DNA of 64,000 nucleotides from NCBI GenBank assembly GCA_913055785.1, contig CAJXLJ010000001.1:1-64000 (forward strand), written 5' to 3'. Made by a program: the position numbers and the translations under genes. Positions within the stretch are counted from its first letter, which is position 1, and each line of letters opens with the position of its first letter. The notes under the pieces were generated by a model. That model saw only the letters and a list, made by a program, of their open reading frames with translations. It made no database searches and was not told the origin of the DNA. This document shows positions 1 to 64,000 of this stretch, piece by piece. Origin of the DNA: an uncultured Parvularculaceae bacterium (GTDB taxonomy: Bacteria > Pseudomonadota > Alphaproteobacteria > Caulobacterales > Parvularculaceae).

Positions 1-483
1 ATCCTCACCGAAAACCTCACCGGGCTCGCCCGGCTAGTGCGCATGTGCGCCGTGCCGGCAATGGAAAATGTCGCACTCTGGCATGAGCGCGACATCTCGC
101 ACTCATCGGTCGAGCGCGGCATCGGGCCGGATGCGACGATCCATCTCGACTTCGCCCTTCACCGCCTCGCTGGCGTCGTCGAAAATCTCGTCGTTTACCC
201 CGAGCGCATGAAGGACAATCTCGACCGGCTCGGCGGGCTGATCTTTTCCCAGCGCGTGCTCCTGGCGCTCACGCAGGCCGGCGTCTCGCGCGAGGATTCC
301 TATTCCTTCGTCCAGCGCAACGCCATGCCGGCCTGGCGCGGCGAAGGCGCTTTCCTCGACAACCTGAAAGCAGACAAGGACGTCGCCGCGAAAATCCCCG
401 CGTCCGACCTCGATGCGCTGTTCGATCTTGGGTTTCACACAAGACACGTCGACACGATCTTCATGCGGGTGTTCGGCGGCTGA
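1..483 (+). CDS. purB: Adenylosuccinate lyase, C-terminal part
   Basis: The window opens inside this gene; 160 codons are visible and the frame is open to base 1, so the N-terminal part lies outside. The protein belongs to the fumarase/aspartase superfamily and releases fumarate from SAICAR and from adenylosuccinate in purine synthesis in the cytoplasm. Visible support is the segment WHERDISHSSVERGIGPDA, typical of the PurB C-terminal half, followed by the helical C-terminal domain. The family signature loop with the catalytic Ser should lie upstream of the window and cannot be checked. The reading frame ends in TGA and is followed by a GC-rich 67-base gap before the DUF983 gene. Confidence 0.9.
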   Translation: MLTENLTGLARLVRMCAVPAMENVALWHERDISHSSVERGIGPDATIHLDFALHRLAGVVENLVVYPERMKDNLDRLGGLIFSQRVLLALTQAGVSREDSYSFVQRNAMPAWRGEGAFLDNLKADKDVAAKIPASDLDALFDLGFHTRHVDTIFMRVFGG

Positions 484-550
484 CCGCAACCGCCCGCCGC
501 GCTGTTTGGGCGCGTTGCGGCGGCCGCTCCGCCCCCTCATATGAGCCCCC

Positions 551-970
551 ATGAGCGATCACATTCAACATTTCGGCGGCGAGGTCGATGGGCCCCGGGA
601 CTGGCGCCAGGCCGTCTCGCGCGGCCTTAAAAAGCGCTGTCCCCAGTGCGGGCGCGGCTCCCTGTTCAAGGGCTATTCGAAACCGGCCCAGACCTGTGAT
701 GTCTGCGGGCTCGACTTTACCGGCCACCAGGCCGACGACGCCCCGCCCTATGTCACCATCATGCTTGTCGGCCATATCGCGATCCCGCTGGCGCTCGCCA
801 TGGAAGAGATCGTGGACCCGCCGATCTGGGTGCAGTTCGCCCTCTGGGCCCCGCTGATGCTGGCGGCGAGCATGCTGCTGCTGCCGATCTCGAAGGGCGG
901 CCTCATAGGGCTGCAATGGGCCAACCGAATGCACGGCTTCGCCGACCCGGCGGAAAAACAGGCCTTTTAA
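551..970 (+). CDS. DUF983 membrane protein
   Basis: A 139-residue protein of the DUF983 family, whose function is not established. Near residues 28-55 it has two CxxC pairs (CPQCGRG and CDVCG) that look like a zinc ribbon. The C-terminal half has two hydrophobic segments (about 70-90 and 95-118), so it is probably an inner-membrane protein with a cytoplasmic metal-binding head. Family members often sit near cytochrome oxidase or, as here, near purB/rpmG in alphaproteobacteria. The start codon is the first ATG after the purB stop. Family assignment is firm; role is unknown. Confidence 0.8.
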   Translation: MSDHIQHFGGEVDGPRDWRQAVSRGLKKRCPQCGRGSLFKGYSKPAQTCDVCGLDFTGHQADDAPPYVTIMLVGHIAIPLALAMEEIVDPPIWVQFALWAPLMLAASMLLLPISKGGLIGLQWANRMHGFADPAEKQAF

Positions 971-995
971 CCGGTCAAAAAGCCCCGCTTCCGCC

Positions 996-1023
996 TTGAC
1001 ATGGCGACTTTGCTGAGTAGTTT
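996..1023 (+). promoter_or_regulatory. Probable housekeeping promoter of rpmG
   Basis: A TTGACA -35 element (996-1001) is followed after 16 bases by TAGTTT (1018-1023) as a candidate -10. It lies 40 bases ahead of the rpmG start, which itself has a strong AAGGAG ribosome site at 1051-1056. This is prediction from consensus only. Confidence 0.5.
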
Positions 1024-1062
1024 CGCCGCTCGCCGCGACACTCGCGGTCCAAGGAGATTCCA

Positions 1063-1230
1063 ATGGCCAAGCCGACCACGATCAAAATCCGGCTCAATTC
1101 CACCGCCGACACCGGTTTTTTCTATGTGACCAAGAAAAACACTCGGACGATGACGGAAAAGATGGTGCTCAAAAAGTACGATCCGATCGCGCGCAAGCAT
1201 GTGGAATTCAAGGAAGGCAAGATCAAGTAA
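1063..1230 (+). CDS. rpmG: 50S ribosomal protein L33
   Basis: A 55-residue basic protein, the usual L33 length, starting [11 protein letters not shown] and ending EFKEGKIK. It is a component of the large ribosomal subunit near the E site. It lacks the CxxC pairs of the zinc-binding L33 form, so it is the zinc-independent type. The ATG follows an AAGGAG site by 6 bases. The gene stands alone between its own promoter and a strong intrinsic terminator, and convergent pleD follows, the same neighbourhood as in Caulobacter (divK-pleD-rpmG). Confidence 0.95.
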
Positions 1231-1254
1231 GCCCTTCCCCGGTCCGAATGCAGC

Positions 1255-1281
1255 AAAGCCGCCCCCGAGGGCGGCTTTTTT
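1255..1281 (+). terminator. Intrinsic terminator of rpmG
   Basis: A perfect 10-base stem, AAAGCCGCCC / GGGCGGCTTT, with a CCGA loop runs into a T-rich tract (1276-1281). It lies 25 bases after the rpmG stop. It could weakly serve pleD from the other side, but the flanking T run there is only three bases. Confidence 0.85.
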
Positions 1282-1314
1282 ATTTCGCTGAGGACCGGCG
1301 GGCCCCGAAGAATC

Positions 1315-2688
1315 TTAAGCCGCGCTCTTGATGACCCGGTTGCGGCCGCCGGTTTTGGCCCCGTAAAGGGCTTCATCGGCGCGTTTGATCAGCTTCTGGG
1401 CGGTGTCGCCCTTCGGGCCGTTCTCGGTGGTCGCCAGTCCGATGCTGACCGTGACATTGATCTCGTCGCGGCCGCTGTTGACGACATATTTCTGGTTGGC
1501 GATCTCATGGCGGAGCCGTTCGGCGACGACCGATGCAAACGCCATATCCGTATCCGGCATCGCCACGAGAAATTCCTCGCCGCCATAACGGCAGGCGAGA
1601 TCGATGCCCCGCACCGAACGCGAGATGCCGTCGGCGAATTCCTTGATAACACGGTCGCCGGCGTCGTGACCGTAGGTGTCGTTGATCTGCTTGAAATGAT
1701 CGATGTCGAGAATCATCACCGCCAGCGGCCGGCCGGTCCATTGCGCCCGGTCGAACATCGCCGAGAGATGGCTGGCCAGATAGCGGCGGTTGTAAAGGCC
1801 GGTGAGCTGGTCCGTCACCGCCATTTCAAGGCTCGCCTGGAAGGACGAACGCAACTGGTTGACGTAGCGCATGCGGCGCAACTGGGTGTTGACCCGCGCA
1901 GTCAGTTCATTCCTGTCGATCGGCCGGGTCAGATAATCGTTAACGCCGATATCGAGCGCGCGAACGAGCTTACGCGTATCGCCCTGGCGAACCACGGCGA
2001 GGATGGGCGTCAGCCGGGTTTCCTCAAAAGACCGGATCGAGGAGCACAACCGCAACGGATCCATGCTTTCGAGCGACATATTCACGACAATCAGATCGAA
2101 ATCGCCGGAGCGGGCGCGGCCGAGCGCGACTTCCGGATCGATTTCGCTCGAAATCTGATGCCCGCCGCCCAAAGCCTTTTTCAGGCGTTCGGTCTGTTCC
2201 TCATTATCGTCGATGATGAAAATCCGACTCTCGTCGTTGGCGCTGTCGACATCGATATTATCGACGACGCCAAGCCCCTTGCCGGTCGCATAGCGCGCCC
2301 GCAGTTCATCGGTCATCATTTTGAGGCGCGTAAGACTGCGCACCCGCGCGAACAGCGCGAGATCCTCAACCGGCTTGGTCAAAAAGTCATCAGCGCCGGC
2401 CTCAAGGCCCGCCACGCGATCAGCCTGCTGATCAAGCGCCGTCACCATGACGACCGGGATGTGCATTGTTTCCGGGGCCGCTTTCAGGCGCCGGCAGGTC
2501 TCAAACCCGTCAAGGCCGGGCATCATCACATCGAGCAGAATGATGTCAGGCTGTTCCGAAGCCGCCAGTTCAAGCGCCTCCTGGCCGGAAAAAGCCCCGA
2601 TCACGTCGAAATACTCGGCGCGAAGCTTCGCTTCGAGCAGTTTGACGTTCGGCTCCAAATCGTCGACGACCAATACGCGCGCCGTCAT
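1315..2688 (-). CDS. pleD: PleD-type response regulator diguanylate cyclase
   Basis: A 457-residue REC-REC-GGDEF protein that makes c-di-GMP from two GTP when phosphorylated; in Caulobacter it localises to the stalked pole and drives the swarmer-to-stalked transition. The first receiver domain (about 1-120) keeps the acidic pocket (D9, D10) and phospho-acceptor D53 in LLDVMMPG. The second receiver (about 152-270) has Asn in place of the acceptor (VVNMSLES), matching the adaptor-like REC2 of PleD. The C-terminal domain has the intact signature RYGGEEF, preceded by an RGID sequence at the expected position of the RxxD inhibitory site, so activity and product inhibition are both expected. It lies 44 bases after divK, so the two are probably co-transcribed. 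Confidence 0.95.
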   Translation of the reverse strand: MTARVLVVDDLEPNVKLLEAKLRAEYFDVIGAFSGQEALELAASEQPDIILLDVMMPGLDGFETCRRLKAAPETMHIPVVMVTALDQQADRVAGLEAGADDFLTKPVEDLALFARVRSLTRLKMMTDELRARYATGKGLGVVDNIDVDSANDESRIFIIDDNEEQTERLKKALGGGHQISSEIDPEVALGRARSGDFDLIVVNMSLESMDPLRLCSSIRSFEETRLTPILAVVRQGDTRKLVRALDIGVNDYLTRPIDRNELTARVNTQLRRMRYVNQLRSSFQASLEMAVTDQLTGLYNRRYLASHLSAMFDRAQWTGRPLAVMILDIDHFKQINDTYGHDAGDRVIKEFADGISRSVRGIDLACRYGGEEFLVAMPDTDMAFASVVAERLRHEIANQKYVVNSGRDEINVTVSIGLATTENGPKGDTAQKLIKRADEALYGAKTGGRNRVIKSAA

Positions 2689-2732
2689 AGGCTAGGCCCC
2701 CCGCGGGAAAAACGATCTCAATTTGGCCTAAC

Positions 2733-3131
2733 TTAGTCCAAATACCTTTTCACTTTCTCAAGAAACGAGACGACCGAGATGGGTTTGGCGATATAATCTT
2801 CGCATCCGCCCTGTCTGATTCGTTCTTCATCGCCCTTCATCGCGAATGCGGTCACCGCGATGACCGGAATATCCGCAAGCGTGGCGTTTTCCTTGAGTTT
2901 TTGCGTGACTTCGAGGCCGGACACTTCAGGCAGCTGGATGTCCATGAGAATAAGGTCGGGACGGTGTTCGGCGGCGAGTTTCAAGGCTTCCGGCCCGGTT
3001 CGCGCTTCGATTGTGTCATAGCCATGCGCCTCGAGCAGATCATGAAACAGTTTCATGTTCAGCTCGTTGTCCTCGACGATCAGAACCGTCTTTGGAAGCG
3101 CCGACATATCAAGCTTTTCCATTGCCGACAT
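2733..3131 (-). CDS. divK: Single-domain response regulator DivK
   Basis: A stand-alone receiver domain (132 residues) closely resembling Caulobacter DivK, which relays DivJ/PleC phosphorylation to DivL-CckA and so controls CtrA. Visible hallmarks are [20 protein letters not shown], the acceptor Asp in [10 protein letters not shown], and [14 protein letters not shown] with the C-terminal KPIS lysine. Two starts are plausible: ATG at 3131, with a GAAGG site, and ATG at 3107, with GGAAAAG six bases upstream. The shorter form is nearer in length to Caulobacter DivK, so the extra eight residues are uncertain. pleD follows as in Caulobacter, and the upstream gap holds near-consensus CtrA sites. 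Confidence 0.95.
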
Positions 3132-3200
3132 TATTCGCCTTCGTACTCCGTCGCGAGCGCCGAATCAGCGCCGCTGGTAGTAAGTTTTGCGACAAAGGTC

Positions 3201-3215
3201 TTAATCGATTGTTTA
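3201..3215. promoter_or_regulatory. Near-consensus CtrA-type box upstream of divK
   Basis: TTAA, seven bases, TTTA: one mismatch from the CtrA full-site TTAA-N7-TTAA. It lies 70-85 bases upstream of the distal divK start in the divK/dinB divergent gap. CtrA activates divK in Caulobacter, which makes the site credible but unproven. Confidence 0.35.
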
Positions 3216-3255
3216 TCCTGACGCGGCTCCTCGCTGATTTTTTCCCGGTTTTCTG

Positions 3256-3270
3256 GTAACCATTTGTTAA
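3256..3270. promoter_or_regulatory. Second near-consensus CtrA-type box, abutting dinB
   Basis: GTAA, seven bases, TTAA: one mismatch from TTAA-N7-TTAA. Its right end touches the dinB start codon, so a bound regulator here would cover the dinB ribosome-binding region. Confidence 0.3.
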
Positions 3271-4551
3271 ATGATTGATACCGCCGAATCCGCCTTCTGC
3301 CGCGCCTGCTTTGTGGTTTGCGGCCCTGCCGAGCCGCGCTGCGCGGCCTGCGGCGCGCGGCGTATCATCAGCCACCCCGAGCTTTTCGCCCTGTCGATCG
3401 CCCATCTCGACTGCGACGCTTTTTATGCGGCCATTGAAAAGCGCGACAATCCGGAACTGGCGGACAAGCCGGTGATTATCGGCGGCGGCGTCCGGGGGGT
3501 GGTTTCGACCGCCTGCTATGTGGCGCGCACCTATGGCGTCAAATCGGCGATGCCGATGTTCAAGGCTCGCCAGGCCTGCCCCGACGCTGTCATCATAAAG
3601 CCGAACATGGCGAAATACGCCGACGTCGGCCGCGCGGTCAGACTGATGATGCTCGACCTGACTCCAATGGTCGAGCCGCTCTCTATCGACGAGGCGTTCA
3701 TGGACCTTTCCGGCACGGCGCGGCTGCATGGGGCGCCGCCGGCGATTACCCTCGCAAGGTTGCAGGCGCGTATCGAAAACGAGCTCGGCGTTACGGCGTC
3801 TGTCGGACTTTCGCACAACAAGTTCCTCGCCAAGATGGCCTCGGATTTCGACAAGCCGAAAGGATTTTCCGTAATCGGAAAATCCGAGACGCTGGAATTT
3901 CTCGCCAGCCTGCCGGTCCGGATGATCTGGGGCATTGGCGCGGCGATGGCGGCGAAGCTTGAACAGGACGGGATCACCTCCATCGCGCAACTGCAGAAGA
4001 TGGACGCGTCAAGCCTCGGCAAGCGCTATGGTGAACTCGGCCTTCGTCTCGCGCGCCTTTCACAGGGGCAGGATGCGCGGCGCATCAAACCGGAACGGGA
4101 AACCAAGAGCGTTTCATCCGAAACGACATTCAACAAGGACATCTCGGATGTTAGGCTGCTCGAGGACATTCTCTGGGAACTCTGCGAGAAAGTTTCCGCT
4201 CGCATGAAAGCGAGCAATTTTGAAGGCCGCGTCGTGACGCTGAAACTCAAGACCGCGAAGTTCAAAACCATCACCCGCCGGCGCACGCTGGAGGCTCCCG
4301 CCAATCTCGCCCGTACGACCTTCGCCGCCGCCAAGCGCATGCTCCATGAGGCGGCGGACGGGCAATCCTACCGGCTGATCGGCGTCGGCTACTCCGCTCT
4401 CTCGACCGCCGGCGGCCACAAGGAGGCGGACCTCTTCGGCGGCGAAACCGTTCGCGTCGCAGCCCAGGAAAAGGCGATCGACGCCATTCGGGAAAAGTAC
4501 GGCCGCGACGCCGTGAAGGCCGGGCGCACATTGCGCTCGCCTCGCGATTAA
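3271..4551 (+). CDS. dinB: DNA polymerase IV with N-terminal four-Cys module
   Basis: A 426-residue Y-family translesion polymerase. The catalytic carboxylates are in LDCDAFYAAIEKR (about 46-58) and SIDEAFMDLS (about 140). The little-finger domain ends about residue 380, and an ADLFGG segment near the C-terminus resembles a beta-clamp-binding motif. The first 35 residues carry CRAC and CAAC pairs that look like a small zinc-binding module, a form I recognise from alphaproteobacterial DinB proteins. The ATG at 3271 has no good ribosome site, but starting later would remove the Cys module. It is divergent from divK and monocistronic. Low-fidelity bypass of DNA lesions is the expected role. Confidence 0.92.
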   Translation: MIDTAESAFCRACFVVCGPAEPRCAACGARRIISHPELFALSIAHLDCDAFYAAIEKRDNPELADKPVIIGGGVRGVVSTACYVARTYGVKSAMPMFKARQACPDAVIIKPNMAKYADVGRAVRLMMLDLTPMVEPLSIDEAFMDLSGTARLHGAPPAITLARLQARIENELGVTASVGLSHNKFLAKMASDFDKPKGFSVIGKSETLEFLASLPVRMIWGIGAAMAAKLEQDGITSIAQLQKMDASSLGKRYGELGLRLARLSQGQDARRIKPERETKSVSSETTFNKDISDVRLLEDILWELCEKVSARMKASNFEGRVVTLKLKTAKFKTITRRRTLEAPANLARTTFAAAKRMLHEAADGQSYRLIGVGYSALSTAGGHKEADLFGGETVRVAAQEKAIDAIREKYGRDAVKAGRTLRSPRD

Positions 4552-4644
4552 TCGCGCGCGATTGACCGCCCTTGATCGACGGCGCCTGATTGACGATCTG
4601 AGGGCGAGCGACAAGACTGTCACTTGAAGCAACAAGGAACACCC

Positions 4645-5106
4645 ATGTCCCGCATCGACCGCCAACTCGCCGAACTCGGCGTCGTCCTGCCCGAACCCGT
4701 CGCGCCGGTGGCGAATTACGTCCCTTACGTAGTCGCCGGCAATCTCGTCTTCATTTCCGGCCAGGTTTCGATCACGCCGGACGGGCTGATTTCCGGAAAG
4801 CTCGGCCGCGAACTCGGGCTGGACCAGGGCGTTCAGGCGGCGCATGCCTGCGGCGTCAATCTCATCGCCCAGCTCAAGGCGGCCTGCGGCGGCGATCTCG
4901 ACAGGGTAAAGCGGGTCGTCAAACTGGGCGGCTTCGTCAACTGCACCGACGCCTTCGCCGATCAGCCGAAAGTCATCAACGGCGCCTCGGACCTGATGGT
5001 GGCGGTGTTCGGCGACAACGGAAGACATGCGCGGGCTGCCGTCGGCGCGCCCTCGCTACCCATGAACGCCGCCGTTGAAGTCGACGGAATTTTCGAGATC
5101 GCCTGA
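4645..5106 (+). CDS. RidA family protein (long form)
   Basis: A 153-residue member of the RidA/YjgF/UK114 family, in the longer subgroup with an N-terminal extension ([28 protein letters not shown]). Classical RidA hydrolyses reactive enamine/imine intermediates from PLP enzymes; the function of this subgroup is less certain. FISGQVS, the [13 protein letters not shown] segment and the terminal [14 protein letters not shown] match the fold. I chose ATG 4645, preceded by AAGGA, over an in-frame TTG seven codons earlier. It overlaps the next gene by one base (TGATG), so the two are translationally coupled. Confidence 0.85.
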
Positions 5107-6260
5107 TGGCGGACGGTTCGGACGCATTACTCGCGCGCACCGTTTCTTCGATCCATGAGATCGGCGCGGACGTCTGGAACGCTCTCGCCAACCCGCCGGA
5201 CCGGCCGTTCAATCCGTTCGTCGCATTCGACTTTCTTGCCGCGCTCGAAGACTCAAAATCAGTCGCCCCTGAGGCCGGATGGGCGCCGATGCACCTTGTG
5301 CTTGAGGAAACAGGCGCCGTCTCCGGGATTGTCCCTCTCTATGTCAAAGGTCACAGCCAGGGCGAATATGTGTTCGACCATCACTGGGCGGACGCCTATG
5401 AGCGCGCGGGCGGACGGTATTATCCAAAGCTCGTCGCCGCCGCGCCGTTCACGCCGGTTCCCGGGCCCCGCCTGCTCGCCGGAAGCAGGGACGCGCAGAT
5501 CAACCTCGCGGCCGCCCTCAGGCAGGTGTCCGAAAAGCTCGGCGTTTCATCCGCACACGTTAATTTTATCGATGCCGGAGAACAGGAACCGCTGGCCCGC
5601 GCCGGTTTCCTCCCGCGCATGGGCGAGCAGTTTCACTGGTTCAATCGAGGGTATGCGACTTTTGAGGACTTTCTCGCCGCCCTCGCCTCCCGCAAGCGCA
5701 AGGCGGTGCGCCGGGAACGGCGCGAAGCGGCCGAAGGCCTCGAAATTCGCCGCCTTGTTGGCGATGAGATCGAGGAGCGCCACTGGGACGCGTTCTGGCT
5801 TTTTTATCAGGACACCGGCGCGCGCAAATGGGGCCAGCCTTACCTCACCCGTACGTTCTTTCGGCTGATCGCCGAGCGGATGGCCGACCGGCTGATGCTC
5901 ATTGTTGCGGAACGGAACGGCGCCCCCATCGCCGGCGCGCTTAACTTCATCGGCGGAGATACGCTCTACGGCCGTTACTGGGGCTGCACCGAAGACGCGC
6001 CGTTCCTGCATTTCGAACTTTGCTATTATCAGGCGATTGAAGCCGCTATCGAGCGCGGCCTTGAGCGGGTCGAAGCGGGCGCGCAAGGCCAGCACAAGAT
6101 CGCCCGCGGCTATGAGCCGGTTCCGACTTATTCCGCGCATTTCATCGCCGATCCCGGTTTTCGCAAGGCGATCGCCGATTATCTCGACGCCGAGCGGGAA
6201 CAGACCGGCATGGAAATCGAGGCGCTAAAAGGCTACGTTCCATTTCGAAAACAGCCGTAA
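5106..6260 (+). CDS. FemAB/GNAT-like protein (COG3146/DUF482 type)
   Basis: A 384-residue protein that resembles the DUF482 group, related to FemAB-type aminoacyltransferases of the GNAT fold. Recognisable parts are the N-terminal [15 protein letters not shown], the [16 protein letters not shown] stretch, a basic [14 protein letters not shown] segment around 195-210, and [22 protein letters not shown] followed by [21 protein letters not shown] near the C-terminus. The substrate is not known, and a peptidoglycan link is only by analogy. It is coupled to the preceding RidA gene by a one-base overlap. Confidence 0.75.
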
Positions 6261-6272
6261 ACGCGAGAACTC

Positions 6273-6491
6273 ATGAAAGTCATCAAACGCACCAGAAATG
6301 CGCAGGAAGCAAAAATCATCGTCAGTTTCCTCAACGCACACGACATCGATGCGGAACTGCTCGACGGCGCTTTCAATTCTGTCCTGCCGAGCGTGACAAG
6401 CGTACGCATCGCAGTGCCCGAAGAACAGGAACAAGAGGCGCTGAAACTTCTCGCCGACGCCGACAACCAAGCCGACCGGGAGACCGATTGA
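6273..6491 (+). CDS. DUF2007 domain protein
   Basis: A 72-residue cytoplasmic protein of the DUF2007 family (putative signal-transducing protein): KVIKRTRNAQEAKIIVSFL, HDIDAELLD, and VRIAVPEEQEQEALKLLAD. The family fold is a small alpha/beta domain found alone or fused to other domains; function is unknown. It lies 12 bases after the previous gene and overlaps the HIT gene by one base, so it belongs to the same transcription unit. Confidence 0.8.
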   Translation: MKVIKRTRNAQEAKIIVSFLNAHDIDAELLDGAFNSVLPSVTSVRIAVPEEQEQEALKLLADADNQADRETD

Positions 6492-6925
6492 TGAGTCTTG
6501 AGACGACTTACGACGCAGACAATATTTTTGCGAAGATCATCCGCGGCGAAATCCCGTCGGTCAAACTCTATGAAAACGACAAAACGCTGGCCTTCATGGA
6601 TGTCTTTCCCCAGAGCGAAGGCCACTGTCTCGTCATCCATAAATCGGCGACCGCGACAAATTTGTTCGATATCAATACGGACGACCTCGCCGCGCTCATC
6701 GCCGCCGTGCAAAAGGTCGCGAGCGCAGTGCGCGACGGCCTAAAGCCGGACGGATTGCGGATCATCCAGTTCAACGGCGCGCCGGCCGGACAGACCGTCT
6801 ACCATCTCCACTTCCACATCATGCCGGTCTATGAGGGCGAGGCGCTCGGCCGCCACGGGTCCGGGGAGCCCGCCGACCCTGCGGCTCTTGAGAACATCGC
6901 GGCGAAAATTCGCGCGGCGCTTTAG
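6491..6925 (+). CDS. HIT family nucleotide-binding hydrolase
   Basis: A 144-residue histidine-triad protein. It begins DNIFAKIIRGEIPSVKLYEND and carries the triad HLHFHIMPV near residues 100-108, where the middle His is the nucleophile in nucleoside phosphoramidate hydrolysis. The natural substrate is uncertain, as for most bacterial HIT proteins. The start is ATG 6491, overlapping the DUF2007 stop as TGATG; a TTG one codon earlier is less likely. It is the last gene of the RidA-FemAB-DUF2007-HIT run. Confidence 0.88.
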   Translation: MSLETTYDADNIFAKIIRGEIPSVKLYENDKTLAFMDVFPQSEGHCLVIHKSATATNLFDINTDDLAALIAAVQKVASAVRDGLKPDGLRIIQFNGAPAGQTVYHLHFHIMPVYEGEALGRHGSGEPADPAALENIAAKIRAAL

Positions 6926-7081
6926 TTTCCGGCAGCTTTCAAGGTTAACGGTTTCTGTACGAGACGTAGAGAAAACAATCAGCACCGTATACGGATTTTT
7001 TCGCTTACCCGGTTAGAAACCTTAGCGTCCGGCCGAAACGCCGCGCGATCAAGACCGTCTGTCATCTAACCGAGGCGTAGA

Positions 7082-7282
7082 ATGCGCAAAAATCAAACCA
7101 AATTTTCGGGCGTTATCAGCCGTATCCGTCAGTTTGCCGAAGACCGGGCCGGCTCAACCGCCATGGAATACGCAATCATCGCCGCACTGATATCGGTCGC
7201 GATCATCGCCGGCGTCACGTCGATCGGCAACAGCACCAGCGCCAATTTCGACAACGTCAACACGACCCTCGAAGGCGAATAA
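7082..7282 (+). CDS. Flp/Fap-type type IVb pilin
   Basis: A 66-residue prepilin. A 22-residue polar leader ends in G, followed by STAMEYAIIAALISVAIIAGV, which fits the Flp prepilin peptidase site with the conserved Glu at +5 of the mature form. After leader removal the pilin would be about 43 residues. Flp pilins build the Tad pilus used for surface attachment. No cpa/tad assembly genes are in the window, so this pilin is detached from its machinery, as is common when extra pilin copies exist. A 156-base gap without an obvious promoter consensus precedes it. clpA converges on it from the other strand. Confidence 0.88.
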   Translation: MRKNQTKFSGVISRIRQFAEDRAGSTAMEYAIIAALISVAIIAGVTSIGNSTSANFDNVNTTLEGE

Positions 7283-7304
7283 GCCCGGCAATTGCTGCGT
7301 CTGC

Positions 7305-9632
7305 CTACTGCACCAGCGCCGGCACGTTTGAGCCGTCGCCGCTATCCTTTTTCGACCCTGCCGGATCGTCCTCATCGGGGACATATTCGAAGGCGAGCTT
7401 CGACTTGTCTCCGGCGTCGACGAACACTTTCACGAGACCGCCGTTCTTCAGGCTGCCGAACAGGATTTCATCGGCGATCGGCTTCTTGACGTTCTCCTGA
7501 ATGACCCGAGAGAGCGGGCGGGCGCCCATCTCTTCATCAAAGCCGCGCTCGGCGAGCCAGCGCGTCGCATCATCGGAAAGCTCGAAGGTCACTCCGCGGT
7601 CGGCAAGCTGCACTTCAAGCTGCAGGACGAACTTTTCAACGATACGGTCGATGATCGCCGGTGAAAGGCCAGCAAAGTGGATCGTCGCGTCGAGCCGGTT
7701 ACGGAACTCCGGCGAGAACATCCGCTTGATCGCCGCGTCCGTCTCATCCGATTTCTTGCCGCCGGCGAAGCCGATAGCGAATTTCGCTGCGTCCGCTGCG
7801 CCCGCATTTGTGGTCATGATGATGATGACATTGCGGAAATCGACCTTTCGGCCATTGGTGTCGGTGAGCTGGCCGCTGTCCATCACCTGCAGAAGGATAT
7901 TGAATATCTCCGGATGCGCCTTCTCGATTTCATCGAGCAGAAGCACGGAATGCGGTTGCTGGTCGATGGCGTCGGTCAGGAGCCCGCCCTGATCGAACCC
8001 GACATAGCCCGGCGGGGCGCCGATCAGACGGGAAACCGTGTGGCGCTCCATATATTCGGACATGTCGAAACGGATGAGTTCGACGCCCATCACCAGCGCC
8101 AGTTGCTTGGCGACTTCAGTTTTGCCGACGCCGGTCGGCCCGGCGAACAGATAAGAGCCGATCGGCTTTTCCGGTTCGCGAAGACCCGCGCGCGAGAGCT
8201 TGATCGCCGCCGCGAGCTGATCGATCGCCTCGTCCTGACCGTAAACGACGCGGCGCAAATCCTCGCCGAGTTTGGCCAGGCGTTCCGTGTCGGACTTCGA
8301 CACGGTTTTCGACGGAATGCGCGCCATCTTCGCGACGACTTCCTCGATTTCCTCAACGCCGATTGTCTTCTTGCGCTCGTTTTCAGCGAACAGCATCTGA
8401 CGCGCGCCCGCCTCGTCGATCACATCGATCGCCTTGTCGGGGAGCTTGCGGTCGGTCATGTATTTCGATGAAAGCTCGGCCGCCGCACGGACCGCCTCTT
8501 CCGTATAGGTGACTTTGTGATGCTCTTCGAAATAGGGCTTCAGGCCGATCAGGATCTTGATCGTGTCTTCCTTTGACGGTTCGACCACGTCGATCTTCTG
8601 GAAACGCCGGGCAAGCGCCCGGTCCTTTTCGAAATGCTGGCGGAATTCCTTGTAGGTGGTCGAGCCCATGCAGCGCAGCGCCCCCGACTGCAGCGCCGGC
8701 TTCAACAGGTTCGAGGCGTCCATGGCGCCGCCGGAGGTCGCCCCAGCGCCGATCACGGTGTGAATCTCGTCAATGAAGAGGATCGCGTCCTCGTGCTCCT
8801 CGAGCTCCTTGAGAACGGCCTTGATGCGCTCCTCGAAATCGCCGCGATAGCGGGTGCCGGCCAGCAACGCGCCCATGTCGAGAGCGTAAATCGTTGAATG
8901 CGCGAGCACTTCCGGCACGTCCTCATCGACGATCTTGAGCGCGAGCCCCTCGGCGATCGCAGTCTTGCCGACGCCCGGATCGCCGACAAGCAACGGATTG
9001 TTCTTGCGGCGGCGGCACAGAATCTGGATCGAGCGTTCGACCTCAGCCTCGCGCCCGATGAGCGGATCGATCTTGCCGGCGCGCGCCTTGGCGTTGAGAT
9101 CAACGCAGTAGGCTTCAAGCGCGCTCTGGTTTTTCTGCTGCTGCTCAGGGTCTTCGCTGACGCCGCGCGGCGCTTTCGGCTGCGCCTCGCCCGGACGTTT
9201 CGCGAGGCCGTGAGAAATGTAGTTCACCGCATCGAAACGGGTCATATCCTGCGCCTGCAGGAAATGCGCGGCGTGCGATTCGCGTTCGGCGAACAGCGCC
9301 ACAAGAACATTCGCCCCTGTCACTTCTTCGCGGCCGGAAGATTGAACATGGATAACCGCCCGCTGGATGACGCGCTGGAAGCTCGCGGTCGGTTTCGCCT
9401 GTTCGTCGCCTTCCAGTTTCAAATTGGAAAGTTCGTTCTCGACAAACTCGTATAGCTGCCGGCGCAGAAGCTCGATATCGACATTGCAGGCGCGCATCAC
9501 CGCCGCAGCATCGCGATCATCGGTCAGCGCCAGCAATAAATGTTCGAGCGTCGCCAGCTCATGATCGCGCTCGGTCGCAAGCGCGATCGCGCGGTGCAAC
9601 GCTTCATCGAGACTTCTGCTGAAAGACGCCAC
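7305..9632 (-). CDS. clpA: ATP-dependent Clp protease ATP-binding subunit ClpA
   Basis: A 775-residue double-AAA+ unfoldase that feeds proteins to ClpP. The N domain (about 1-150) is followed by AAA1 with Walker A GDPGVGKT at 217-224 and [10 protein letters not shown], and AAA2 with GPTGVGKTE near 500 and [14 protein letters not shown]. The IGF tripeptide in KFAIGFAGG fits the ClpP-docking loop. The start is GTG at 9632 with GGGAG six bases upstream. It lies three bases after the adaptor gene clpS, the usual pair. The C-terminal tail (about 745-775) is acidic and of low complexity. Proteolysis of N-degron and cell-cycle substrates is expected. Confidence 0.96.
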
Positions 9633-9635
9633 TCG

Positions 9636-9968
9636 TTACTCCCGTTCCATCATGCACTGCAAAGGATGCTGATTGCGCCGCGACAGCTCCATCACCTGCG
9701 CGACCTTGGTCTCGGCCACTTCATAGGTGTAGACGCCGCAAAGGCCGACGCCGTTATTATGGACATGCAGCATGATCCGCACCGCCTCTTCCGCATCCTT
9801 CTTGAACACCGCCTGCAAGAGCCAGACGACAAACTCCTGCGGCGTGTAATCGTCGTTGAGGAGCATGACTTTGTAAAGCGACGGGCGCTTTGTCTTGGGC
9901 GCCGTTTTCGAAACCACGCCTACGCCAAAGCCGGGGCCGTCATTGTCATCTTCGTGTTCGTTCGACAT
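9636..9968 (-). CDS. clpS: ClpAP adaptor ClpS
   Basis: A 110-residue adaptor that delivers N-degron substrates to ClpA. The core [21 protein letters not shown] and [23 protein letters not shown] contains the hydrophobic-pocket DD pair and the His residues that bind the N-terminal amine. I chose ATG 9968 ([10 protein letters not shown]), which gives the usual acidic flexible N-terminus; in-frame ATGs at 9995 and 10007 exist, and none has a strong ribosome site. It lies directly upstream of clpA. Confidence 0.92.
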
Positions 9969-10101
9969 CAGGTTCTTAAATCTATCGCGGATCATTGTGC
10001 GCCGCATCGAAAAAGCAGCGCCGCCATTACATAGGTAACCGCAGTTCGTTGAAAAGACGCAAATTCGCAAAAGCGGTCCGCCGCTTGTCGCAGTGCAAAA
10101 C

Positions 10102-10133
10102 AAAAAGCCCGGCGGACAAGCCGCCGGGCTTTT
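10102..10133 (-). terminator. Intrinsic terminator of the phasin gene
   Basis: A perfect 13-base stem, AAAAGCCCGGCGG / CCGCCGGGCTTTT, with a five-base loop. Read on the minus strand it ends in five T residues, 57 bases after the phasin stop. It separates phasin from clpS-clpA. Confidence 0.85.
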
Positions 10134-10189
10134 GATTACGCAACAAACGCTATACGCAACTTACTGAAAATACTCTCAAATTCTTGCCG

Positions 10190-10633
10190 TTACGGGCGAT
10201 AGGCCTGGATTTTTTCGACCAGCTCGCTGTAACGCGCCGTCAGCGGCTCAACCGTCTCTTTGGAGGTCTCAATCATCATTTCGGCGACTTTATTCACCTG
10301 ACTGAGATTCTTCTCCATCGTCTCACGTACGAAACCGGAGTTGATATCGACGATTTCCTGAGCCGTTTTGGAAGTGGACGCGGCTTTCATCGCGGCGGCG
10401 CCTTCTTCAAAAGACGCTTTCACGAACGCCGTCTGCTCGCTGGTCAGCTTTTCAAAGCCTTTCGCGAAAGCACCGGCCGACGCCATCAGGGCTTCGAGCG
10501 AGCTTTTCTGGAAGTCAGCGATGGTGGAAACGCCCTCGGCGAATTTTTCATAACCTTGCTTGAAGGTGTCCGGGTTGAAGGCCGACATGGCCTCAAATCC
10601 GTTGGTGGCGTCGATTTTCTTGGCTGCTGTCAT
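10190..10633 (-). CDS. Phasin family protein
   Basis: A 147-residue helical protein of the Phasin_2 type. NPDTFKQGYEKFAEGVSTIADFQKSSLEAL, the repeated FAKGFE...TAFVKASFEEGAAAMKAA and MEKNLSQVNKVAEMMIETSKETVEPL fit a granule-coating protein with amphipathic coiled-coil helices. Phasins cover polyhydroxyalkanoate granules, so PHA storage is implied, although no PHA synthase is in the window. I chose ATG 10633 because AGGGAG lies six bases before it; 15 more in-frame codons upstream are probably not translated. Upstream are two copies of a TTGTGC-N3-GCAC(A/C)A operator. Confidence 0.88.
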   Translation of the reverse strand: MTAAKKIDATNGFEAMSAFNPDTFKQGYEKFAEGVSTIADFQKSSLEALMASAGAFAKGFEKLTSEQTAFVKASFEEGAAAMKAASTSKTAQEIVDINSGFVRETMEKNLSQVNKVAEMMIETSKETVEPLTARYSELVEKIQAYRP

Positions 10634-10702
10634 GGCAGGCTCCCTAGCGTTGTTTTCGGTTAGCGGCTTGAAATACAACTACTTTTGCCGCCAAAGAACT
10701 CA

Positions 10703-10717
10703 TTGTGCATTGCACCA
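10703..10717. promoter_or_regulatory. Phasin operator copy 1 (inverted repeat)
   Basis: TTGTGC, three bases, GCACCA; the inner nine bases TGCATTGCA are a perfect dyad. It lies 70 bases upstream of the phasin start and 47 bases centre-to-centre from a second copy. TGC/GCA dyads of this kind resemble operators reported for PhaR, the PHA-responsive repressor of phasin genes; that link is inference. Confidence 0.6.
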
Positions 10718-10749
10718 TATGTACGGTCGCGCACAGAGTCAAGAAGTTT

Positions 10750-10764
10750 TTGTGCGCCGCACAA
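10750..10764. promoter_or_regulatory. Phasin operator copy 2 (perfect inverted repeat)
   Basis: TTGTGC, GCC, GCACAA: a perfect six-base inverted repeat with a three-base spacer, sharing 11 of 12 arm bases with copy 1. It lies 117 bases upstream of the phasin start. The duplication of the same dyad argues for a real regulator site. Confidence 0.6.
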
Positions 10765-10987
10765 TTCCCCTTAAACGGCGCAATCGTAAAGCTTTCATTA
10801 ACGATGCATTTACCGCTGCAAGCGAAGATCAGTCTTGCCGTTGCGGCGGCGGCATATCCCTTGCTGGCGTTCGGAAAAAGCGCGTGAAATCGTCTTTTCG
10901 GGGTCGAACGTTGCCAGAAGCGGGTATTTTTTGGGGCGGCGGCTCTCAAGATATTGAAACGCGTGCTGGATTGGGCGAGGGTTCGCT

Positions 10988-12346
10988 ATGAGCTGGGTTT
11001 TTCGTTGCGTATCGCTGTTCATGTTGGCGCTCATCCTCACGGGCGCAGCGAGCGCGCCTGCATCAGCCAATTCAAAATATGCGGCTTATGTTGTTCACGC
11101 TGATTCCGGCGATGTCTTCTTCGACCGTTACAGCACCGCCCGGCGCTACCCCGCGTCACTAACCAAGATGATGACGCTCTACCTGCTGTTTGAGGAAATC
11201 GAAGCGGGCAAGATTAAGCTTACCGACAAAATCACGATCTCGGCCCGGTCCGCCGGACAACCGCCGTCAAAGCTCGGGATCAAAGCCGGATCGACCATCA
11301 CCGTGGAAACTGCGATTGAGGCCCTGGTCATCAAATCCGCTAACGACGTGGCGGCCGCTGTCGCTGAACATATATCCGGTTCTGAATGGCGTTTCGCCCA
11401 GAAAATGACGGCGAAGGCGCGCGCCCTGGGGATGCGCAGCACGACGTTCCGTAACGCTTCCGGTCTTCCCAATTCGAAACAGGTGACGACAGCGCGCGAC
11501 ATGGCGACGCTCGGTCAGCGCGTGATGCAGGATTTCCCGCAGCATTTCCATTACTTCAAGGCCAAGAGCTTTACATGGGACGGGCGGACCTACAGCACGC
11601 ACAATGCGCTCGTAAAAACCTATGACGGCGCGGACGGTATCAAAACCGGCTATACGCGCCGCTCCGGCTTTAATCTCGTGACCTCTGCGGAACGTAACGG
11701 CCAGCAGCTGATCGGCGTCGTTCTGGGCGGCAGATCCTCACGCACCCGCGATGCGCATATGCGCCAGATTCTCGATACGGCGTTTGCGCAAATCAAAAGC
11801 AAACCGACGCTGGTCGCCGCGCTATACCGCAAAAAACCCGAGCCGCGCCTGAAGCCGACGCTTCTCGCCGCGCTCAACGCCAGGACGGCGGCCCCCACCA
11901 TTGCGCAGAACGAAGAACTGCGCGGTGAAATCATGACGGCGGCGGCGTTCATGAGCGGGGATCAGGAAGACAAGCTGGGCGCGCTGATCGCCGCCGCCGA
12001 CACCGACGATTTCAATGAATTTGAACAGACCCGCATCGCGTCGCTGAACGCAGCGGAGGGCTATCTCGGCGAAGGCGACCGTGAAGCGCTCAACGAATTC
12101 GCCTGGGGCGTTCAGATCGGCGCCTATTCCAACAAGGAACTGGCCCAGAAAGAACTCGAAGCCGCAGCGGCCAAAGCGCATATGACGAAGCGCGCACGCG
12201 CCATCGTTCCGCTCAAACGAGACGACGGCAGCATTCTTTACCGGGCGCGGTTTCTTGAATTGTCGGAAATCGAAGCCGCATCAGCCTGCACCGGTCTGAA
12301 GGACAAAGGCGTTTCCTGCTTCGTGATTTCCAACACTGAAAGCTGA
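10988..12346 (+). CDS. D-alanyl-D-alanine carboxypeptidase with SPOR domain
   Basis: A 452-residue exported penicillin-binding protein of peptidase family S11. A signal peptide (about 1-27, ending ASA) precedes the catalytic domain with S57-L-T-K60, S117-A-N119 and K219-T-G. The domain trims the terminal D-Ala from peptidoglycan stem peptides in the periplasm. Residues about 370-450 form a SPOR-like domain (FAWGVQIGAYSNKELAQKEL), which binds denuded septal glycan and would bring the enzyme to the division site. The start ATG follows GAGGG. This S11-SPOR architecture is common in alphaproteobacteria. It is monocistronic. Confidence 0.92.
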   Translation: MSWVFRCVSLFMLALILTGAASAPASANSKYAAYVVHADSGDVFFDRYSTARRYPASLTKMMTLYLLFEEIEAGKIKLTDKITISARSAGQPPSKLGIKAGSTITVETAIEALVIKSANDVAAAVAEHISGSEWRFAQKMTAKARALGMRSTTFRNASGLPNSKQVTTARDMATLGQRVMQDFPQHFHYFKAKSFTWDGRTYSTHNALVKTYDGADGIKTGYTRRSGFNLVTSAERNGQQLIGVVLGGRSSRTRDAHMRQILDTAFAQIKSKPTLVAALYRKKPEPRLKPTLLAALNARTAAPTIAQNEELRGEIMTAAAFMSGDQEDKLGALIAAADTDDFNEFEQTRIASLNAAEGYLGEGDREALNEFAWGVQIGAYSNKELAQKELEAAAAKAHMTKRARAIVPLKRDDGSILYRARFLELSEIEAASACTGLKDKGVSCFVISNTES

Positions 12347-12366
12347 GGGGCGTATCATCGCCTCCC

Positions 12367-12657
12367 TTACACCGTTTCCGGAACCTTCCCGGGCTGTAAC
12401 GCCATCGCCTTGCGGATACGCACCTGACGGGCGACATTCAGCATGAACCGGCGTTCCTCGCTGATAAGTTCACATATCCGGACCGTCACCAGATCGAGCC
12501 GCTCATAAAGCTCGCGCAACTGCCGTGACAACAATTCGACCTGTGTAAAATCCTCCGCCCGTCCCATCAGGACGACCAGCTGATTGGCGCTTCGTCGCAG
12601 CATGTCCTTCTCTTTTTCAAGAAGGGCCAGATGCTGAATGTCTGTAATCGCCCCCAT
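12367..12657 (-). CDS. Conserved small helical protein of unknown function
   Basis: A 96-residue protein that I do not recognise. It has no signal peptide or membrane segment. The heptad-like pattern of LLEKEKDMLRRSANQLVVLM and LLSRQLRELYERLDLVTVRICELISEERR predicts two long amphipathic helices, probably a dimeric coiled coil. An AAGGAG lies about ten bases before the ATG. The frame, composition and ribosome site support a real gene. It lies alone between the convergent DD-peptidase gene and the divergent acs. Confidence 0.65.
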   Translation of the reverse strand: MGAITDIQHLALLEKEKDMLRRSANQLVVLMGRAEDFTQVELLSRQLRELYERLDLVTVRICELISEERRFMLNVARQVRIRKAMALQPGKVPETV

Positions 12658-12848
12658 AACGGCCTCTCTCCTTGCCGCTGAGCCTGTAAAAATTAGATGG
12701 AAAGCTAAGTGTGTTCAAAGGGATACGCAACCCCTAGTTGATCAGATTTGCACCTCTCCGATCTCAATCCTTTGCGTGCGGCGCATCATCCGCCTTTGCC
12801 TCTCCGCCGCCTTCCCGTAAGTTGGCGAAAAAAGCGGAGGAGCAATCA

Positions 12849-14795
12849 GTGACCGCCCAGAACGAAATTTTCAAAGTCAGCGACACAGCGCTCAAAAACA
12901 CCCTCACCGACGCCGCGAAGGCCGCCGACATGCGCGGCCGCGCGGCGGAAGACCCGGAAGGCTTCTGGTCGGACGTGGCGCAGCGCATCGACTGGATCAA
13001 GCCGTTTACGAAGGTCAAGGATGTCTCGTTTGACGCCGCCGATCTCCATATCAAATGGTTTGAAGACGGCGCGCTCAACGCCTGCGTCAACTGTCTGGAT
13101 CGGCACCTGCCTCAGCGCGCAAACGATGTCGCCATCATCTGGGAGGGCGACGATCCCGACACCGACAAGAAAATCACGTTCGCGGAAGCCTTCGAGGAGA
13201 CATGCCGGATGGCCAATCTCCTCAAGGCGCGCGGGGTCGAGCGCGGCGACCGGGTCGTTATTTATATGCCGATGATACCGGAAGCGGCCTACGCCATGCT
13301 CGCCTGTGCGCGCATCGGCGCGGTTCATTCGGTGGTGTTCGGTGGTTTCTCGCCGGAATCATTGGCGAACCGCATCGAGGATTGCGGCGCCGTCGCGGTT
13401 ATCACTGCCGATGAGGGCCTGCGCGGCGGCAAGAAAGTGCCGCTTAAAGCCAATGTCGATAAGGCGATCGAAAACATCGACCATGTGCGGCTCGTACTCA
13501 CGGTTGAGCGCACCAATGCAGACGTTCCCATGAAGGCGGGCCGCGATCTCTACTGGTTCGGCGAAGCGCGCGACGACGTCTCTCCCGATTGCCCGGCCGA
13601 AACCATGGGCGCGGAAGACCCGCTGTTTATTCTTTACACGTCCGGTTCGACCGGCAAGCCGAAAGGCGTACTTCACACTACCGGCGGCTACCTCACTTAC
13701 GCCGCTTACACGCACGAACTCGTCTTCGACTATCGTCCCGGTGAAATCTACTGGTGTACGGCGGACGTCGGATGGGTGACGGGGCACTCCTACATCGTCT
13801 ACGGCCCCCTCGCCAACGGCGCGACAACGCTGATGTTCGAGGGCGTGCCGACCTATCCCGACGCATCGCGTTTCTGGCGGGTGATCGAGAAGCACAAAGT
13901 CAACATTTTCTATACGGCGCCAACCGCGATCCGCGCGTTGATGCGCGAGCATAACGACCATGTGACGTGCACGGACCGGTCATCCCTCCGCCTTCTCGGG
14001 ACGGTTGGCGAGCCGATCAATCCGGAAGCCTGGCTGTGGTACTACAATGTTGTCGGCGACGGCCGCTGTCCCGTTGTCGACACCTGGTGGCAAACCGAAA
14101 CCGGCGGCGTTTTAATCTCGCCCCTGCCCGGCGCCACGGATCTGAAGCCGGGCTCGGCGACCCTGCCGCTGCCGGGCGTCGCCCCCGCGCTCGTCGATGC
14201 GGAAGGAAAGTTCATCGAAGGCGCCGCCTCGGGCAATCTTGTGCTGACGGGATCGTGGCCGGGCCAGATGCGAACCGTATACGGCGATCATCAGCGTTTC
14301 ATCGACACCTATTTCAAGACCTATCCGGGGATGTATTTCACCGGCGACGGCGCAAAGCGCGACGCGGACGGGTATTACTGGATCACTGGCCGGGTCGACG
14401 ACGTGCTGAATGTGTCCGGTCACCGCATGGGCACCGCCGAAGTCGAGGCGGCGATCAATGAGCATCCGAAAGTCTGCGAGTCCGCCGTGGTCGGCTACCC
14501 GCACGATATCAAGGGTCAGGGCATCTACGCCTATGTGACGCTGATGGAAGGCGATGAGCCGTCGCCGGACATCGAAAAAGAAATTATCGATGTCGTGCGT
14601 CAGGAGATCGGACCGATCGCCAAGCCCGACCATCTTCATTTTACGCCAGCGCTGCCGAAAACACGTTCCGGCAAGATCATGCGCCGTATCCTGCGCAAGA
14701 TCGCTGAAAACGAGTTTTCCAATCTTGGCGACATCTCCACCCTCGCCGATCCGGGCGTGGTCGATGCGCTGATTGAGGGGCGCAAGAATCGTTAA
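12849..14795 (+). CDS. acs: Acetyl-CoA synthetase
   Basis: A 648-residue adenylate-forming enzyme that activates acetate to acetyl-CoA through acetyl-AMP. Motifs include [22 protein letters not shown] (phosphate loop), WWQTETGG, and the hinge region [19 protein letters not shown]609 lies in the C-terminal [11 protein letters not shown] segment, the same position as the acetylation-controlled lysine of other Acs proteins. I chose GTG 12849, which has GGAGG eight bases upstream and gives the usual N-terminus; an ATG 37 codons earlier gives an unlikely extension. It is monocistronic and followed by a palindromic element. Confidence 0.96.
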
Positions 14796-14803
14796 CGGTT
14801 TAT

Positions 14804-14842
14804 TTCCGCTCATCCCGCCGACGAAAGCCGGGATGAGCGGAA
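14804..14842. repeat. Dispersed palindromic element, copy A
   Basis: A perfect 14-base stem, TTCCGCTCATCCCG / CGGGATGAGCGGAA, with an 11-base loop, in the gap after acs. The same outer arm recurs at 47001, and a degraded version lies at 36471, so this is a REP-like intergenic family that may also act as an RNA hairpin at the 3' end of acs. Confidence 0.75.
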
Positions 14843-14931
14843 GACGCGCACATCGTTGACTCCGAGCGTTGGTTAACAATCCCGAAATCGTAAAGACGTA
14901 ATCTGGCCGCTTGTTTGCAGCCGGAGCGTGC

Positions 14932-16440
14932 ATGGTCGCCGTTGCCGTCGAAGAAACGAAATCCAGCCCCTGGACGCCGCCGCTGATTGCGTATGGCGTG
15001 TTTCTGCTCGCCTGCATCGCCGCATTTTACTCAACCGTCTCAGGCATGCTCAGCGCCTGGACCTATTCCTCCACCTACCATCACGGCTTTCTGGTTGCGC
15101 CGGCCGTGCTGTTCATGATCGCCGCCAGACCGGCGCCCGCGACGCTGGGCGGCGGCGCGCTCTTGGGATACGCGTTTGTCGCCGCCGGAGCGGCGCTCTG
15201 GCTCGCCGGGCATGCAGCCGGCGCGCTTATCCTTGAAGAATTCGCCCTCATCACCGTGCTGATCGGCGGCGCCGGCGTCGCTTTCGGCGCACACGCCCTC
15301 AAGCACTGGGCCTATCCGCTCGCATTTCTGTACTTCATGGTCCCGTTCGGGGACGCCATCGTGCCGGCGCTGCAAACGGTCACCGCGAAAAGCGTCGTCT
15401 GGCTGCTCTCAACCGTCGGCGTCCCGGTCGCGATTGAAGGGTATCTGATCCGCACGCCGGCCGGACTGTTTGAAATCGCCGAAGCCTGCGCAGGTCTGCG
15501 CTTCCTTCTGGCCGCTTTGATGGTCGCAGCGTTCTGCGCGAACATGCTGTTCGCAACCTGGCGCAAGCGCATTCTATTCCTTCTTTTTGCGGCGGCGCTG
15601 GCGATCGCCGCCAACGGCGTGCGCGCTTTCATGATGGTGCTGATCGCCACGCTCACCGACAAGCAATGGGCCGTAGGGCCGGATCACCAGCTCATGGGCT
15701 GGGCGCTCTACGCCTTCATGTTTTTCGTGCTGATATCCATGGGCCGGCGGTTCGCCGACAACTGCAGCGAAGAAAAGCCTCAAACGGAACCCCTCCTCCA
15801 GAACGCCAAAATGACGGTGATGGCGCCGGCGTTCGCTATCCTGATCGCCATGACCATCTACAGCGCTTCGGTGATCGACCGCCCGATCCGCCGCGACGCC
15901 CCGGCGAGCCTGTCTCTCTTCAACGCGCCGGGATGGCGCATCCTTCCGCCGCCGGCGAACTGGAGCGCAAGCCTGCCGTTCGCGGACCGCGCCGCCGGCG
16001 CGACCTATGCGAACGACAATGCGCAAGTTTACGTGGCGATCGGGTATGTTACTCATGACCGCAAAGGCGCGGAAATCGTCAATGCAAAAAACCGCGCCCA
16101 TGACGGCGGCGACTGGCGTCTTGCCGGCAGAGCGGATGAAGTCGTCTATCTCTTCGGCGAGTCTCAGAAACAGCCGTTCGAGCTGATCGCCGGACCGGAA
16201 CGCAGACGGCTTGCGGTTCTCACCGCCTATTGGCTGGATGATAAAATCTATCTCGAACCGAACCGGCTGAAGCTGGCGCAGATGAAAGCAAGGCTCAAAG
16301 GCGTCAACCCTTCAGGCGGCGTCATCATGATCGCCGCTTCATATACGCGCGACCCAATAGAGGCGGTTCACGCCATCCGCGCCTTCACCTCGGATGTCGA
16401 ACCTTTTGGCGGTTGGCTTCAGCGCAATCACGGCATGTAA
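14932..16440 (+). CDS. xrtA: Exosortase A with C-terminal EpsI domain
   Basis: A 502-residue integral membrane protein. The N-terminal two-thirds has about eight hydrophobic segments and the three exosortase catalytic residues: C186 in EIAEACAGLRFL, R231 in ANGVRAFM and H252 in GPDHQLMGW. XrtA is a transpeptidase-like enzyme that processes proteins carrying a C-terminal PEP-CTERM anchor, in systems linked to exopolysaccharide. The soluble C-terminal part (about 320-500, APGWRILPP, YVAIGYVTHDRKGAEIVN) is an EpsI domain. ATG 14932 is chosen with GGAG nearby. The amidotransferase gene follows after three bases. No substrate with a PEP-CTERM tail is visible in the window. Confidence 0.9.
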   Translation: MVAVAVEETKSSPWTPPLIAYGVFLLACIAAFYSTVSGMLSAWTYSSTYHHGFLVAPAVLFMIAARPAPATLGGGALLGYAFVAAGAALWLAGHAAGALILEEFALITVLIGGAGVAFGAHALKHWAYPLAFLYFMVPFGDAIVPALQTVTAKSVVWLLSTVGVPVAIEGYLIRTPAGLFEIAEACAGLRFLLAALMVAAFCANMLFATWRKRILFLLFAAALAIAANGVRAFMMVLIATLTDKQWAVGPDHQLMGWALYAFMFFVLISMGRRFADNCSEEKPQTEPLLQNAKMTVMAPAFAILIAMTIYSASVIDRPIRRDAPASLSLFNAPGWRILPPPANWSASLPFADRAAGATYANDNAQVYVAIGYVTHDRKGAEIVNAKNRAHDGGDWRLAGRADEVVYLFGESQKQPFELIAGPERRRLAVLTAYWLDDKIYLEPNRLKLAQMKARLKGVNPSGGVIMIAASYTRDPIEAVHAIRAFTSDVEPFGGWLQRNHGM

Positions 16441-16443
16441 GCC

Positions 16444-18330
16444 ATGTGCGGGATCGCCGGCATTGTCGATGTAAAGAGCGATCGCGAAATCGACCGGGAC
16501 GCGCTCCATCGCATGACCGATGCGCTGGCTCATCGCGGACCGGACGGCGAAGGCTTTTTTATCGAACCCGGGGCCGGTTTCGGCCATCGCCGTCTGGCGA
16601 TCATCGACCGCGAAGGCGGCGCCCAGCCTTTTACGACGGGAACGCGCCGATGCGTTCTGACCTATAACGGCGAAATCTATAACTACCGGGACCTCGCCCG
16701 CGATCTCGAAAGCGTCGGACTGGCCTTGCGCACCCGTTCGGACACCGAAGCCCTCGCCGAAGGCTGGGCGCGGCGCGGCGGCGAATTCGTTCACCAACTG
16801 CGCGGCATGTTTGCGTTTTCCTTCTGGGAGCCGGACGCCCGCCGCCTGACGCTCGCCCGCGACCGGCTGGGCGAAAAGCCGCTATATTACGCCGAAACGC
16901 CGGACGGGTTTCTGCTGTTCGCATCGGAAATCGGCGCGCTGCTCGCATCCGGTCTGATCGATCCGGATCTGTCGCCGGAAGCGGTCGCGGACTACTTCTT
17001 TTACGGCTACATCCCCGATCCGAAAACGATCTACCGCAATATCTACAAACTTCCGCCTGCGCATCTTCTGATCGTCGAGCCGGGCGCACGCATCCGGCTC
17101 GAGCGGTACTGGCGTCCGGTCTTCGCCTCCGGCGGCAATCTCGGTTTCAACGACGCCGCGGAGATGTTGCGCGAGCGCCTCGACGAGACTGTCGCCGCAC
17201 AGCTCGTCTCTGACGTACCGGTTGGCGCGTTCCTCTCCGGCGGGGTCGATTCGGCGGGTGTGATCTCGGCCATGCATGAAGCCGGCGGCAAGCTCATCGC
17301 CTGCACTGTCGGCTTCGATGCGGAAAGCCATGATGAACGCCGCCGCGCCTCGCTCATGGCGGAGAAGTTCGGCGCCGACCATCATGTATACGCAGCCGGC
17401 CTTGACGCCGGCGAACTCATCGACGAGGTCGCCGCAGCCTTCGGCGAGCCCTTCGCGGATACGTCGGCGCTGTCGAGCTACATCGTGTCAAAAATGGCGC
17501 GACAGCATGTAACGGTGGCGCTCTCGGGCGACGGCGGCGACGAGCTTTTCGCCGGTTATCGCCGATACCCATTCGCGCTTGGCGAAGAGCGGCTGCGCAG
17601 TCTGGCGCCGTTGCCGATCCGCAAGGCCGTCTTCGGTCCAGCCGGCGCGCTCTATCCGAAACTCGACTGGGCGCCCCGCCCCTTGCGTTTCAAGACCACG
17701 TTCCAGTCGCTCGCGCTCACCGCCGCGCAAGGCTACGCCGCCGCTGTCGCGATCAACCTTCCGGCCCGCGCCAGATCCTTGCTGAGCAAGGACTTGCAGC
17801 GCGCCCTCGGCGGCTACAATCCGCATGATGTGATCGAAGCTGCGATGGATGACGCTAATACCGACGATCCGTTGTCCCGGCTTTTATATGCCGATCTCCT
17901 GACATGGCTGCCGGGACGCATGCTGACCAAGGTGGACCGCGCCTCCATGGCGCACTCTCTAGAGGTAAGACCGCCTCTCCTCGATCACCGGATGGTCGAA
18001 TGGGCGGGCGGGCTGCCGTCGCGTTTCAAGCTTTATAAGGGCGCGCGCAAACGTCTCCTGAAAGCCGCCCTCGCGCCGCGCCTCGGCGCCGATTACGTCA
18101 ATGCGCCGAAGCAGGGTTTCGACCTGCCGGTCGACCAATGGCTTCGCGCAGAGAAAAACAATCCGCTCGACCGGCTGGAAGACTCCGCCGTCTGGCGCGA
18201 CAGCGGGCTCATCGACGAAAAAGCCGTGCGCCGCCTCGCCAGAGCGCATCAAAGCGGCGCGGCGAACGCCGGTCAGGAATTATGGAGCGTCATCATGTTC
18301 GACGCCTTCCTGCGCGGCGCGCGGCCCTGA
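16444..18330 (+). CDS. Asparagine synthetase-like amidotransferase of the XrtA system
   Basis: A 628-residue protein with an N-terminal class II glutamine amidotransferase domain (nucleophile Cys2 in MCGIAGIVD; HRGPDGEG; YNGEIYNYRDL) and a C-terminal asparagine synthetase domain with the PP-loop SGGVDSAGVISAM and LSGDGGDELFAGYRRY. Full-length members beside exosortase genes form a distinct group (exosortase A system-associated amidotransferase) thought to modify polysaccharide or peptide precursors rather than make free asparagine; the acceptor is unknown. It is immediately downstream of xrtA. Its 3' end overlaps the convergent GNAT-like gene by 51 bases. Confidence 0.9.
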   Translation: MCGIAGIVDVKSDREIDRDALHRMTDALAHRGPDGEGFFIEPGAGFGHRRLAIIDREGGAQPFTTGTRRCVLTYNGEIYNYRDLARDLESVGLALRTRSDTEALAEGWARRGGEFVHQLRGMFAFSFWEPDARRLTLARDRLGEKPLYYAETPDGFLLFASEIGALLASGLIDPDLSPEAVADYFFYGYIPDPKTIYRNIYKLPPAHLLIVEPGARIRLERYWRPVFASGGNLGFNDAAEMLRERLDETVAAQLVSDVPVGAFLSGGVDSAGVISAMHEAGGKLIACTVGFDAESHDERRRASLMAEKFGADHHVYAAGLDAGELIDEVAAAFGEPFADTSALSSYIVSKMARQHVTVALSGDGGDELFAGYRRYPFALGEERLRSLAPLPIRKAVFGPAGALYPKLDWAPRPLRFKTTFQSLALTAAQGYAAAVAINLPARARSLLSKDLQRALGGYNPHDVIEAAMDDANTDDPLSRLLYADLLTWLPGRMLTKVDRASMAHSLEVRPPLLDHRMVEWAGGLPSRFKLYKGARKRLLKAALAPRLGADYVNAPKQGFDLPVDQWLRAEKNNPLDRLEDSAVWRDSGLIDEKAVRRLARAHQSGAANAGQELWSVIMFDAFLRGARP

Positions 18331-19398
18331 ACCTTTCAGAGCATTCCTGATCGCGATGCGCCATGACGAACGCTCAAGGGCAATGCTCGTGAGGGTTACC
18401 GCCGGCGCTCCGAACCGGCGCTTGTAGTCGGCCTCGCCGGCGAGCAGGTCGTAAACACCGGCGCCGTGTTCAAGATAATGCTGGCAGGCAAGCGCATGGC
18501 AGACAAAGCCGGGCGTCAGCCGGTTGTCGTCTTCCGCCCTGAAGCCGCTTTGATAGTTCATGACGCGGCCTTCATAACTGAAATTGTAAAGCACGCCGAT
18601 CGCCTCATCCCCGCAAGTGATTTCCATCAGCTCGCAGGCGTCTGGCGCCAGCCTCTGAAGCTTTTCATGGAAGTCGAGGAAAAGCCGGTTGGAGAAGGCC
18701 CCGACGCCGCGCCACCGCGCTTCATGCAATTCGCCGAGCCGGCGCCATGCATCGAGACGGTCTTCATTGGATGCGATGCGGCAGGTCAAATTTCCACGCT
18801 CTTCGTATCCGCGGATCGCGCGCCGGACCTTGTTGCGCAAGGAAGCGCTTTCAAGACTCTCGATAAAGTCTCCCCCGCGCTCCCTGATCGCCGCGAGATC
18901 AATCGCATAAACCGGCTGCTCGAGGAGCGTCCTCGACGCCCAGGGCCCGCCCTCTGCGAAGCCGCGCACCGCCGCAGACATTTCCGGCCGCAGATTTCGA
19001 AAGACAATTGTATCGGCGCCGCAAAACCGGCTTGCGATTTCCGCGATCATCGCGCCGCGCAAAGATGGGTCCGCGCCGGGAAGGCTCAGAAAATCGACAT
19101 ACTCCATGTAAATCGCGTCAAGCGAAGGGTCGCCGGTTTCGAAAAACCGCGCTTCCTCAAGACCGATTATCGCCGGCCGTCGCCCACCGCCGCCGATAAC
19201 CCCCATCATGACAGGCTTATCTCCCTCCCGCGCTTCTATGGAGAAAAGCCGGGCGCGGGCCCGCGCGCATTCAAGCCAAGCTTCCAGCCATGACGGGGAC
19301 TGAAAAAAAGTCTTCTGATCAGCATGCGCGAAAAGCATTCGCCAGCGTGCGAGAAAAGCGGCGGCGTCTCCTATCGGCTCGATGACAATCTCAGCCAT
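18280..19398 (-). CDS. GNAT/FemAB-like acyltransferase (CelD/BcsL type)
   Basis: A 372-residue cytoplasmic protein of the Acetyltransf_6/CelD-like kind. QKTFFQSPSWLEAWLE lies near the N-terminus. LESASLRNKVRRAIRGYEERGNL lies in the middle, followed by RLGELHEARWRGVGAFSN, and FSYEGRVMNYQSGF lies before GAGVYDLLAGEADYKRRFG. Such proteins are frequent in exopolysaccharide and exosortase loci, where they may add an acyl or aminoacyl group to a sugar or peptide. I chose ATG 19398, which overlaps the glycosyltransferase stop by eight bases; a TTG six codons upstream is less likely. Coupled translation with the glycosyltransferase is likely. Confidence 0.78.
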   Translation of the reverse strand: MAEIVIEPIGDAAAFLARWRMLFAHADQKTFFQSPSWLEAWLECARARARLFSIEAREGDKPVMMGVIGGGGRRPAIIGLEEARFFETGDPSLDAIYMEYVDFLSLPGADPSLRGAMIAEIASRFCGADTIVFRNLRPEMSAAVRGFAEGGPWASRTLLEQPVYAIDLAAIRERGGDFIESLESASLRNKVRRAIRGYEERGNLTCRIASNEDRLDAWRRLGELHEARWRGVGAFSNRLFLDFHEKLQRLAPDACELMEITCGDEAIGVLYNFSYEGRVMNYQSGFRAEDDNRLTPGFVCHALACQHYLEHGAGVYDLLAGEADYKRRFGAPAVTLTSIALERSSWRIAIRNALKGSGPRAAQEGVEHDDAP

Positions 19399-20518
19399 GA
19401 CGCCTAGCCAGTTCAAGATAAAGCTTACGGTGACGTTCGATCATGGTCGCGGCGTTGAATTCATCCCTGGCTTTTCGGCTGTTCGCCGCGCCAATTTTCT
19501 CACGTGCGTCCTGATCCTGCATAAGGTGCGCCAGCGCGTCCACAAATGCATCCTCGTCGCCAAGCGGCGTGATGAACGCCCGGTTCTCTTCCGAGACCAT
19601 CTTCGCGATATCGCCGACATTGGTGGCGACCACCGGCAGACCGGACGCCATCGCCTCCATCAACACGAGCGGCGCCTGTTCAGTGTCGGAAGAAATCGCA
19701 AAGACGTCGAATTCATTATACGCTTCCTCCGGCGCGCGAGTCGGCCCCGGCAGGGAAATACGGTCTCTGGCGCCGCTGCTTTCGATTGAATCGCGTAAAT
19801 GCGTGCGCTCAGGTCCCGCGCCGTAAATCGTCAGCGCCGCCTTGCGCGCCTGGTCGGCCTTCACGAAAGCGTTGACCAGCCGCGTAAAATTCTTCTCCGG
19901 CCGTAACGCGCCAACGGCGCCGATCGTAATGCGATGACCGAGCCGGGACGACTTCGTTTGAAATCGCGCGTAGTCAACGCCGTTTTCGATCCGCAGCACC
20001 CGGGAGGCGTCGAGCTTCCAGATGTCCTTCGCGGCGGCCTCCAACTCGTGTGAAGGCACAACCACCATCGCCCCTCGTAGCAACAATCGCCGCGCGATCA
20101 CGCGCCGTTCTTTTTGCTCCCGCACGGATTCTCCCGGCCCGAAGCCGTCTTCGAAATGGAGGTGCGGCAGACGCGGCCCGAGACGATTGGCGATCGAGGC
20201 TTCAATGGAGCCCCAGTTATACGTGCATAAAATATCGGGCTTGGTATCCTTCAAAAGCTTCCTGTAGCGGATAACGTTAGCAAGGCTGATGAAGGCGGAC
20301 TTGCGCGCCGGAAACTTCCAGTATCGGACCGGCGCATGGTAAGGCACCAGCGATCGCGCCGTGAAATCGCCGTCGAGCGCGGTTACATGATGAGAAAACG
20401 CGCCGCCCATGCCGCCGGCGGTCACAGCAAAGCGCGCCTGTTGGCCGCCATAGCCAAAGGACGGAAAGACATGCAGCATCGTGATTGGCGCTGCTTCCGG
20501 GTTTTGGGCGCCTATCAT
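19391..20518 (-). CDS. Glycosyltransferase family 4 protein
   Basis: A 375-residue GT-B fold transferase. The N-terminal domain begins TMLHVFPSFGYGGQQARF, the glycine-rich acceptor-side loop of GT4 enzymes, and has LHFEDGFGPGES. The C-terminal domain has GAVGALRPEKNFTRLVNAF, LTIYGAGPE and the nucleotide-sugar-binding EX7E region SSDTEQAPLVLMEAMASGLPVVAT. It presumably transfers a hexose to a lipid-linked or polysaccharide precursor on the cytoplasmic face. The start is ATG 20518; an in-frame TTG at 20554 is possible. With the following GNAT-like gene it faces the xrtA-amidotransferase pair, so the four form one locus. Confidence 0.88.
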   Translation of the reverse strand: MIGAQNPEAAPITMLHVFPSFGYGGQQARFAVTAGGMGGAFSHHVTALDGDFTARSLVPYHAPVRYWKFPARKSAFISLANVIRYRKLLKDTKPDILCTYNWGSIEASIANRLGPRLPHLHFEDGFGPGESVREQKERRVIARRLLLRGAMVVVPSHELEAAAKDIWKLDASRVLRIENGVDYARFQTKSSRLGHRITIGAVGALRPEKNFTRLVNAFVKADQARKAALTIYGAGPERTHLRDSIESSGARDRISLPGPTRAPEEAYNEFDVFAISSDTEQAPLVLMEAMASGLPVVATNVGDIAKMVSEENRAFITPLGDEDAFVDALAHLMQDQDAREKIGAANSRKARDEFNAATMIERHRKLYLELARRHG

Positions 20519-20580
20519 GGCGGTGAGATTTGCCGCAGTTCGCGCCGCGTGCAAAGGCTATCAAGTAACAGGATAAGACG

Positions 20581-21069
20581 ATGAGCGAAGACGTCGTTAT
20601 CAGAACCGAACTTGCGCCGGGCGATCTAGGACGGCTGATTGCGCTCCATGGAACCGCCTATGGGGACGATCCGGTGCATTTCGGGCTCAAATTCGAAGCG
20701 CATGTGGCGCGCACCGTCGCGGAGTTCGTCATCGACAATGACGCAAAGGGCCGGGTCTGGCTGGCGGAAAGGAACGGCGAGACGGTCGGCTGCGCCGCGA
20801 TGGTCGACCGCGGCGATCAGGGCCAGTTGCGCTGGGTGGTGCTCGCGCCGGCGGAGCGCGGCAAGGGGCTCGGCGAAAAGCTTATCCGCGCCGCCATCGA
20901 CTACGCCGAAGAGCGAGACTATCGCGAAGTCTATCTCGAAACGACCGACGGGCTCGACGCCTCGATGGCGATTTACAAAAAGCTCGGCTTTGAAATTGCG
21001 AAGGAAGAAACGCAATCGCTCTGGGGCCGGTCCCAGAACGTCATCATCATGGTGAAGAAGCGGCGTTAA
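20581..21069 (+). CDS. GNAT family N-acetyltransferase
   Basis: A 162-residue single-domain acetyltransferase. The acetyl-CoA-binding motif A appears as LRWVVLAPAERGKGLGEKLIRAAIDYA, and YREVYLETTDGLDASMAIYKKLGFEI is the following strand-helix unit. The substrate cannot be told from sequence; the shape recalls small-molecule or MarR-linked GNATs. It is divergent from the glycosyltransferase and its last four bases overlap the 3' end of convergent pdhA. Confidence 0.85.
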   Translation: MSEDVVIRTELAPGDLGRLIALHGTAYGDDPVHFGLKFEAHVARTVAEFVIDNDAKGRVWLAERNGETVGCAAMVDRGDQGQLRWVVLAPAERGKGLGEKLIRAAIDYAEERDYREVYLETTDGLDASMAIYKKLGFEIAKEETQSLWGRSQNVIIMVKKRR

Positions 21070-22061
21070 GCCTCGGCGAGAATATCGGTATAGAGTTCTT
21101 CCGGCGCCGGTTCGGGACTTTCGAGAGCGAAGTCCGCTGCATCCTTGACGATCGCTTTGACGTCCTTGTCGATTGCTTTCAGCGCTTCTTCGTCAGCGTA
21201 ATTCGCGTCGCGTATGCGCCGCTCGCAGCGCCTGATCGGGTCGTTGTGTTCGCGCACGTCGTCGACTTCCTCACGGGTGCGGTATTTCGCGGGGTCGGAC
21301 ATCGAGTGGCCGCGATAGCGATAGGTTTTCATTTCAAGCACATAAGGACCTTCGCCGGCCCGCGCATGATCGACCGCCTGACGGGCGGCCTCACGCACCG
21401 CCAGCACGTCCATGCCGTCCACCTCCATGCCGGGAATGCCGAATGCGGCGCCGCGGCGATAAAGATGCGTGTCGGAGTGAGAACGCGTGACGCTCGTGCC
21501 CATGGCGTACTGGTTGTTCTCAATGATGAAAACCACCGGCAGCTTCCAGAGCTGCGCCATGTTCATGGCTTCGAATACCTGGCCCTGGTTTGACGCGCCG
21601 TCGCCGAAATAGGTCAGGCTGACGCTGTTGTCGCCGCGATATTTGTTGGCGAAGGCGAGACCGGCGCCGAGCGGGATCTGCGCGCCGACAATGCCGTGAC
21701 CGCCGTAGAATTCTTTCTCCTTGGAGAACATGTGCATGGAGCCGCCCTTGCCCTTGGAGTAGCCCCCTTCGCGGCCGGTCAGCTCCGCCATGACGCCTTT
21801 CGCATCCATGCCGCAGGCGAGCATGTGGCCGTGATCCCGGTAACCCGTGATGGTCTGGTCGCCGTCCTTCTTGACCGCCTCCATACCGACCACAACCGCT
21901 TCCTGACCGATATAAAGGTGACAGAAGCCGCCGATATGTCCCATGCCGTAAAGCTGGCCCGCCTTCTCTTCAAAACGGCGGATCAGCAGCATGTCCCGGT
22001 AATATTTGAGAAGTTCGTCCTTGGTCGCGGAAAGATTGGATTTCGAGGCGTCGTCCGGCAT
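21066..22061 (-). CDS. pdhA: Pyruvate dehydrogenase E1 component, alpha subunit
   Basis: A 331-residue TPP-dependent subunit that decarboxylates pyruvate in the pyruvate dehydrogenase complex. Motifs include LLIRRFEEKAGQLYGMG, GFCHLYIGQEAVVVG, the TPP/Mg site GDGASNQGQVFEAMNMA...ENNQYAM and YRYRGHSMSDPAKYRTREEV, which holds the phosphorylation-loop-like region. Length is normal. In many alphaproteobacteria pdhB and pdhC follow directly; here the next gene on this strand is the glycosyltransferase and the space is occupied by a convergent GNAT, so the beta subunit must be encoded elsewhere. ftsB lies 97 bases upstream. Confidence 0.95.
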   Translation of the reverse strand: MPDDASKSNLSATKDELLKYYRDMLLIRRFEEKAGQLYGMGHIGGFCHLYIGQEAVVVGMEAVKKDGDQTITGYRDHGHMLACGMDAKGVMAELTGREGGYSKGKGGSMHMFSKEKEFYGGHGIVGAQIPLGAGLAFANKYRGDNSVSLTYFGDGASNQGQVFEAMNMAQLWKLPVVFIIENNQYAMGTSVTRSHSDTHLYRRGAAFGIPGMEVDGMDVLAVREAARQAVDHARAGEGPYVLEMKTYRYRGHSMSDPAKYRTREEVDDVREHNDPIRRCERRIRDANYADEEALKAIDKDVKAIVKDAADFALESPEPAPEELYTDILAEA

Positions 22062-22158
22062 GCGATCAGGCTCCCTTGTTCGGCGGGCCAGTCATACGCG
22101 CACGCCCACCAGCGGGCAAGCCGGGCAAATAACGCCGAAGCGCTTGTTTTGGCTGGTT

Positions 22159-22491
22159 TTACTTCCCCGCCTGCGCGGCGGCGTCGCGAAGGACGCGCCT
22201 TGAGACGACCTTGTCGCCCTCGCGGCTGTAGCCGAGAACGCTCCTGATCCGCTCATCGATCAGGTCCGGGTCGAGGGATTTCGAATTGAGCTGATCGGCG
22301 CGCTGTTCGAGCTCAAGGCGGTGGGCCCGCAACGCGTCCACGTCGGCGGCCTTTTCCTCGACATCCTTTTCAAGCGCAGCGAGCGCGCCATAGCCGGACG
22401 AACCGGCGAAAGCCGAATACGCCATCGCCGCCGCCCAGAAGAGCATCAGCGCCGGCGCAATGATTCCGAAAATGAACTGTCTGCTGAACAT
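22159..22491 (-). CDS. ftsB: Septum formation initiator FtsB/DivIC family
   Basis: A 110-residue bitopic protein. One membrane segment (about 5-25, FIFGIIAPALMLFWAAAMAYSAF) is followed by a periplasmic coiled coil (LAALEKDVEEKAADVDALRAHRLELEQRADQL) and DERIRSVLGYSREGDKVV. FtsB links FtsL and FtsQ in the divisome. I prefer ATG 22491, preceded by GGCGAGAG, over ATG 22509, which has no ribosome site. A perfect TTAA-N7-TTAA box lies about 46 bases upstream, so CtrA control is plausible. The eno-ftsB-pdhA neighbourhood is typical of alphaproteobacteria. Confidence 0.88.
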   Translation of the reverse strand: MFSRQFIFGIIAPALMLFWAAAMAYSAFAGSSGYGALAALEKDVEEKAADVDALRAHRLELEQRADQLNSKSLDPDLIDERIRSVLGYSREGDKVVSRRVLRDAAAQAGK

Positions 22492-22536
22492 CAACTCTCG
22501 CCCTGCCATGAATCGAATCAGATGAATCGGGCGCGG

Positions 22537-22551
22537 TTAACAAATCGTTAA
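22537..22551. promoter_or_regulatory. Perfect CtrA-type box upstream of ftsB
   Basis: TTAA, seven bases (CAAATCG), TTAA: an exact match to the CtrA full-site consensus. It lies 46 bases upstream of the chosen ftsB start and just before the terminator of the metalloprotease gene. By position it most likely regulates ftsB; binding is inference. Confidence 0.6.
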
Positions 22552-22557
22552 TTCATG

Positions 22558-22584
22558 AAAAACGGCGCCCCTGATGGGGCGCCG
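22558..22584 (-). terminator. Intrinsic terminator of the RTX metalloprotease gene
   Basis: A perfect nine-base stem, CGGCGCCCC / GGGGCGCCG, with a TGAT loop. Read on the minus strand it is followed by five T residues. It lies 26 bases after the protease stop and insulates ftsB. Confidence 0.85.
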
Positions 22585-22609
22585 CAGTTCTTGATCTGTA
22601 ATGAATCTG

Positions 22610-25042
22610 TCAGGAGAAAATGAAATCGCTGGCCGTGACATGCACATTCGTTACGATTGTAAAGTCAGCGCTACCATCGCCGTCTGTGTCGCCCTCGATG
22701 AAGCTCTTACCGCCAGGGCCGGCATAGGCGCGTAATTCTCCCGCCGTGTTGCTGAAGGCGCTCGACCCGATCCAAGCGAACGCATCATGGCCGCCGCCGT
22801 CGATTGCGTCCAATCCGCTCAGATCGATAACATCGTGGCCCTTTTTGAAGCTCTGGATGATATCCGTGCCGCCGGTTTCAGTGAATTCGAAGATGTCATC
22901 ACCGTTGCCGCCAACCAGCGTATCATCGCCGGCGCCGCCGTTCAGCACGTCATCGTCGTTGCCTCCCAACAACAGGTCGTTGTCGGCGCCGCCGTGGAGA
23001 ACGTCCTCTCCCCGACCGCCTTCCAGCGTATCGTCGCCTTCGCGGCCCATTAACGTGTCGTCGCCGTTCTGACCGCCGCCGCTGAGATTATTGGCGACCT
23101 CATTGCCGAGGATGATGTCGTTTCCTTTGCCGCCGACGGCGTTCTCGATAACCACGCCGTGCGCGATCGTGTAGCCGCCGTAAACACCCCTTGCGTACGA
23201 CATCGCACCGCCGCCAGTGGGCGAGTAGTCGATCGTCGCTGCGAGAAGGTCAATCTGGGCGTCCGTATCGCCACCGTAAACAATCGTGTCCGTTCCGCCG
23301 GTATCCCAGATCGTTTCATAATACGTTCCGGGTTTGCTGAACTTGCCGATTTCGTAGACGTCATTGCCTGTATTGTGCGGATTGATGACGCCGTAGCGTT
23401 CTTGCAGCGCCGCAATGTCAAATGCGCTGAGCGTGCCTGACCAGCCGTTGTCGATGCCTGCCGCGGTGTAAGGCGACGGGCCGTCCGGATGGAGCTGCCA
23501 GGCGTCATTGTAGGACATGACCGTATAGACGCCCTGATTGAGATCATAAACGCCGAACGATCCCTGAGACGCCGTCACGCCAAACAGGACCTCAGAGCCG
23601 CCGCCCGTATCATGCGGGTGGGCGAGCCCGTGCGCATGACCGAATTCATGCAAGACGACGCCGAAAGAAAAGCCGCCCTGAAGCAGGCTCTGCTGCTGGT
23701 CAAAGTTCCAGCCGCCGCTGAGAACGTTGAAAACACCAACGCCCTGCGAAGCGCCGTAGCTCGGATCCTGCGGGAAGAAGTAGGCGCCGTATTGCTGCGA
23801 TTCAGTCTTCAGCAGGCGGAACGTCGCTTCATCCACATCGTCCGTGATTTCATAATTCACGCCGAGGATGTTCTCATATTCCTCAAGCGCCAGCATGACT
23901 TGCTGTTTTTCATAATCATTCCAGTCGATGGTGACCATCGCGCCGCCGTTATCGCCGGTCTGATCGAAATTCTCATCCGAATCGCCGAAGTAGACGTATG
24001 CCGTGTTCGACTCGTCGAAAGCGACATTATTCGCGCTCTCCCAGATGAGCGAGTCCAGCGGATCCAAGGCGGACAGATCGATTTCTTGAGACGTGATCGA
24101 AAAGCCGCCTGTCCATGGCGCCCATGAAAATACATCAAGGTAGTAGGTGCCGGTTTCGGCGGCCTGGAAGGTTATTCTGGAACTGATGTCGCTTGGGAAA
24201 CTGATGTCGTCGTTGAATGTGACGAAATTGCCGGACGGATCATAGATAGCCGCGACAGTATCAATTTCACCCGGCGGAAGCGCAAACCAGTCGGAGGCGT
24301 AATCCGCGCCGCCCGCAACCTCGATTGTATAGATCTTTCCGGCTTCGGCGGCGAAAGCGAATGTATCTACTTCACCATAGCTCGGCCCGTAGACGACCCC
24401 CGGACCGGGATCGATATAGCCGTATTTGATCGATCCGATCGTGAGCGGTTCAGCGCTGCCGAAGGTGTCTCCAACGACGTCAAAGCCCGGCGTAGCGACT
24501 GCATCCAGTGTATAATCGCCCGTCAGTGTCGACCAGCCGCCTACTGCCAAGTAATGAGTGCCTGAATAGTCGGCCGTGTACGTTATTAATGACATACGGC
24601 CGGCACCGCCGTCATCGTCCTCGGCGACAACAGTCAGCGTGTCGTCGCCAATATAAAGAAGCGTATCTTCTATGGGCGTCGCGCCCGAACCATAGACAGA
24701 GAATATATAAGTCTGACCGGCAGCAAGACTGATCGAATACAGATCAACCTCGCCCGGCGCGCCGATTGTGCCGTCAACGATGACTTCGGAAGGAACAGAG
24801 CTGAGCTCCGTAGGCGCAGACGCAACGCCGCTCAAGGTCGACGGCGAAGCGATCGGCGAACCGCCGCTTTTGAAATGCGGATCCCATTCCGGATAGACGA
24901 TGATATCGCCCGGATCCGGTTTATTCAGAACGTCACCTAGATCGCCGCGTTCCAGGCCGACTTGCAACTCTTCTGTTTGCGAGCTTGTTTGCGAGCTCTG
25001 GCTTTCGTCAAGGTCCGCGAAACGATTGGATTTTTTCGCCAT
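22610..25042 (-). CDS. Secreted RTX metalloprotease (M10/serralysin type) with two pre-peptidase domains
   Basis: An 810-residue protein with no N-terminal signal peptide. Order of parts: a Gln/Ser-rich N-terminus; two PPC-like beta domains (about 75-185 and 190-325); a metzincin catalytic domain with HEFGHAHGLAH at 465-475 and the Met-turn MSYN at 509-512; then RTX nonapeptides (GGxGxDxL repeats from GREGDDTLEG to GGNGDDIFEF). The last part is a C-terminal M10_C-like domain ending in ASDFIFS, a hydrophobic end expected for a type I secretion signal. It would be exported by an ABC/HlyD/TolC system not present here and activated by calcium. It sits between ftsB and eno and has a gene-specific terminator, suggesting an acquired unit. 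Confidence 0.9.
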   Translation of the reverse strand: MAKKSNRFADLDESQSSQTSSQTEELQVGLERGDLGDVLNKPDPGDIIVYPEWDPHFKSGGSPIASPSTLSGVASAPTELSSVPSEVIVDGTIGAPGEVDLYSISLAAGQTYIFSVYGSGATPIEDTLLYIGDDTLTVVAEDDDGGAGRMSLITYTADYSGTHYLAVGGWSTLTGDYTLDAVATPGFDVVGDTFGSAEPLTIGSIKYGYIDPGPGVVYGPSYGEVDTFAFAAEAGKIYTIEVAGGADYASDWFALPPGEIDTVAAIYDPSGNFVTFNDDISFPSDISSRITFQAAETGTYYLDVFSWAPWTGGFSITSQEIDLSALDPLDSLIWESANNVAFDESNTAYVYFGDSDENFDQTGDNGGAMVTIDWNDYEKQQVMLALEEYENILGVNYEITDDVDEATFRLLKTESQQYGAYFFPQDPSYGASQGVGVFNVLSGGWNFDQQQSLLQGGFSFGVVLHEFGHAHGLAHPHDTGGGSEVLFGVTASQGSFGVYDLNQGVYTVMSYNDAWQLHPDGPSPYTAAGIDNGWSGTLSAFDIAALQERYGVINPHNTGNDVYEIGKFSKPGTYYETIWDTGGTDTIVYGGDTDAQIDLLAATIDYSPTGGGAMSYARGVYGGYTIAHGVVIENAVGGKGNDIILGNEVANNLSGGGQNGDDTLMGREGDDTLEGGRGEDVLHGGADNDLLLGGNDDDVLNGGAGDDTLVGGNGDDIFEFTETGGTDIIQSFKKGHDVIDLSGLDAIDGGGHDAFAWIGSSAFSNTAGELRAYAGPGGKSFIEGDTDGDGSADFTIVTNVHVTASDFIFS

Positions 25043-25146
25043 AGGGGTCCCCCGAGTGTGTTGAATGAGTTAAATTGAACATTCAGACGGTGACACCATT
25101 TTCGTGTGAGGTCTATTTCCCTCGGCATCTTTGGAACATTAACATT

Positions 25147-25521
25147 ATGTTAGAATTCGGACTCTCGAGCGGACTTACAGCGGCCGTATTTGCCTTGATC
25201 CTTAGCGGTTGTTCAGGCGGAACCATGAACTCAGAAGCATCTTCTGCGAATGCAGCGCAAGAAACAGCTAACGCCACAGAGGCGTCGGCAACCTCCTGCT
25301 CAAGCAAGGATGGGGTCGCAAATCTTCCCTTTGCATCCGGCAAAGTCTTTTACACGCTGGATGAATATCTGGCGCATTTGGAACGGCAAGGGGCTATCGA
25401 CTTACCCTACTGGCACGAAATTAAGCCCGGCGTTTACGAGCGCGTGGTTCGCATGCCAGGCGCTGAACGAGAAATCGCCACGCGCGACGAACTTATGAAG
25501 CGTTTCGGCTTCAATTGCTGA
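25147..25521 (+). CDS. Small lipoprotein of unknown function
   Basis: A 124-residue protein with a signal peptide and lipobox (ALILSGC, Cys at about residue 22), so it is probably anchored to an outer or inner membrane. A Ser/Ala/Asn-rich linker follows, then a short domain FASGKVFYTLDEYLAHLERQG and YWHEIKPGVYERVVRMPG, ending with a Cys (FGFNC). I do not recognise the family. ATG 25147 is favoured because it starts the signal peptide, though its ribosome site is weak. The local sequence is less GC-rich than its neighbours, and it is divergent from the metalloprotease. Confidence 0.7.
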   Translation: MLEFGLSSGLTAAVFALILSGCSGGTMNSEASSANAAQETANATEASATSCSSKDGVANLPFASGKVFYTLDEYLAHLERQGAIDLPYWHEIKPGVYERVVRMPGAEREIATRDELMKRFGFNC

Positions 25522-25527
25522 AAACAA

Positions 25528-25986
25528 TTATAAATCGAGAGCCAGCGCCTGATCGCAGCGCCGCTCTAGCCGGGCCTGTTCGCTCGGCTGAAAGCCGTGC
25601 TGTGTATAAAGACTGATCGCTTCTTCGAGCACTCGCGCAGTCTGGAGTTCGATGCGGCGAAAGCCGAGCTCCCGGGCCTTGGCGATGGCATGTTTTAAAA
25701 GACGCTTGCCGTATCCCCGCCCGCGATAACTGCTTTTGAGATACATCTTCCTGAGCTCGCACGCGCCGCCTTCCATTGGCGCGAGGCCTACCGTGCCGAT
25801 CAGGTCGCCCTCTTCCGTCACTAGAATGTCGAACATGCCGTCGGCGTAAAATCCTTCAAGATCGTCGAGATCTTTGTCCGTCGTTTTCGGCGCCGGCTCG
25901 AGATCATATTCATTGAGGATCGCGAAAATCAGCGCCTTGACCGCTGACTGGTCCGCATTGGTCGCCGGTCTGATATGCGGCGGCAT
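25528..25986 (-). CDS. GNAT family N-acetyltransferase
   Basis: A 152-residue single-domain GNAT with IRPATNADQSAVKALIFAIL at the N-terminus and the acetyl-CoA loop YLKSSYRGRGYGKRLLKHAIAKA, then RRIELQTARVLEEAISLYTQHGF. The substrate is not evident. It follows eno by five bases on the same strand, so it is probably co-transcribed with it. It converges with the small lipoprotein gene. Confidence 0.85.
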   Translation of the reverse strand: MPPHIRPATNADQSAVKALIFAILNEYDLEPAPKTTDKDLDDLEGFYADGMFDILVTEEGDLIGTVGLAPMEGGACELRKMYLKSSYRGRGYGKRLLKHAIAKARELGFRRIELQTARVLEEAISLYTQHGFQPSEQARLERRCDQALALDL

Positions 25987-25991
25987 GGGCC

Positions 25992-27618
<1,627 letters not shown>

Positions 27619-27801
27619 CTAGTCGTCTTTGGGCTCGACCACCTGGCGGCCGCGATATTTCCCGGTCTTGAGGTCGATATGGTGCGGACGGCGAAGCTCG
27701 CCGGACTCCTTGTCCTCAATATAGGTCGCGCCTTGAAGGCGGTCGTGGCTGCGCCGCATGCCGCGCTTGGCGGGTGTGACTTTACGCTTCGGAACGGCCA
27801 T
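27619..27801 (-). CDS. rpmF: 50S ribosomal protein L32
   Basis: A 60-residue basic protein, [20 protein letters not shown], with [20 protein letters not shown]. This is the usual alphaproteobacterial L32. It has no zinc-binding Cys residues, like L33 in this window. The ATG at 27801 is preceded by GAGG at five bases; upstream in-frame codons are not expected to be used. L32 is part of the large subunit. Confidence 0.95.
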
Positions 27802-28023
27802 CGGAACCTCTAAATTCATGTCTTTTGGCGGGCCGGGCGAGACGCCCCGCCGCGCGGGAAACGGTCGTCTAAGCCAACAGCCACCCCATTGCAAGGCCCG
27901 GCTCCCGGGATTTTTCGAAGATTTCAGGGTTAACCGGAAGCGCGCAAATTGCCCCTTGCGCCTTTATCCGCCTTAAAGGCCCGGCGGTTAGGATGCTCCC
28001 GTTCATGTATCGGGGGCCGTTCG

Positions 28024-28467
28024 TTGCGTAGACCGCTCATTTCCTCTTTTTCGTTTGCATTCGCTTTTTTTGGATCCCTCAACGCCGAGGCCGCCGACCC
28101 GGCCGCTTACGCCGCTCCCGACAAGGCGCTGGCGGCGGACGAGCTCGCGCTAGTGGACCGGCTGGCGGCGGATTTTTTCGAAGGATCCTTGAGATACGCC
28201 CAGTCGTCGCGGATCGAGGCGCAAACGGCGACGCTCTACCGCCTCTTGTCCCCGGGCGAGAAAGCGGATTTCCGCGGCTATCGCCGCCTGATCTGGCGGG
28301 CTTTAAGCGAGCCGGAGAAGCGGGCGTTCCGCGGTGGCGTCAAACGGCCGCTCTACGCGCATCTCACCGAGGAGCAGAAAAGCCCCTTTCGCCGGATCGC
28401 CTATCAGCAGTTGATCGGCCCTGCAGCGCCGGCTGAAGCCATACGCACAGGCGAAACGGAAATCTGA
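28024..28467 (+). CDS. Exported protein of unknown function
   Basis: A 147-residue protein if the TTG at 28024 is used. RRPLISSFSFAFAFFGSLNAEA then looks like a signal peptide cleaved before ADPAAY. The mature part is helical and Arg-rich (SLRYAQSSRIEAQTATLYRLL, FRGYRRLIWRALSEPEKRAFRGG). I do not recognise the family. The open frame continues to a TTG at 27949, but that start would bury the signal peptide. No ATG is available, so the start is uncertain. It converges with the Sel1-like gene. Confidence 0.55.
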   Translation: MRRPLISSFSFAFAFFGSLNAEAADPAAYAAPDKALAADELALVDRLAADFFEGSLRYAQSSRIEAQTATLYRLLSPGEKADFRGYRRLIWRALSEPEKRAFRGGVKRPLYAHLTEEQKSPFRRIAYQQLIGPAAPAEAIRTGETEI

Positions 28468-28471
28468 TCGC

Positions 28472-28759
28472 TCAGGCGTGCGGCGCGGCGCGATGCGTTG
28501 AGAGATATTCCCGCGCCAGACGCTGGGCCTCAGCGACTTCTTCCGGCGTCATTTCATGAGCCAGCTCCGCGCGGTAAGCACGCGCTTCAAGGTTGCCCTG
28601 CATGGCGGCCAGATTAAACCACATATGCGCAGTGATGAGATCGAAGTCGCAAGCCTCGCCGCCCGTCGACGCTTCAAGTCCCAGTCGATACATTTCTTCA
28701 CCGCTCAACACCGGCTCGGCGCAGTTGAGCGCATCAGCCCCTATCGTCATTGTCATCAA
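28472..28759 (-). CDS. Short Sel1-repeat-like protein
   Basis: A 95-residue protein whose middle, LGLEASTGGEACDFDLITAHMWFNLAAMQGNLEARAYRAEL, looks like one Sel1/TPR-like repeat, followed by MTPEEVAEAQRLAREYL. Similar short proteins are common in alphaproteobacteria. It has no signal peptide. It presumably mediates protein contacts; the partner is unknown. Confidence 0.7.
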   Translation of the reverse strand: MMTMTIGADALNCAEPVLSGEEMYRLGLEASTGGEACDFDLITAHMWFNLAAMQGNLEARAYRAELAHEMTPEEVAEAQRLAREYLSTHRAAPHA

Positions 28760-28944
28760 CGACCCCTTTTTGCCTCCCCCGTCGCCCTGATGCGCGGGTT
28801 AACCATGGCGAGGATGAAAGGGCGGGAGCTAAAATCGCGTTAATGGCGCGTTATAGGTTCGTTTACGAAGCATTGAAGTTTTGTTAACCTGAACGCTCCG
28901 CTTACTCTTTATACGTACTATTTTTTCATAGAAATACGGCAACA

Positions 28945-28980
28945 TCATTCCGGTATCGCCAAAGGCGAAACCCGGAATGA
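28945..28980. repeat. Palindromic intergenic element
   Basis: TCATTCCGG (28945-28953) pairs with CCGGAATGA (28972-28980), with an inner TCGCC/GGCGA stem. It lies in the gap after the DUF6491-like gene, back to back with that gene's terminator. It is similar in style to, but different in sequence from, the TTCCGCTCAT family. Confidence 0.55.
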
Positions 28981-28981
28981 C

Positions 28982-29015
28982 AAAAAAGCGCCTCCCGCTT
29001 TTGACGGGAAGGCGC
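28982..29015 (-). terminator. Intrinsic terminator of the DUF6491-like gene
   Basis: GCGCCTCCCG (28988-28997) pairs with CGGGAAGGCGC (29005-29015) with one bulged base. On the minus strand the hairpin is followed by six T residues. It lies 24 bases after the stop of the gene at 29039. Confidence 0.75.
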
Positions 29016-29038
29016 CAAACCGAGCAGTCATTCCAGAC

Positions 29039-29437
29039 TTATTCCGCCGGGGCTTTTTCCAGCTTTTCGAAATCATTCAGCGAGCAGGAGCCAACGATAA
29101 AGCCGCCGGAATTGTCCACGACGTGGATGATCTGGTTGCGGCAGAGCTGGCCGATAGAAACTTCATACTGCAACCGGTTGCCGGCGCGACCGGCACCGTG
29201 GCAACTGCTGGACAGCGCATTGAGATAATACCGCCCGGCGCCGACCCGCACCAGGAAATGCCGCTCGTCGATCGCCTCGATACCGCTGATCATGTTCGAT
29301 GAGAGACAGCGCTCGCTCTCGCCGGTCTTTTCATACTCGGCAAGACGCGCAGCGGTTTTATCGCTCATCTGATAAGCGCCGCCGGCGCTGGCGCAGGCGG
29401 CGACCGCAAGCGCGGTCAGGATGGAAAGTCTCTTCAT
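29039..29437 (-). CDS. DUF6491-like lipoprotein
   Basis: A 132-residue exported protein. ALAVAACAS near residues 9-17 fits a lipobox. The mature part has CLSSNMISGIEAIDERHFLVRVGAGRYYLNALSSSC, QLCRNQIIHVVDNSGGFIVGSC and LNDFEKL; the four Cys and the GRYYLN motif resemble the DUF6491 family, whose function is not known. ATG 29437 has GGAGG eight bases upstream. It follows cysK on the same strand after 106 bases and has its own terminator. Confidence 0.72.
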   Translation of the reverse strand: MKRLSILTALAVAACASAGGAYQMSDKTAARLAEYEKTGESERCLSSNMISGIEAIDERHFLVRVGAGRYYLNALSSSCHGAGRAGNRLQYEVSIGQLCRNQIIHVVDNSGGFIVGSCSLNDFEKLEKAPAE

Positions 29438-29543
29438 AGTATTCGCCTCCAATCCCCTAACCCCGTCCCGGACGGGGCGCCCGCCGCCATCATACCAGTC
29501 TGCCCGTGCGTTCCAAGACGCCGGACCGGCGCCCGCCACGCGC

Positions 29544-30581
29544 TCAAAGCTGATAGTTCGGCGTCGAACGCGTAATCTCAAGTTCATCCGCGCTCATGTC
29601 CGCTTCAACATCAGCGAAGAGCGGCGTCGACAGATAACGCTCGCCAGTGTCTGGCAGCATGGCGAGTATAGTCGACCCCTTGGGCGCTTCCTCGGCGATC
29701 ATCATCGCGCCGGCGAACGTCGATCCGCCGGAGACGCCGGTGAAGACGCCTTCCTTTTGCGCCAGCGCCTTGGACCATTTCATGCCCTCCGGCGGCGGCG
29801 TCTTGACGACTTTGTGGATGACGCCGGCTTCCACCGCCTCTGCGGTGATCGCAGGGATGAAGTCCGGGCTCCATCCTTGAATCGGATGCGGCGTCCAGGC
29901 CGGGTGAGACGCCGCCGGGCTGCCATCCGGGTTGCGTTCCTGACTGACGCCGCTCGACAGCATCGCTGCATCCGGCGGCTCGCAAACGATGATCTTCGTC
30001 TGCGGGCTTTCCTTCCGGAGAACGCGGCTGACGCCGGTCAGCGTGCCGCCGGTGCCGAAGCCCGTCACCCAGTAATCGAGTTTTTCACCCTTGAAGGCTT
30101 CCATGATTTCGCGCCCGGTCGTGCGCTCATGCATGTCGGGATTGGCTTCATTTTCGAACTGACGCGTCAAAAACCATCCATGCTTGGCGGCGAGTTCTTT
30201 CGCCTTTTCGACCATGCCGGTGCCTTTCGCGGGCGCCGGCGTCAAAATCACCTTCGCACCGAGAAAGCGCATCAGCTTTCTGCGTTCAACGGAAAAGCTT
30301 TCCGCCATGGTGACCACCAGCGGATACCCCTTCGCCGCGCAAACCATGGCGAGGCCAATGCCGGTGTTGCCGCTGGTCGCTTCGATAACGGTCTGTCCGG
30401 GCTTTAAATCGCCGGATTTTTCCGCTGCTTCGATGACGCCGAGCGCCAGACGATCCTTGACGGAACCGAGCGGATTGAACGCCTCGAACTTTACGAACAT
30501 GTTGATCCCGTCCGGCGCAAGCCGGTTAATGCGGATCACCGGCGTATTGCCGACGGTACCGAGAATACTGTCGTGTTTCAT
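29544..30581 (-). CDS. cysK: Cysteine synthase A
   Basis: A 345-residue fold-type II PLP enzyme that makes cysteine from O-acetylserine and sulfide. The PLP lysine is in NPLGSVKDRLA; EATSGNTGIGLAM binds the substrate carboxylate, and GFGTGGTLTGVSRVL binds the PLP phosphate. It is longer than the roughly 310-residue E. coli CysK because of a central insertion near ERNPDGSPAASHPAWTPHPIQGW and a C-terminal tail ending PNYQL. A cystathionine beta-synthase-like role cannot be excluded, but the motifs fit CysK best. Confidence 0.85.
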   Translation of the reverse strand: MKHDSILGTVGNTPVIRINRLAPDGINMFVKFEAFNPLGSVKDRLALGVIEAAEKSGDLKPGQTVIEATSGNTGIGLAMVCAAKGYPLVVTMAESFSVERRKLMRFLGAKVILTPAPAKGTGMVEKAKELAAKHGWFLTRQFENEANPDMHERTTGREIMEAFKGEKLDYWVTGFGTGGTLTGVSRVLRKESPQTKIIVCEPPDAAMLSSGVSQERNPDGSPAASHPAWTPHPIQGWSPDFIPAITAEAVEAGVIHKVVKTPPPEGMKWSKALAQKEGVFTGVSGGSTFAGAMMIAEEAPKGSTILAMLPDTGERYLSTPLFADVEADMSADELEITRSTPNYQL

Positions 30582-30718
30582 GGCTATCCGTTTCCCTTTC
30601 TCCAGCAGTCAGCGGTATCTATGCCCAAAGCCGCCAATTCGTCTACCCGTTGTTACGTGATCAAGGCGTGTCGGCCGTCACACTGCTGACAGGCCGGGCT
30701 GATTTCCTCTCTCGCAAT

Positions 30719-30754
30719 AAAAAACGGCGCCGGATATCTCCGGCGCCGTTTTTT
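30719..30754. terminator. Strong bidirectional terminator
   Basis: A perfect 16-base stem, AAAAAACGGCGCCGGA / TCCGGCGCCGTTTTTT, with a TATC loop. Both ends have six-base T runs on the corresponding strand. It lies 18 bases after the small acidic lipoprotein gene and upstream of cysK, so it chiefly ends the former. Confidence 0.9.
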
Positions 30755-30771
30755 ACGAGTGGACGAATAGC

Positions 30772-30930
30772 CTAGTTGCAGCCGTCTTCCGAGCCCGTCA
30801 CTTCCTCCAGCGGGTCGAAATCGTCGTCGCAATCTTTCGCCTCGTCGATTTCGTCGGCCGCAACCCCGAGCGCGCAGCCGGCAGTCGCGCCGAGCATAGC
30901 GATGCTCAAAACACCAGCAATGAATTTCAT
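30772..30930 (-). CDS. Short acidic lipoprotein (entericidin-like size)
   Basis: A 52-residue precursor, MKFIAGVLSIAMLGATAGCALG, with a clear lipobox (TAGC, Cys19). The mature peptide of about 34 residues is very acidic (DEIDEAKDCDDDFDPLEEV) and ends in Cys-Asn, with one internal Cys. The ATG has a full AAGGAGGTGA ribosome site, and the gene ends at a strong terminator, so high expression is likely. I do not recognise a family. An upstream in-frame ATG at 30987 lacks such support. Confidence 0.75.
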   Translation of the reverse strand: MKFIAGVLSIAMLGATAGCALGVAADEIDEAKDCDDDFDPLEEVTGSEDGCN

Positions 30931-30997
30931 GTCGTCACCTCCTTCAGTCTCTTTTTCCATACCGTCCGGACGCCTCAACAGCGCCAACCGTCAATTT

Positions 30998-31171
30998 TCA
31001 GACGGGAGGACGGCCGCGCACTGCGCGCGCAACTATGGCGACCACAAAGAGCGCGAGGAAAACGAGAAACAGGAGTTTCGCCACTCCCGCCGCAGCGCCC
31101 GCAATACCGCCAAAGCCCAAAACGGCGGCGATAATCGCAATAATGAAAAACGTAAGCGCCCATCCAAGCAT
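30998..31171 (-). CDS. DUF1328 small membrane protein (YtjA-like)
   Basis: A 57-residue protein, [54 protein letters not shown], with two membrane helices joined by the [14 protein letters not shown] turn that defines DUF1328. Function is unknown; relatives are often stress-inducible. ATG 31171 has AAGGAGA seven bases upstream, and the much longer open frame upstream is not supported. Confidence 0.85.
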
Positions 31172-31350
31172 AAAGAACTCTCCTTTTGCTTCGTCGGGCG
31201 AGCACATATGCAATCGAGCGCGCGGTTCAACAGCAACGCTGCTCAGCGTGGTAACATCCGTGTGAACCAATAGTGAACAGGTTTGATTTTTATTCTGTAT
31301 AATGAATATTTGTAAAAACGCCGGAGTAATCACGACACCGGACAGCAGTC

Positions 31351-31848
31351 CTATTTTTCGTTTAAAGGCTTTATCTCGGGAATAAAAACTGCGCACGCAT
31401 CGTCATCGACAATTTCTGTTTTCTCGCCGCTGCGAATGATGCGTTTGCCGTGACGCGGAAAATCTGCAATTTCCACGTCCACCTGCTCTCCGCCCATCAA
31501 ATAGACAAGCTCGCCTTCGCCGATATTTTTAAGCGTATGCGCAACGCCGGCGGGATAGGCGACGAAATCGCCGGGACCGACTTCGTCGGTTCCTCCTTCG
31601 ATATCCGAGAGCGCCTTGCCTTCAAGAATGTATACCCATTCTTCTTCTGCATGATGGCGATGATAGACGAAGGCCTCCTTGCCCGGCGGCACCTTCCCGA
31701 GATTGACGCCGACGCGCTTGAGGCCCGCCGCGCGGCTGAGCATGGTCATGACGATTTCCGAACCGCCCTCGCCCAGCGGATGCTCGAACCGAAATCCCGC
31801 CCCCGCCTGTTCGCCGGCTTTGAGGACGTATTTCGGTTTCTCGCTCAT
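31351..31848 (-). CDS. Cupin domain protein
   Basis: A 165-residue single-domain cupin. The metal motif 1 is [16 protein letters not shown] and motif 2 is [20 protein letters not shown], with His/Glu ligands present. The activity cannot be told; small cupins of this kind may be sugar isomerases, dioxygenases or binding proteins. It starts four bases after the gatB stop, so it is probably the last gene of the gat transcription unit. Confidence 0.82.
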
Positions 31849-31852
31849 CGGA

Positions 31853-33355
31853 CTATTCGACGCCGAGCTTCTTTTTGAGAATGTCGTTGACCGCCTGCGG
31901 GTTCGCCTTGCCGCCGGTTTTCTGCATCACCTGGCCGACAAACCAGCCCATGGTCTTGGGCTTTTCCTTCACCTGCTCAACCTGTTTCGGATTGGCGGCG
32001 ATAATTTCATCGACAACCTTTTCGATGGCGCCTGTATCAGTCACCTGTTTTAGGCCGCGCTTTTCGACAATGTCCGCCGGATCGCCGGTTTCCTCGCCGG
32101 TAAACATCAGCGCGAAGACATCCTTGGCGATCTTGCCGGAGATCACGCCGTCCTTGATGAGGTCGATAAGTCCGCCGAGACGGGCGGCGCTGACCGGACT
32201 TTCGGCGATCGTCTTTCCCTCCTTGTTGAGGGCGCCGAAGAGCTCCACCGTCACCCAGTTCGCGGCGAGCTTGCCGTCGCGGCCTTTGGCGACCTCTTCG
32301 AAATACGCGGCGTTCGCCTTGTCGGCGGCGAGCACCAGCGCGTCATAGGCGGAAAGTCCGTACTCGCTCATGAAGCGATGCTTCTTCTGATCGGGCAGCT
32401 CCGGGAGCCCCGCCCTGATCTCCTCGACCCAGGCCGCATCAAGTTCGAGCGGCAGAAGGTCCGGATCGGGAAAATAACGGTAATCATGCGCATCTTCTTT
32501 CGAGCGCATGGTCCGCGTCGTCCCGGACTTCACATCGAAGAGGCGCGTTTCCTGATCGATGGTTCCGCCGCTTTCCAGAACCTCGACCTGCCGGCGCGCT
32601 TCATAGTCGATCACCTGCTTCACATAGCGTATTGAATTGACGTTCTTCGTCTCCGTGCGCGTGCCGAGAAATTTGAAATCGCCCGTCTCGCGGAACTTGT
32701 CGTAATTGCCGGCCCGGCAGACCGACACGTTGACGTCGGCGCGCATGGAGCCTTCTTCCATATTGCCGTCGCAGGTGCCGAGATACCGAACGATGGACCG
32801 CAGCTTGGAAAAATAGGCCGAGCCTTCCTCCGCGGAACGCATGTCGGGCTTCGACACGATCTCCATCAGCGCAACGCCGGAACGGTTGAGGTCCACATAA
32901 GACTCTTTCGGCGCGAGATCGTGGATCGACTTGCCTGCGTCCTGCTCAAGGTGAAGCCGCTCAATACCGACCTTGATCGTCTCGCCGCTGTCGAGTTCAA
33001 CCTCGATCTCGCCCTCGCCGACGATCGGATCCTTGTACTGGGAGATCTGATAGCCTTGGGGCAAGTCCGGATAGAAATAGTTCTTGCGGTCGAAGCGCGA
33101 CCAGAGATTGATCTTCGCATTAAGGCCCAGACCGGTGCGGATCGCCTGTTCGACGCAATATTTGTTGATCACCGGGAGCATGCCCGGCATCGCCGCATCG
33201 ACCAGCGAAACGTTCTCGTTCGGCCCGGCGCCGTATTCGGCGGACGCGCCGGAAAAGAGTTTCGACTTCGACGTCACCTGTGCATGGACTTCAAGCCCGA
33301 CGACGACTTCCCAGTCCCCGGTGGACCCCTGCAACAGTTTTCTTGGCTCGCTCAT
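31853..33355 (-). CDS. gatB: Aspartyl/glutamyl-tRNA amidotransferase subunit B
   Basis: A 500-residue subunit of GatCAB, which converts Glu-tRNA(Gln), and often Asp-tRNA(Asn), to the amidated forms. N-terminal [20 protein letters not shown] and [24 protein letters not shown], then [17 protein letters not shown] and [20 protein letters not shown], define the kinase-like catalytic domain. The C-terminal tail domain (about 350-500) ends [16 protein letters not shown]. In this genome gatB is separated from gatC-gatA by a RidA gene and a hydrolase gene, all on the same strand. Confidence 0.96.
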
Positions 33356-33376
33356 TGAATTCTCTCGGACCTTGGA

Positions 33377-34132
33377 TCAGGCGGTTTTGCCTGCTGTTTC
33401 GGATTCTTGCAACTCCGCCCGCCTGATCGCCCGCTCGACGGCGGCGTGGACGCGCCGGGGATATTGCAGTTCGAGATAGTGCGTACCGCCGGGCACGATA
33501 TCGAGCGCCGCGTTCGGCAGGGTCGCCATCAGCTTGTCGGCGTTCGATTTCGGCACCAGCGCGTCGAAATCGCCATGCATGACTTCCACCGGCGCAGCGA
33601 GGCTTTCAAGCTTCGCCATCAGCGGGCCGATCTGATCGCGGCGCCCGGCGATTTCCGCCCGCACCCGTTTCCAGCGGTCGGGCATGAAATCCTCAACGCC
33701 CGGCGTTCCGCCGATCTTTTCAAGCTGCAACGCGTAGTCGTGAGGCTCGTCGATCAGCGCCGCCACCGTCACGACGCCCTTGACGGTTTCGGGATAATCG
33801 AGCGCGGCTTTCAGCGCCAGCTCGCCGCCATAGGAGACGCCGAGGGTGATCACATTCTTGTCCTTGAAGAAGGGCTTCGCCGCCGCGACCTGTTCATCGA
33901 AATCGAGAACGGGGCCCTTATGCCCCTTCCCGAACCCCGGCCGGGAAAACACAACGACTTCAAGACCGCGCGGCGCGGTCCTCAAAAACCGCGTATAAAG
34001 AATCTTGTTGCCGGGCGTTCCATGAAACACGACAACGCGCCAATTTCCTTCATCCGGCGCAAGATAGGCGTCGCTTGTCAGCGGCTCATTGAGCGGCGCG
34101 GTGTAGGTGATTTCCTGATAGGCGCGGGTCAT
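33377..34132 (-). CDS. Alpha/beta hydrolase
   Basis: A 251-residue alpha/beta-hydrolase fold protein. VVFHGTPGNKILYTRFL is the oxyanion-hole region, TLGVSYGGELALKAAL holds the nucleophile Ser in GxSxG, VEVMHGDFDALVP the acid, and GGTHYLELQYP the catalytic His. The substrate is unknown. It overlaps the preceding RidA-like gene by four bases and lies 21 bases before gatB, so it is embedded in the gat run. Confidence 0.85.
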   Translation of the reverse strand: MTRAYQEITYTAPLNEPLTSDAYLAPDEGNWRVVVFHGTPGNKILYTRFLRTAPRGLEVVVFSRPGFGKGHKGPVLDFDEQVAAAKPFFKDKNVITLGVSYGGELALKAALDYPETVKGVVTVAALIDEPHDYALQLEKIGGTPGVEDFMPDRWKRVRAEIAGRRDQIGPLMAKLESLAAPVEVMHGDFDALVPKSNADKLMATLPNAALDIVPGGTHYLELQYPRRVHAAVERAIRRAELQESETAGKTA

Positions 34133-34542
34133 GGCTGACTCTCGACAATCGCATCCAGTTCAATTTCGACGAGCCATTCGGAGTTGATGAAACCTTTGAC
34201 CTCGACAAATGTGCATGCGGGCTGGATGTCCGCGAAACAATCGCCATGCGCTTTTGCGGCTTCTTTCCAGCGCGTAGCATCCGTCAGCATAATGCGCGTG
34301 CGGATGACGTTACGGAGATCTGCTCCAAGTTCAGCAAGCGCGTTCTTTGCAATTTCAAAACAGGCGCGGGTCTGACCTTCGACATCGCCAGGGCAAAGCG
34401 TTTCACCGTCAGAGCCGATCGGCGCCGTACCTGAAACGGCGATTACATCGCCAATTCTTGCCGCGCGCGAGAATCCGATAACCGGCTCCAGCGGGCTGCC
34501 CGAAGAAGCACGACGTCGTGACAACTCACCCCCACCACTCAT
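34129..34542 (-). CDS. RidA family protein (second copy, different subgroup)
   Basis: A 137-residue RidA/YjgF-fold protein: [59 protein letters not shown] and the terminal [26 protein letters not shown]. It is only distantly similar to the RidA at 4645 and lacks that protein's N-terminal extension. Hydrolysis of imines or a related deaminase role is possible. ATG 34542 lies inside the end of gatA, a 17-base overlap, so translation is probably coupled. Confidence 0.82.
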
Positions 34543-36010
34543 TGGGGCGGGCGGTGAAATTCGCCGCCTGTTCGAGCGCGTACATGCCCTTGAACATGGT
34601 CTCTTCGTCGAACGGTTTGGCGAGAAGCTGCAGCCCCAGCGGCAGGCCCTGCTTGTCGAGGCCGGCTGGCACCGACGCGCCCGGAAGCCCCGCAAGGTTC
34701 GCTGTCACGGTGAAGACGTCATTGAGATACATCTGCACCGGATCGTCCGACTTCTCGCCGAGCCCGAAGGCCGCCGACGGCGCCGACGGCGTCAGAATGA
34801 GATCTACCTTCGAGAACGCGTCCGTGAATTCGTCGAAAATCTTCTTACGGACTTTCTGGGCGCGCAGGTAATAGGCGTCGTAATAGCCCGCGGACAAGAC
34901 ATAGGTGCCGATGAGGATGCGGCGCTTGACTTCATTCCCGAACCCTTCGGCGCGGGTGTTCTCATACATCGAGGTGATGTCCTTGAACTCGCTTGCGCGA
35001 AGCCCGTATTTGACGCCGTCATAACGCGCGAGGTTCGAAGAGGCTTCCGCCGGAGCAACGATGTAATAGACAGGCAGCGCGTATTTGGTGAGCGGCAGGG
35101 AGATGTCGACAATCTCGCAGCCGGCGTCCTTCATCCACTGAACGCCTTCGGCCCACAGCTTCTCGATCTCTTCGGGCATGCCGTCGATGCGGTATTCCTT
35201 CGGCACGCCGATCTTCAACCCCTTAACCGACTGGCCGAGAACCGCTTCATAATCCGGAACCGGACAATCGATGGAGGTTGAGTCTTTCGGATCATGTCCC
35301 GCCATCGACTTCAGCATGATCGCCGCATCGCGCACGTCCTGCGCGATCGGCCCCGCCTGGTCGAGGGAGGACGCGAAGGCGACGATCCCCCAGCGCGAAC
35401 AGCGCCCGTAAGTCGGTTTGACGCCGACCGTGCCGGTGAGCGAGGCCGGCTGCCGGATCGACCCGCCGGTGTCGGTCGCGGTCGCCGCTGCACAAAGCCG
35501 CGCCGCAACGCTCGCCGCCGATCCGCCGGAAGACCCGCCAGGCGTCAGATCGGCGTTGCCGCCGTCGTTCCTGCGCCACGGATTGATGACATTACCGTAG
35601 TAGCTGGTCTCATTGGACGAGCCCATGGCGAACTCGTCCATGTTGAGCTTGCCGAGACAGACGGCGCCGTCGCGCCAGAGATTGGCGGTGACGGTCGATT
35701 CATAACGCGGCGCGAAGCCGCCGAGCATGTGCGATCCGGCGGTGGTCTGTACGCCCTCGGTGCAGAACAGGTCCTTGATCCCGAGCGGTACGCCTTCGAG
35801 GTCGCCCCCCTCGCCTTTCGTCAGTTTGGCATCGGACGCCTTCGCCATGTCGCGCGCCTTGTCGGCGGTGTCGATGACATAGGCGTTAAGGGCCTTCGCC
35901 TTATCCATGCGGGCGAGATAGGCGTCAGTCGCCTCAAGCGAGGTGACTTCTTTCTTCTTCAACGCATCGCGGAGCTCGGCGAGTTTCATGTCAGCGGGAC
36001 CGGCCATCAC
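34526..36010 (-). CDS. gatA: Glutamyl-tRNA amidotransferase subunit A
   Basis: A 494-residue amidase-signature subunit of GatCAB that releases ammonia from glutamine. The Ser-cisSer-Lys catalytic triad is visible as Lys in [11 protein letters not shown] and the two serines in [29 protein letters not shown] follows. Length is typical. The start overlaps the gatC stop (ATGA). An internal ATG at codon 8 gives the more usual [10 protein letters not shown] start and may be used instead. Confidence 0.96.
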
Positions 36011-36306
36011 TCCACCACCTTCGGCACGACGAAGAAGTGATCTTCGGTCTTCGGCGCGTTGGCGACGACATTTTCCGGCTGGCCGCCGCCGGTATAGCCT
36101 TCGGTCACCGCGTCCTCGCGCATCGGGAGCTTCACATCGACGGTCGAGGCCATCGCCTCAACACCCTCGACGTCGACCTCATTGAGCTGCTCGATCCAGC
36201 CGAGAATGCCGGAGAGTTCTTTCGCCAGCGGCTCAAGACGCTCCTCGGGCTCGGCGATGCGCGCAAGATGCGCAACCTTTCGGACGGTTTCTTTATCTAT
36301 GGCCAT
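36007..36306 (-). CDS. gatC: Glutamyl-tRNA amidotransferase subunit C
   Basis: A 99-residue stabilising subunit of Gat[55 protein letters not shown] and the C-terminal [13 protein letters not shown] that wraps the GatA-GatB interface. It is the first gene of the gatC-gatA-RidA-hydrolase-gatB-cupin run. Confidence 0.95.
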
Positions 36307-36470
36307 CGGGAACCCTGGATATTTTGCGTTTGCGAAGCCCTATCAACGCCGCCTCTACGGCGCAAGAGGCGCGCTCGCCGCCGCCCGCCTGCGATTCACA
36401 CACATCTTCCCGCCCATTCTGATCTTTCCGGCGGGAGCCCGAAATCCAGTCAAATTAAGGCACGGTACGC

Positions 36471-36507
36471 CCGTCAATCCGGGCCCGGTTTTCGCCGGGA
36501 TGAGCGG
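36471..36507. repeat. Dispersed palindromic element, degraded copy
   Basis: The right half GCCGGGATGAGCGG is identical to the right arm of the element at 14804; the left half is diverged, leaving a CCCGG / CCGGG inner stem. Confidence 0.45.
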
Positions 36508-36608
36508 CGAATAAATGCGGGTAAATCCACCCCGCCGATTGAATGGCGAAGCTGGAAATTACAACCCTGAGAGGGTATTCGGCCCGCAACGCCAATAAAT
36601 GGGGATAG

Positions 36609-36617
36609 TTATCCACA
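36609..36617 (+). promoter_or_regulatory. Consensus DnaA box upstream of ruvX
   Basis: TTATCCACA, exact consensus, 65 bases before the ruvX start. It is isolated, so control of ruvX-pyrB or DnaA titration is more likely than an origin. Confidence 0.35.
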
Positions 36618-36681
36618 CCCTTTCGGGGCGCCTTATACTGCGGCCCTTAAGTCAAAGCACCAAAGAAAGCAGAGACGGAAC

Positions 36682-37149
36682 TTGTCTGAACCCTTCGAAC
36701 AGGCCGCCGCCGCCTTCGGCGCGAAAGGCGCGCTTCTCGGCCTCGATCTCGGCGAGAAAACCATCGGCGTCGCCACCTGCGATCCGGACCGCATGGTGGC
36801 GACCCCGGTCGAAACCATCAGGCGCAAGAAATTCACGCCCGACGCGGAGCGGCTCGCCATCCTCGCCGGAGAGCGCAACGCCGTCGGGCTGATCATGGGC
36901 CTCCCGCTCAACATGGACGGGACCGAAGGCCCGAGCGCGCAGCGGGCTCGCGCCTTCGCGCGCAATCTCGCGCGCATCCTGCCGCTGCCGGTCGCGTTCT
37001 GGGATGAGCGGCTCTCGACCGCCGCCATGGAGCGGGATCTGATCGCCCTCGACACCAGCCGCGCAAGGCGGGCCGAAAAGATCGACGAAATGGCCGCGAC
37101 CTTTATACTGCAGGGCGCTATCGACAGAATCAGGGGGCTAGGAAACTGA
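36682..37149 (+). CDS. ruvX: Holliday junction resolvase-like RuvX (YqgF)
   Basis: A 155-residue RNase H-fold protein. LLGLDLGEKTIGVATCD holds the first catalytic Asp, IMGLPLNMDGTEGPSAQRARAFA the central region, and FWDERLSTAAMERDL the second acidic site. The C-terminal KIDEMAATFILQGAID segment completes it. YqgF proteins are implicated in pre-16S rRNA maturation and as a possible Holliday junction resolvase. The start is TTG 36682. The next gene follows after one base. Confidence 0.9.
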   Translation: MSEPFEQAAAAFGAKGALLGLDLGEKTIGVATCDPDRMVATPVETIRRKKFTPDAERLAILAGERNAVGLIMGLPLNMDGTEGPSAQRARAFARNLARILPLPVAFWDERLSTAAMERDLIALDTSRARRAEKIDEMAATFILQGAIDRIRGLGN

Positions 37150-37150
37150 C

Positions 37151-37516
37151 ATGAACGCCAAAACCCTTCGCATAACGATCATGGGGCTGTTGCTCGGCAC
37201 CGGCGTCTTTCATCTCGCCGTCGCGCTGATCAGCACCGGTTCCGGTCTTGCGTTTCCGCTGACCGTGTTCGGCCTGATCTATACGGGCCTCAGCTTTTTC
37301 GTGCGCGCCGACACCAATGACGGTTCGAAAAGCCACAGCCGCAACGCGATCATCGCATCGATCCTCGCTTGCGGCGCGGGGCTCGGTCTTGGCGGCTCGA
37401 CCTATATCGCCAATGGCGGGCCGGGCGCCCTGCCGGTGATGTTTCTGATCGACATCGTGATTATCGCCGCCGGCGTCATGTGGCTTATGAAAACGAAAGG
37501 CAAAAAGAAGGCGTAA
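37151..37516 (+). CDS. Small four-helix membrane protein of unknown function
   Basis: A 121-residue protein with about four hydrophobic segments (10-28, 32-50, 65-85, 92-112) and a basic C-terminus (KTKGKKKA). I do not recognise a family. It is tightly packed between ruvX and pyrB, one base after the former and 45 before the pyrB ATG, so it is probably co-transcribed. Confidence 0.7.
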   Translation: MNAKTLRITIMGLLLGTGVFHLAVALISTGSGLAFPLTVFGLIYTGLSFFVRADTNDGSKSHSRNAIIASILACGAGLGLGGSTYIANGGPGALPVMFLIDIVIIAAGVMWLMKTKGKKKA

Positions 37517-37561
37517 AGCCCGTTGCCCGAAACAACAGCGAAGGCTATAGGTCTTGCTTTA

Positions 37562-38521
37562 ATGACAACCGCAACACGTCCCTCCCCGCCCAAGGGCGGC
37601 TTCAACGCGCGCCGGCTTATCGGCGTCGACGATCTTTCCGACGCCGAGATTCATTTTCTTCTCGAACTCGCCGAACATTACGCCGGATATCTGCGCCGCG
37701 CTGCGCCGGCGCCGCGCCGTCTCGCCGGCAAGACGCAGATCAACCTCTTCTATGAGGACTCGACCCGCACCAACATGTCGTTCGAACTCGCGGGCAAGAA
37801 ACTCGGCGCGGATGTTCTTGTCGTGCCGGTCGCCGCGTCCTCGGTGAACAAGGGCGAAGGCTATATCGATACGAGCCAGACGCTGGCCGCCATGAGCGCC
37901 GACGTGATGGTGCTGCGCGCCAACGAAAAGGGCCTTCACGAGACCCTGGACGAAGTTTTGAACTGCATCGTCATCAACGCCGGCGACGGGGTGCGCGAGC
38001 ACCCGACGCAGGCCCTCCTCGATGCGGCGGCGATCGCGTCGGAATTTAAAAAGCTCGAAGGGCTGACCATCGCGATTTGCGGCGACATCCGGCATTCGCG
38101 CGTGGCGGGCTCCGATGCGCGGCTGTTTACCCGGCTCGGCGCGCATGTGCGTTTTGTCGGCCCGGCGGAGCTGATGCCCCCGGCGGACGAATTTTCAGCC
38201 GTGGAACGCTGCGACCGGTTGAGCGACGGACTCGACGGCGCCGACATCGTCATGGGGCTCCGCATGCAGTTCGAGCGCATGGGCGACGGCGGCGCGGAGG
38301 CGGCCAAGGGCTACTACGACAAGTTCGGCCTCACCCACGAGACCATCAAGCTCGCGAAACCGGCGGCGAAAATCATGCATCCGGGGCCGATGAACCGCGG
38401 CGTTGAAATCGACGGCGCGCTCGCCGACGATCCCGAACGGTCGATTATCCTCCGACAGGTGTTTTACGGCGTCGCCATGCGCATGGCCTGCCTCGACGCA
38501 CTGCTGACGAAGGGGGAGTAA
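37562..38521 (+). CDS. pyrB: Aspartate carbamoyltransferase catalytic subunit
   Basis: A 319-residue enzyme that joins carbamoyl phosphate and aspartate in pyrimidine synthesis. FYEDSTRTNMSFELAGKKLGAD is the carbamoyl-phosphate site; INAGDGVREHPTQALLD and HPGPMNRGVEI are further active-site segments. ATG 37562 is chosen; an in-frame TTG 13 codons earlier is possible, and neither has a strong ribosome site. In many relatives pyrC follows directly, but here plsY follows with a one-base overlap. Confidence 0.95.
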   Translation: MTTATRPSPPKGGFNARRLIGVDDLSDAEIHFLLELAEHYAGYLRRAAPAPRRLAGKTQINLFYEDSTRTNMSFELAGKKLGADVLVVPVAASSVNKGEGYIDTSQTLAAMSADVMVLRANEKGLHETLDEVLNCIVINAGDGVREHPTQALLDAAAIASEFKKLEGLTIAICGDIRHSRVAGSDARLFTRLGAHVRFVGPAELMPPADEFSAVERCDRLSDGLDGADIVMGLRMQFERMGDGGAEAAKGYYDKFGLTHETIKLAKPAAKIMHPGPMNRGVEIDGALADDPERSIILRQVFYGVAMRMACLDALLTKGE

Positions 38522-39120
38522 TGGAATACGTCGCCCCCCTCATCCTCGGCTATCTCCTCGGTTCCATCCCCTTCGGTCTTGTCATCACCAAAGCGGCGGG
38601 GCTCGGCGACATCAGAAAGATCGGTTCCGGCAATATCGGCGCGACGAATGTCTTGCGCACGGGCCGCAAGGACCTTGCGCTCGCGACGCTGCTGCTTGAC
38701 GGCGGCAAGGGCGCGATCGCCGTCGCCATCGCCTATCTCGCGGGCTGGCGTCCGGAGATCGCCGGCGCGGCCGCATTTCTGGGCCACTGCTTTCCGGTCT
38801 GGCTCGGCTTCAAGGGGGGCAAAGGCGTCGCCACCTTTATGGGCACGCTGTTCGCGCTTTACTGGCCGTCTGGCGTTTTCGCGGGCGCGATCTGGCTCGC
38901 CGGCGCACGCGTGACGCGCTACTCATCCCTCTCTGCGCTGCTCGCCGCCGCGGCGACGCCGCTTGTACTCTTCGCCATGGGCAAACCGGCTTTCGCTGTC
39001 GCCGGGCTATTCATGGCGGCGCTGATCTATATCCGCCACCGAGCGAATATCCTCCGCCTCTACGACGGAACCGAACCGAAGATCGGCGCGAAAAAAGAAA
39101 CGGCCGATGCCGGCGCTTAG
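38521..39120 (+). CDS. plsY: Glycerol-3-phosphate acyltransferase PlsY
   Basis: A 199-residue inner-membrane acyltransferase that transfers an acyl group from acyl phosphate to glycerol-3-phosphate in phospholipid synthesis. Conserved motifs are YLLGSIPFGLVITK, GSGNIGATNVLR and FKGGKGVATFMGTLF, spread over about five membrane helices. It overlaps the pyrB stop by one base and dprA by 14 bases. Confidence 0.94.
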   Translation: MEYVAPLILGYLLGSIPFGLVITKAAGLGDIRKIGSGNIGATNVLRTGRKDLALATLLLDGGKGAIAVAIAYLAGWRPEIAGAAAFLGHCFPVWLGFKGGKGVATFMGTLFALYWPSGVFAGAIWLAGARVTRYSSLSALLAAAATPLVLFAMGKPAFAVAGLFMAALIYIRHRANILRLYDGTEPKIGAKKETADAGA

Positions 39121-40228
39121 CGAAAGCGAACGCCTCGACTGGCTGCAGCTAATCCGTACGCCATCGATCGGCCCCATCACCTTTCACCGCCTTCTCGCCC
39201 GTTACGGCGCCGCCGCCGACGCGCTCCGGGCGCTGCCCGACCTGGCGACTAAAGCCGGCCGCAACAGAGCTCTCAAACCGCCGGACCGCCGGGAAGCCGA
39301 AACGGAGATCGCGAACGCCGAACGTCATGGCGTGCGGCTGATCGCGTCCTGCGAGGCGGACTATCCGAAGCCGCTCGCGTCGATCCCCGACTTTCCGCCG
39401 CTGATTTACGTGAAGGGTCACGCCTCGCTGTTCGACAAACCAGCGGTGGCGATCATCGGCGCGCGCAACGCTTCCGGGGTCGGACGCAAGATCGCGAGAC
39501 AACTCGCCGCCGATCTTGGCGAAGCCGGCGTTGTGGTCGTCTCCGGTCTTGCGCGGGGGATCGACGGCGCGGCTCATGACGCGGCGTTGTCGTCAGGTAC
39601 CATCGCGGTCGTCGCCGGCGGCGTCGATGTTATCTATCCGCCGGAACATGACGAGCTAACCGCGCGCATTGCAAAGGAAGGCGCGGTCATTTCCGAATGC
39701 CCCATGGGCTATCAGCCGACGGCGCGGGATTTTCCGAAGCGCAACCGGCTGATCTCCGGCCTCTCGCGCGGCGTCGTTGTCGTCGAGGCGGCGGCCCGCT
39801 CCGGCACGCTGATCACCGCCCGCTTCGCCCTTGAACAGGGCCGCGAGGTGTTCGCGGTTCCCGGCTCGCCCCTCGACCCGCGCTGCCAGGGCGCCAACCG
39901 CCTGATCCGCGACGGCGCGACGCTGGTCGAAAACGCCGGCGACATTCTCGATGTACTCGCCGAACAGAACCGCGGCGCGGGCGAAGGCCGGCGCGACCTC
40001 TTCAACTGGTCGGAAGGCATGAAGGAAGAACCCGATCCCGCTCGGCTTCAATCGCTCAGAAGGGAGCTTCTCGAGATTTTGAGCTTCACGCCGCTCCACC
40101 GGGATGAAATTCTGCGGGAAATCGATGCGCCCCCCGGGCTTATCGCCGATGCGCTGCTCGATCTGGTGCTCGCCGGAGAAGCGGAAGAACACGCCGGCGG
40201 GAGGTTTTCCCTCGCCGCCGGCGCCTGA
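39107..40228 (+). CDS. dprA: DNA-processing protein DprA
   Basis: A 373-residue RecA loader for incoming single-stranded DNA. A SAM-like N-terminal region is followed by a Rossmann-like core with VAIIGARNASGVGRKIARQLA, VVVSGLARGIDGAAHDAALSSGTIAVVAGGVDVIYPPEH and RNRLISGLSRGVVVVEAA, and then FAVPGSPLDPRCQGANRLIRDGA. The C-terminal winged-helix-like domain (about 310-370) is present. Natural transformation genes are not otherwise visible here. Confidence 0.95.
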   Translation: MPALSESERLDWLQLIRTPSIGPITFHRLLARYGAAADALRALPDLATKAGRNRALKPPDRREAETEIANAERHGVRLIASCEADYPKPLASIPDFPPLIYVKGHASLFDKPAVAIIGARNASGVGRKIARQLAADLGEAGVVVVSGLARGIDGAAHDAALSSGTIAVVAGGVDVIYPPEHDELTARIAKEGAVISECPMGYQPTARDFPKRNRLISGLSRGVVVVEAAARSGTLITARFALEQGREVFAVPGSPLDPRCQGANRLIRDGATLVENAGDILDVLAEQNRGAGEGRRDLFNWSEGMKEEPDPARLQSLRRELLEILSFTPLHRDEILREIDAPPGLIADALLDLVLAGEAEEHAGGRFSLAAGA

Positions 40229-40238
40229 GTTGGAGGGG

Positions 40239-40427
40239 CTAGTTTGTGAACGCGATACGGCGCGCTTCCTCATGGGCGATCTGGAGAAGCCGGCTCAGGG
40301 GCTCGATCTTCTCCCGCCGTGCAAGGGTTTCCAGCTCGCGCGCCAATTCGGCGATATAGGCTGCCGTCCGTATCCGGTTGTCTTGGCCGGCTTCTTCTGT
40401 GTCGGGCATAAACCTATGTTCTTCCAT
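40239..40427 (-). CDS. Small conserved helical protein of unknown function
   Basis: A 62-residue protein, mostly two helices: NRIRTAAYIAELARELETLARREKIEPLSRLLQIAHEEARRI. Short proteins with this pattern are common in alphaproteobacteria, but I know of no function. ATG 40427 and ATG 40409 are both possible; neither has a strong ribosome site. It converges with dprA and is divergent from topA. Confidence 0.6.
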   Translation of the reverse strand: MEEHRFMPDTEEAGQDNRIRTAAYIAELARELETLARREKIEPLSRLLQIAHEEARRIAFTN

Positions 40428-40637
40428 GGTTTTATGGGCTCCCCCGCCGCATTTATCGTACCGCGTGCAGAGCGTGTATAACACAACTTATGATATATAT
40501 TCCAGAGGAATTTATTACTTATGATTGCTGAGACCGGCGCCGGTACAGTTGACAGGGCGCCCGGGCCCAACGCATTTACCCGCGCCTAACGGCCGGAAGG
40601 CCGCCCCTTGAACCGCAGCGCCGAGGATCCGTCGTTC

Positions 40638-43262
40638 ATGCAAGTTGTCGTTGTTGAGTCGCCGTCGAAAGCGAAAACCATCAACAAATATCTCGGCTCA
40701 GGCTTCAAGGTGCTCGCCTCCTACGGCCATATCCGCGATCTGCCCTCAAAGGACGGCTCGGTCGATCCAGACAATGATTTCAAAATGATCTGGGAGGTCG
40801 ACGCCGGCTCGAGAAAGCGGGTCAATGAAATCGCGACGGCCGTTAAGGGCGCAGACCGGCTGATCCTCGCCACCGACCCCGATCGCGAGGGCGAAGCGAT
40901 TTCCTGGCATCTCCTCGAAGCGCTCGACCAGAAGAAGGCCCTGAAAGACGTCCGCATCGACCGGGTCGCCTTCAACGCCATCACCAAGGCGGCGGTGCAG
41001 GAAGCGATGGCGCATCCGCGCCAGCTCGATAACGCTCTTGTCGATGCGTATCTCGCGCGCCGCGCGCTTGACTATCTCGTGGGCTTCACCCTCTCGCCTG
41101 TCCTGTGGCGCAAACTGCCGGGCGCGCGCTCGGCTGGCCGGGTCCAGTCGGTTGCGCTGCGCATCATCTGCGACCGCGAGCTTGAAATCGAAACCTTCGT
41201 CGCGGAAGAATACTGGACTGTCGCCGCTCAGGCCGCATCCGGCGATTCCTCGCCTTTCGAAGCGCGGCTCGTTATGCATGAGGGCGAAAAACTCAAGAAG
41301 TTTTCCCTGAACAACGAAGCGGCGGCGATGGCCGCAAAGCGCGCAGTCGAAAACGCGGTCTTCACCGTCGATGCGGTCGAAGCGAAACCGGCCAAGCGCA
41401 ATCCGCCGCCGCCCTTCACGACGTCGACGCTGCAACAGGAAGCCGCGCGTAAACTCGGCTTCAACGCCCAGCGCACCATGCGCACCGCCCAGCGTCTTTA
41501 CGAAGGGATTGATATCGGCGGCGACACTACCGGCCTCATCACCTATATGCGGACCGATGGCGTCGATATGGCGCCCGAAGCGATCAACGACGCGCGCAAA
41601 GCCGTCGGCGCCCAGTTCGGCGACAAATACGTTCCGGAAAAGGCGCGCATCTACAAGACGAAGGCGAAAAACGCGCAGGAAGCGCACGAATGTATTCGTC
41701 CCACATCGTTCGCCCGCACGCCGGATCAGGTGCGCGGCCTCAGCGAGGACGAGTTCAAGCTCTACGAACTGATCTGGAAACGCGCCATCGCCAGCCAGAT
41801 GAATGAAGCGCGGCTTGAAAACACCACCATCGATCTTCTTTCCGCCGACAAGAAAACTGGATTGCGCGCAAGCGGTTCCGTCATTCTCTTCGACGGCTTC
41901 CTGGCGCTTTATGAAGAAGGAAGGGACGATCCGGACGGAGACGAGAACAGTGGCGTCCTGCCCAAACTCGCCGTCGGCGCCAAGGCGAGCGTCTCGGACG
42001 TCAAGGCGGACCAGCATTTCACACAGCCGCCGCCGAGGTTTTCAGAAGCGAGCCTCGTTAAAAAGCTTGAAGAACTCGGCATCGGTCGCCCGTCAACCTA
42101 CGCGTCCATCCTCACGACGTTGCGAGATCGCGGCTATGTCACCATGGACCGCAATCGTTTTATCCCCGATTCCAAGGGACGGATCGTAACGGCGTTTCTG
42201 GAAAACTATTTCAAAAAATACGTCGAATACGATTTCACTGCCGACCTTGAAGAAACGCTCGACGAGATTTCCGCCGGCGAGGCGGACTGGAAAGCGTTCT
42301 TAAGAAACTTCTGGTCGGAGTTTCACGCTGCGGTCGAAGATATCGGCGAACTTCGGATCTCCGAAGTGCTGGACGCGCTTAACGAGTCTCTCGGGCCGTT
42401 GATCTTCCCGAAAAAGGAAGACGGCTCCGATCCGCGCGGCTGCCCTTCCTGCGAAGATGGCAGACTGTCCCTGAAGACGGGCAGATACGGCGCATTTATC
42501 GGCTGCTCGAATTACCCTGACTGCAATTACACGCGCCAGCTCTCGGCGCTTGGCGAAGGCGAGGACGCCGCCGATAGCGGCGACAAGCTTCTCGGCAGCG
42601 ATCCCGAAACCGGTCTTGATGTCTGGCTTAAGGTCGGTCGGTTCGGTCCCTACTTCCAACTCGGCGAACAGGAAAAAGGATCGAAGGAGAAACCGAAACG
42701 GTCGAGCCTGCCGAAAACCTGGAGCGTGAACGACGCCGATCTCGAAAAAGCGCTGATGATGCTGTCCCTGCCGCGCGAAGTGGGACCGCATCCGGAAGAC
42801 GGCGAGATGATCGAAGCGGGGCTCGGCCGTTACGGCCCCTTCGTCAAACATGGCAAGACCTACGCCAACCTTCAAAGCATCGATGAAGTGTTCGAAGTCG
42901 GTCTTAACCGCGCCGTTACGCTGATCGCCGAGAAGAAGGCCAACCCGCGCGGCCGCCGCACAGCGACGGCGCTGAAAGAACTCGGGAACCATCCCGAAAC
43001 CGGCGATCCGGTGAATGTCATGGACGGCCGCTACGGCCCTTACGTCAAACACCAGAAAACCAATGCGACCCTGCCCAACGGAACCGATCCGGAATCCATT
43101 ACACTGGAACAGGCGCTGGAACTGATCGCCGCGAAAGAGAAGAAACCGGCGAAGAAAAAAACGACCAAGAAAAAAACAACCAAGAAAAAGACCGCCAAAA
43201 AGAAAACCGCGACAAAGAAAACGACCAAGAAAAAAGCGGCGAAGAAGAAGACGGCGAGCTGA
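40638..43262 (+). CDS. topA: DNA topoisomerase I with lysine-repeat tail
   Basis: An 874-residue type IA topoisomerase that relaxes negative supercoils. VVVVESPSKAKTINKYLG and LATDPDREGEAISWHL form the Toprim site. The catalytic Tyr lies in TGLITYMRTDGVDM, and RPSTYASILTTLRDRGYV follows. One four-Cys zinc ribbon (CPSC...GCSNYPDC) and additional TopA C-terminal repeats (GRYGPFVKHGKTYANL, GRYGPYVKHQKTNATL) come next. The last 36 residues are almost pure Lys/Thr/Ala in KKKTT-like repeats. ATG 40638 gives the usual N-terminus; TTG 40608 is an alternative. Confidence 0.96.
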   Translation: MQVVVVESPSKAKTINKYLGSGFKVLASYGHIRDLPSKDGSVDPDNDFKMIWEVDAGSRKRVNEIATAVKGADRLILATDPDREGEAISWHLLEALDQKKALKDVRIDRVAFNAITKAAVQEAMAHPRQLDNALVDAYLARRALDYLVGFTLSPVLWRKLPGARSAGRVQSVALRIICDRELEIETFVAEEYWTVAAQAASGDSSPFEARLVMHEGEKLKKFSLNNEAAAMAAKRAVENAVFTVDAVEAKPAKRNPPPPFTTSTLQQEAARKLGFNAQRTMRTAQRLYEGIDIGGDTTGLITYMRTDGVDMAPEAINDARKAVGAQFGDKYVPEKARIYKTKAKNAQEAHECIRPTSFARTPDQVRGLSEDEFKLYELIWKRAIASQMNEARLENTTIDLLSADKKTGLRASGSVILFDGFLALYEEGRDDPDGDENSGVLPKLAVGAKASVSDVKADQHFTQPPPRFSEASLVKKLEELGIGRPSTYASILTTLRDRGYVTMDRNRFIPDSKGRIVTAFLENYFKKYVEYDFTADLEETLDEISAGEADWKAFLRNFWSEFHAAVEDIGELRISEVLDALNESLGPLIFPKKEDGSDPRGCPSCEDGRLSLKTGRYGAFIGCSNYPDCNYTRQLSALGEGEDAADSGDKLLGSDPETGLDVWLKVGRFGPYFQLGEQEKGSKEKPKRSSLPKTWSVNDADLEKALMMLSLPREVGPHPEDGEMIEAGLGRYGPFVKHGKTYANLQSIDEVFEVGLNRAVTLIAEKKANPRGRRTATALKELGNHPETGDPVNVMDGRYGPYVKHQKTNATLPNGTDPESITLEQALELIAAKEKKPAKKKTTKKKTTKKKTAKKKTATKKTTKKKAAKKKTAS

Positions 43263-43417
43263 GCCGTGCGGCTTTTGCGGCGAACCGCTTCAGCCGGCTA
43301 AAACGTCATCTTCTATTCGCGAAACTATCGTCGAACCGTCACGAATACTCCCTATCTGCGCGACTGAACCGGTCCCGTCCCGCCGGTTTCGTATGCCATC
43401 TGAAAAGGAGATTGACG

Positions 43418-43894
43418 ATGCAACGCGCCTTTCTTTTCGCCGCGGCGAGCCTTTTCGCCGCCCCTGTTTTCGCTGAAGAAGAAACCGAAATATCGTTCGA
43501 TGACGTGCCGCCGGCCGTCATGGAAACCGCTATCGCCACGGCCCCGGGCGTCGACTTCTACCGGGTCAGTATTGAGGTTGAAAACGGCGTTTCGATCTAT
43601 GAATTCGAAGCCAAGGATTACGCCGGCAGACATGTTGAAATCGATGTCTTTGAGGACGGCTCCCTTGAAGAAATCGAGATGGAAACCGAGCTTAGCGAAG
43701 TGCCGGATGCGGTGATGAACACGCTCAATTCGGCCGCGCCCGGATTTGAGCCAAGCTATATCGAACTCTCGGTTCGCCTCGGCGGCCGCGATTTTGTCTA
43801 TGAGTTCGAAGGCCGGCTGAATGGCGTAGCAGTCGATATCGAGATCCGGGAAGACGGTGAGCTGCTGTTCATCTCGGAAGACGCCCTGAGCTAA
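43418..43894 (+). CDS. Exported PepSY-like protein
   Basis: A 158-residue protein with a signal peptide (QRAFLFAAASLFAAPVFA) and two similar halves of about 70 residues. Each half begins with VPPAVMETAIATAPG or VPDAVMNTLNSAAPG and continues with a strand rich in YEFEAK or YEFEGR and an acidic end (DVFEDGSLEEIEME, EIREDGELLFISED). This is the pattern of tandem PepSY-like (PF11396-type) domains, periplasmic modules of unclear role. ATG 43418 has AAGGAG nine bases upstream. Confidence 0.8.
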   Translation: MQRAFLFAAASLFAAPVFAEEETEISFDDVPPAVMETAIATAPGVDFYRVSIEVENGVSIYEFEAKDYAGRHVEIDVFEDGSLEEIEMETELSEVPDAVMNTLNSAAPGFEPSYIELSVRLGGRDFVYEFEGRLNGVAVDIEIREDGELLFISEDALS

Positions 43895-44011
43895 CCGGTT
43901 AAGGCCAATCGCGCTTGAAGTCTGGAAAATTTGCAGGAGACATATTAACCTTCCCGCATGAAATGACCTCTAAAGGTAGCGGCTTCCGCCATTATTGAAG
44001 TTGCGTAAATC

Positions 44012-44599
44012 ATGCGTTCTATAACAAAAGCAGCGCTAATCGGCGCGATAACAACACTTGGCGCCTGCGCCACGGCGCCAAGGGAGGAAACGCCCGCCTC
44101 TTTCCGGCGGGCCGGCGCCTTAAGCCTCTGCACGGGCATGGACGTTTCTAACGCGCCCGCCGTGAACGCGCACAGTCAGGTCATCGGTTATCAGCCCTAT
44201 GTGACTGTCGCCGGCGTCACCCTCGCCCGCGCCCCGGTTGACGCCTGCATCTCTTCTGGTTTCGGCCCGCGACGCGGCGGCGCAGGCGGCTTCCATGAAG
44301 GCGTTGATCTCTACACCCGCACGCCACGCGCGATCATCGCCGGCGGCGACGGGATCGTCGAACAGGCAGGAAGCCTGCGCGGCTACGGGCGGACTGTGCT
44401 GGTTCGCCATAACGCCCGCGTCGCGACGCGCTACGCCCATCTTTCTTCCTATGCGCGCGGCCTTAAACCAGGCGACCTGGTGCGCGCCGGCGATCTCATC
44501 GGGATGACCGGCGACAGCGGCAACGCCACGGCGGTCCATCTGCATTACGAGATTCTCGTCGACGGCCGGCCACAGGACCCGATCGCTCTTGGAAACTGA
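44012..44599 (+). CDS. M23 family metallopeptidase lipoprotein
   Basis: A 195-residue LytM-type peptidase with a lipobox (TTLGAC, Cys19). The catalytic domain keeps the zinc ligands in GGFHEGVDLY (HxxxD) and HLHYE (HxH), and RYAHLSSYARGLKPGDLVRAGDLIGMTGDSGNA, so it should be active on peptidoglycan cross-links, unlike the degenerate EnvC-type activators. It probably acts at the periplasmic face of a membrane. It stands between the PepSY gene and rnr. Confidence 0.88.
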   Translation: MRSITKAALIGAITTLGACATAPREETPASFRRAGALSLCTGMDVSNAPAVNAHSQVIGYQPYVTVAGVTLARAPVDACISSGFGPRRGGAGGFHEGVDLYTRTPRAIIAGGDGIVEQAGSLRGYGRTVLVRHNARVATRYAHLSSYARGLKPGDLVRAGDLIGMTGDSGNATAVHLHYEILVDGRPQDPIALGN

Positions 44600-44675
44600 G
44601 TAACACCTACCCACATAGGCAAGAACCTGCTATAAGAGCGCCATTACATTACGAAAACGATTTGAAAGACCAAAC

Positions 44676-46991
<2,316 letters not shown>

Positions 46992-47000
46992 CTCGCTTAA

Positions 47001-47035
47001 TTCCGCTCATTCCCGTGAAAGCGGGGATGAGCGGA
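47001..47035. repeat. Dispersed palindromic element, copy B
   Basis: TTCCGCTCATTCCCG pairs with CGGGGATGAGCGGA with one G-T wobble and a six-base loop. The outer arm is identical to the element at 14804. It lies between the convergent rnr and S9 peptidase genes, so it may serve both as a hairpin at transcript ends. Confidence 0.75.
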
Positions 47036-47052
47036 GATAGGCGTTTCTCCAG

Positions 47053-49311
47053 TTATTTCCCGTGCTTCACGGGCTCGACATTCTCCTTGCCGACGGCTTT
47101 AAGCGCAAACGCGTAAAGATGGGCGCGTTCATCGAGGCGTTCAAAGCGCGCCGCCGAGCCGCCATGCCCCGCGCCCATATTCATGCGCAGGACAAACGGT
47201 CCTTTCTTCGCCTCCTCGCGCAGGCGCGCCACCCACTTCGCCGGCTCCCAATAGGTCACGCGATAGTCGGTGAGCCCTCCGGTCATCATGACCGGGGGAT
47301 AATCGACCGGGCGGATATTGTCGTAAGGCGAATATTCCGCAATCCAGCCATATTCCTCCGCGCTTTCAATGGGATTTCCCCATTCATCCCATTCCGGCGG
47401 CGTCAGCGGCAAATCGGCGTCGGAGATCGTGTTGATGACGTCGACGAACGGCACCGCCGCAATCACCCCGGCGAAGAGCTCCGGACGCAGATTGAGGGCG
47501 GCGCCGACCAGCAATCCGCCGGCGCTGCCGCCATAGATCACAATCCGTTTTTCGGAAGTGTAGCCTTCAGCAACCAGCGCGTCAGCGGCGGCGGTGAAAT
47601 CGGTGAACGTGTTCATCTTCTTGTCGCGCTTGCCGTCGAGATACCACTGGCGTCCCTTGTCGGCCCCGCCGCGAACATGGGCAATCGCGTAGACGACCCC
47701 GCGGTCGACGAGCGGCAGCACCGATGTCGAAAACCCGGCGGAGGACGCATAGCCGTACGAACCGTAGCCATAAAGGAGCGCCGGGGCGGAGCCGTCAGTC
47801 GGCGTCGACTTGAGGCGAAGCACGGTCACCGGAATTTTCGCGCCGTCCAGGCCCGTCGCCATGATCCGCTCGACGGCATAGAGCGAGGAGTCATGCCCGC
47901 TCGGTACTTCTTCCGTTTTCAGGAGCGCGCGCGCGCGCGTGCTCATGTCGTAATCGAAGGTCTGCCGCGGCGTTGAGGGCGAGGAATAGCTGAACCGCGT
48001 CGTCTGCGTGTCGTATTCATAACCGTACTGCAGTCCGAGCGCATAGGCGGCCTCATCGAAAGCCACTTCATGCTCGCCGCCGTCATATCCCGCCACGACG
48101 ATGCGCGGCAGCGCGTCTTCACGTTCAAGGCGAACGAAATAGTCCTTGTACGGGACGAAACTGGTGATCTGCGTCCCCGCTTCATGGGGTACGACATCGG
48201 TCCAGTTTTCCCTGCCGGGGTTTTGAATGGGCGCCTTGACGATCTTGAAATCGACCGCGTCGTCGGCATTCGTGAGGATATAAAAATCGCCGCCGTGATG
48301 TTCGACCGAATATTCAACGTCTTTCGCGCGCGGCTCTATCATCACAAGCGCGCCCTCAAGGTCGCTCGCATGAATGAAATACGCCTCGCTGGACGTATGG
48401 CTGCCGGAATGAACGAAAATATATTCGCCGCTCTGGCTCTTTGAAATGCTCAGGAAAAAGCCGTCGTCCTTTTCCTCATAGGCGACCCAGTCTTCGGAAG
48501 GGTCCGTCCCAAGCACATGCATCTTCACCCATTTCGAACGCTGATTGTCGTCGCGCTCGATATAATAAAAGGCGCTGGAATCGGCGGTCCAGACGACGCC
48601 CGATCCGTCGGCGCTCTCAATCCGGTCGGGCAGCTCCTCGCCGGTCTCCAGATCGCGCACCCGGATCGAATAATATTCGGAGCCAAGCCGGTCGATCGTC
48701 GTCGCGATCAGCTTGTGGTCCGGACTGTGGGCGACATCGCCGATGCTGAAGAATTTCTCTCCCTCGCCTTCCTTGTCTCCGTCGAGGAGAACCTGCTCAT
48801 CCCCGCCGGCCGCCGGGGCGCGCATGAAGATCGGGTATTCCCCGCCTTCGCGGTATCTCACCCAGTATTTCCAGTCGCCGTCTTTCATCGGCACGCTGGA
48901 ATCGTCTTCCTTGATGCGGCCGCGCATTTCTTCAAACAGCGTCTTGCGAAGCCCTTCAAGTTCGCCGGTCACTTCTTCGTAATAGGCGTTTTCAGCATCC
49001 AGCATCGCGCGGATGTCGGCGTCGAGGGTCGATGGGTCTCGAAGCACTTCCTGCCAGTTCTCGTCGCGCAGCCAGGCGTAATTATCGACCCGCGCGACCC
49101 CATGCTGGGTGATCTCCACCGGGCGTTTTTCGACAACCGGCGCCTCGATTTTCCGGGCTTCGGCGAACGGGTCCTGTTTGGTCATGGATTCTTCCTGCTG
49201 TGTTGACGCGCCGGTTTCATTCTGGCCGCAGCCGGCGAGCACCAGCGCGCCAAGGCATGCAATTGCTGAAAATCGTCTGATCGCCATAAATCCCCTCGAC
49301 ATGATGCTCAT
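47053..49311 (-). CDS. S9 family oligopeptidase B-like lipoprotein
   Basis: A 752-residue prolyl-oligopeptidase family protease. A lipobox (LVLAGC, about residue 28) makes it an envelope enzyme. The beta-propeller (about 75-450, YAWLRDENWQEVLRDP, YWVRYREGGEYPIF) gates the active site. The catalytic Ser lies in YGGSAGGLLVG, with Asp in MTGGLTDYRV and His in NMGAGHGGSAARF. The IAHVRGGADKGRQWYLDGK segment is typical of oligopeptidase B, suggesting cleavage after basic residues in short peptides. The start may be one of several ATGs (49311, 49287); all keep the lipoprotein signal. Confidence 0.92.
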   Translation of the reverse strand: MSIMSRGFMAIRRFSAIACLGALVLAGCGQNETGASTQQEESMTKQDPFAEARKIEAPVVEKRPVEITQHGVARVDNYAWLRDENWQEVLRDPSTLDADIRAMLDAENAYYEEVTGELEGLRKTLFEEMRGRIKEDDSSVPMKDGDWKYWVRYREGGEYPIFMRAPAAGGDEQVLLDGDKEGEGEKFFSIGDVAHSPDHKLIATTIDRLGSEYYSIRVRDLETGEELPDRIESADGSGVVWTADSSAFYYIERDDNQRSKWVKMHVLGTDPSEDWVAYEEKDDGFFLSISKSQSGEYIFVHSGSHTSSEAYFIHASDLEGALVMIEPRAKDVEYSVEHHGGDFYILTNADDAVDFKIVKAPIQNPGRENWTDVVPHEAGTQITSFVPYKDYFVRLEREDALPRIVVAGYDGGEHEVAFDEAAYALGLQYGYEYDTQTTRFSYSSPSTPRQTFDYDMSTRARALLKTEEVPSGHDSSLYAVERIMATGLDGAKIPVTVLRLKSTPTDGSAPALLYGYGSYGYASSAGFSTSVLPLVDRGVVYAIAHVRGGADKGRQWYLDGKRDKKMNTFTDFTAAADALVAEGYTSEKRIVIYGGSAGGLLVGAALNLRPELFAGVIAAVPFVDVINTISDADLPLTPPEWDEWGNPIESAEEYGWIAEYSPYDNIRPVDYPPVMMTGGLTDYRVTYWEPAKWVARLREEAKKGPFVLRMNMGAGHGGSAARFERLDERAHLYAFALKAVGKENVEPVKHGK

Positions 49312-49497
49312 GCAGTTTGCCCTTTCGACCTAACCGAAAACCGCCGTTTGCGGCAATGAAGAAAGGCGGCGGCATCCCTTCACCGCCCCGCCTTCACGGA
49401 ACGCGCCCGCACCGTCAAAACCGCGTGAATCGCGGTCCGAAGGGCTGGCCTCCTGCTCTTTCCGGTTGATATGGGACAGGAAACCAAGGGAGCGCCC

Positions 49498-50064
49498 ATG
49501 AAAAGCCTGATCGCCGCCTTCGCCCTGATCGCCGCCAGCGGCCCGGAGGACCCAGCCGCGGAAACCGCGGTGTTCGCCGGCGGGTGCTTCTGGTGCGTCG
49601 AAGCCGATCTCGAAAAACTCGGCGGCGTCGGCGACGTTGTCTCTGGCTATTCGGGCGGCGACATCGAAAACCCGACCTATGAAAACCATCACGGCCACCG
49701 TGAGGTGGTCGAAGCGCCGTTCGACCCGACCGTGATTTCCTATCGCGAACTCGTCGATTATTTCCTCCGTCATATCGACCCGCTCGATGCGGACGGGCAG
49801 TTCTGCGACCGCGGCCACGCCTATACGACCGCAATCTATTATGCCGGCCTCGACCAGTACGACGCTGCAAAAGCCGCGGTCGCCAAGGCCGAAGCCGAAC
49901 TCGGCCGGAAGATCGAAACGAAGATCGTCCCGCTCGACCGGTTCTGGATCGCGGAGGACTATCACCAGGACTATTACAAGAAGAATCCGGTGCGCTACCG
50001 CTTTTACCGGACCACCTGCGGCCGCGACCGCCGCGTGAAAGCGGTCTGGGGCGGACACAAATAG
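49498..50064 (+). CDS. msrA: Exported peptide methionine sulfoxide reductase A
   Basis: A 188-residue MsrA that reduces methionine S-sulfoxide in proteins. The catalytic Cys30 lies in AGGCFWCVEADLEKL, with SGYSGG, YENHHGHREVVEAPFDP and the conserved YHQDYYKKNP near the C-terminus. The first 15-23 residues (KSLIAAFALIAASG) look like a signal peptide, so the enzyme probably repairs envelope proteins. ATG 49498 is chosen with GGGAG upstream rather than ATG 49471. It is divergent from the S9 peptidase. Confidence 0.93.
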   Translation: MKSLIAAFALIAASGPEDPAAETAVFAGGCFWCVEADLEKLGGVGDVVSGYSGGDIENPTYENHHGHREVVEAPFDPTVISYRELVDYFLRHIDPLDADGQFCDRGHAYTTAIYYAGLDQYDAAKAAVAKAEAELGRKIETKIVPLDRFWIAEDYHQDYYKKNPVRYRFYRTTCGRDRRVKAVWGGHK

Positions 50065-50211
50065 CCGATACGCTCGACTATACGCCCGGCGCCGCAGGGG
50101 GTGGACAACTATCCCCATTTACTGGGCTAGCGGCCCGACTACCCTCTCTGGGTTGAATTTTTCGCGCCGGCGTTTCGCCTGATGCGTGTGCGGAATGCTC
50201 ATCAGAATTAT

Positions 50212-50335
50212 CCTCATCCTGAGGTGCGAGCCCGAAAGGGCGAGCCTCGAAGGATGGCCGCAAACACAACGCTCACATCCTTCGAGGCCCGGCCGCATTC
50301 TCAGAAGAATGCGAGCCGGGCGCCTCAGGATGAGG
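50212..50335. repeat. 124-base compound palindrome
   Basis: Outer arms CCTCATCCTGAGG (50212-50224) and CCTCAGGATGAGG (50323-50335) pair perfectly. Inside them CCTCGAAGGATG (50245-50256) pairs with CATCCTTCGAGG (50276-50287), and each shoulder has its own small hairpin (GCCCGAAAGGGC; GCATTCT/AGAATGC). This is the style of widely dispersed alphaproteobacterial intergenic repeats. It fills much of the 287-base gap between msrA and the M3 peptidase, which otherwise shows nothing. Confidence 0.75.
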
Positions 50336-50351
50336 CTGAATAGCTTGGGAG

Positions 50352-52592
50352 CTACTCAATCGTTTCCGATCCGTCGCCGCCGCCCTCTCCCGGAACCGGG
50401 AAGCCGCGGTCGCGCATCAACGCTGAAATGTCGGCGTCCCGCCCCCGGAAGGCGCGATAGGCGTCCGCCGGATCGACCGCGTTGCGCGGCGCGAAGAGAT
50501 TGTCGACGAGGCGTTTGGCGAGCTTCTTGTCGTAGAAACCGCCCGGCGCTTCGGCAAAGGCTTCCGCTGCATCGGCGGTCAGAACGTCCGCCCAGATGTA
50601 ACCGTAATAGCCGGCCGAGTAGCCTTCGCCCGAAAAGATGTGCCCGAAATGCGGGCTGCGATGACGCATGGGCAACTCTTCCGGCATGCCGAGATCGGCG
50701 AGATTTTCCCGCTCGAACGCATCAGGATCAATGCCGGTCGGATCGACCGAATGGTAGCGCATGTCCATCAGGGCGGAAGCGAGATACTCCGTCGTGTTGA
50801 ACCCTTGCATGAAGGTCGATGCCGCCTTGATCTTGGCGACCAGTTCGTCCGGCATCGGCTCGCCGGTCTCGTAATGAACGAGATAGGTGTCGATGACCTT
50901 GTCGGTCGAGAGCCAGCGCTCGAGGAGCTGCGACTGGAACTCGGTGTAGTCGCGCACGCCGCCATTGAGCGTCGGATAGTCGACATTCGACGAAAGGTAA
51001 TGCAGCGCGTGGCCGAACTCGTGGAAATAGGTCGAAGCGTCGTCCCATGAGATCAGCACCGGCTCGCCGGGCGCGCCCTTGATGAAGTTCGAGTTGTTGG
51101 TGGCGAGCACCGTCTTCTCGACGCCGTCGAGCGTGTCGTGACTGCGGAAACTGTTCGCCCATGCGCCCGAACGCTTGCCGGGACGCGCAAAGGGATCGAG
51201 ATACCAAAGGCCGATATGCTTGCCGCTGGTCTTGTCGGTGACTTCCCAGACATGAACGTCTTCATGCCAGACCGGCACGACGCCGTCTTCGACGGGGGTG
51301 AATGCGAAGTTGAAGAGCTCGCCCGCGACAAAGAACATCGCCTCGCGCAGCTTGTCGAGCTGGAGATACTGCTTCACCTCATCGGAGTTGAGGTCGTATT
51401 TCGCCTGGCGGACTTTCTCCATGTAATAGCGATAGTCCCAGGGCGCGATCTTGAACCCGCCGCCTTCGGCGTCGACGATCGCCTGCATTTCAGCGACTTC
51501 CTCATGAACCCGCGCGACCGAGGCCGGCCAGACCGCCTCCATCAGCGCAAGCGCGTTATCAGGGTTCTTGGCCATGCGGTTCTGGAGGCGCCATTCGGCA
51601 TAGGTGTCGAAACCAAGCAGTCCGACGCGCTCGTCGCGCAGTTGGAGGATTTCAGCAATGATGGCGTTGTTGTCGTGCTCGTCGCCATTGTCGCCGCGAC
51701 TATAATAGTTGCGCCAGACGGTCTCGCGCAGGTCGCGCTCGTCGGAATAGGTCAGGAACGGGTCCATCGAAGAGCGCGTGTTGGTGATCGCGTATTCGCC
51801 CTCATGGCCGCGATCCGCAGCAGCGGCGGCTGCGGCGTTCGCGAACGAGCCCGGCAGACCGCCGATCTGGTCTTTCGTGATATAGGTGACGTAGCCTTCC
51901 TCATCGGCGAGGACGTTGTTGGCGAACTGGGTGTGGATTTCGGCCAGACGCTGGTTGATCGCCGCGTAGCGTTCTTTCGCCTCGCCTTCGAGCGTTGCGC
52001 CATTCGAGGCGAAGCCGTCATAGGTGAGCCAGACGACGCGCTGCTGATCGGCGCGCAGGGTCTTGTACTCATCGCCCTCATAGACCGCGCGAACCCGTTC
52101 GAAGAGTTTCTCGTTCTGGGTGATCTTCGAAAAGAATTCGGAAAGTTTCGGCGCCATTTCCTGCTGGATCGCACGGAATTCCGGCGTCGACATGTTTGAC
52201 GACCAGATGCCCCAATAGGAAAAGACCCTGCTAATGTCTTCGCCGGACTTTTCGAGCGGGACGATCGTGTTGGCGAATGTCGCCGGCTCGGGGTTGCTTG
52301 CGATAGCGTCGATCTCGGCGAGGTTTCGCGTCATCGCCGCTTCGAGCGCCGGCTTTACGCCCTCGATATCAACATCGTCGAATTGCGGCACGCCGCCATA
52401 AGGGCCGCTGAACGGCGCCAGCAGGACGTTACCGGCTTCGTTGGAGGCGACAGCCGGGTCGAGACCGGCGAAGAGATCGACCTGCTCCACTTGAGCGGCT
52501 CCGGTTTTTTGACTTGCGTCTTCGTTCTGTTTTCCGCAGGCGACAAGCGCTGCGGCCAGCGCCAGCGACGATACGATGAGTTTGACCCGCAT
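50352..52592 (-). CDS. M3 family dipeptidyl carboxypeptidase-like lipoprotein
   Basis: A 746-residue zinc peptidase of the Dcp/oligopeptidase A family. A lipobox (AAALVAC, about residue 19) indicates export and membrane anchoring. The zinc motif is YFHEFGHALHYL, with the downstream Glu in a QSQLLERWL helix, and HRSPHFGHIFSGEGYSAGYYGYIWADVL near the C-terminus binds substrate. Family members remove C-terminal dipeptides or cleave short peptides. ATG 52592 has AAGGAG seven bases upstream and starts the signal peptide; the open frame extends to 52697 without support. Confidence 0.92.
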   Translation of the reverse strand: MRVKLIVSSLALAAALVACGKQNEDASQKTGAAQVEQVDLFAGLDPAVASNEAGNVLLAPFSGPYGGVPQFDDVDIEGVKPALEAAMTRNLAEIDAIASNPEPATFANTIVPLEKSGEDISRVFSYWGIWSSNMSTPEFRAIQQEMAPKLSEFFSKITQNEKLFERVRAVYEGDEYKTLRADQQRVVWLTYDGFASNGATLEGEAKERYAAINQRLAEIHTQFANNVLADEEGYVTYITKDQIGGLPGSFANAAAAAAADRGHEGEYAITNTRSSMDPFLTYSDERDLRETVWRNYYSRGDNGDEHDNNAIIAEILQLRDERVGLLGFDTYAEWRLQNRMAKNPDNALALMEAVWPASVARVHEEVAEMQAIVDAEGGGFKIAPWDYRYYMEKVRQAKYDLNSDEVKQYLQLDKLREAMFFVAGELFNFAFTPVEDGVVPVWHEDVHVWEVTDKTSGKHIGLWYLDPFARPGKRSGAWANSFRSHDTLDGVEKTVLATNNSNFIKGAPGEPVLISWDDASTYFHEFGHALHYLSSNVDYPTLNGGVRDYTEFQSQLLERWLSTDKVIDTYLVHYETGEPMPDELVAKIKAASTFMQGFNTTEYLASALMDMRYHSVDPTGIDPDAFERENLADLGMPEELPMRHRSPHFGHIFSGEGYSAGYYGYIWADVLTADAAEAFAEAPGGFYDKKLAKRLVDNLFAPRNAVDPADAYRAFRGRDADISALMRDRGFPVPGEGGGDGSETIE

Positions 52593-52784
52593 TCGGCGGC
52601 TCCTTTTGTCTGATTGCATAAAACCCCTGTCCGAAAGGCCTCGCGGCCCATCGGCTTCCTCCGGCGCCATGGTGCGGAGCCGAGGCTCTGGTTGCAAGTC
52701 TTGATTGCCGGCAAGGCCGGACGGCTTGTCGCAGATCAGGCTCGCCTCGCCGCAGGCCGGACCTGAACCATTGCCCAGACAAAG

Positions 52785-52812
52785 AAAAAGGGCGGCCCGA
52801 AGGCCGCCCTTT
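52785..52812 (-). terminator. Intrinsic terminator of the TonB receptor gene
   Basis: A perfect 11-base stem, AAAGGGCGGCC / GGCCGCCCTTT, with a CGAA loop, followed on the minus strand by five T residues. It lies 24 bases after the receptor stop. Confidence 0.88.
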
Positions 52813-52835
52813 CCCGATTTCAGAACTACGACGGA

Positions 52836-55800
52836 TTAGAAGTCGTAGCGAAGACCGAAATTGATTTCCCAGACAGACGGACCGTAGATGATGTCTTGAA
52901 TATCATCGACCGAACTTCTGACGTTCTCGTAGATATACTGGTCGCCTACGATTTGCGCTTCAGCAAGCGTCACATTGTGACCGGAACCACCGAAAGTAAC
53001 TTCGCGATAGACACCCCAGTCGTCGTTGAGGAGGTTCGTGAAGTTATCGATATCGATGATGAACCGCAGTCTATGGCCATCCATCAGGCCGGGCAGTTCC
53101 TGTTCGAAGCGCAGATCGACTTTGCCCCACCAGTCAGAGTTGAAACCGTTGCGGGGCGTAATCATGCCCTGGTACGCAGCGATGTCAGGGTTGTTGAGCA
53201 AAGCGGCCATGTTCGATTCAGCTTCTGCAGCCGTCTGCGTGAGAACAAGCGATCCGTTGATAAACTCGTAGTGATCGGCGAAACCGATCATCGGGTCGCT
53301 AACGCCGTTCGGCACATAGAAGAGCGAACGACGTTCTGAGTCGTCGCTATCGCCGAACAGGTTGAAGCCGCCGGCGACAGCATCGCTACCGCCATCGGTA
53401 TCAAAGGTGTAGCTGTACGGCTTACCGCTATTAAGGCGAGCGGTCAGCGTCAGGCGGGTCTTGAGGTTGCCGAAGAACTCAGCCGCAAAATCAGCACGCG
53501 CCGTGAAGGCGTGTTTGATTTCATAGTTCGACGTGTAAACCGGCAGGTTGTTATAATCCGCCGTAGCGATGTTTTCATAGTTTGACGCCGCCGTTGAGCT
53601 CGTCGCCGGGCTCACATCGTCCGCATCGGTATAAGCATAACCGAAATTGATGTGACCTTCGAAGATCCCTGCTTCCCAAGGCTTATCGACGTAACCGGAG
53701 AGAACCATCGTCTTCGGGCTGTGGTCCGAATTGGTGAGCATCAATACGCCGCCATTGCCGTAGCCAAATTGCGTATTGTAGATCGGACGACCGTCCGGCG
53801 CGGTGTCGATAACCGCCAGGTCGAGGTTCTGCCACGTATTCGGGTTCTGCTGGATCGTGTAGAGGAAGTCGGCGCCGAGGAGCCAGTCGCCGCCCGGGAA
53901 GAATTTGGCGCCGGTGGAGAAACGCCACACCGACGACATTTTGTAGTCCGGATCGATCATGTTGACCGCGCCTTCGCCGGCAGCCGCTGCAGCAGCGTTG
54001 GCAGCCAGCATCGAAGCCGGAAGGTTGTAGCCGTCGAAGCCGGCGAGAGTCATTGCGTTATTTGAGAACGCAGACCCGATATTGAAGCCGGTGTTCGAGA
54101 AGCTGTTGGAGAGCCAGACGCTCGGATCGCCGCCGGAGAAGCGCCCGACGCCGGCGGACAGCGTCAGGCTGTCATTGACATCCCACTCAAGACCGATACG
54201 CGGCTGAAGCAAGGACACGCCGTCAAACGTTTCATTGTTCGGCACGCCGAAACGATCAACGATGAGCTGGTTGAATTGCGGCATGTCAGACATCGTGATG
54301 AAGTCGTAACGAAGACCGGCTGTAACCGTCACGCCGCTGTAAGGCGTCCACTCATCCTGAAGATAGACAGTGTTGAGGTGACGTTTAAATACGGCGCCCG
54401 CATCGTCTTCCATGTTGGAACCGGCGTTCTGATAGAAAATATCCGCCGGCTGCATCATCTCGAGATCGTCGATTGAGTCGTATGCAGCAAGACCTTCCGC
54501 CCCGAAGATATAGAGGTTGAAGAATTCATACGTCTCACGCTCGTAACCGAACTTGAACGTGTGATCGCCCGTCAGATACTGAGCCTTGAACTTCATGTTC
54601 AGCGACGAACCTTCAAGCTTGTTAGCATGACGGTTCGGGTCCGGACCAAGGAAAATGGTGCCGCCGTCGGTCGTTGTGATTTCAAACTGGGCGAAATCGG
54701 TGCCGTTCAGCGAGTCCTGACCGGTGATCCGGTCAAGATAGGAAACCGAGATTTCCGTCGAGAAGTTGTCCGTCCAGTCCGAGAAGATACGACCGGAATA
54801 GACTTCCATATCTTCCGAACGATTATACCAGTTCGACGACAAGCCGAGTTCGCCATCACTGGTGCTTGTGCCTTGATCCACGACAACAGCGCCATAGGTG
54901 TCCTGATAAGACAGTTCAACGCGATGATCGTCGCCGAGGTAACCGACAAGTTTGACATACCAGCGCTCATCCGTGTCCGGCGTGCTGGAGAGAATGCTGC
55001 CGGCGTCAAAGCCGTAAACGTCCTGCATGATCTGCTGGACGCGCGCAACGTCTGCAGCGCTGACGTCGTCAACTTCGTTCACAAAGCCGCCGCCCGACGG
55101 GCCGGTGATGTAGGTGTCGGTGCCTGAGAACTTCTCATAGGCGGCTGTGAAGAAAAGACGGTCCTTGATGATCGGGCCGGTCAGAACGCCGCCCCAGGAT
55201 TTCTCATCCGTATCCGGTTTGGCGACCGGATTGCCTTCGAGCGTACCGCCATGCAAGCCGGCGAAATTATAATCGATAAAGCCGCGGCCATGGAGTTCGT
55301 TCGAACCCGTCTTGGTGACGACGTTGATGTTACAGCCGGTGAACCCGCCATATTCAACATCGACAGGCGCGATTTCGACCGCAACCTGTTCGGCGACATC
55401 AAACGGGAACGGCAGACGCTGGGTCGGATAGCCGTTGTCGTTCAGGCCGAAAATGTCGTTCTGACGAATGCCGTCGATGGTCAGCGAGTTGAAACGCTCG
55501 TTGGAGCCGACGCAGCGAATACCACGCTGATAGGATTCGTCGATGTTGATCCGCGGATCGAGACGGATGATGTCCTTGATGTCGCGGTTGAGCGCAGGAA
55601 GTCGGGTGAGGTCATCTGCCGTAAAGACCGCTGCAGGGCCGGTCGCGACCTGTGCAACTGCTGTTTGCGTCCCGACAACCACGATCTGGTCGCCGCTGCC
55701 GCCGGAAGCGAGATCGAGCGTCACGAACGCCGAGTCGCCGATCGTCAGGCCGATATTCTCAACCGACTCGCCCTGATAGCCGGACGCGGTCGCTGTGACC

Positions 55801-56060
55801 GTGTAGCGGCCGGAGACGTTAAGGTTGCGCGCGCTGAAGCGGCCCGCTCCATCAGTGCTGACCGAACGCGATTGACCGGTCGTCGTGTCGACGATCGTCA
55901 CCGTTGCGCCGCTAAGCGGAGCGCCGGATTCGTCGGTCACCACGCCGCGAATTTCAGAGGTCGTTTCCTGCGCCATGGCAGGCGTTGCGACGACCGTTGC
56001 GAAGGCCGTCGTCAGCGCGACAGCAGCCGCGCCCGCATAAAGCGATTTCATAAGTTTCAT
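52836..56060 (-). CDS. Oar-like TonB-dependent receptor
   Basis: A 1074-residue outer-membrane protein. A signal peptide (to about 31, PAMAQ) is followed by a carboxypeptidase-regulatory-like beta domain (about 35-115, EIRGVVTDESGAPLSGATVTI), a plug (about 130-260, AVFTADDLTRLPALNRDIKDIIRLDPRI and GCNINVVTKTGSNELHG) and a long beta-barrel ending in WEINFGLRYDF with the terminal Phe expected for outer-membrane insertion. The Oar group is linked to secretion or peptide/protein uptake; the substrate is unknown. The plug has two Cys residues (RGIRC and TGC). The next gene on the strand is the M3 peptidase lipoprotein, which fits peptide use. ATG 56060 or 56051 could start it. Confidence 0.9.
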   Translation of the reverse strand: MKLMKSLYAGAAAVALTTAFATVVATPAMAQETTSEIRGVVTDESGAPLSGATVTIVDTTTGQSRSVSTDGAGRFSARNLNVSGRYTVTATASGYQGESVENIGLTIGDSAFVTLDLASGGSGDQIVVVGTQTAVAQVATGPAAVFTADDLTRLPALNRDIKDIIRLDPRINIDESYQRGIRCVGSNERFNSLTIDGIRQNDIFGLNDNGYPTQRLPFPFDVAEQVAVEIAPVDVEYGGFTGCNINVVTKTGSNELHGRGFIDYNFAGLHGGTLEGNPVAKPDTDEKSWGGVLTGPIIKDRLFFTAAYEKFSGTDTYITGPSGGGFVNEVDDVSAADVARVQQIMQDVYGFDAGSILSSTPDTDERWYVKLVGYLGDDHRVELSYQDTYGAVVVDQGTSTSDGELGLSSNWYNRSEDMEVYSGRIFSDWTDNFSTEISVSYLDRITGQDSLNGTDFAQFEITTTDGGTIFLGPDPNRHANKLEGSSLNMKFKAQYLTGDHTFKFGYERETYEFFNLYIFGAEGLAAYDSIDDLEMMQPADIFYQNAGSNMEDDAGAVFKRHLNTVYLQDEWTPYSGVTVTAGLRYDFITMSDMPQFNQLIVDRFGVPNNETFDGVSLLQPRIGLEWDVNDSLTLSAGVGRFSGGDPSVWLSNSFSNTGFNIGSAFSNNAMTLAGFDGYNLPASMLAANAAAAAAGEGAVNMIDPDYKMSSVWRFSTGAKFFPGGDWLLGADFLYTIQQNPNTWQNLDLAVIDTAPDGRPIYNTQFGYGNGGVLMLTNSDHSPKTMVLSGYVDKPWEAGIFEGHINFGYAYTDADDVSPATSSTAASNYENIATADYNNLPVYTSNYEIKHAFTARADFAAEFFGNLKTRLTLTARLNSGKPYSYTFDTDGGSDAVAGGFNLFGDSDDSERRSLFYVPNGVSDPMIGFADHYEFINGSLVLTQTAAEAESNMAALLNNPDIAAYQGMITPRNGFNSDWWGKVDLRFEQELPGLMDGHRLRFIIDIDNFTNLLNDDWGVYREVTFGGSGHNVTLAEAQIVGDQYIYENVRSSVDDIQDIIYGPSVWEINFGLRYDF

Positions 56061-56369
56061 GTGTTTAACCCCAAGCTTGGACTGGATTTAGCAAGCCGCA
56101 CTTATTGCACCTGTGCCGCCCGAAAACGCTTTTGCAATAAGCACTTGGTGTGACAGGTCAATGACGTTGTTTTGTTACAAAATCGACTTGGCGCATTCAC
56201 AAAACTGTCACATATTGCGCTGCCGAAATATGTGGAAAAAAAACGGTCGATAAAGAACGGGTTAGCTTGTGGATAAGCCGCCTACGGATCATTCCGCTGC
56301 TCAAAGAATGAAGATTATGTAAGGCGCCGCCCGAGGAATAAGCGCCGATTGTGGATTGGATGCCACAGT
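56061..56369. other. 309-base AT-richer gap upstream of the TonB receptor
   Basis: The stretch is markedly AT-richer than its surroundings and must hold the receptor promoter. It contains GTGACAGG/TGTCAC-like repeats around 56150-56215 and an exact DnaA box at 56268-56276, but no convincing ORF or RNA gene. Confidence 0.5.
56268..56276 (-). promoter_or_regulatory. Consensus DnaA box
   Basis: TTATCCACA on the minus strand, exact consensus, with a weaker TGTGGAAAA 37 bases to the left. It lies between the argS end and the TonB receptor start. Confidence 0.35.
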
Positions 56370-58133
56370 TCACATGCGGTTCGGCGCTTCAATACCCAAT
56401 AAATCGAGAATCTGGTCGAGTTGACCGCCTGCAGCGGCGGTCAAATTCAGCCTCGATTTTCGCGCTGTCATATTTTCTTCATCAACAATCCGGCAGGCGG
56501 CGTAAAATTTTGAAAACGCCTGGGCGAGCCCATAGGCTTGATCGCACAACAGATGCGGCAGGCGTTTTTGATAGGCGTCCCGGACCGCCTCCCCGAAAGC
56601 GAGCAGGCTGAGCGCCAGATCGCGCTCTTCCGGCGCTGTTATATGCACAGGCCCCGGCCCGCCTGCCCCGGCGGCCTCGGCCTTGGCCAGCACCGAGCGT
56701 ACGCGAACGCTGGCGTAAAGGAGATAAGGCCCGGTCTTGCCTTCGAAGGCCATGAACCGGTCCAGATCGAATATGTAGTCGCTGGTCCTCGGATTGGAGA
56801 GATCCGCGAATTTGAGCGCGGCGACGCCAACCTTGCGGGCGATACCCGCCGTCTCTTCAGCGCTGTAACCTTCCGCGAATCCGCTTTCTGCGAGCCGCTC
56901 GGCGGCCTTTTCGGTGACCATGTCGATGAAATGGCGCAGTTTCAGCGTACCGCCCTCGCGCGTCTTGAAAGGCTTGCCGTCCTTGCCGTTCATCGTCCCG
57001 AACCAGAGATGTTCGAGGCGGGCCTCCTCAAAATAGCCTGCCTTTTCAGCGGCCCTGAACACCTGCTCGAAATGCAGCCGCTGGCGGGCGTCGACAACAT
57101 AAAGAATGCGGTCCGGATGTTCTGACCGCTGGCGGTCGACAATGGTGGCGATGTCCGTCGCGTGATAGCCGACCGCGCCTTCCGAATTGCGGAAGATGAT
57201 CGGCGGCATTTCCTTCTTGTCGTCAGGCCGCTCGACGCGAACGATCTGCGCGCCGTCGGAAAACTCGAGAACCCCGCGCTTTTGAAGATCCTCAGCCAGT
57301 TCCGGAATAAGCGGATCGGCGTCCGCCTCGCCTTTCCAGAGATCAAACTCGACCTGCAGGTCCGCATAGTCGCGTTTCATCGCCGCAACGGAGAGATCAA
57401 CGAAATGCCGCCACAGCGCGCGGTAGCCCGGCCGCCCGTCCTGAAGCTCCTTGGTCGCCTTGCGGGCGAGGTCCGCCCGGGCCGGGTCTTCCTTGCAGGC
57501 CGCCGACGCCGCCGGATACATCTCTTCAAGATCGGTAAGGCCGATCGGTGGTTCCGCCGGGAACGGGCCTTTCGCGCCAGAGTCGAAATACACGAGATCG
57601 GGCTGGCGAAGCTGCAACTCGGAAATCAGCTGGCCCATCTGCAAGCCCCAGTCGCCGAGATGCACGTCTCCGACAACCTGATCGCCCGTGAAGCGGAACA
57701 GCCTCTTCAAACATTCGCCGATTATGGCGGCGCGCAGATGGCCGACATGGAGCGGCTTGGCGACATTCGGCCCGCCGTAATCGATGACGATCTTTTCCGG
57801 GGACGGATGAAGCCAGCCGCCAAACCGGCCATCCCCTATGGCTTGCGATACGCGTTCAGCGATGTACGCGTCCGTCAGCTTGATATTGATAAAACCCGGG
57901 CCGGCGACCGCGATCTCCTGAAAGATCGGGTTGGCGCGCAGGGTTTCGCTGATCTTGTCGGCGAGCGCGCGCGGGTTCTGTTTCGCCGCCTTCGCCGCCG
58001 CCAGGGCGCCGTTGCACTGAAACTGGGCGAGATCCGGCCGGTCGGCCGCTGTCACCCGCCCTAATTGCGGATCGAGCGCCGCCGAAGCGAACGCCTCGCC
58101 GACAATCCGGCTCAACTCTTCAAGCAGCGTCAT
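56370..58133 (-). CDS. argS: Arginyl-tRNA synthetase
   Basis: A 587-residue class I synthetase that charges tRNA(Arg). An N-terminal Add-1 domain is followed by the HIGH-type signature PLHVGHLRAAIIGE in the VIDYGGPNVAKPLHVGH segment. The catalytic core has GDVHLGDWGLQMGQLI. The anticodon-binding helical domain ends SRLNLTAAAGGQLDQILDLLGIEAPNRM, the usual ArgS C-terminus. The KMSKS loop is replaced by a degenerate sequence, as usual in ArgS (GKPFKTREGGTLKL). It overlaps the upstream lipoprotein gene by four bases. Confidence 0.96.
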   Translation of the reverse strand: MTLLEELSRIVGEAFASAALDPQLGRVTAADRPDLAQFQCNGALAAAKAAKQNPRALADKISETLRANPIFQEIAVAGPGFINIKLTDAYIAERVSQAIGDGRFGGWLHPSPEKIVIDYGGPNVAKPLHVGHLRAAIIGECLKRLFRFTGDQVVGDVHLGDWGLQMGQLISELQLRQPDLVYFDSGAKGPFPAEPPIGLTDLEEMYPAASAACKEDPARADLARKATKELQDGRPGYRALWRHFVDLSVAAMKRDYADLQVEFDLWKGEADADPLIPELAEDLQKRGVLEFSDGAQIVRVERPDDKKEMPPIIFRNSEGAVGYHATDIATIVDRQRSEHPDRILYVVDARQRLHFEQVFRAAEKAGYFEEARLEHLWFGTMNGKDGKPFKTREGGTLKLRHFIDMVTEKAAERLAESGFAEGYSAEETAGIARKVGVAALKFADLSNPRTSDYIFDLDRFMAFEGKTGPYLLYASVRVRSVLAKAEAAGAGGPGPVHITAPEERDLALSLLAFGEAVRDAYQKRLPHLLCDQAYGLAQAFSKFYAACRIVDEENMTARKSRLNLTAAAGGQLDQILDLLGIEAPNRM

Positions 58134-58687
58134 TTCAAATTCGGGAATTTCAGGCTTTTGCCGGAACGATTGAAGATCACCTGTTCCGGGCTGAGGGAAA
58201 AACCGACGATAATCTCGAAATTGGTGCCCGAAATCTGGGCGCTGGCGCGGGGGATGAGGATTTTGTTGATCTCTTCTTCGGTAATCACAATCCGCCGGTC
58301 GCCATCGAAATTCGCCGGGACGAGAAACTCGGATTTACTAATCACTTCAAGGTCCTTGCGCGTCACCGCCACAAAGTACTTGAATACCTTCTCGCCAGCG
58401 GCCCCTTTCGGGCCCCGGCCAAACGCCATGTCGATGGCGATTTCCGCATCGATAGGCTTGGCTTCGGCGTAACGACAACCGATCCCCACATTGGTGATCT
58501 CGGCGGTGTAGGCGATATTGCTGGCGGTTTCGGCTTCGCCGTCGAACTCGATCAGCCGCGACGCGTCATCCAGAACCACGATATTCGGGCACGGCGCCGG
58601 ATTGGTGTTTCTCGCCTCGTCCGAACTGGCGCAGGATGAAATGCTGATTGCTGCGGCGAAAAGCGGCGCGGCTAACTGTTTGTTCAT
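58130..58687 (-). CDS. Lipoprotein of unknown function upstream of argS
   Basis: A 185-residue protein with a lipobox-like ISISSC near residue 19. The mature part begins CPNIVVLDDASRLIEFDG and continues with beta-rich segments (VFKYFVAVTRKDLEVISKSEFLVPANF, RRIVITEEEINKILIP, FEIIVGFSLSPEQVIFNRSG). I do not recognise a named family. It overlaps argS by four bases (ATGA), so the two are co-transcribed with argS second. Confidence 0.75.
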   Translation of the reverse strand: MNKQLAAPLFAAAISISSCASSDEARNTNPAPCPNIVVLDDASRLIEFDGEAETASNIAYTAEITNVGIGCRYAEAKPIDAEIAIDMAFGRGPKGAAGEKVFKYFVAVTRKDLEVISKSEFLVPANFDGDRRIVITEEEINKILIPRASAQISGTNFEIIVGFSLSPEQVIFNRSGKSLKFPNLK

Positions 58688-58823
58688 ACTCGCGAACCCT
58701 TATATTTGCTCATGAAAAGGCCTTCGGGCCGCCGGATCGCCGCCGCCGAGTCGCCTTGATGCAGTGTCAGTCTCTCGTAGCGTCTCGAACCGGACCGCGC
58801 AACGCTCCAGTAAAGGGGCCGAA

Positions 58824-59795
58824 ATGAGAATTAAACGCACCCTCCCCACCGGCCGACGGCAACGCCCGCTGACAGTCCGACTATCGGCGCCGCGGGGCTT
58901 CTGCGCCGGGGTCGAACGGGCGATCCGCACCGTAGAGGAGACGCTGGCCGTCCATGGCGCGCCTGTCTATGTGCGCCATGAAATCGTTCACAACCGGCAT
59001 GTTGTGGACCGGCTGGCGGCCATGGGCGCGGTCTTCGTCGATGAACTGACCGCGGTCCCGGACGACCGGCCAGTGATTTTCTCCGCCCATGGGTGTCCGC
59101 AATCGGTCCACCGCGAAGCCGCGGATCGCAATCTCATCGCCATTGACGCCACATGCCCGCTGGTCCTGAAAGTCCATTCGGAAACCCGCCGCCATGTCGC
59201 CGCCGGCCGTCATGTCTATCTCGTCGGCCATGCGGGTCACCCGGAAGTCATCGGCACTATGGGCCAGGCGCCGGCCGGCGCGGTTACGCTGGTTGAGACC
59301 ATCGCCGACATCGGCGCTCTCGCCGAACGCACCGGCCACAAGGCCTATGTGACGCAAACGACGCTTTCCGTCGACGATGCGCAGACCATGGTCGACGCGC
59401 TGAAACAAAAATTCCCGGATATCATCGGGCCGCGCAAGGAAGACATCTGTTACGCGACATCCAACCGGCAAAACGCCGTCAAGGCGGCGGCCCCGGGCGT
59501 CGATCTGTTCGTGGTGATTGGTTCGGAGACATCATCCAACTCGAAACGTCTCGTCGAAGTCGCTCTCAGCGCGGGCGCGGGCGAAGCATCGCTGATCGAA
59601 GACGCCGCCGCTTTCGACTATGAGCGGATCGACGCCATATCGCTGATGGGCGTCAGCGCCGGCGCCTCGGCGCCGGAACATCTCGTCGAAGCGTTCCTGA
59701 CCGAACTGGCCCGTCGGCGCACGCTGAAGATCGAGACCGTGGAGACGGCGGCGGAGAACGTCGTCTTCAATACGCCCCTGCGCCTTGCGAGCTGA
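58824..59795 (+). CDS. ispH: 4-hydroxy-3-methylbut-2-enyl diphosphate reductase
   Basis: A 323-residue iron-sulfur enzyme that makes IPP and DMAPP in the last step of the MEP isoprenoid pathway. The three cluster Cys are in LSAPRGFCAGVERAI, IAIDATCPLV and KEDICYATSNRQNAV; HGCPQS and VGHAGHPEVIGTMGQ are also conserved, as is SSNSKRLVEVA. ATG 58824 has AGGGG upstream; a GTG 20 codons earlier would add an unusual Arg-rich extension. It starts the run ispH-thrB-rnhA. Confidence 0.96.
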   Translation: MRIKRTLPTGRRQRPLTVRLSAPRGFCAGVERAIRTVEETLAVHGAPVYVRHEIVHNRHVVDRLAAMGAVFVDELTAVPDDRPVIFSAHGCPQSVHREAADRNLIAIDATCPLVLKVHSETRRHVAAGRHVYLVGHAGHPEVIGTMGQAPAGAVTLVETIADIGALAERTGHKAYVTQTTLSVDDAQTMVDALKQKFPDIIGPRKEDICYATSNRQNAVKAAAPGVDLFVVIGSETSSNSKRLVEVALSAGAGEASLIEDAAAFDYERIDAISLMGVSAGASAPEHLVEAFLTELARRRTLKIETVETAAENVVFNTPLRLAS

Positions 59796-59801
59796 TCACC
59801 G

Positions 59802-60761
59802 GTGGCGGTTTACACCGAGGTATCAGACAGCGCCCTCGCTGCATTCCTCGCCGATTACGATGTCGGCGACTTGCTCGCGAAAACGCCGATCGTCGAGGGC
59901 GTTGAGAACACCAACTACAAAATCAACGCCGGGAGCGGTCCTTACATCCTGACGCTTTTTGAAAAGCGCGTGCGTGAGGAAGACCTGCCCTTCTTCATGG
60001 CGATGACGTCCCATCTGGCGGGCAAGGGCCTGAAGGTCGCGGCGCCTGTCGCAGACCGAAACGGCGCCGTCGTAAAATTCCTCGCCGGAAGACCGGCGGC
60101 GCTGATCCGGTTTCTTCCTGGCGAGGCGGTGATGACGCCGGCCCCGGCGCACGCCCGCGCGCTCGGCGCGACCCTCGCCGATCTTCACGCCCATGTGGCG
60201 GACTTCGCCCTCACTCGCGATAACCCGCTTTCGCTTTCCGGCTGGCGCCGTCTCGCCGAGGCGTGCGGGCGCGGCGCCGACCGCTGCGCGCCGGGGCTCG
60301 CGGCGTTTATCGAGGAAGAACTCGACTATTTAACTGCATGCTGGCCCGCCGCCCTGCCCGGCGGGGTCGTCCATACGGATCTCTTTCCCGACAATGTTCT
60401 GTTCGACGGTGATGAGATCGCCGGCGTCATCGATTTTTATTTTTCGTGTACGGATTTTTTCGCCTATGACGCGGCGGTCTGCATCAACGCCTGGTGCTTT
60501 GACGGCGATGGCGTTTTCCTGAAGGAGAATGCTTCGGCGCTGATGAAGGCGTATAGCGAGAAGCGCATCTTTACGGCAGCGGAACGGGAGGCGTTTTCAA
60601 CGCTCCTGCGCGGCGCAGCCTTGCGTTTTCTCCTGACACGCGCCTATGACTGGCTCAATCAGGTCGAGGGCGCCATGGTTACGGTGAAGGACCCGCTTGA
60701 ATACAAAGCGATCCTGGAATTCCATCGCAGCCATTATGCGCCCGCATTATACGGGTTTTAA
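59802..60761 (+). CDS. thrB: Homoserine kinase (ThrB type II)
   Basis: A 319-residue kinase of the aminoglycoside phosphotransferase-like fold, not the GHMP type, that phosphorylates homoserine in threonine synthesis. MAVYTEVSDSALAAFLADYDVG, EGVENTNYKI, and the catalytic loop GGVVHTDLFPDNVLFDGDEIAGVIDFYFSCTDFFAYD are characteristic. The start is GTG 59802, six bases after the ispH stop. The rnhA gene follows immediately, as in many alphaproteobacteria. Confidence 0.93.
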   Translation: MAVYTEVSDSALAAFLADYDVGDLLAKTPIVEGVENTNYKINAGSGPYILTLFEKRVREEDLPFFMAMTSHLAGKGLKVAAPVADRNGAVVKFLAGRPAALIRFLPGEAVMTPAPAHARALGATLADLHAHVADFALTRDNPLSLSGWRRLAEACGRGADRCAPGLAAFIEEELDYLTACWPAALPGGVVHTDLFPDNVLFDGDEIAGVIDFYFSCTDFFAYDAAVCINAWCFDGDGVFLKENASALMKAYSEKRIFTAAEREAFSTLLRGAALRFLLTRAYDWLNQVEGAMVTVKDPLEYKAILEFHRSHYAPALYGF

Positions 60762-61190
60762 ATGATTGAAATATTCACGGACGGCGCCTGTTCCGGCAAT
60801 CCCGGCCCCGGCGGGTGGGGCGTGCTCATCATCGTCGGCGGCGAACGCACTGAACTGTGCGGCGGCGAAGCTGAAACAACCAACAACCGTATGGAAATGC
60901 TCGCGGTGATCGAGGCGTTGAAAGCCACCGACGCCAGCGCGCCGGTAAGGCTCTATACCGACAGCCAATATGTGAAGAACGGCATCAACGACTGGATTCA
61001 CGGCTGGAAACGCAATGGCTGGAAAACCGCCGCGAAGAAACCGGTGAAGAACCAGGACTTGTGGATGACCCTCGATGAGCTTTCCTCAAACCGCAAGGTC
61101 GAATGGCATTGGGTGAAGGGCCACGCCGGTCATCCCGGCAATGAACGCGCGGACGAACTGGCCCGTATGGGCGCAGCATCCGCGCGTTAA
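60762..61190 (+). CDS. rnhA: Ribonuclease HI
   Basis: A 142-residue enzyme that degrades the RNA strand of RNA-DNA hybrids. Catalytic acids are visible as D7 in [18 protein letters not shown], Glu in [13 protein letters not shown], Asp in YTDSQYV and Asp in NERADELAR. The substrate-binding KNQDLWMTL and [13 protein letters not shown] segments are present. The ATG directly follows the thrB stop. Confidence 0.96.
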
Positions 61191-61199
61191 GCGTAACGC

Positions 61200-61682
61200 C
61201 TAGAGCTGGCCGAGCATGTGTTCGGCGCTTGAAACGTCGAACGCGCCCGGCGCTTCCACATTCAGCTCCTTAACAACGCCATCCTCGATCACCAGGGAAA
61301 AGCGTTGCGACCGCTCGCCCATGCCGAAGCCCTTGCCGTCCATGGTGAGCCCGAGCGCGCGAGCGAAATCGCCGTTGCCGTCGGCCAGCATTTCAATCTT
61401 GCCGCTGGCGTTCTGGGACTTCGCCCAGGCGTCCATCACAAATGCATCGTTGACCGACATGCAGACGATCTTGTCGACGCCTTTGGCTTTGAGCGCATCA
61501 GCCTGCTCGACGAATCCCGGCAAGTGTTTCGCTGAACAGGTGGGCGTGAAAGCGCCCGGCACCGAAAACAGAGCGACGCGGCCCTTGCCGAGAATATCGG
61601 CGGTCTCAGCCTGTTCCGGACCGTTCTCGGTCGCCAGCATCACTTTTTGGTTTGGAATCTTGTCGCCGACAGCAATGGTCAT
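61200..61682 (-). CDS. Peroxiredoxin (Prx5 type)
   Basis: A 160-residue thiol peroxidase. The peroxidatic Cys49 lies in SVPGAFTPTCSAKHLPGFVE, the Prx5 active-site pattern. MSVNDAFVMDAWAKSQ and the C-terminal FDVSSAEHML complete the fold. There is one further Cys in KIVCMSVND (about residue 74) and none near the C-terminus, so a 1-Cys or glutaredoxin/glutathione-linked cycle is likely. ATG 61682 is chosen; the longer open frame is not supported. It converges with rnhA. Confidence 0.9.
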   Translation of the reverse strand: MTIAVGDKIPNQKVMLATENGPEQAETADILGKGRVALFSVPGAFTPTCSAKHLPGFVEQADALKAKGVDKIVCMSVNDAFVMDAWAKSQNASGKIEMLADGNGDFARALGLTMDGKGFGMGERSQRFSLVIEDGVVKELNVEAPGAFDVSSAEHMLGQL

Positions 61683-61800
61683 GAGTTGAAATCTCCCGTT
61701 TTGCGCAACCGCTTTTATCGATTCGCCGCGGCGAGGTCCATGGGGTTGCGGTCCTCGCCATCCTTGCACAGCCCCGTTTCGAGGCATAAGATTTCGCCTC

Positions 61801-62427
61801 ATGGGACAAACTCGCAAAGACGCAAGCGCAAACGACCGTGATTTTCTCGCCGGGCAACTGCTGATCGCCATGCCTAATATGGGCGATCCCCGTTTCGAAC
61901 ATTCGGTCGTTTTTATTTGCGCACATGACGAAGATCACGCCATGGGCGTAATCGTCAACAAACGCATCGCGGATATCGATCTTGACGAGTTGCTTCGCCA
62001 GCTCGAGATCGAGCCTTCCGAAGAAGCTTCGGAAACGCCGGTCTATTTCGGCGGGCCGGTGCAAACGGAACGCGGCCTTGTCTTACATACGCTCGACTAC
62101 CGTCTCGACAAGACGCTTGCCGTTGCGCCTGATCTCGGGCTCACCGCGACGAAAGACATTCTCGCCGATATTGGCGGCAAGCATCCGAGGCGGCCGGCGC
62201 CGCGCGCGTTTCTGCTTGCGGTCGGCCACGCCGGTTGGGGCGCCGGGCAACTGGAACAGGAAATCACCATGAACGCCTGGGTCCACTGCGAAGCAGACGA
62301 GACCATAATCTTTGGCGGCGCGGAAAACGCATCGTGGAATCGCGCGCTCGGCAAGCTTGGGGTGACCAGCGCAATGCTGTCGCCGGAATGGGCGTCCATC
62401 CGTAATCAGGATCAGCCGCTCAATTAA
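61801..62427 (+). CDS. YqgE/AlgH family protein
   Basis: A 208-residue protein of the UPF0301/DUF179 family: GQLLIAMPNMGDPRFEHSVVFICAHDEDHAMGVIVNK, VYFGGPVQTERGLVLHTLDY and FLLAVGHAGWGAGQLEQEI. Despite the AlgH name, the biochemical role is not established. It is divergent from the peroxiredoxin gene and converges with the EAL gene. Confidence 0.9.
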   Translation: MGQTRKDASANDRDFLAGQLLIAMPNMGDPRFEHSVVFICAHDEDHAMGVIVNKRIADIDLDELLRQLEIEPSEEASETPVYFGGPVQTERGLVLHTLDYRLDKTLAVAPDLGLTATKDILADIGGKHPRRPAPRAFLLAVGHAGWGAGQLEQEITMNAWVHCEADETIIFGGAENASWNRALGKLGVTSAMLSPEWASIRNQDQPLN

Positions 62428-62452
62428 ACAAGCGCGGCGCTCGCAAACCTGA

Positions 62453-64000
62453 TCAGCGAATGGTCGAACGGCGCCAAAGCCAGCTCGCGCCCTGCTTCGC
62501 GGGCGCTGCAACAGCTTCTTCCGCCGCAAGATCGCTGGCCGTCAGCTCGATATCGCTGTTTGCCGCTTCGTCCGGCTTGATGTCGCCGGCGGCTTCCGCC
62601 TTTTCAGCAAGAACCGCGCCCGTTTCCGGCTGTTCTTCCTTGAGCGACGTCTCGACGGCTTTCGGTTCCGGCGTCGGTTCTTCGGCTTTCATCTCAACCG
62701 CCGGCTCGGCGACCGGGGACGCTTCCTCCGGCATGCCGAACGCGTACCCCTGAGCGAGGTCCAGCCCCAGTTTCGCCGCCGCTTTTGCTGCGTTCTTTGT
62801 CTCGATCCCCTCGACGATCACCTTAAGCCCAAGCTGCTTGCCAAGGCCGCCAAGCGAGGCGGCGATTTTCGAACCGTCGCCGCCGGTCTCAAGATCGCCA
62901 GCGAATGACTTGTCGATCTTCAGGTAATCGAAATCGTATTTGCGAAGATTGGTGAGGCATGAAAAGCCTGCGCCAAAGTCGTCGAAAGCGAGCGCCGCGC
63001 CCGCCTTCTTGAGCGCTGAAAACACGCGTCCCGCATTGTCAGCGTCGGAAACAGCGTCGCCTTCGGTCAGCTCCAGAACAAGCGCATCCTTCGGCAAGGC
63101 GTATTTGCTGATCGCCGCGCTGACGGTTTCGACAAAACCGGGGTCGCGCATCTGCCCCCATGAAACATTCATCGCAACAAATAACTTGCTGCGTTTGTCC
63201 GCCTTCAGCTTTTCAGCGAGGAATGCGGCGGCGTTTTCAAGCATGACGCCGGCGAGTTGGGCGCCCTTGCCCGCCTGATCGGCGGCGCGCACGAACGTCT
63301 CCGGCCCTTCCGCGCCGTCTTCGCCGCGCCAGCGCGCCAACGCTTCATAACCGACGACCTTCCGGTCATCGAGGGCGACGATCGGCTGGAATGCGGCGAC
63401 GATATCGCCTTTCGCAAGCGCTGCAGAGACTTTCGATGCAAGCGCGCCCACGGCGGCCGGTACGATCGCCGCAGCGGTCGCTTCACGCAGCGTCTTGTCG
63501 TTGACGAAGTTGTTGGCCGTTGGTTTGAACACCGGCGAAGCGGTTTCGATGAAAGCCACGATCCGGGTCAACTTGCCGCTGTCTTCATTCGCCGCGCGCG
63601 CGCCGCGCATGCGAACCTTGCGGCCGTCATAGAGCTTCAGCGCCACATCGAACGGGCCGTCGATTGGCGCGACAACTTCGTCCTGAAACCGCTGGGCGTC
63701 TTTCTTGTCGATAAAATTCGCCAGCGCTTCCGGCGTGAACGGCGCGGCGGAGTCAGCGCCGAGAAGCTGCGGCAGCGATTCCGTCTGGTCGACATAGGTC
63801 GGACTCCAGTCCCAGATCGCCACGCCCGAATAATCAAGCACCTGCGCGAGAGAACTGTCGAGCACGATATCCGCGCGCTCGTCATTCGAGCCGGCGTGCG
63901 ACGCAGCCTCATGTAATTCATCATGGCCCGATGCAGCGAAGATTTGCATCGGCGCCGCCGCCTGCTTTGCAGGCGCGCTGAATGGCGCAGCGCCGGCTTC
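62453..64000 (-). CDS. EAL domain c-di-GMP phosphodiesterase, 5' end cut by window
   Basis: The frame is open to the end of the window (17 codons beyond the ATG at 63949), so the true start may lie outside; at least 498 residues are present. The N-terminal part (about 25-155) resembles a PAS-like sensor (YSGVAIWDWSPTYVDQTESLPQLLG). The EAL domain (about 180-405) keeps EALAR, N in FVAMNVSWG, ELTE, FDDFGAGFS, K in YLKIDKSFA and E in VIVEGIET, so hydrolysis of c-di-GMP is expected. No GGDEF domain is visible. The last 90 residues are Glu/Pro/Ala-rich and probably disordered, ending in basic WLWRRSTIR. Confidence 0.85.
   Translation of the reverse strand, partial: EAGAAPFSAPAKQAAAPMQIFAASGHDELHEAASHAGSNDERADIVLDSSLAQVLDYSGVAIWDWSPTYVDQTESLPQLLGADSAAPFTPEALANFIDKKDAQRFQDEVVAPIDGPFDVALKLYDGRKVRMRGARAANEDSGKLTRIVAFIETASPVFKPTANNFVNDKTLREATAAAIVPAAVGALASKVSAALAKGDIVAAFQPIVALDDRKVVGYEALARWRGEDGAEGPETFVRAADQAGKGAQLAGVMLENAAAFLAEKLKADKRSKLFVAMNVSWGQMRDPGFVETVSAAISKYALPKDALVLELTEGDAVSDADNAGRVFSALKKAGAALAFDDFGAGFSCLTNLRKYDFDYLKIDKSFAGDLETGGDGSKIAASLGGLGKQLGLKVIVEGIETKNAAKAAAKLGLDLAQGYAFGMPEEASPVAEPAVEMKAEEPTPEPKAVETSLKEEQPETGAVLAEKAEAAGDIKPDEAANSDIELTASDLAAEEAVAAPAKQGASWLWRRSTIR

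Follow-up and report, generated by a model that had tools for sequence, protein, structure and literature searches.

The window, a 64,000-nucleotide stretch of the genome of an uncultured Parvularculaceae bacterium, holds the enzyme portion of an exosortase A (XrtA) system, and the most likely client of this XrtA is one small protein whose gene lies at a distance, on the minus strand of contig C35 (6884-7449). 'Orphan' exosortases without a visible client are usually explained by missed tails or by decay. The XrtA of this marine bacterium seems to be client-less because two reading frames share the sequence of what is probably its sole client; the ribosome would join these frames by a programmed one-base slip, conserved across the family, and ordinary annotation therefore apparently misses the client. 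Taken as a whole explanation, we consider it probable that XrtA is served by one distant client made via programmed -1 ribosomal frameshifting. The case is a sequence-based one, built on gene structure, conservation, selection on both open reading frames (ORFs), a covarying RNA stem and co-occurrence with XrtA.

The XrtA locus in the window comprises the following features:

14932 to 16440, plus strand: xrtA-epsI fusion, exosortase A (aa 22-276) with C-terminal EpsI/DUF3485; ATG at 14932
15487 to 15687, plus strand: codons of the exosortase core residues Cys186, Arg231 and His252 (predicted catalytic), placed by residue position
15922 to 16407, plus strand: EpsI domain (aa 331-492), by profile match
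16444 to 18330, plus strand: XrtA-system amidotransferase, asparagine-synthase type; best model TIGR03108
18280 to 19416, minus strand: FemAB/GNAT-like acyltransferase, PF13480; ATG at about 19398
19391 to 20554, minus strand: GT4 glycosyltransferase, PF00534; ATG at about 20518

The fusion is intact, with the exosortase part scoring 234.3 bits against TIGR03109 (cut-off 208) and the EpsI part 67.3 bits against TIGR02914 (cut-off 42.8); its Pfam matches are PF09721 and PF11984. Cys186, Arg231 and His252, which we take to be the exosortase catalytic triad, are all present. The amidotransferase, which adjoins XrtA in the relatives inspected, has TIGR03108 as its best model at 719.6 bits, yet below the cut-off of 816.9. 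The FemAB/GNAT-like protein (PF13480, 92.2 bits) matched no family among the NCBIfam profiles at E<=0.01 and is therefore placed outside the XrtA FemAB family TIGR03019; its orthologues are 37-53% identical, and six of 13 relative loci gave a blastp match. The GT4 protein scores 102.3 bits against PF00534 and 145.5 bits against its nearest XrtA model, TIGR03088, below the cut-off of 409. The two transcription units converge, with a 51-base overlap. The original prediction of an xrtA-epsI fusion, an XrtA-type amidotransferase, a FemAB/GNAT-like enzyme and a GT4 enzyme in a compact locus of two facing units thus agrees with the profile matches and the layout.

The same prediction held that the locus lacks the PrsK histidine kinase and the polysaccharide export genes, and both statements stand. 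The PrsK model gave 19 matches in the genome, all far below cut-off (best 72.4 vs 300 bits) and none of them on C1, the contig of the window. A profile search of the genome for the TIGR03027 export protein returned no match in the window and a single one elsewhere, on contig C39; this protein scores above cut-off in all 62 family genomes searched. Away from xrtA, C39 carries the export, chain-length, deacetylase, ATPase and FemAB genes of an XrtA exopolysaccharide cluster, with TIGR03087, TIGR03019, TIGR03006, TIGR03015, TIGR03016, TIGR03007 and TIGR03027 proteins all above cut-off. The XrtA polysaccharide pathway in this genome is not reduced, and the suggestion of a reduced pathway finds no support against this full cluster of seven families. 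Nor does a complete XrtA cluster, an arrangement that had been named as counter-evidence, adjoin the locus: in the single-contig relative G004 (3.473 Mb), the export gene sits at 0.442 Mb, well away from XrtA at 3.258 Mb. Compared with the known PEP-CTERM/XrtA (EpsH) sorting system, the genome shares XrtA with EpsI, the amidotransferase and, elsewhere, the TIGR03027/03007/03006/03015/03016/03019/03087 set, but here the cassette and the exopolysaccharide cluster are far apart, PrsK does not reach its cut-off, and the one client found has a tail that is predicted to be reached only by frameshift. Any link between this client and the exopolysaccharide is presumed.

No sorting tail was found in the window, as had been predicted: none of its 465 ORFs of at least 40 aa passed a tail filter that recovered, of the control tails, 10 of 10 of the VPLPA type and 32 of 38 of the frameshift type. 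The many PEP-CTERM proteins nearby that had been named beforehand as refuting were not found. The search instead gave one XrtA candidate client, the small proline-rich protein on C35, in line with the proposal that the locus may act on one or a few proteins with distant genes; its classic PEP-CTERM tail lies in the second frame of the gene. This frame, ORF2, ends in APEPGTLILLMTGALLYRFYTSKPKPVKIKS, comprising a PEP motif, a hydrophobic stretch and a basic end, and scores above cut-off with the NCBIfam model TIGR02595 (20.2 vs 16) and below it with the Pfam model PF07589 (17.1 vs 20.7). Further XrtA clients may exist because the tail model overlooks some tails, as in G023. The two weakest PEP matches in this genome, on C36 and C26, were rejected as PEP-CTERM tails, and a weak VPLPA match on C42 was likewise rejected.

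The C35 gene is split. A stop codon closes ORF1, and the tail is encoded by ORF2, which occupies the -1 frame. The ORF1 product, 72-73 aa long, has a hydrophobic helix at its N-terminus and contains the invariant motif NCGCCG; no Pfam family was found for it, and its inferred membrane topology is uncertain because the helix has no basic n-region. ORF2 encodes a proline-rich stalk that closes in the PEP-CTERM tail. The extraction script received 84 loci, and 82 of them yielded 38 distinct family orthologues, none of which is an in-frame fusion of ORF1 and ORF2. It is hardly credible that the gene is a pseudogene or a product of sequencing or assembly errors. Most of the genomes are metagenome assemblies, and one orthologue (L161/L208) has an early nonsense codon, but the break falls at the same place in 37 of the 38 genes, two of which come from records with strain names in their titles (Amphiplicatus metriothermophilus, L157; Marinicaulis flavus, L164). 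Purifying selection also acts on both ORFs: the median pN/pS is 0.16 over 29 pairs for ORF1 and 0.31 over 15 pairs for ORF2 in its -1 reading, and each has a third-position excess.

At the sequence level, the junction shows the characteristic pattern of programmed -1 ribosomal frameshifting. The junction reads C/G-UUUU followed by U(AG/GA/AA) in 36 of the 38 genes, with UUUC in one more, which gives the slippery motif U_UU.U in 36/38 and U_UU.C in 1/38. Both tetramers rank among the most shift-prone in E. coli (PMC4066793). Canonical heptamers occur in seven genes (CCCTTTT in five, CCCTTTC and GGGTTTT in one each); in most sequences UCU precedes UUU, so that no canonical heptamer is formed. 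Any Shine-Dalgarno-like sequence 6-17 nt upstream was counted as the upstream element. Such a match ends 11 nt ahead of the heptamer in 25 of 37 genes (GGAGG or longer in 24, a shorter AAGG in one), and three further genes have AAGGAG, GGAG or GGAGG 8-10 nt upstream; in roughly a third of the genes the upstream GGAGG is weak, missing or shifted. Downstream, a stem of 9 pairs begins 6 nt from the junction, with 97.2% of cells paired, and lies within the predicted MFE fold of 36/36 sequences (mean z -3.4). Five of its pairs have changed on both sides, a count matched by none of 500 shuffles; slid controls give at most 1 such pair. Synonymous choice is frozen in the stem arms (Val GTT 31/31, Arg CGG 36/36), and an Arg codon beyond the paired arms uses four different codons. 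An inner hairpin (GCCGG/CCGGC) is well paired but was not taken as evidence because it has no both-sided changes. No Rfam family was found for the junction RNA element.

These signals bear on two other accounts of the split. In the first, ORF2 would give a protein of its own, translated either from an independent start or through translational coupling or reinitiation at the stop codon of ORF1. ORF2 does overlap that stop, and 10 of 38 genes have TTG, a potential start, as the junction codon; in the others it is TTA (26/38) or CTA (2/38), neither of which is a start, and in 11 of 38 genes the ORF2 frame contains no ATG, GTG or TTG up to and including the junction. By eye, ORF2 alone has no N-terminal hydrophobic stretch and therefore would not be exported to reach the exosortase. 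Since reinitiation also leaves both the invariant U-run and the downstream stem unexplained, we regard a separate ORF2 protein as very unlikely. In the second account, RNA polymerase would slip on the T-run that 36/38 genes have at the junction, and the base so added would restore the frame. The run is only five T, however, and TTTCT in one gene; transcriptional slippage is reported for Tn with n > 8 (PMC3711429). The mRNA stem, upstream GGAGG and covariation fit ribosomal stimulators instead, making polymerase slippage extremely unlikely.

In the programmed frameshift that we favor, the tailed form would be made only when the ribosome slips one base back at the programmed site. Phe-tRNA on the last sense codon (UUU; UUC in one gene) would re-pair one base back on the U-run (U_UU.Y), aided by the internal Shine-Dalgarno-like GGAGG upstream and the long stem 6 nt downstream, and the -1 frame would then be read into the proline-rich stalk with its PEP-CTERM tail. 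That the slip happens in cells, and how efficiently, is an inference. Two products are predicted, a short form without a tail and a long, sortable form whose PEP-CTERM tail XrtA would recognise and, presumably, cleave.

The split gene tracks the XrtA cassette and not XrtD. With the cassette defined as XrtA plus amidotransferase, the 42 family genomes at least 90% complete comprise 24 with both gene and cassette, none with the gene alone, five with the cassette alone and 13 with neither (Fisher p 3e-7, without phylogenetic correction). The five are G036, G041 and G046, all three with a different, EpsI-less XrtA type, G050, and G038 with a partial exosortase match. In less complete genomes, the gene was found without the cassette in G005 and G060 and the cassette without the gene in G018, G034, G043 and G061. 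ORF1 was found only in this genome among 385 genomes drawn evenly across the class, and only in the family f1 among 119 relatives across the order; weak ORF1 matches in G030 and G038 were rejected, with no recognisable gene there.

The frameshift gene could be real while XrtA has other or additional clients, such as VPLPA-CTERM proteins; XrtD would then handle the frameshifted tail, or the tail would stay uncleaved. This genome does carry XrtD (502.6 bits vs cut-off 400), a solo exosortase on C5, together with 10 VPLPA-CTERM proteins, and the tail model is insensitive. Against this, the split gene is kept in four genomes with XrtA and without XrtD (G015, G020, G023, G031), being the sole PEP-CTERM match in three of them, and is absent from six XrtD-bearing, XrtA-free genomes at least 97% complete (G002, G028, G049, G052, G055, G057). 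Tail matches number 0-1 in each of six XrtA-only genomes vs 2-22 in seven XrtD-only genomes. With XrtD found and XrtA-only genomes almost without such tails, VPLPA-CTERM proteins were dropped as XrtA clients, and we consider this reading as a whole unlikely. The XrtD/VPLPA-CTERM system (TIGR04152, TIGR03370) shares a genome with the XrtA system described here but differs from it in that, in the loci read, each client is encoded in one uninterrupted frame, and in that XrtD does not co-occur with the frameshift gene.

Like the bacterial -1 frameshift genes dnaX, copA and the IS3/IS911-type transposases, the C35 gene combines a slippery U_UU.Y, an upstream Shine-Dalgarno-like element and a downstream stem, and is predicted to yield two products from one gene. 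Unlike them, it is non-mobile, its slip codon stands directly before the 0-frame stop, and its predicted frameshift adds an extracellular sorting tail. A literature search found no published case of -1 frameshifting in protein sorting to the cell surface, and no exosortase client with a frameshift is named in the excerpts of PMC4066793, PMC3711429, PMC5009743 and PMC1569441.

A client apparently hidden by conserved recoding suggests that genuine clients can escape tail searches of annotated proteomes. The short list of bacterial -1 frameshift genes would gain a non-mobile cellular gene with all three hallmarks, namely the slippery motif, the Shine-Dalgarno-like element and the covarying stem. 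It is possible, though doubtful, that the frameshift is a regulated switch in which the ribosome's choice at the U-run gives either a short peptide in the membrane or a long stalk protein sorted by the exosortase; if so, recoding would set XrtA surface display, and cues could come from the nascent chain, the stem or the membrane's condition. A one-substrate XrtA, if true, would offer a tractable system for the poorly known action of XrtA on its client.

The four genes of the exosortase A locus (14932-20518) lie where the original prediction had placed them. XrtA-EpsI, with the conserved Cys, Arg and His residues all present in XrtA, forms one unit with the amidotransferase, and the PF13480 and GT4 enzymes form a second, convergent unit. 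In most of the inspected relatives from the genus, acs and a pyruvate dehydrogenase E1 gene flank this cassette; three genomes from two other genera (G029, G037, G039) encode, among partly the same neighbours, an amidotransferase and a divergent XrtA for which XrtA is the best model at a score under the cut-off. At three loci (L079, L080 and L081, from G013, G015 and G023) a ~700 aa protein replaces the PF13480 gene; the one such protein scanned (L080) contains a GFO/IDH/MocA oxidoreductase and an epimerase domain, and the sugar chemistry of the cassette thus varies. Three loci of genus g2 (L083, L084, L089), where an EpsI-less XrtA adjoins the amidotransferase in a different gene neighbourhood, lack the split gene described below. 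Five genomes of genus g7 (G033, G040, G045, G048, G051) have the amidotransferase (54-57% identity) with XrtA absent, and three of the five encode a different, shorter exosortase-like protein elsewhere.

The reported absence of a PEP-CTERM substrate from the window was borne out, as a tail filter found no PEP-CTERM-like C-terminus among its 465 ORFs of at least 40 aa; the same filter passed 10 of 10 VPLPA tails and 32 of 38 tails of the split gene. The window also encodes a serralysin-type RTX metalloprotease with pre-peptidase C-terminal domains (22610-25042, minus strand; Zn_serralysin 125 bits, below that model's cut-off). The suggestion of a reduced polysaccharide pathway did not hold, since seven families score over cut-off on another contig of the genome, C39.

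Exopolysaccharide genes on C39 (model, score in bits, cut-off)
stp1: TIGR03087, 473, cut-off 317
FemAB: TIGR03019, 370, cut-off 260
deacetylase: TIGR03006, 361, cut-off 276
ATPase: TIGR03015, 341, cut-off 325
outer-membrane protein: TIGR03016, 97, cut-off 91
chain length protein: TIGR03007, 328, cut-off 279
export protein: TIGR03027, 232, cut-off 180

Initiating sugar transferases are found on C39 and on contig C66. Every one of the 62 family genomes has the export gene above cut-off, XrtA-free ones among them, and the polysaccharide machinery is therefore independent of XrtA presence. The pathway is split, not reduced.

The top classic PEP-CTERM match of this genome (20.2 bits, cut-off 16), the probable hidden client, lies on contig C35, in an open frame without a credible start. 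Directly upstream, in the +1 frame, is a short ORF whose product has a hydrophobic helix at its N-terminus, and the same split arrangement was seen in seven other genomes.

C35:6884-7449, minus strand: split gene, ORF1 followed by ORF2 (-1 frame, PEP-CTERM tail)
C35:7231-7449, minus strand: ORF1, whose short peptide belongs to no known Pfam family and contains the near-invariant cysteine motif ARAVGDIRNDIVVNCGCCG

Searches for the gene gave matches in 40 of the 119 relatives, of which two were weak and without any gene, and at 36 loci in named genomes, all titled Parvularculaceae, Marinicaulis, Parvularcula, Amphiplicatus or unclassified alphaproteobacteria. The gene is held by 82 of 84 loci, representing 38 distinct genes. 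As a lysozyme-like neighbour adjoins it in 38 of 38 loci and mgtE in 28 (several loci end at a contig edge), these are orthologues at one place. One copy (L153) is truncated by a contig end; in another (L161/L208, from G058) ORF1 is interrupted by an early nonsense codon despite the presence of the cassette, which may reflect decay or an assembly error. In pairs more than 80% identical, ORF1 shows 799 mismatches, 555 of them at third positions; for ORF2, taken in its own reading frame, the figures are 828 and 501. Median pN/pS is 0.16 for ORF1 and 0.31 for ORF2; by these substitution patterns, both ORFs are coding.

At the junction, the last ORF1 sense codon is UUU in 36 genes and UUC in one, preceded by U in 37 of 37 (L161 set aside), giving the slip motifs U_UU.U and U_UU.C. 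In a systematic E. coli study (PMC4066793), these rank among the tetramers most prone to shifting in the presence of a stimulator, and Shine-Dalgarno-like stimulators were sought 6-17 nt upstream. Here, a Shine-Dalgarno-like match ends 11 nt 5' of the heptamer in 25 of 37 genes, 24 having GGAGG or longer. Because the ORF1 stop is UAG (21), UGA (10) or UAA (7; L161 counted at its early stop), the slip is independent of any one stop codon. The ORF2 junction codon is UUA in 26 genes, UUG in 10 and CUA in two (L161 included).

RNAalifold placed a stem downstream (5' arm CCCGCC followed by GUU, 3' arm RAY followed by GGCGGG), its first pair 6 nt 3' of the slip codon. Nine stem pairs are paired in 97.2% of cells with both-sided changes at five; for the whole 13-pair structure, the both-sided count was reached by 0 of 500 shuffles, and slid versions gave at most 1. 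The stem is present in 36 of 36 single-sequence folds (L153 and L161 excluded beforehand), with a mean z of -3.4 against dinucleotide shuffles, and its codons are fixed at silent sites (Val GTT 31/31, Arg CGG 36/36). None of these counts, made over 36 related sequences, is corrected for relatedness.

The genome also encodes a solo XrtD, a second exosortase, on contig C5 (502.6 bits, cut-off 400), and 10 VPLPA-CTERM-type proteins. This XrtD (L036 15185-19136, L017 1435-2994) neighbours an S41 peptidase, a TrmB-like regulator and groEL, and is not adjacent to VPLPA-CTERM clients. Across 33 genomes searched, six with XrtA only had 1, 1, 0, 1, 0 and 1 tail matches and seven with XrtD only had 2, 7, 5, 22, 20, 5 and 9; tail matches track XrtD. 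One genome (G059, 89% complete) had 41 tail matches and no exosortase match.

The split gene follows XrtA. Among 42 family genomes with completeness of 90% or more and contamination of 5% or less, with the cassette defined as an exosortase match adjoining the amidotransferase, 24 had both gene and cassette, none the gene only, five the cassette only (G036, G038, G041, G046, G050) and 13 neither (Fisher's p 3e-7, only a guide because the genomes are related). G046 encodes one further PEP-like protein (L130). Among genomes under 90% complete or over 5% contaminated, G005 and G060 have the gene with no cassette found, in G014 the gene is accompanied by an amidotransferase fragment at the edge of a contig, and G018, G034, G043 and G061 have a cassette-type exosortase match with the gene absent. 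The gene is retained in four XrtD-free genomes and absent from six XrtA-free, XrtD-bearing genomes, each at least 97% complete.

We propose that the majority of ribosomes would stop at the end of ORF1 to yield a short membrane peptide. In some, the stem and the GGAGG contact, the one holding and the other pushing, would bring about a slip at U_UU.Y, and the resulting long form would have a proline-rich stalk ending in a PEP-CTERM tail for XrtA. The ORF1 helix has no basic n-region, but the negative net charge after it would favour a periplasmic stalk. No lineage has fixed an in-frame ORF1-ORF2 fusion (none among 38 distinct genes), which speaks for the importance of the short product or of the ratio. 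Our literature search found no paper combining exosortases with programmed frameshifting, or PEP-CTERM with frameshifting in general or with ribosomal frameshifting; three papers mention both exosortases and frameshifts. Exosortases go unmentioned in the excerpts of the motif study, the GeneTack survey and a recoding review. Frameshifting in the -1 direction and exosortase clients are each known separately; their combination appears to be new.
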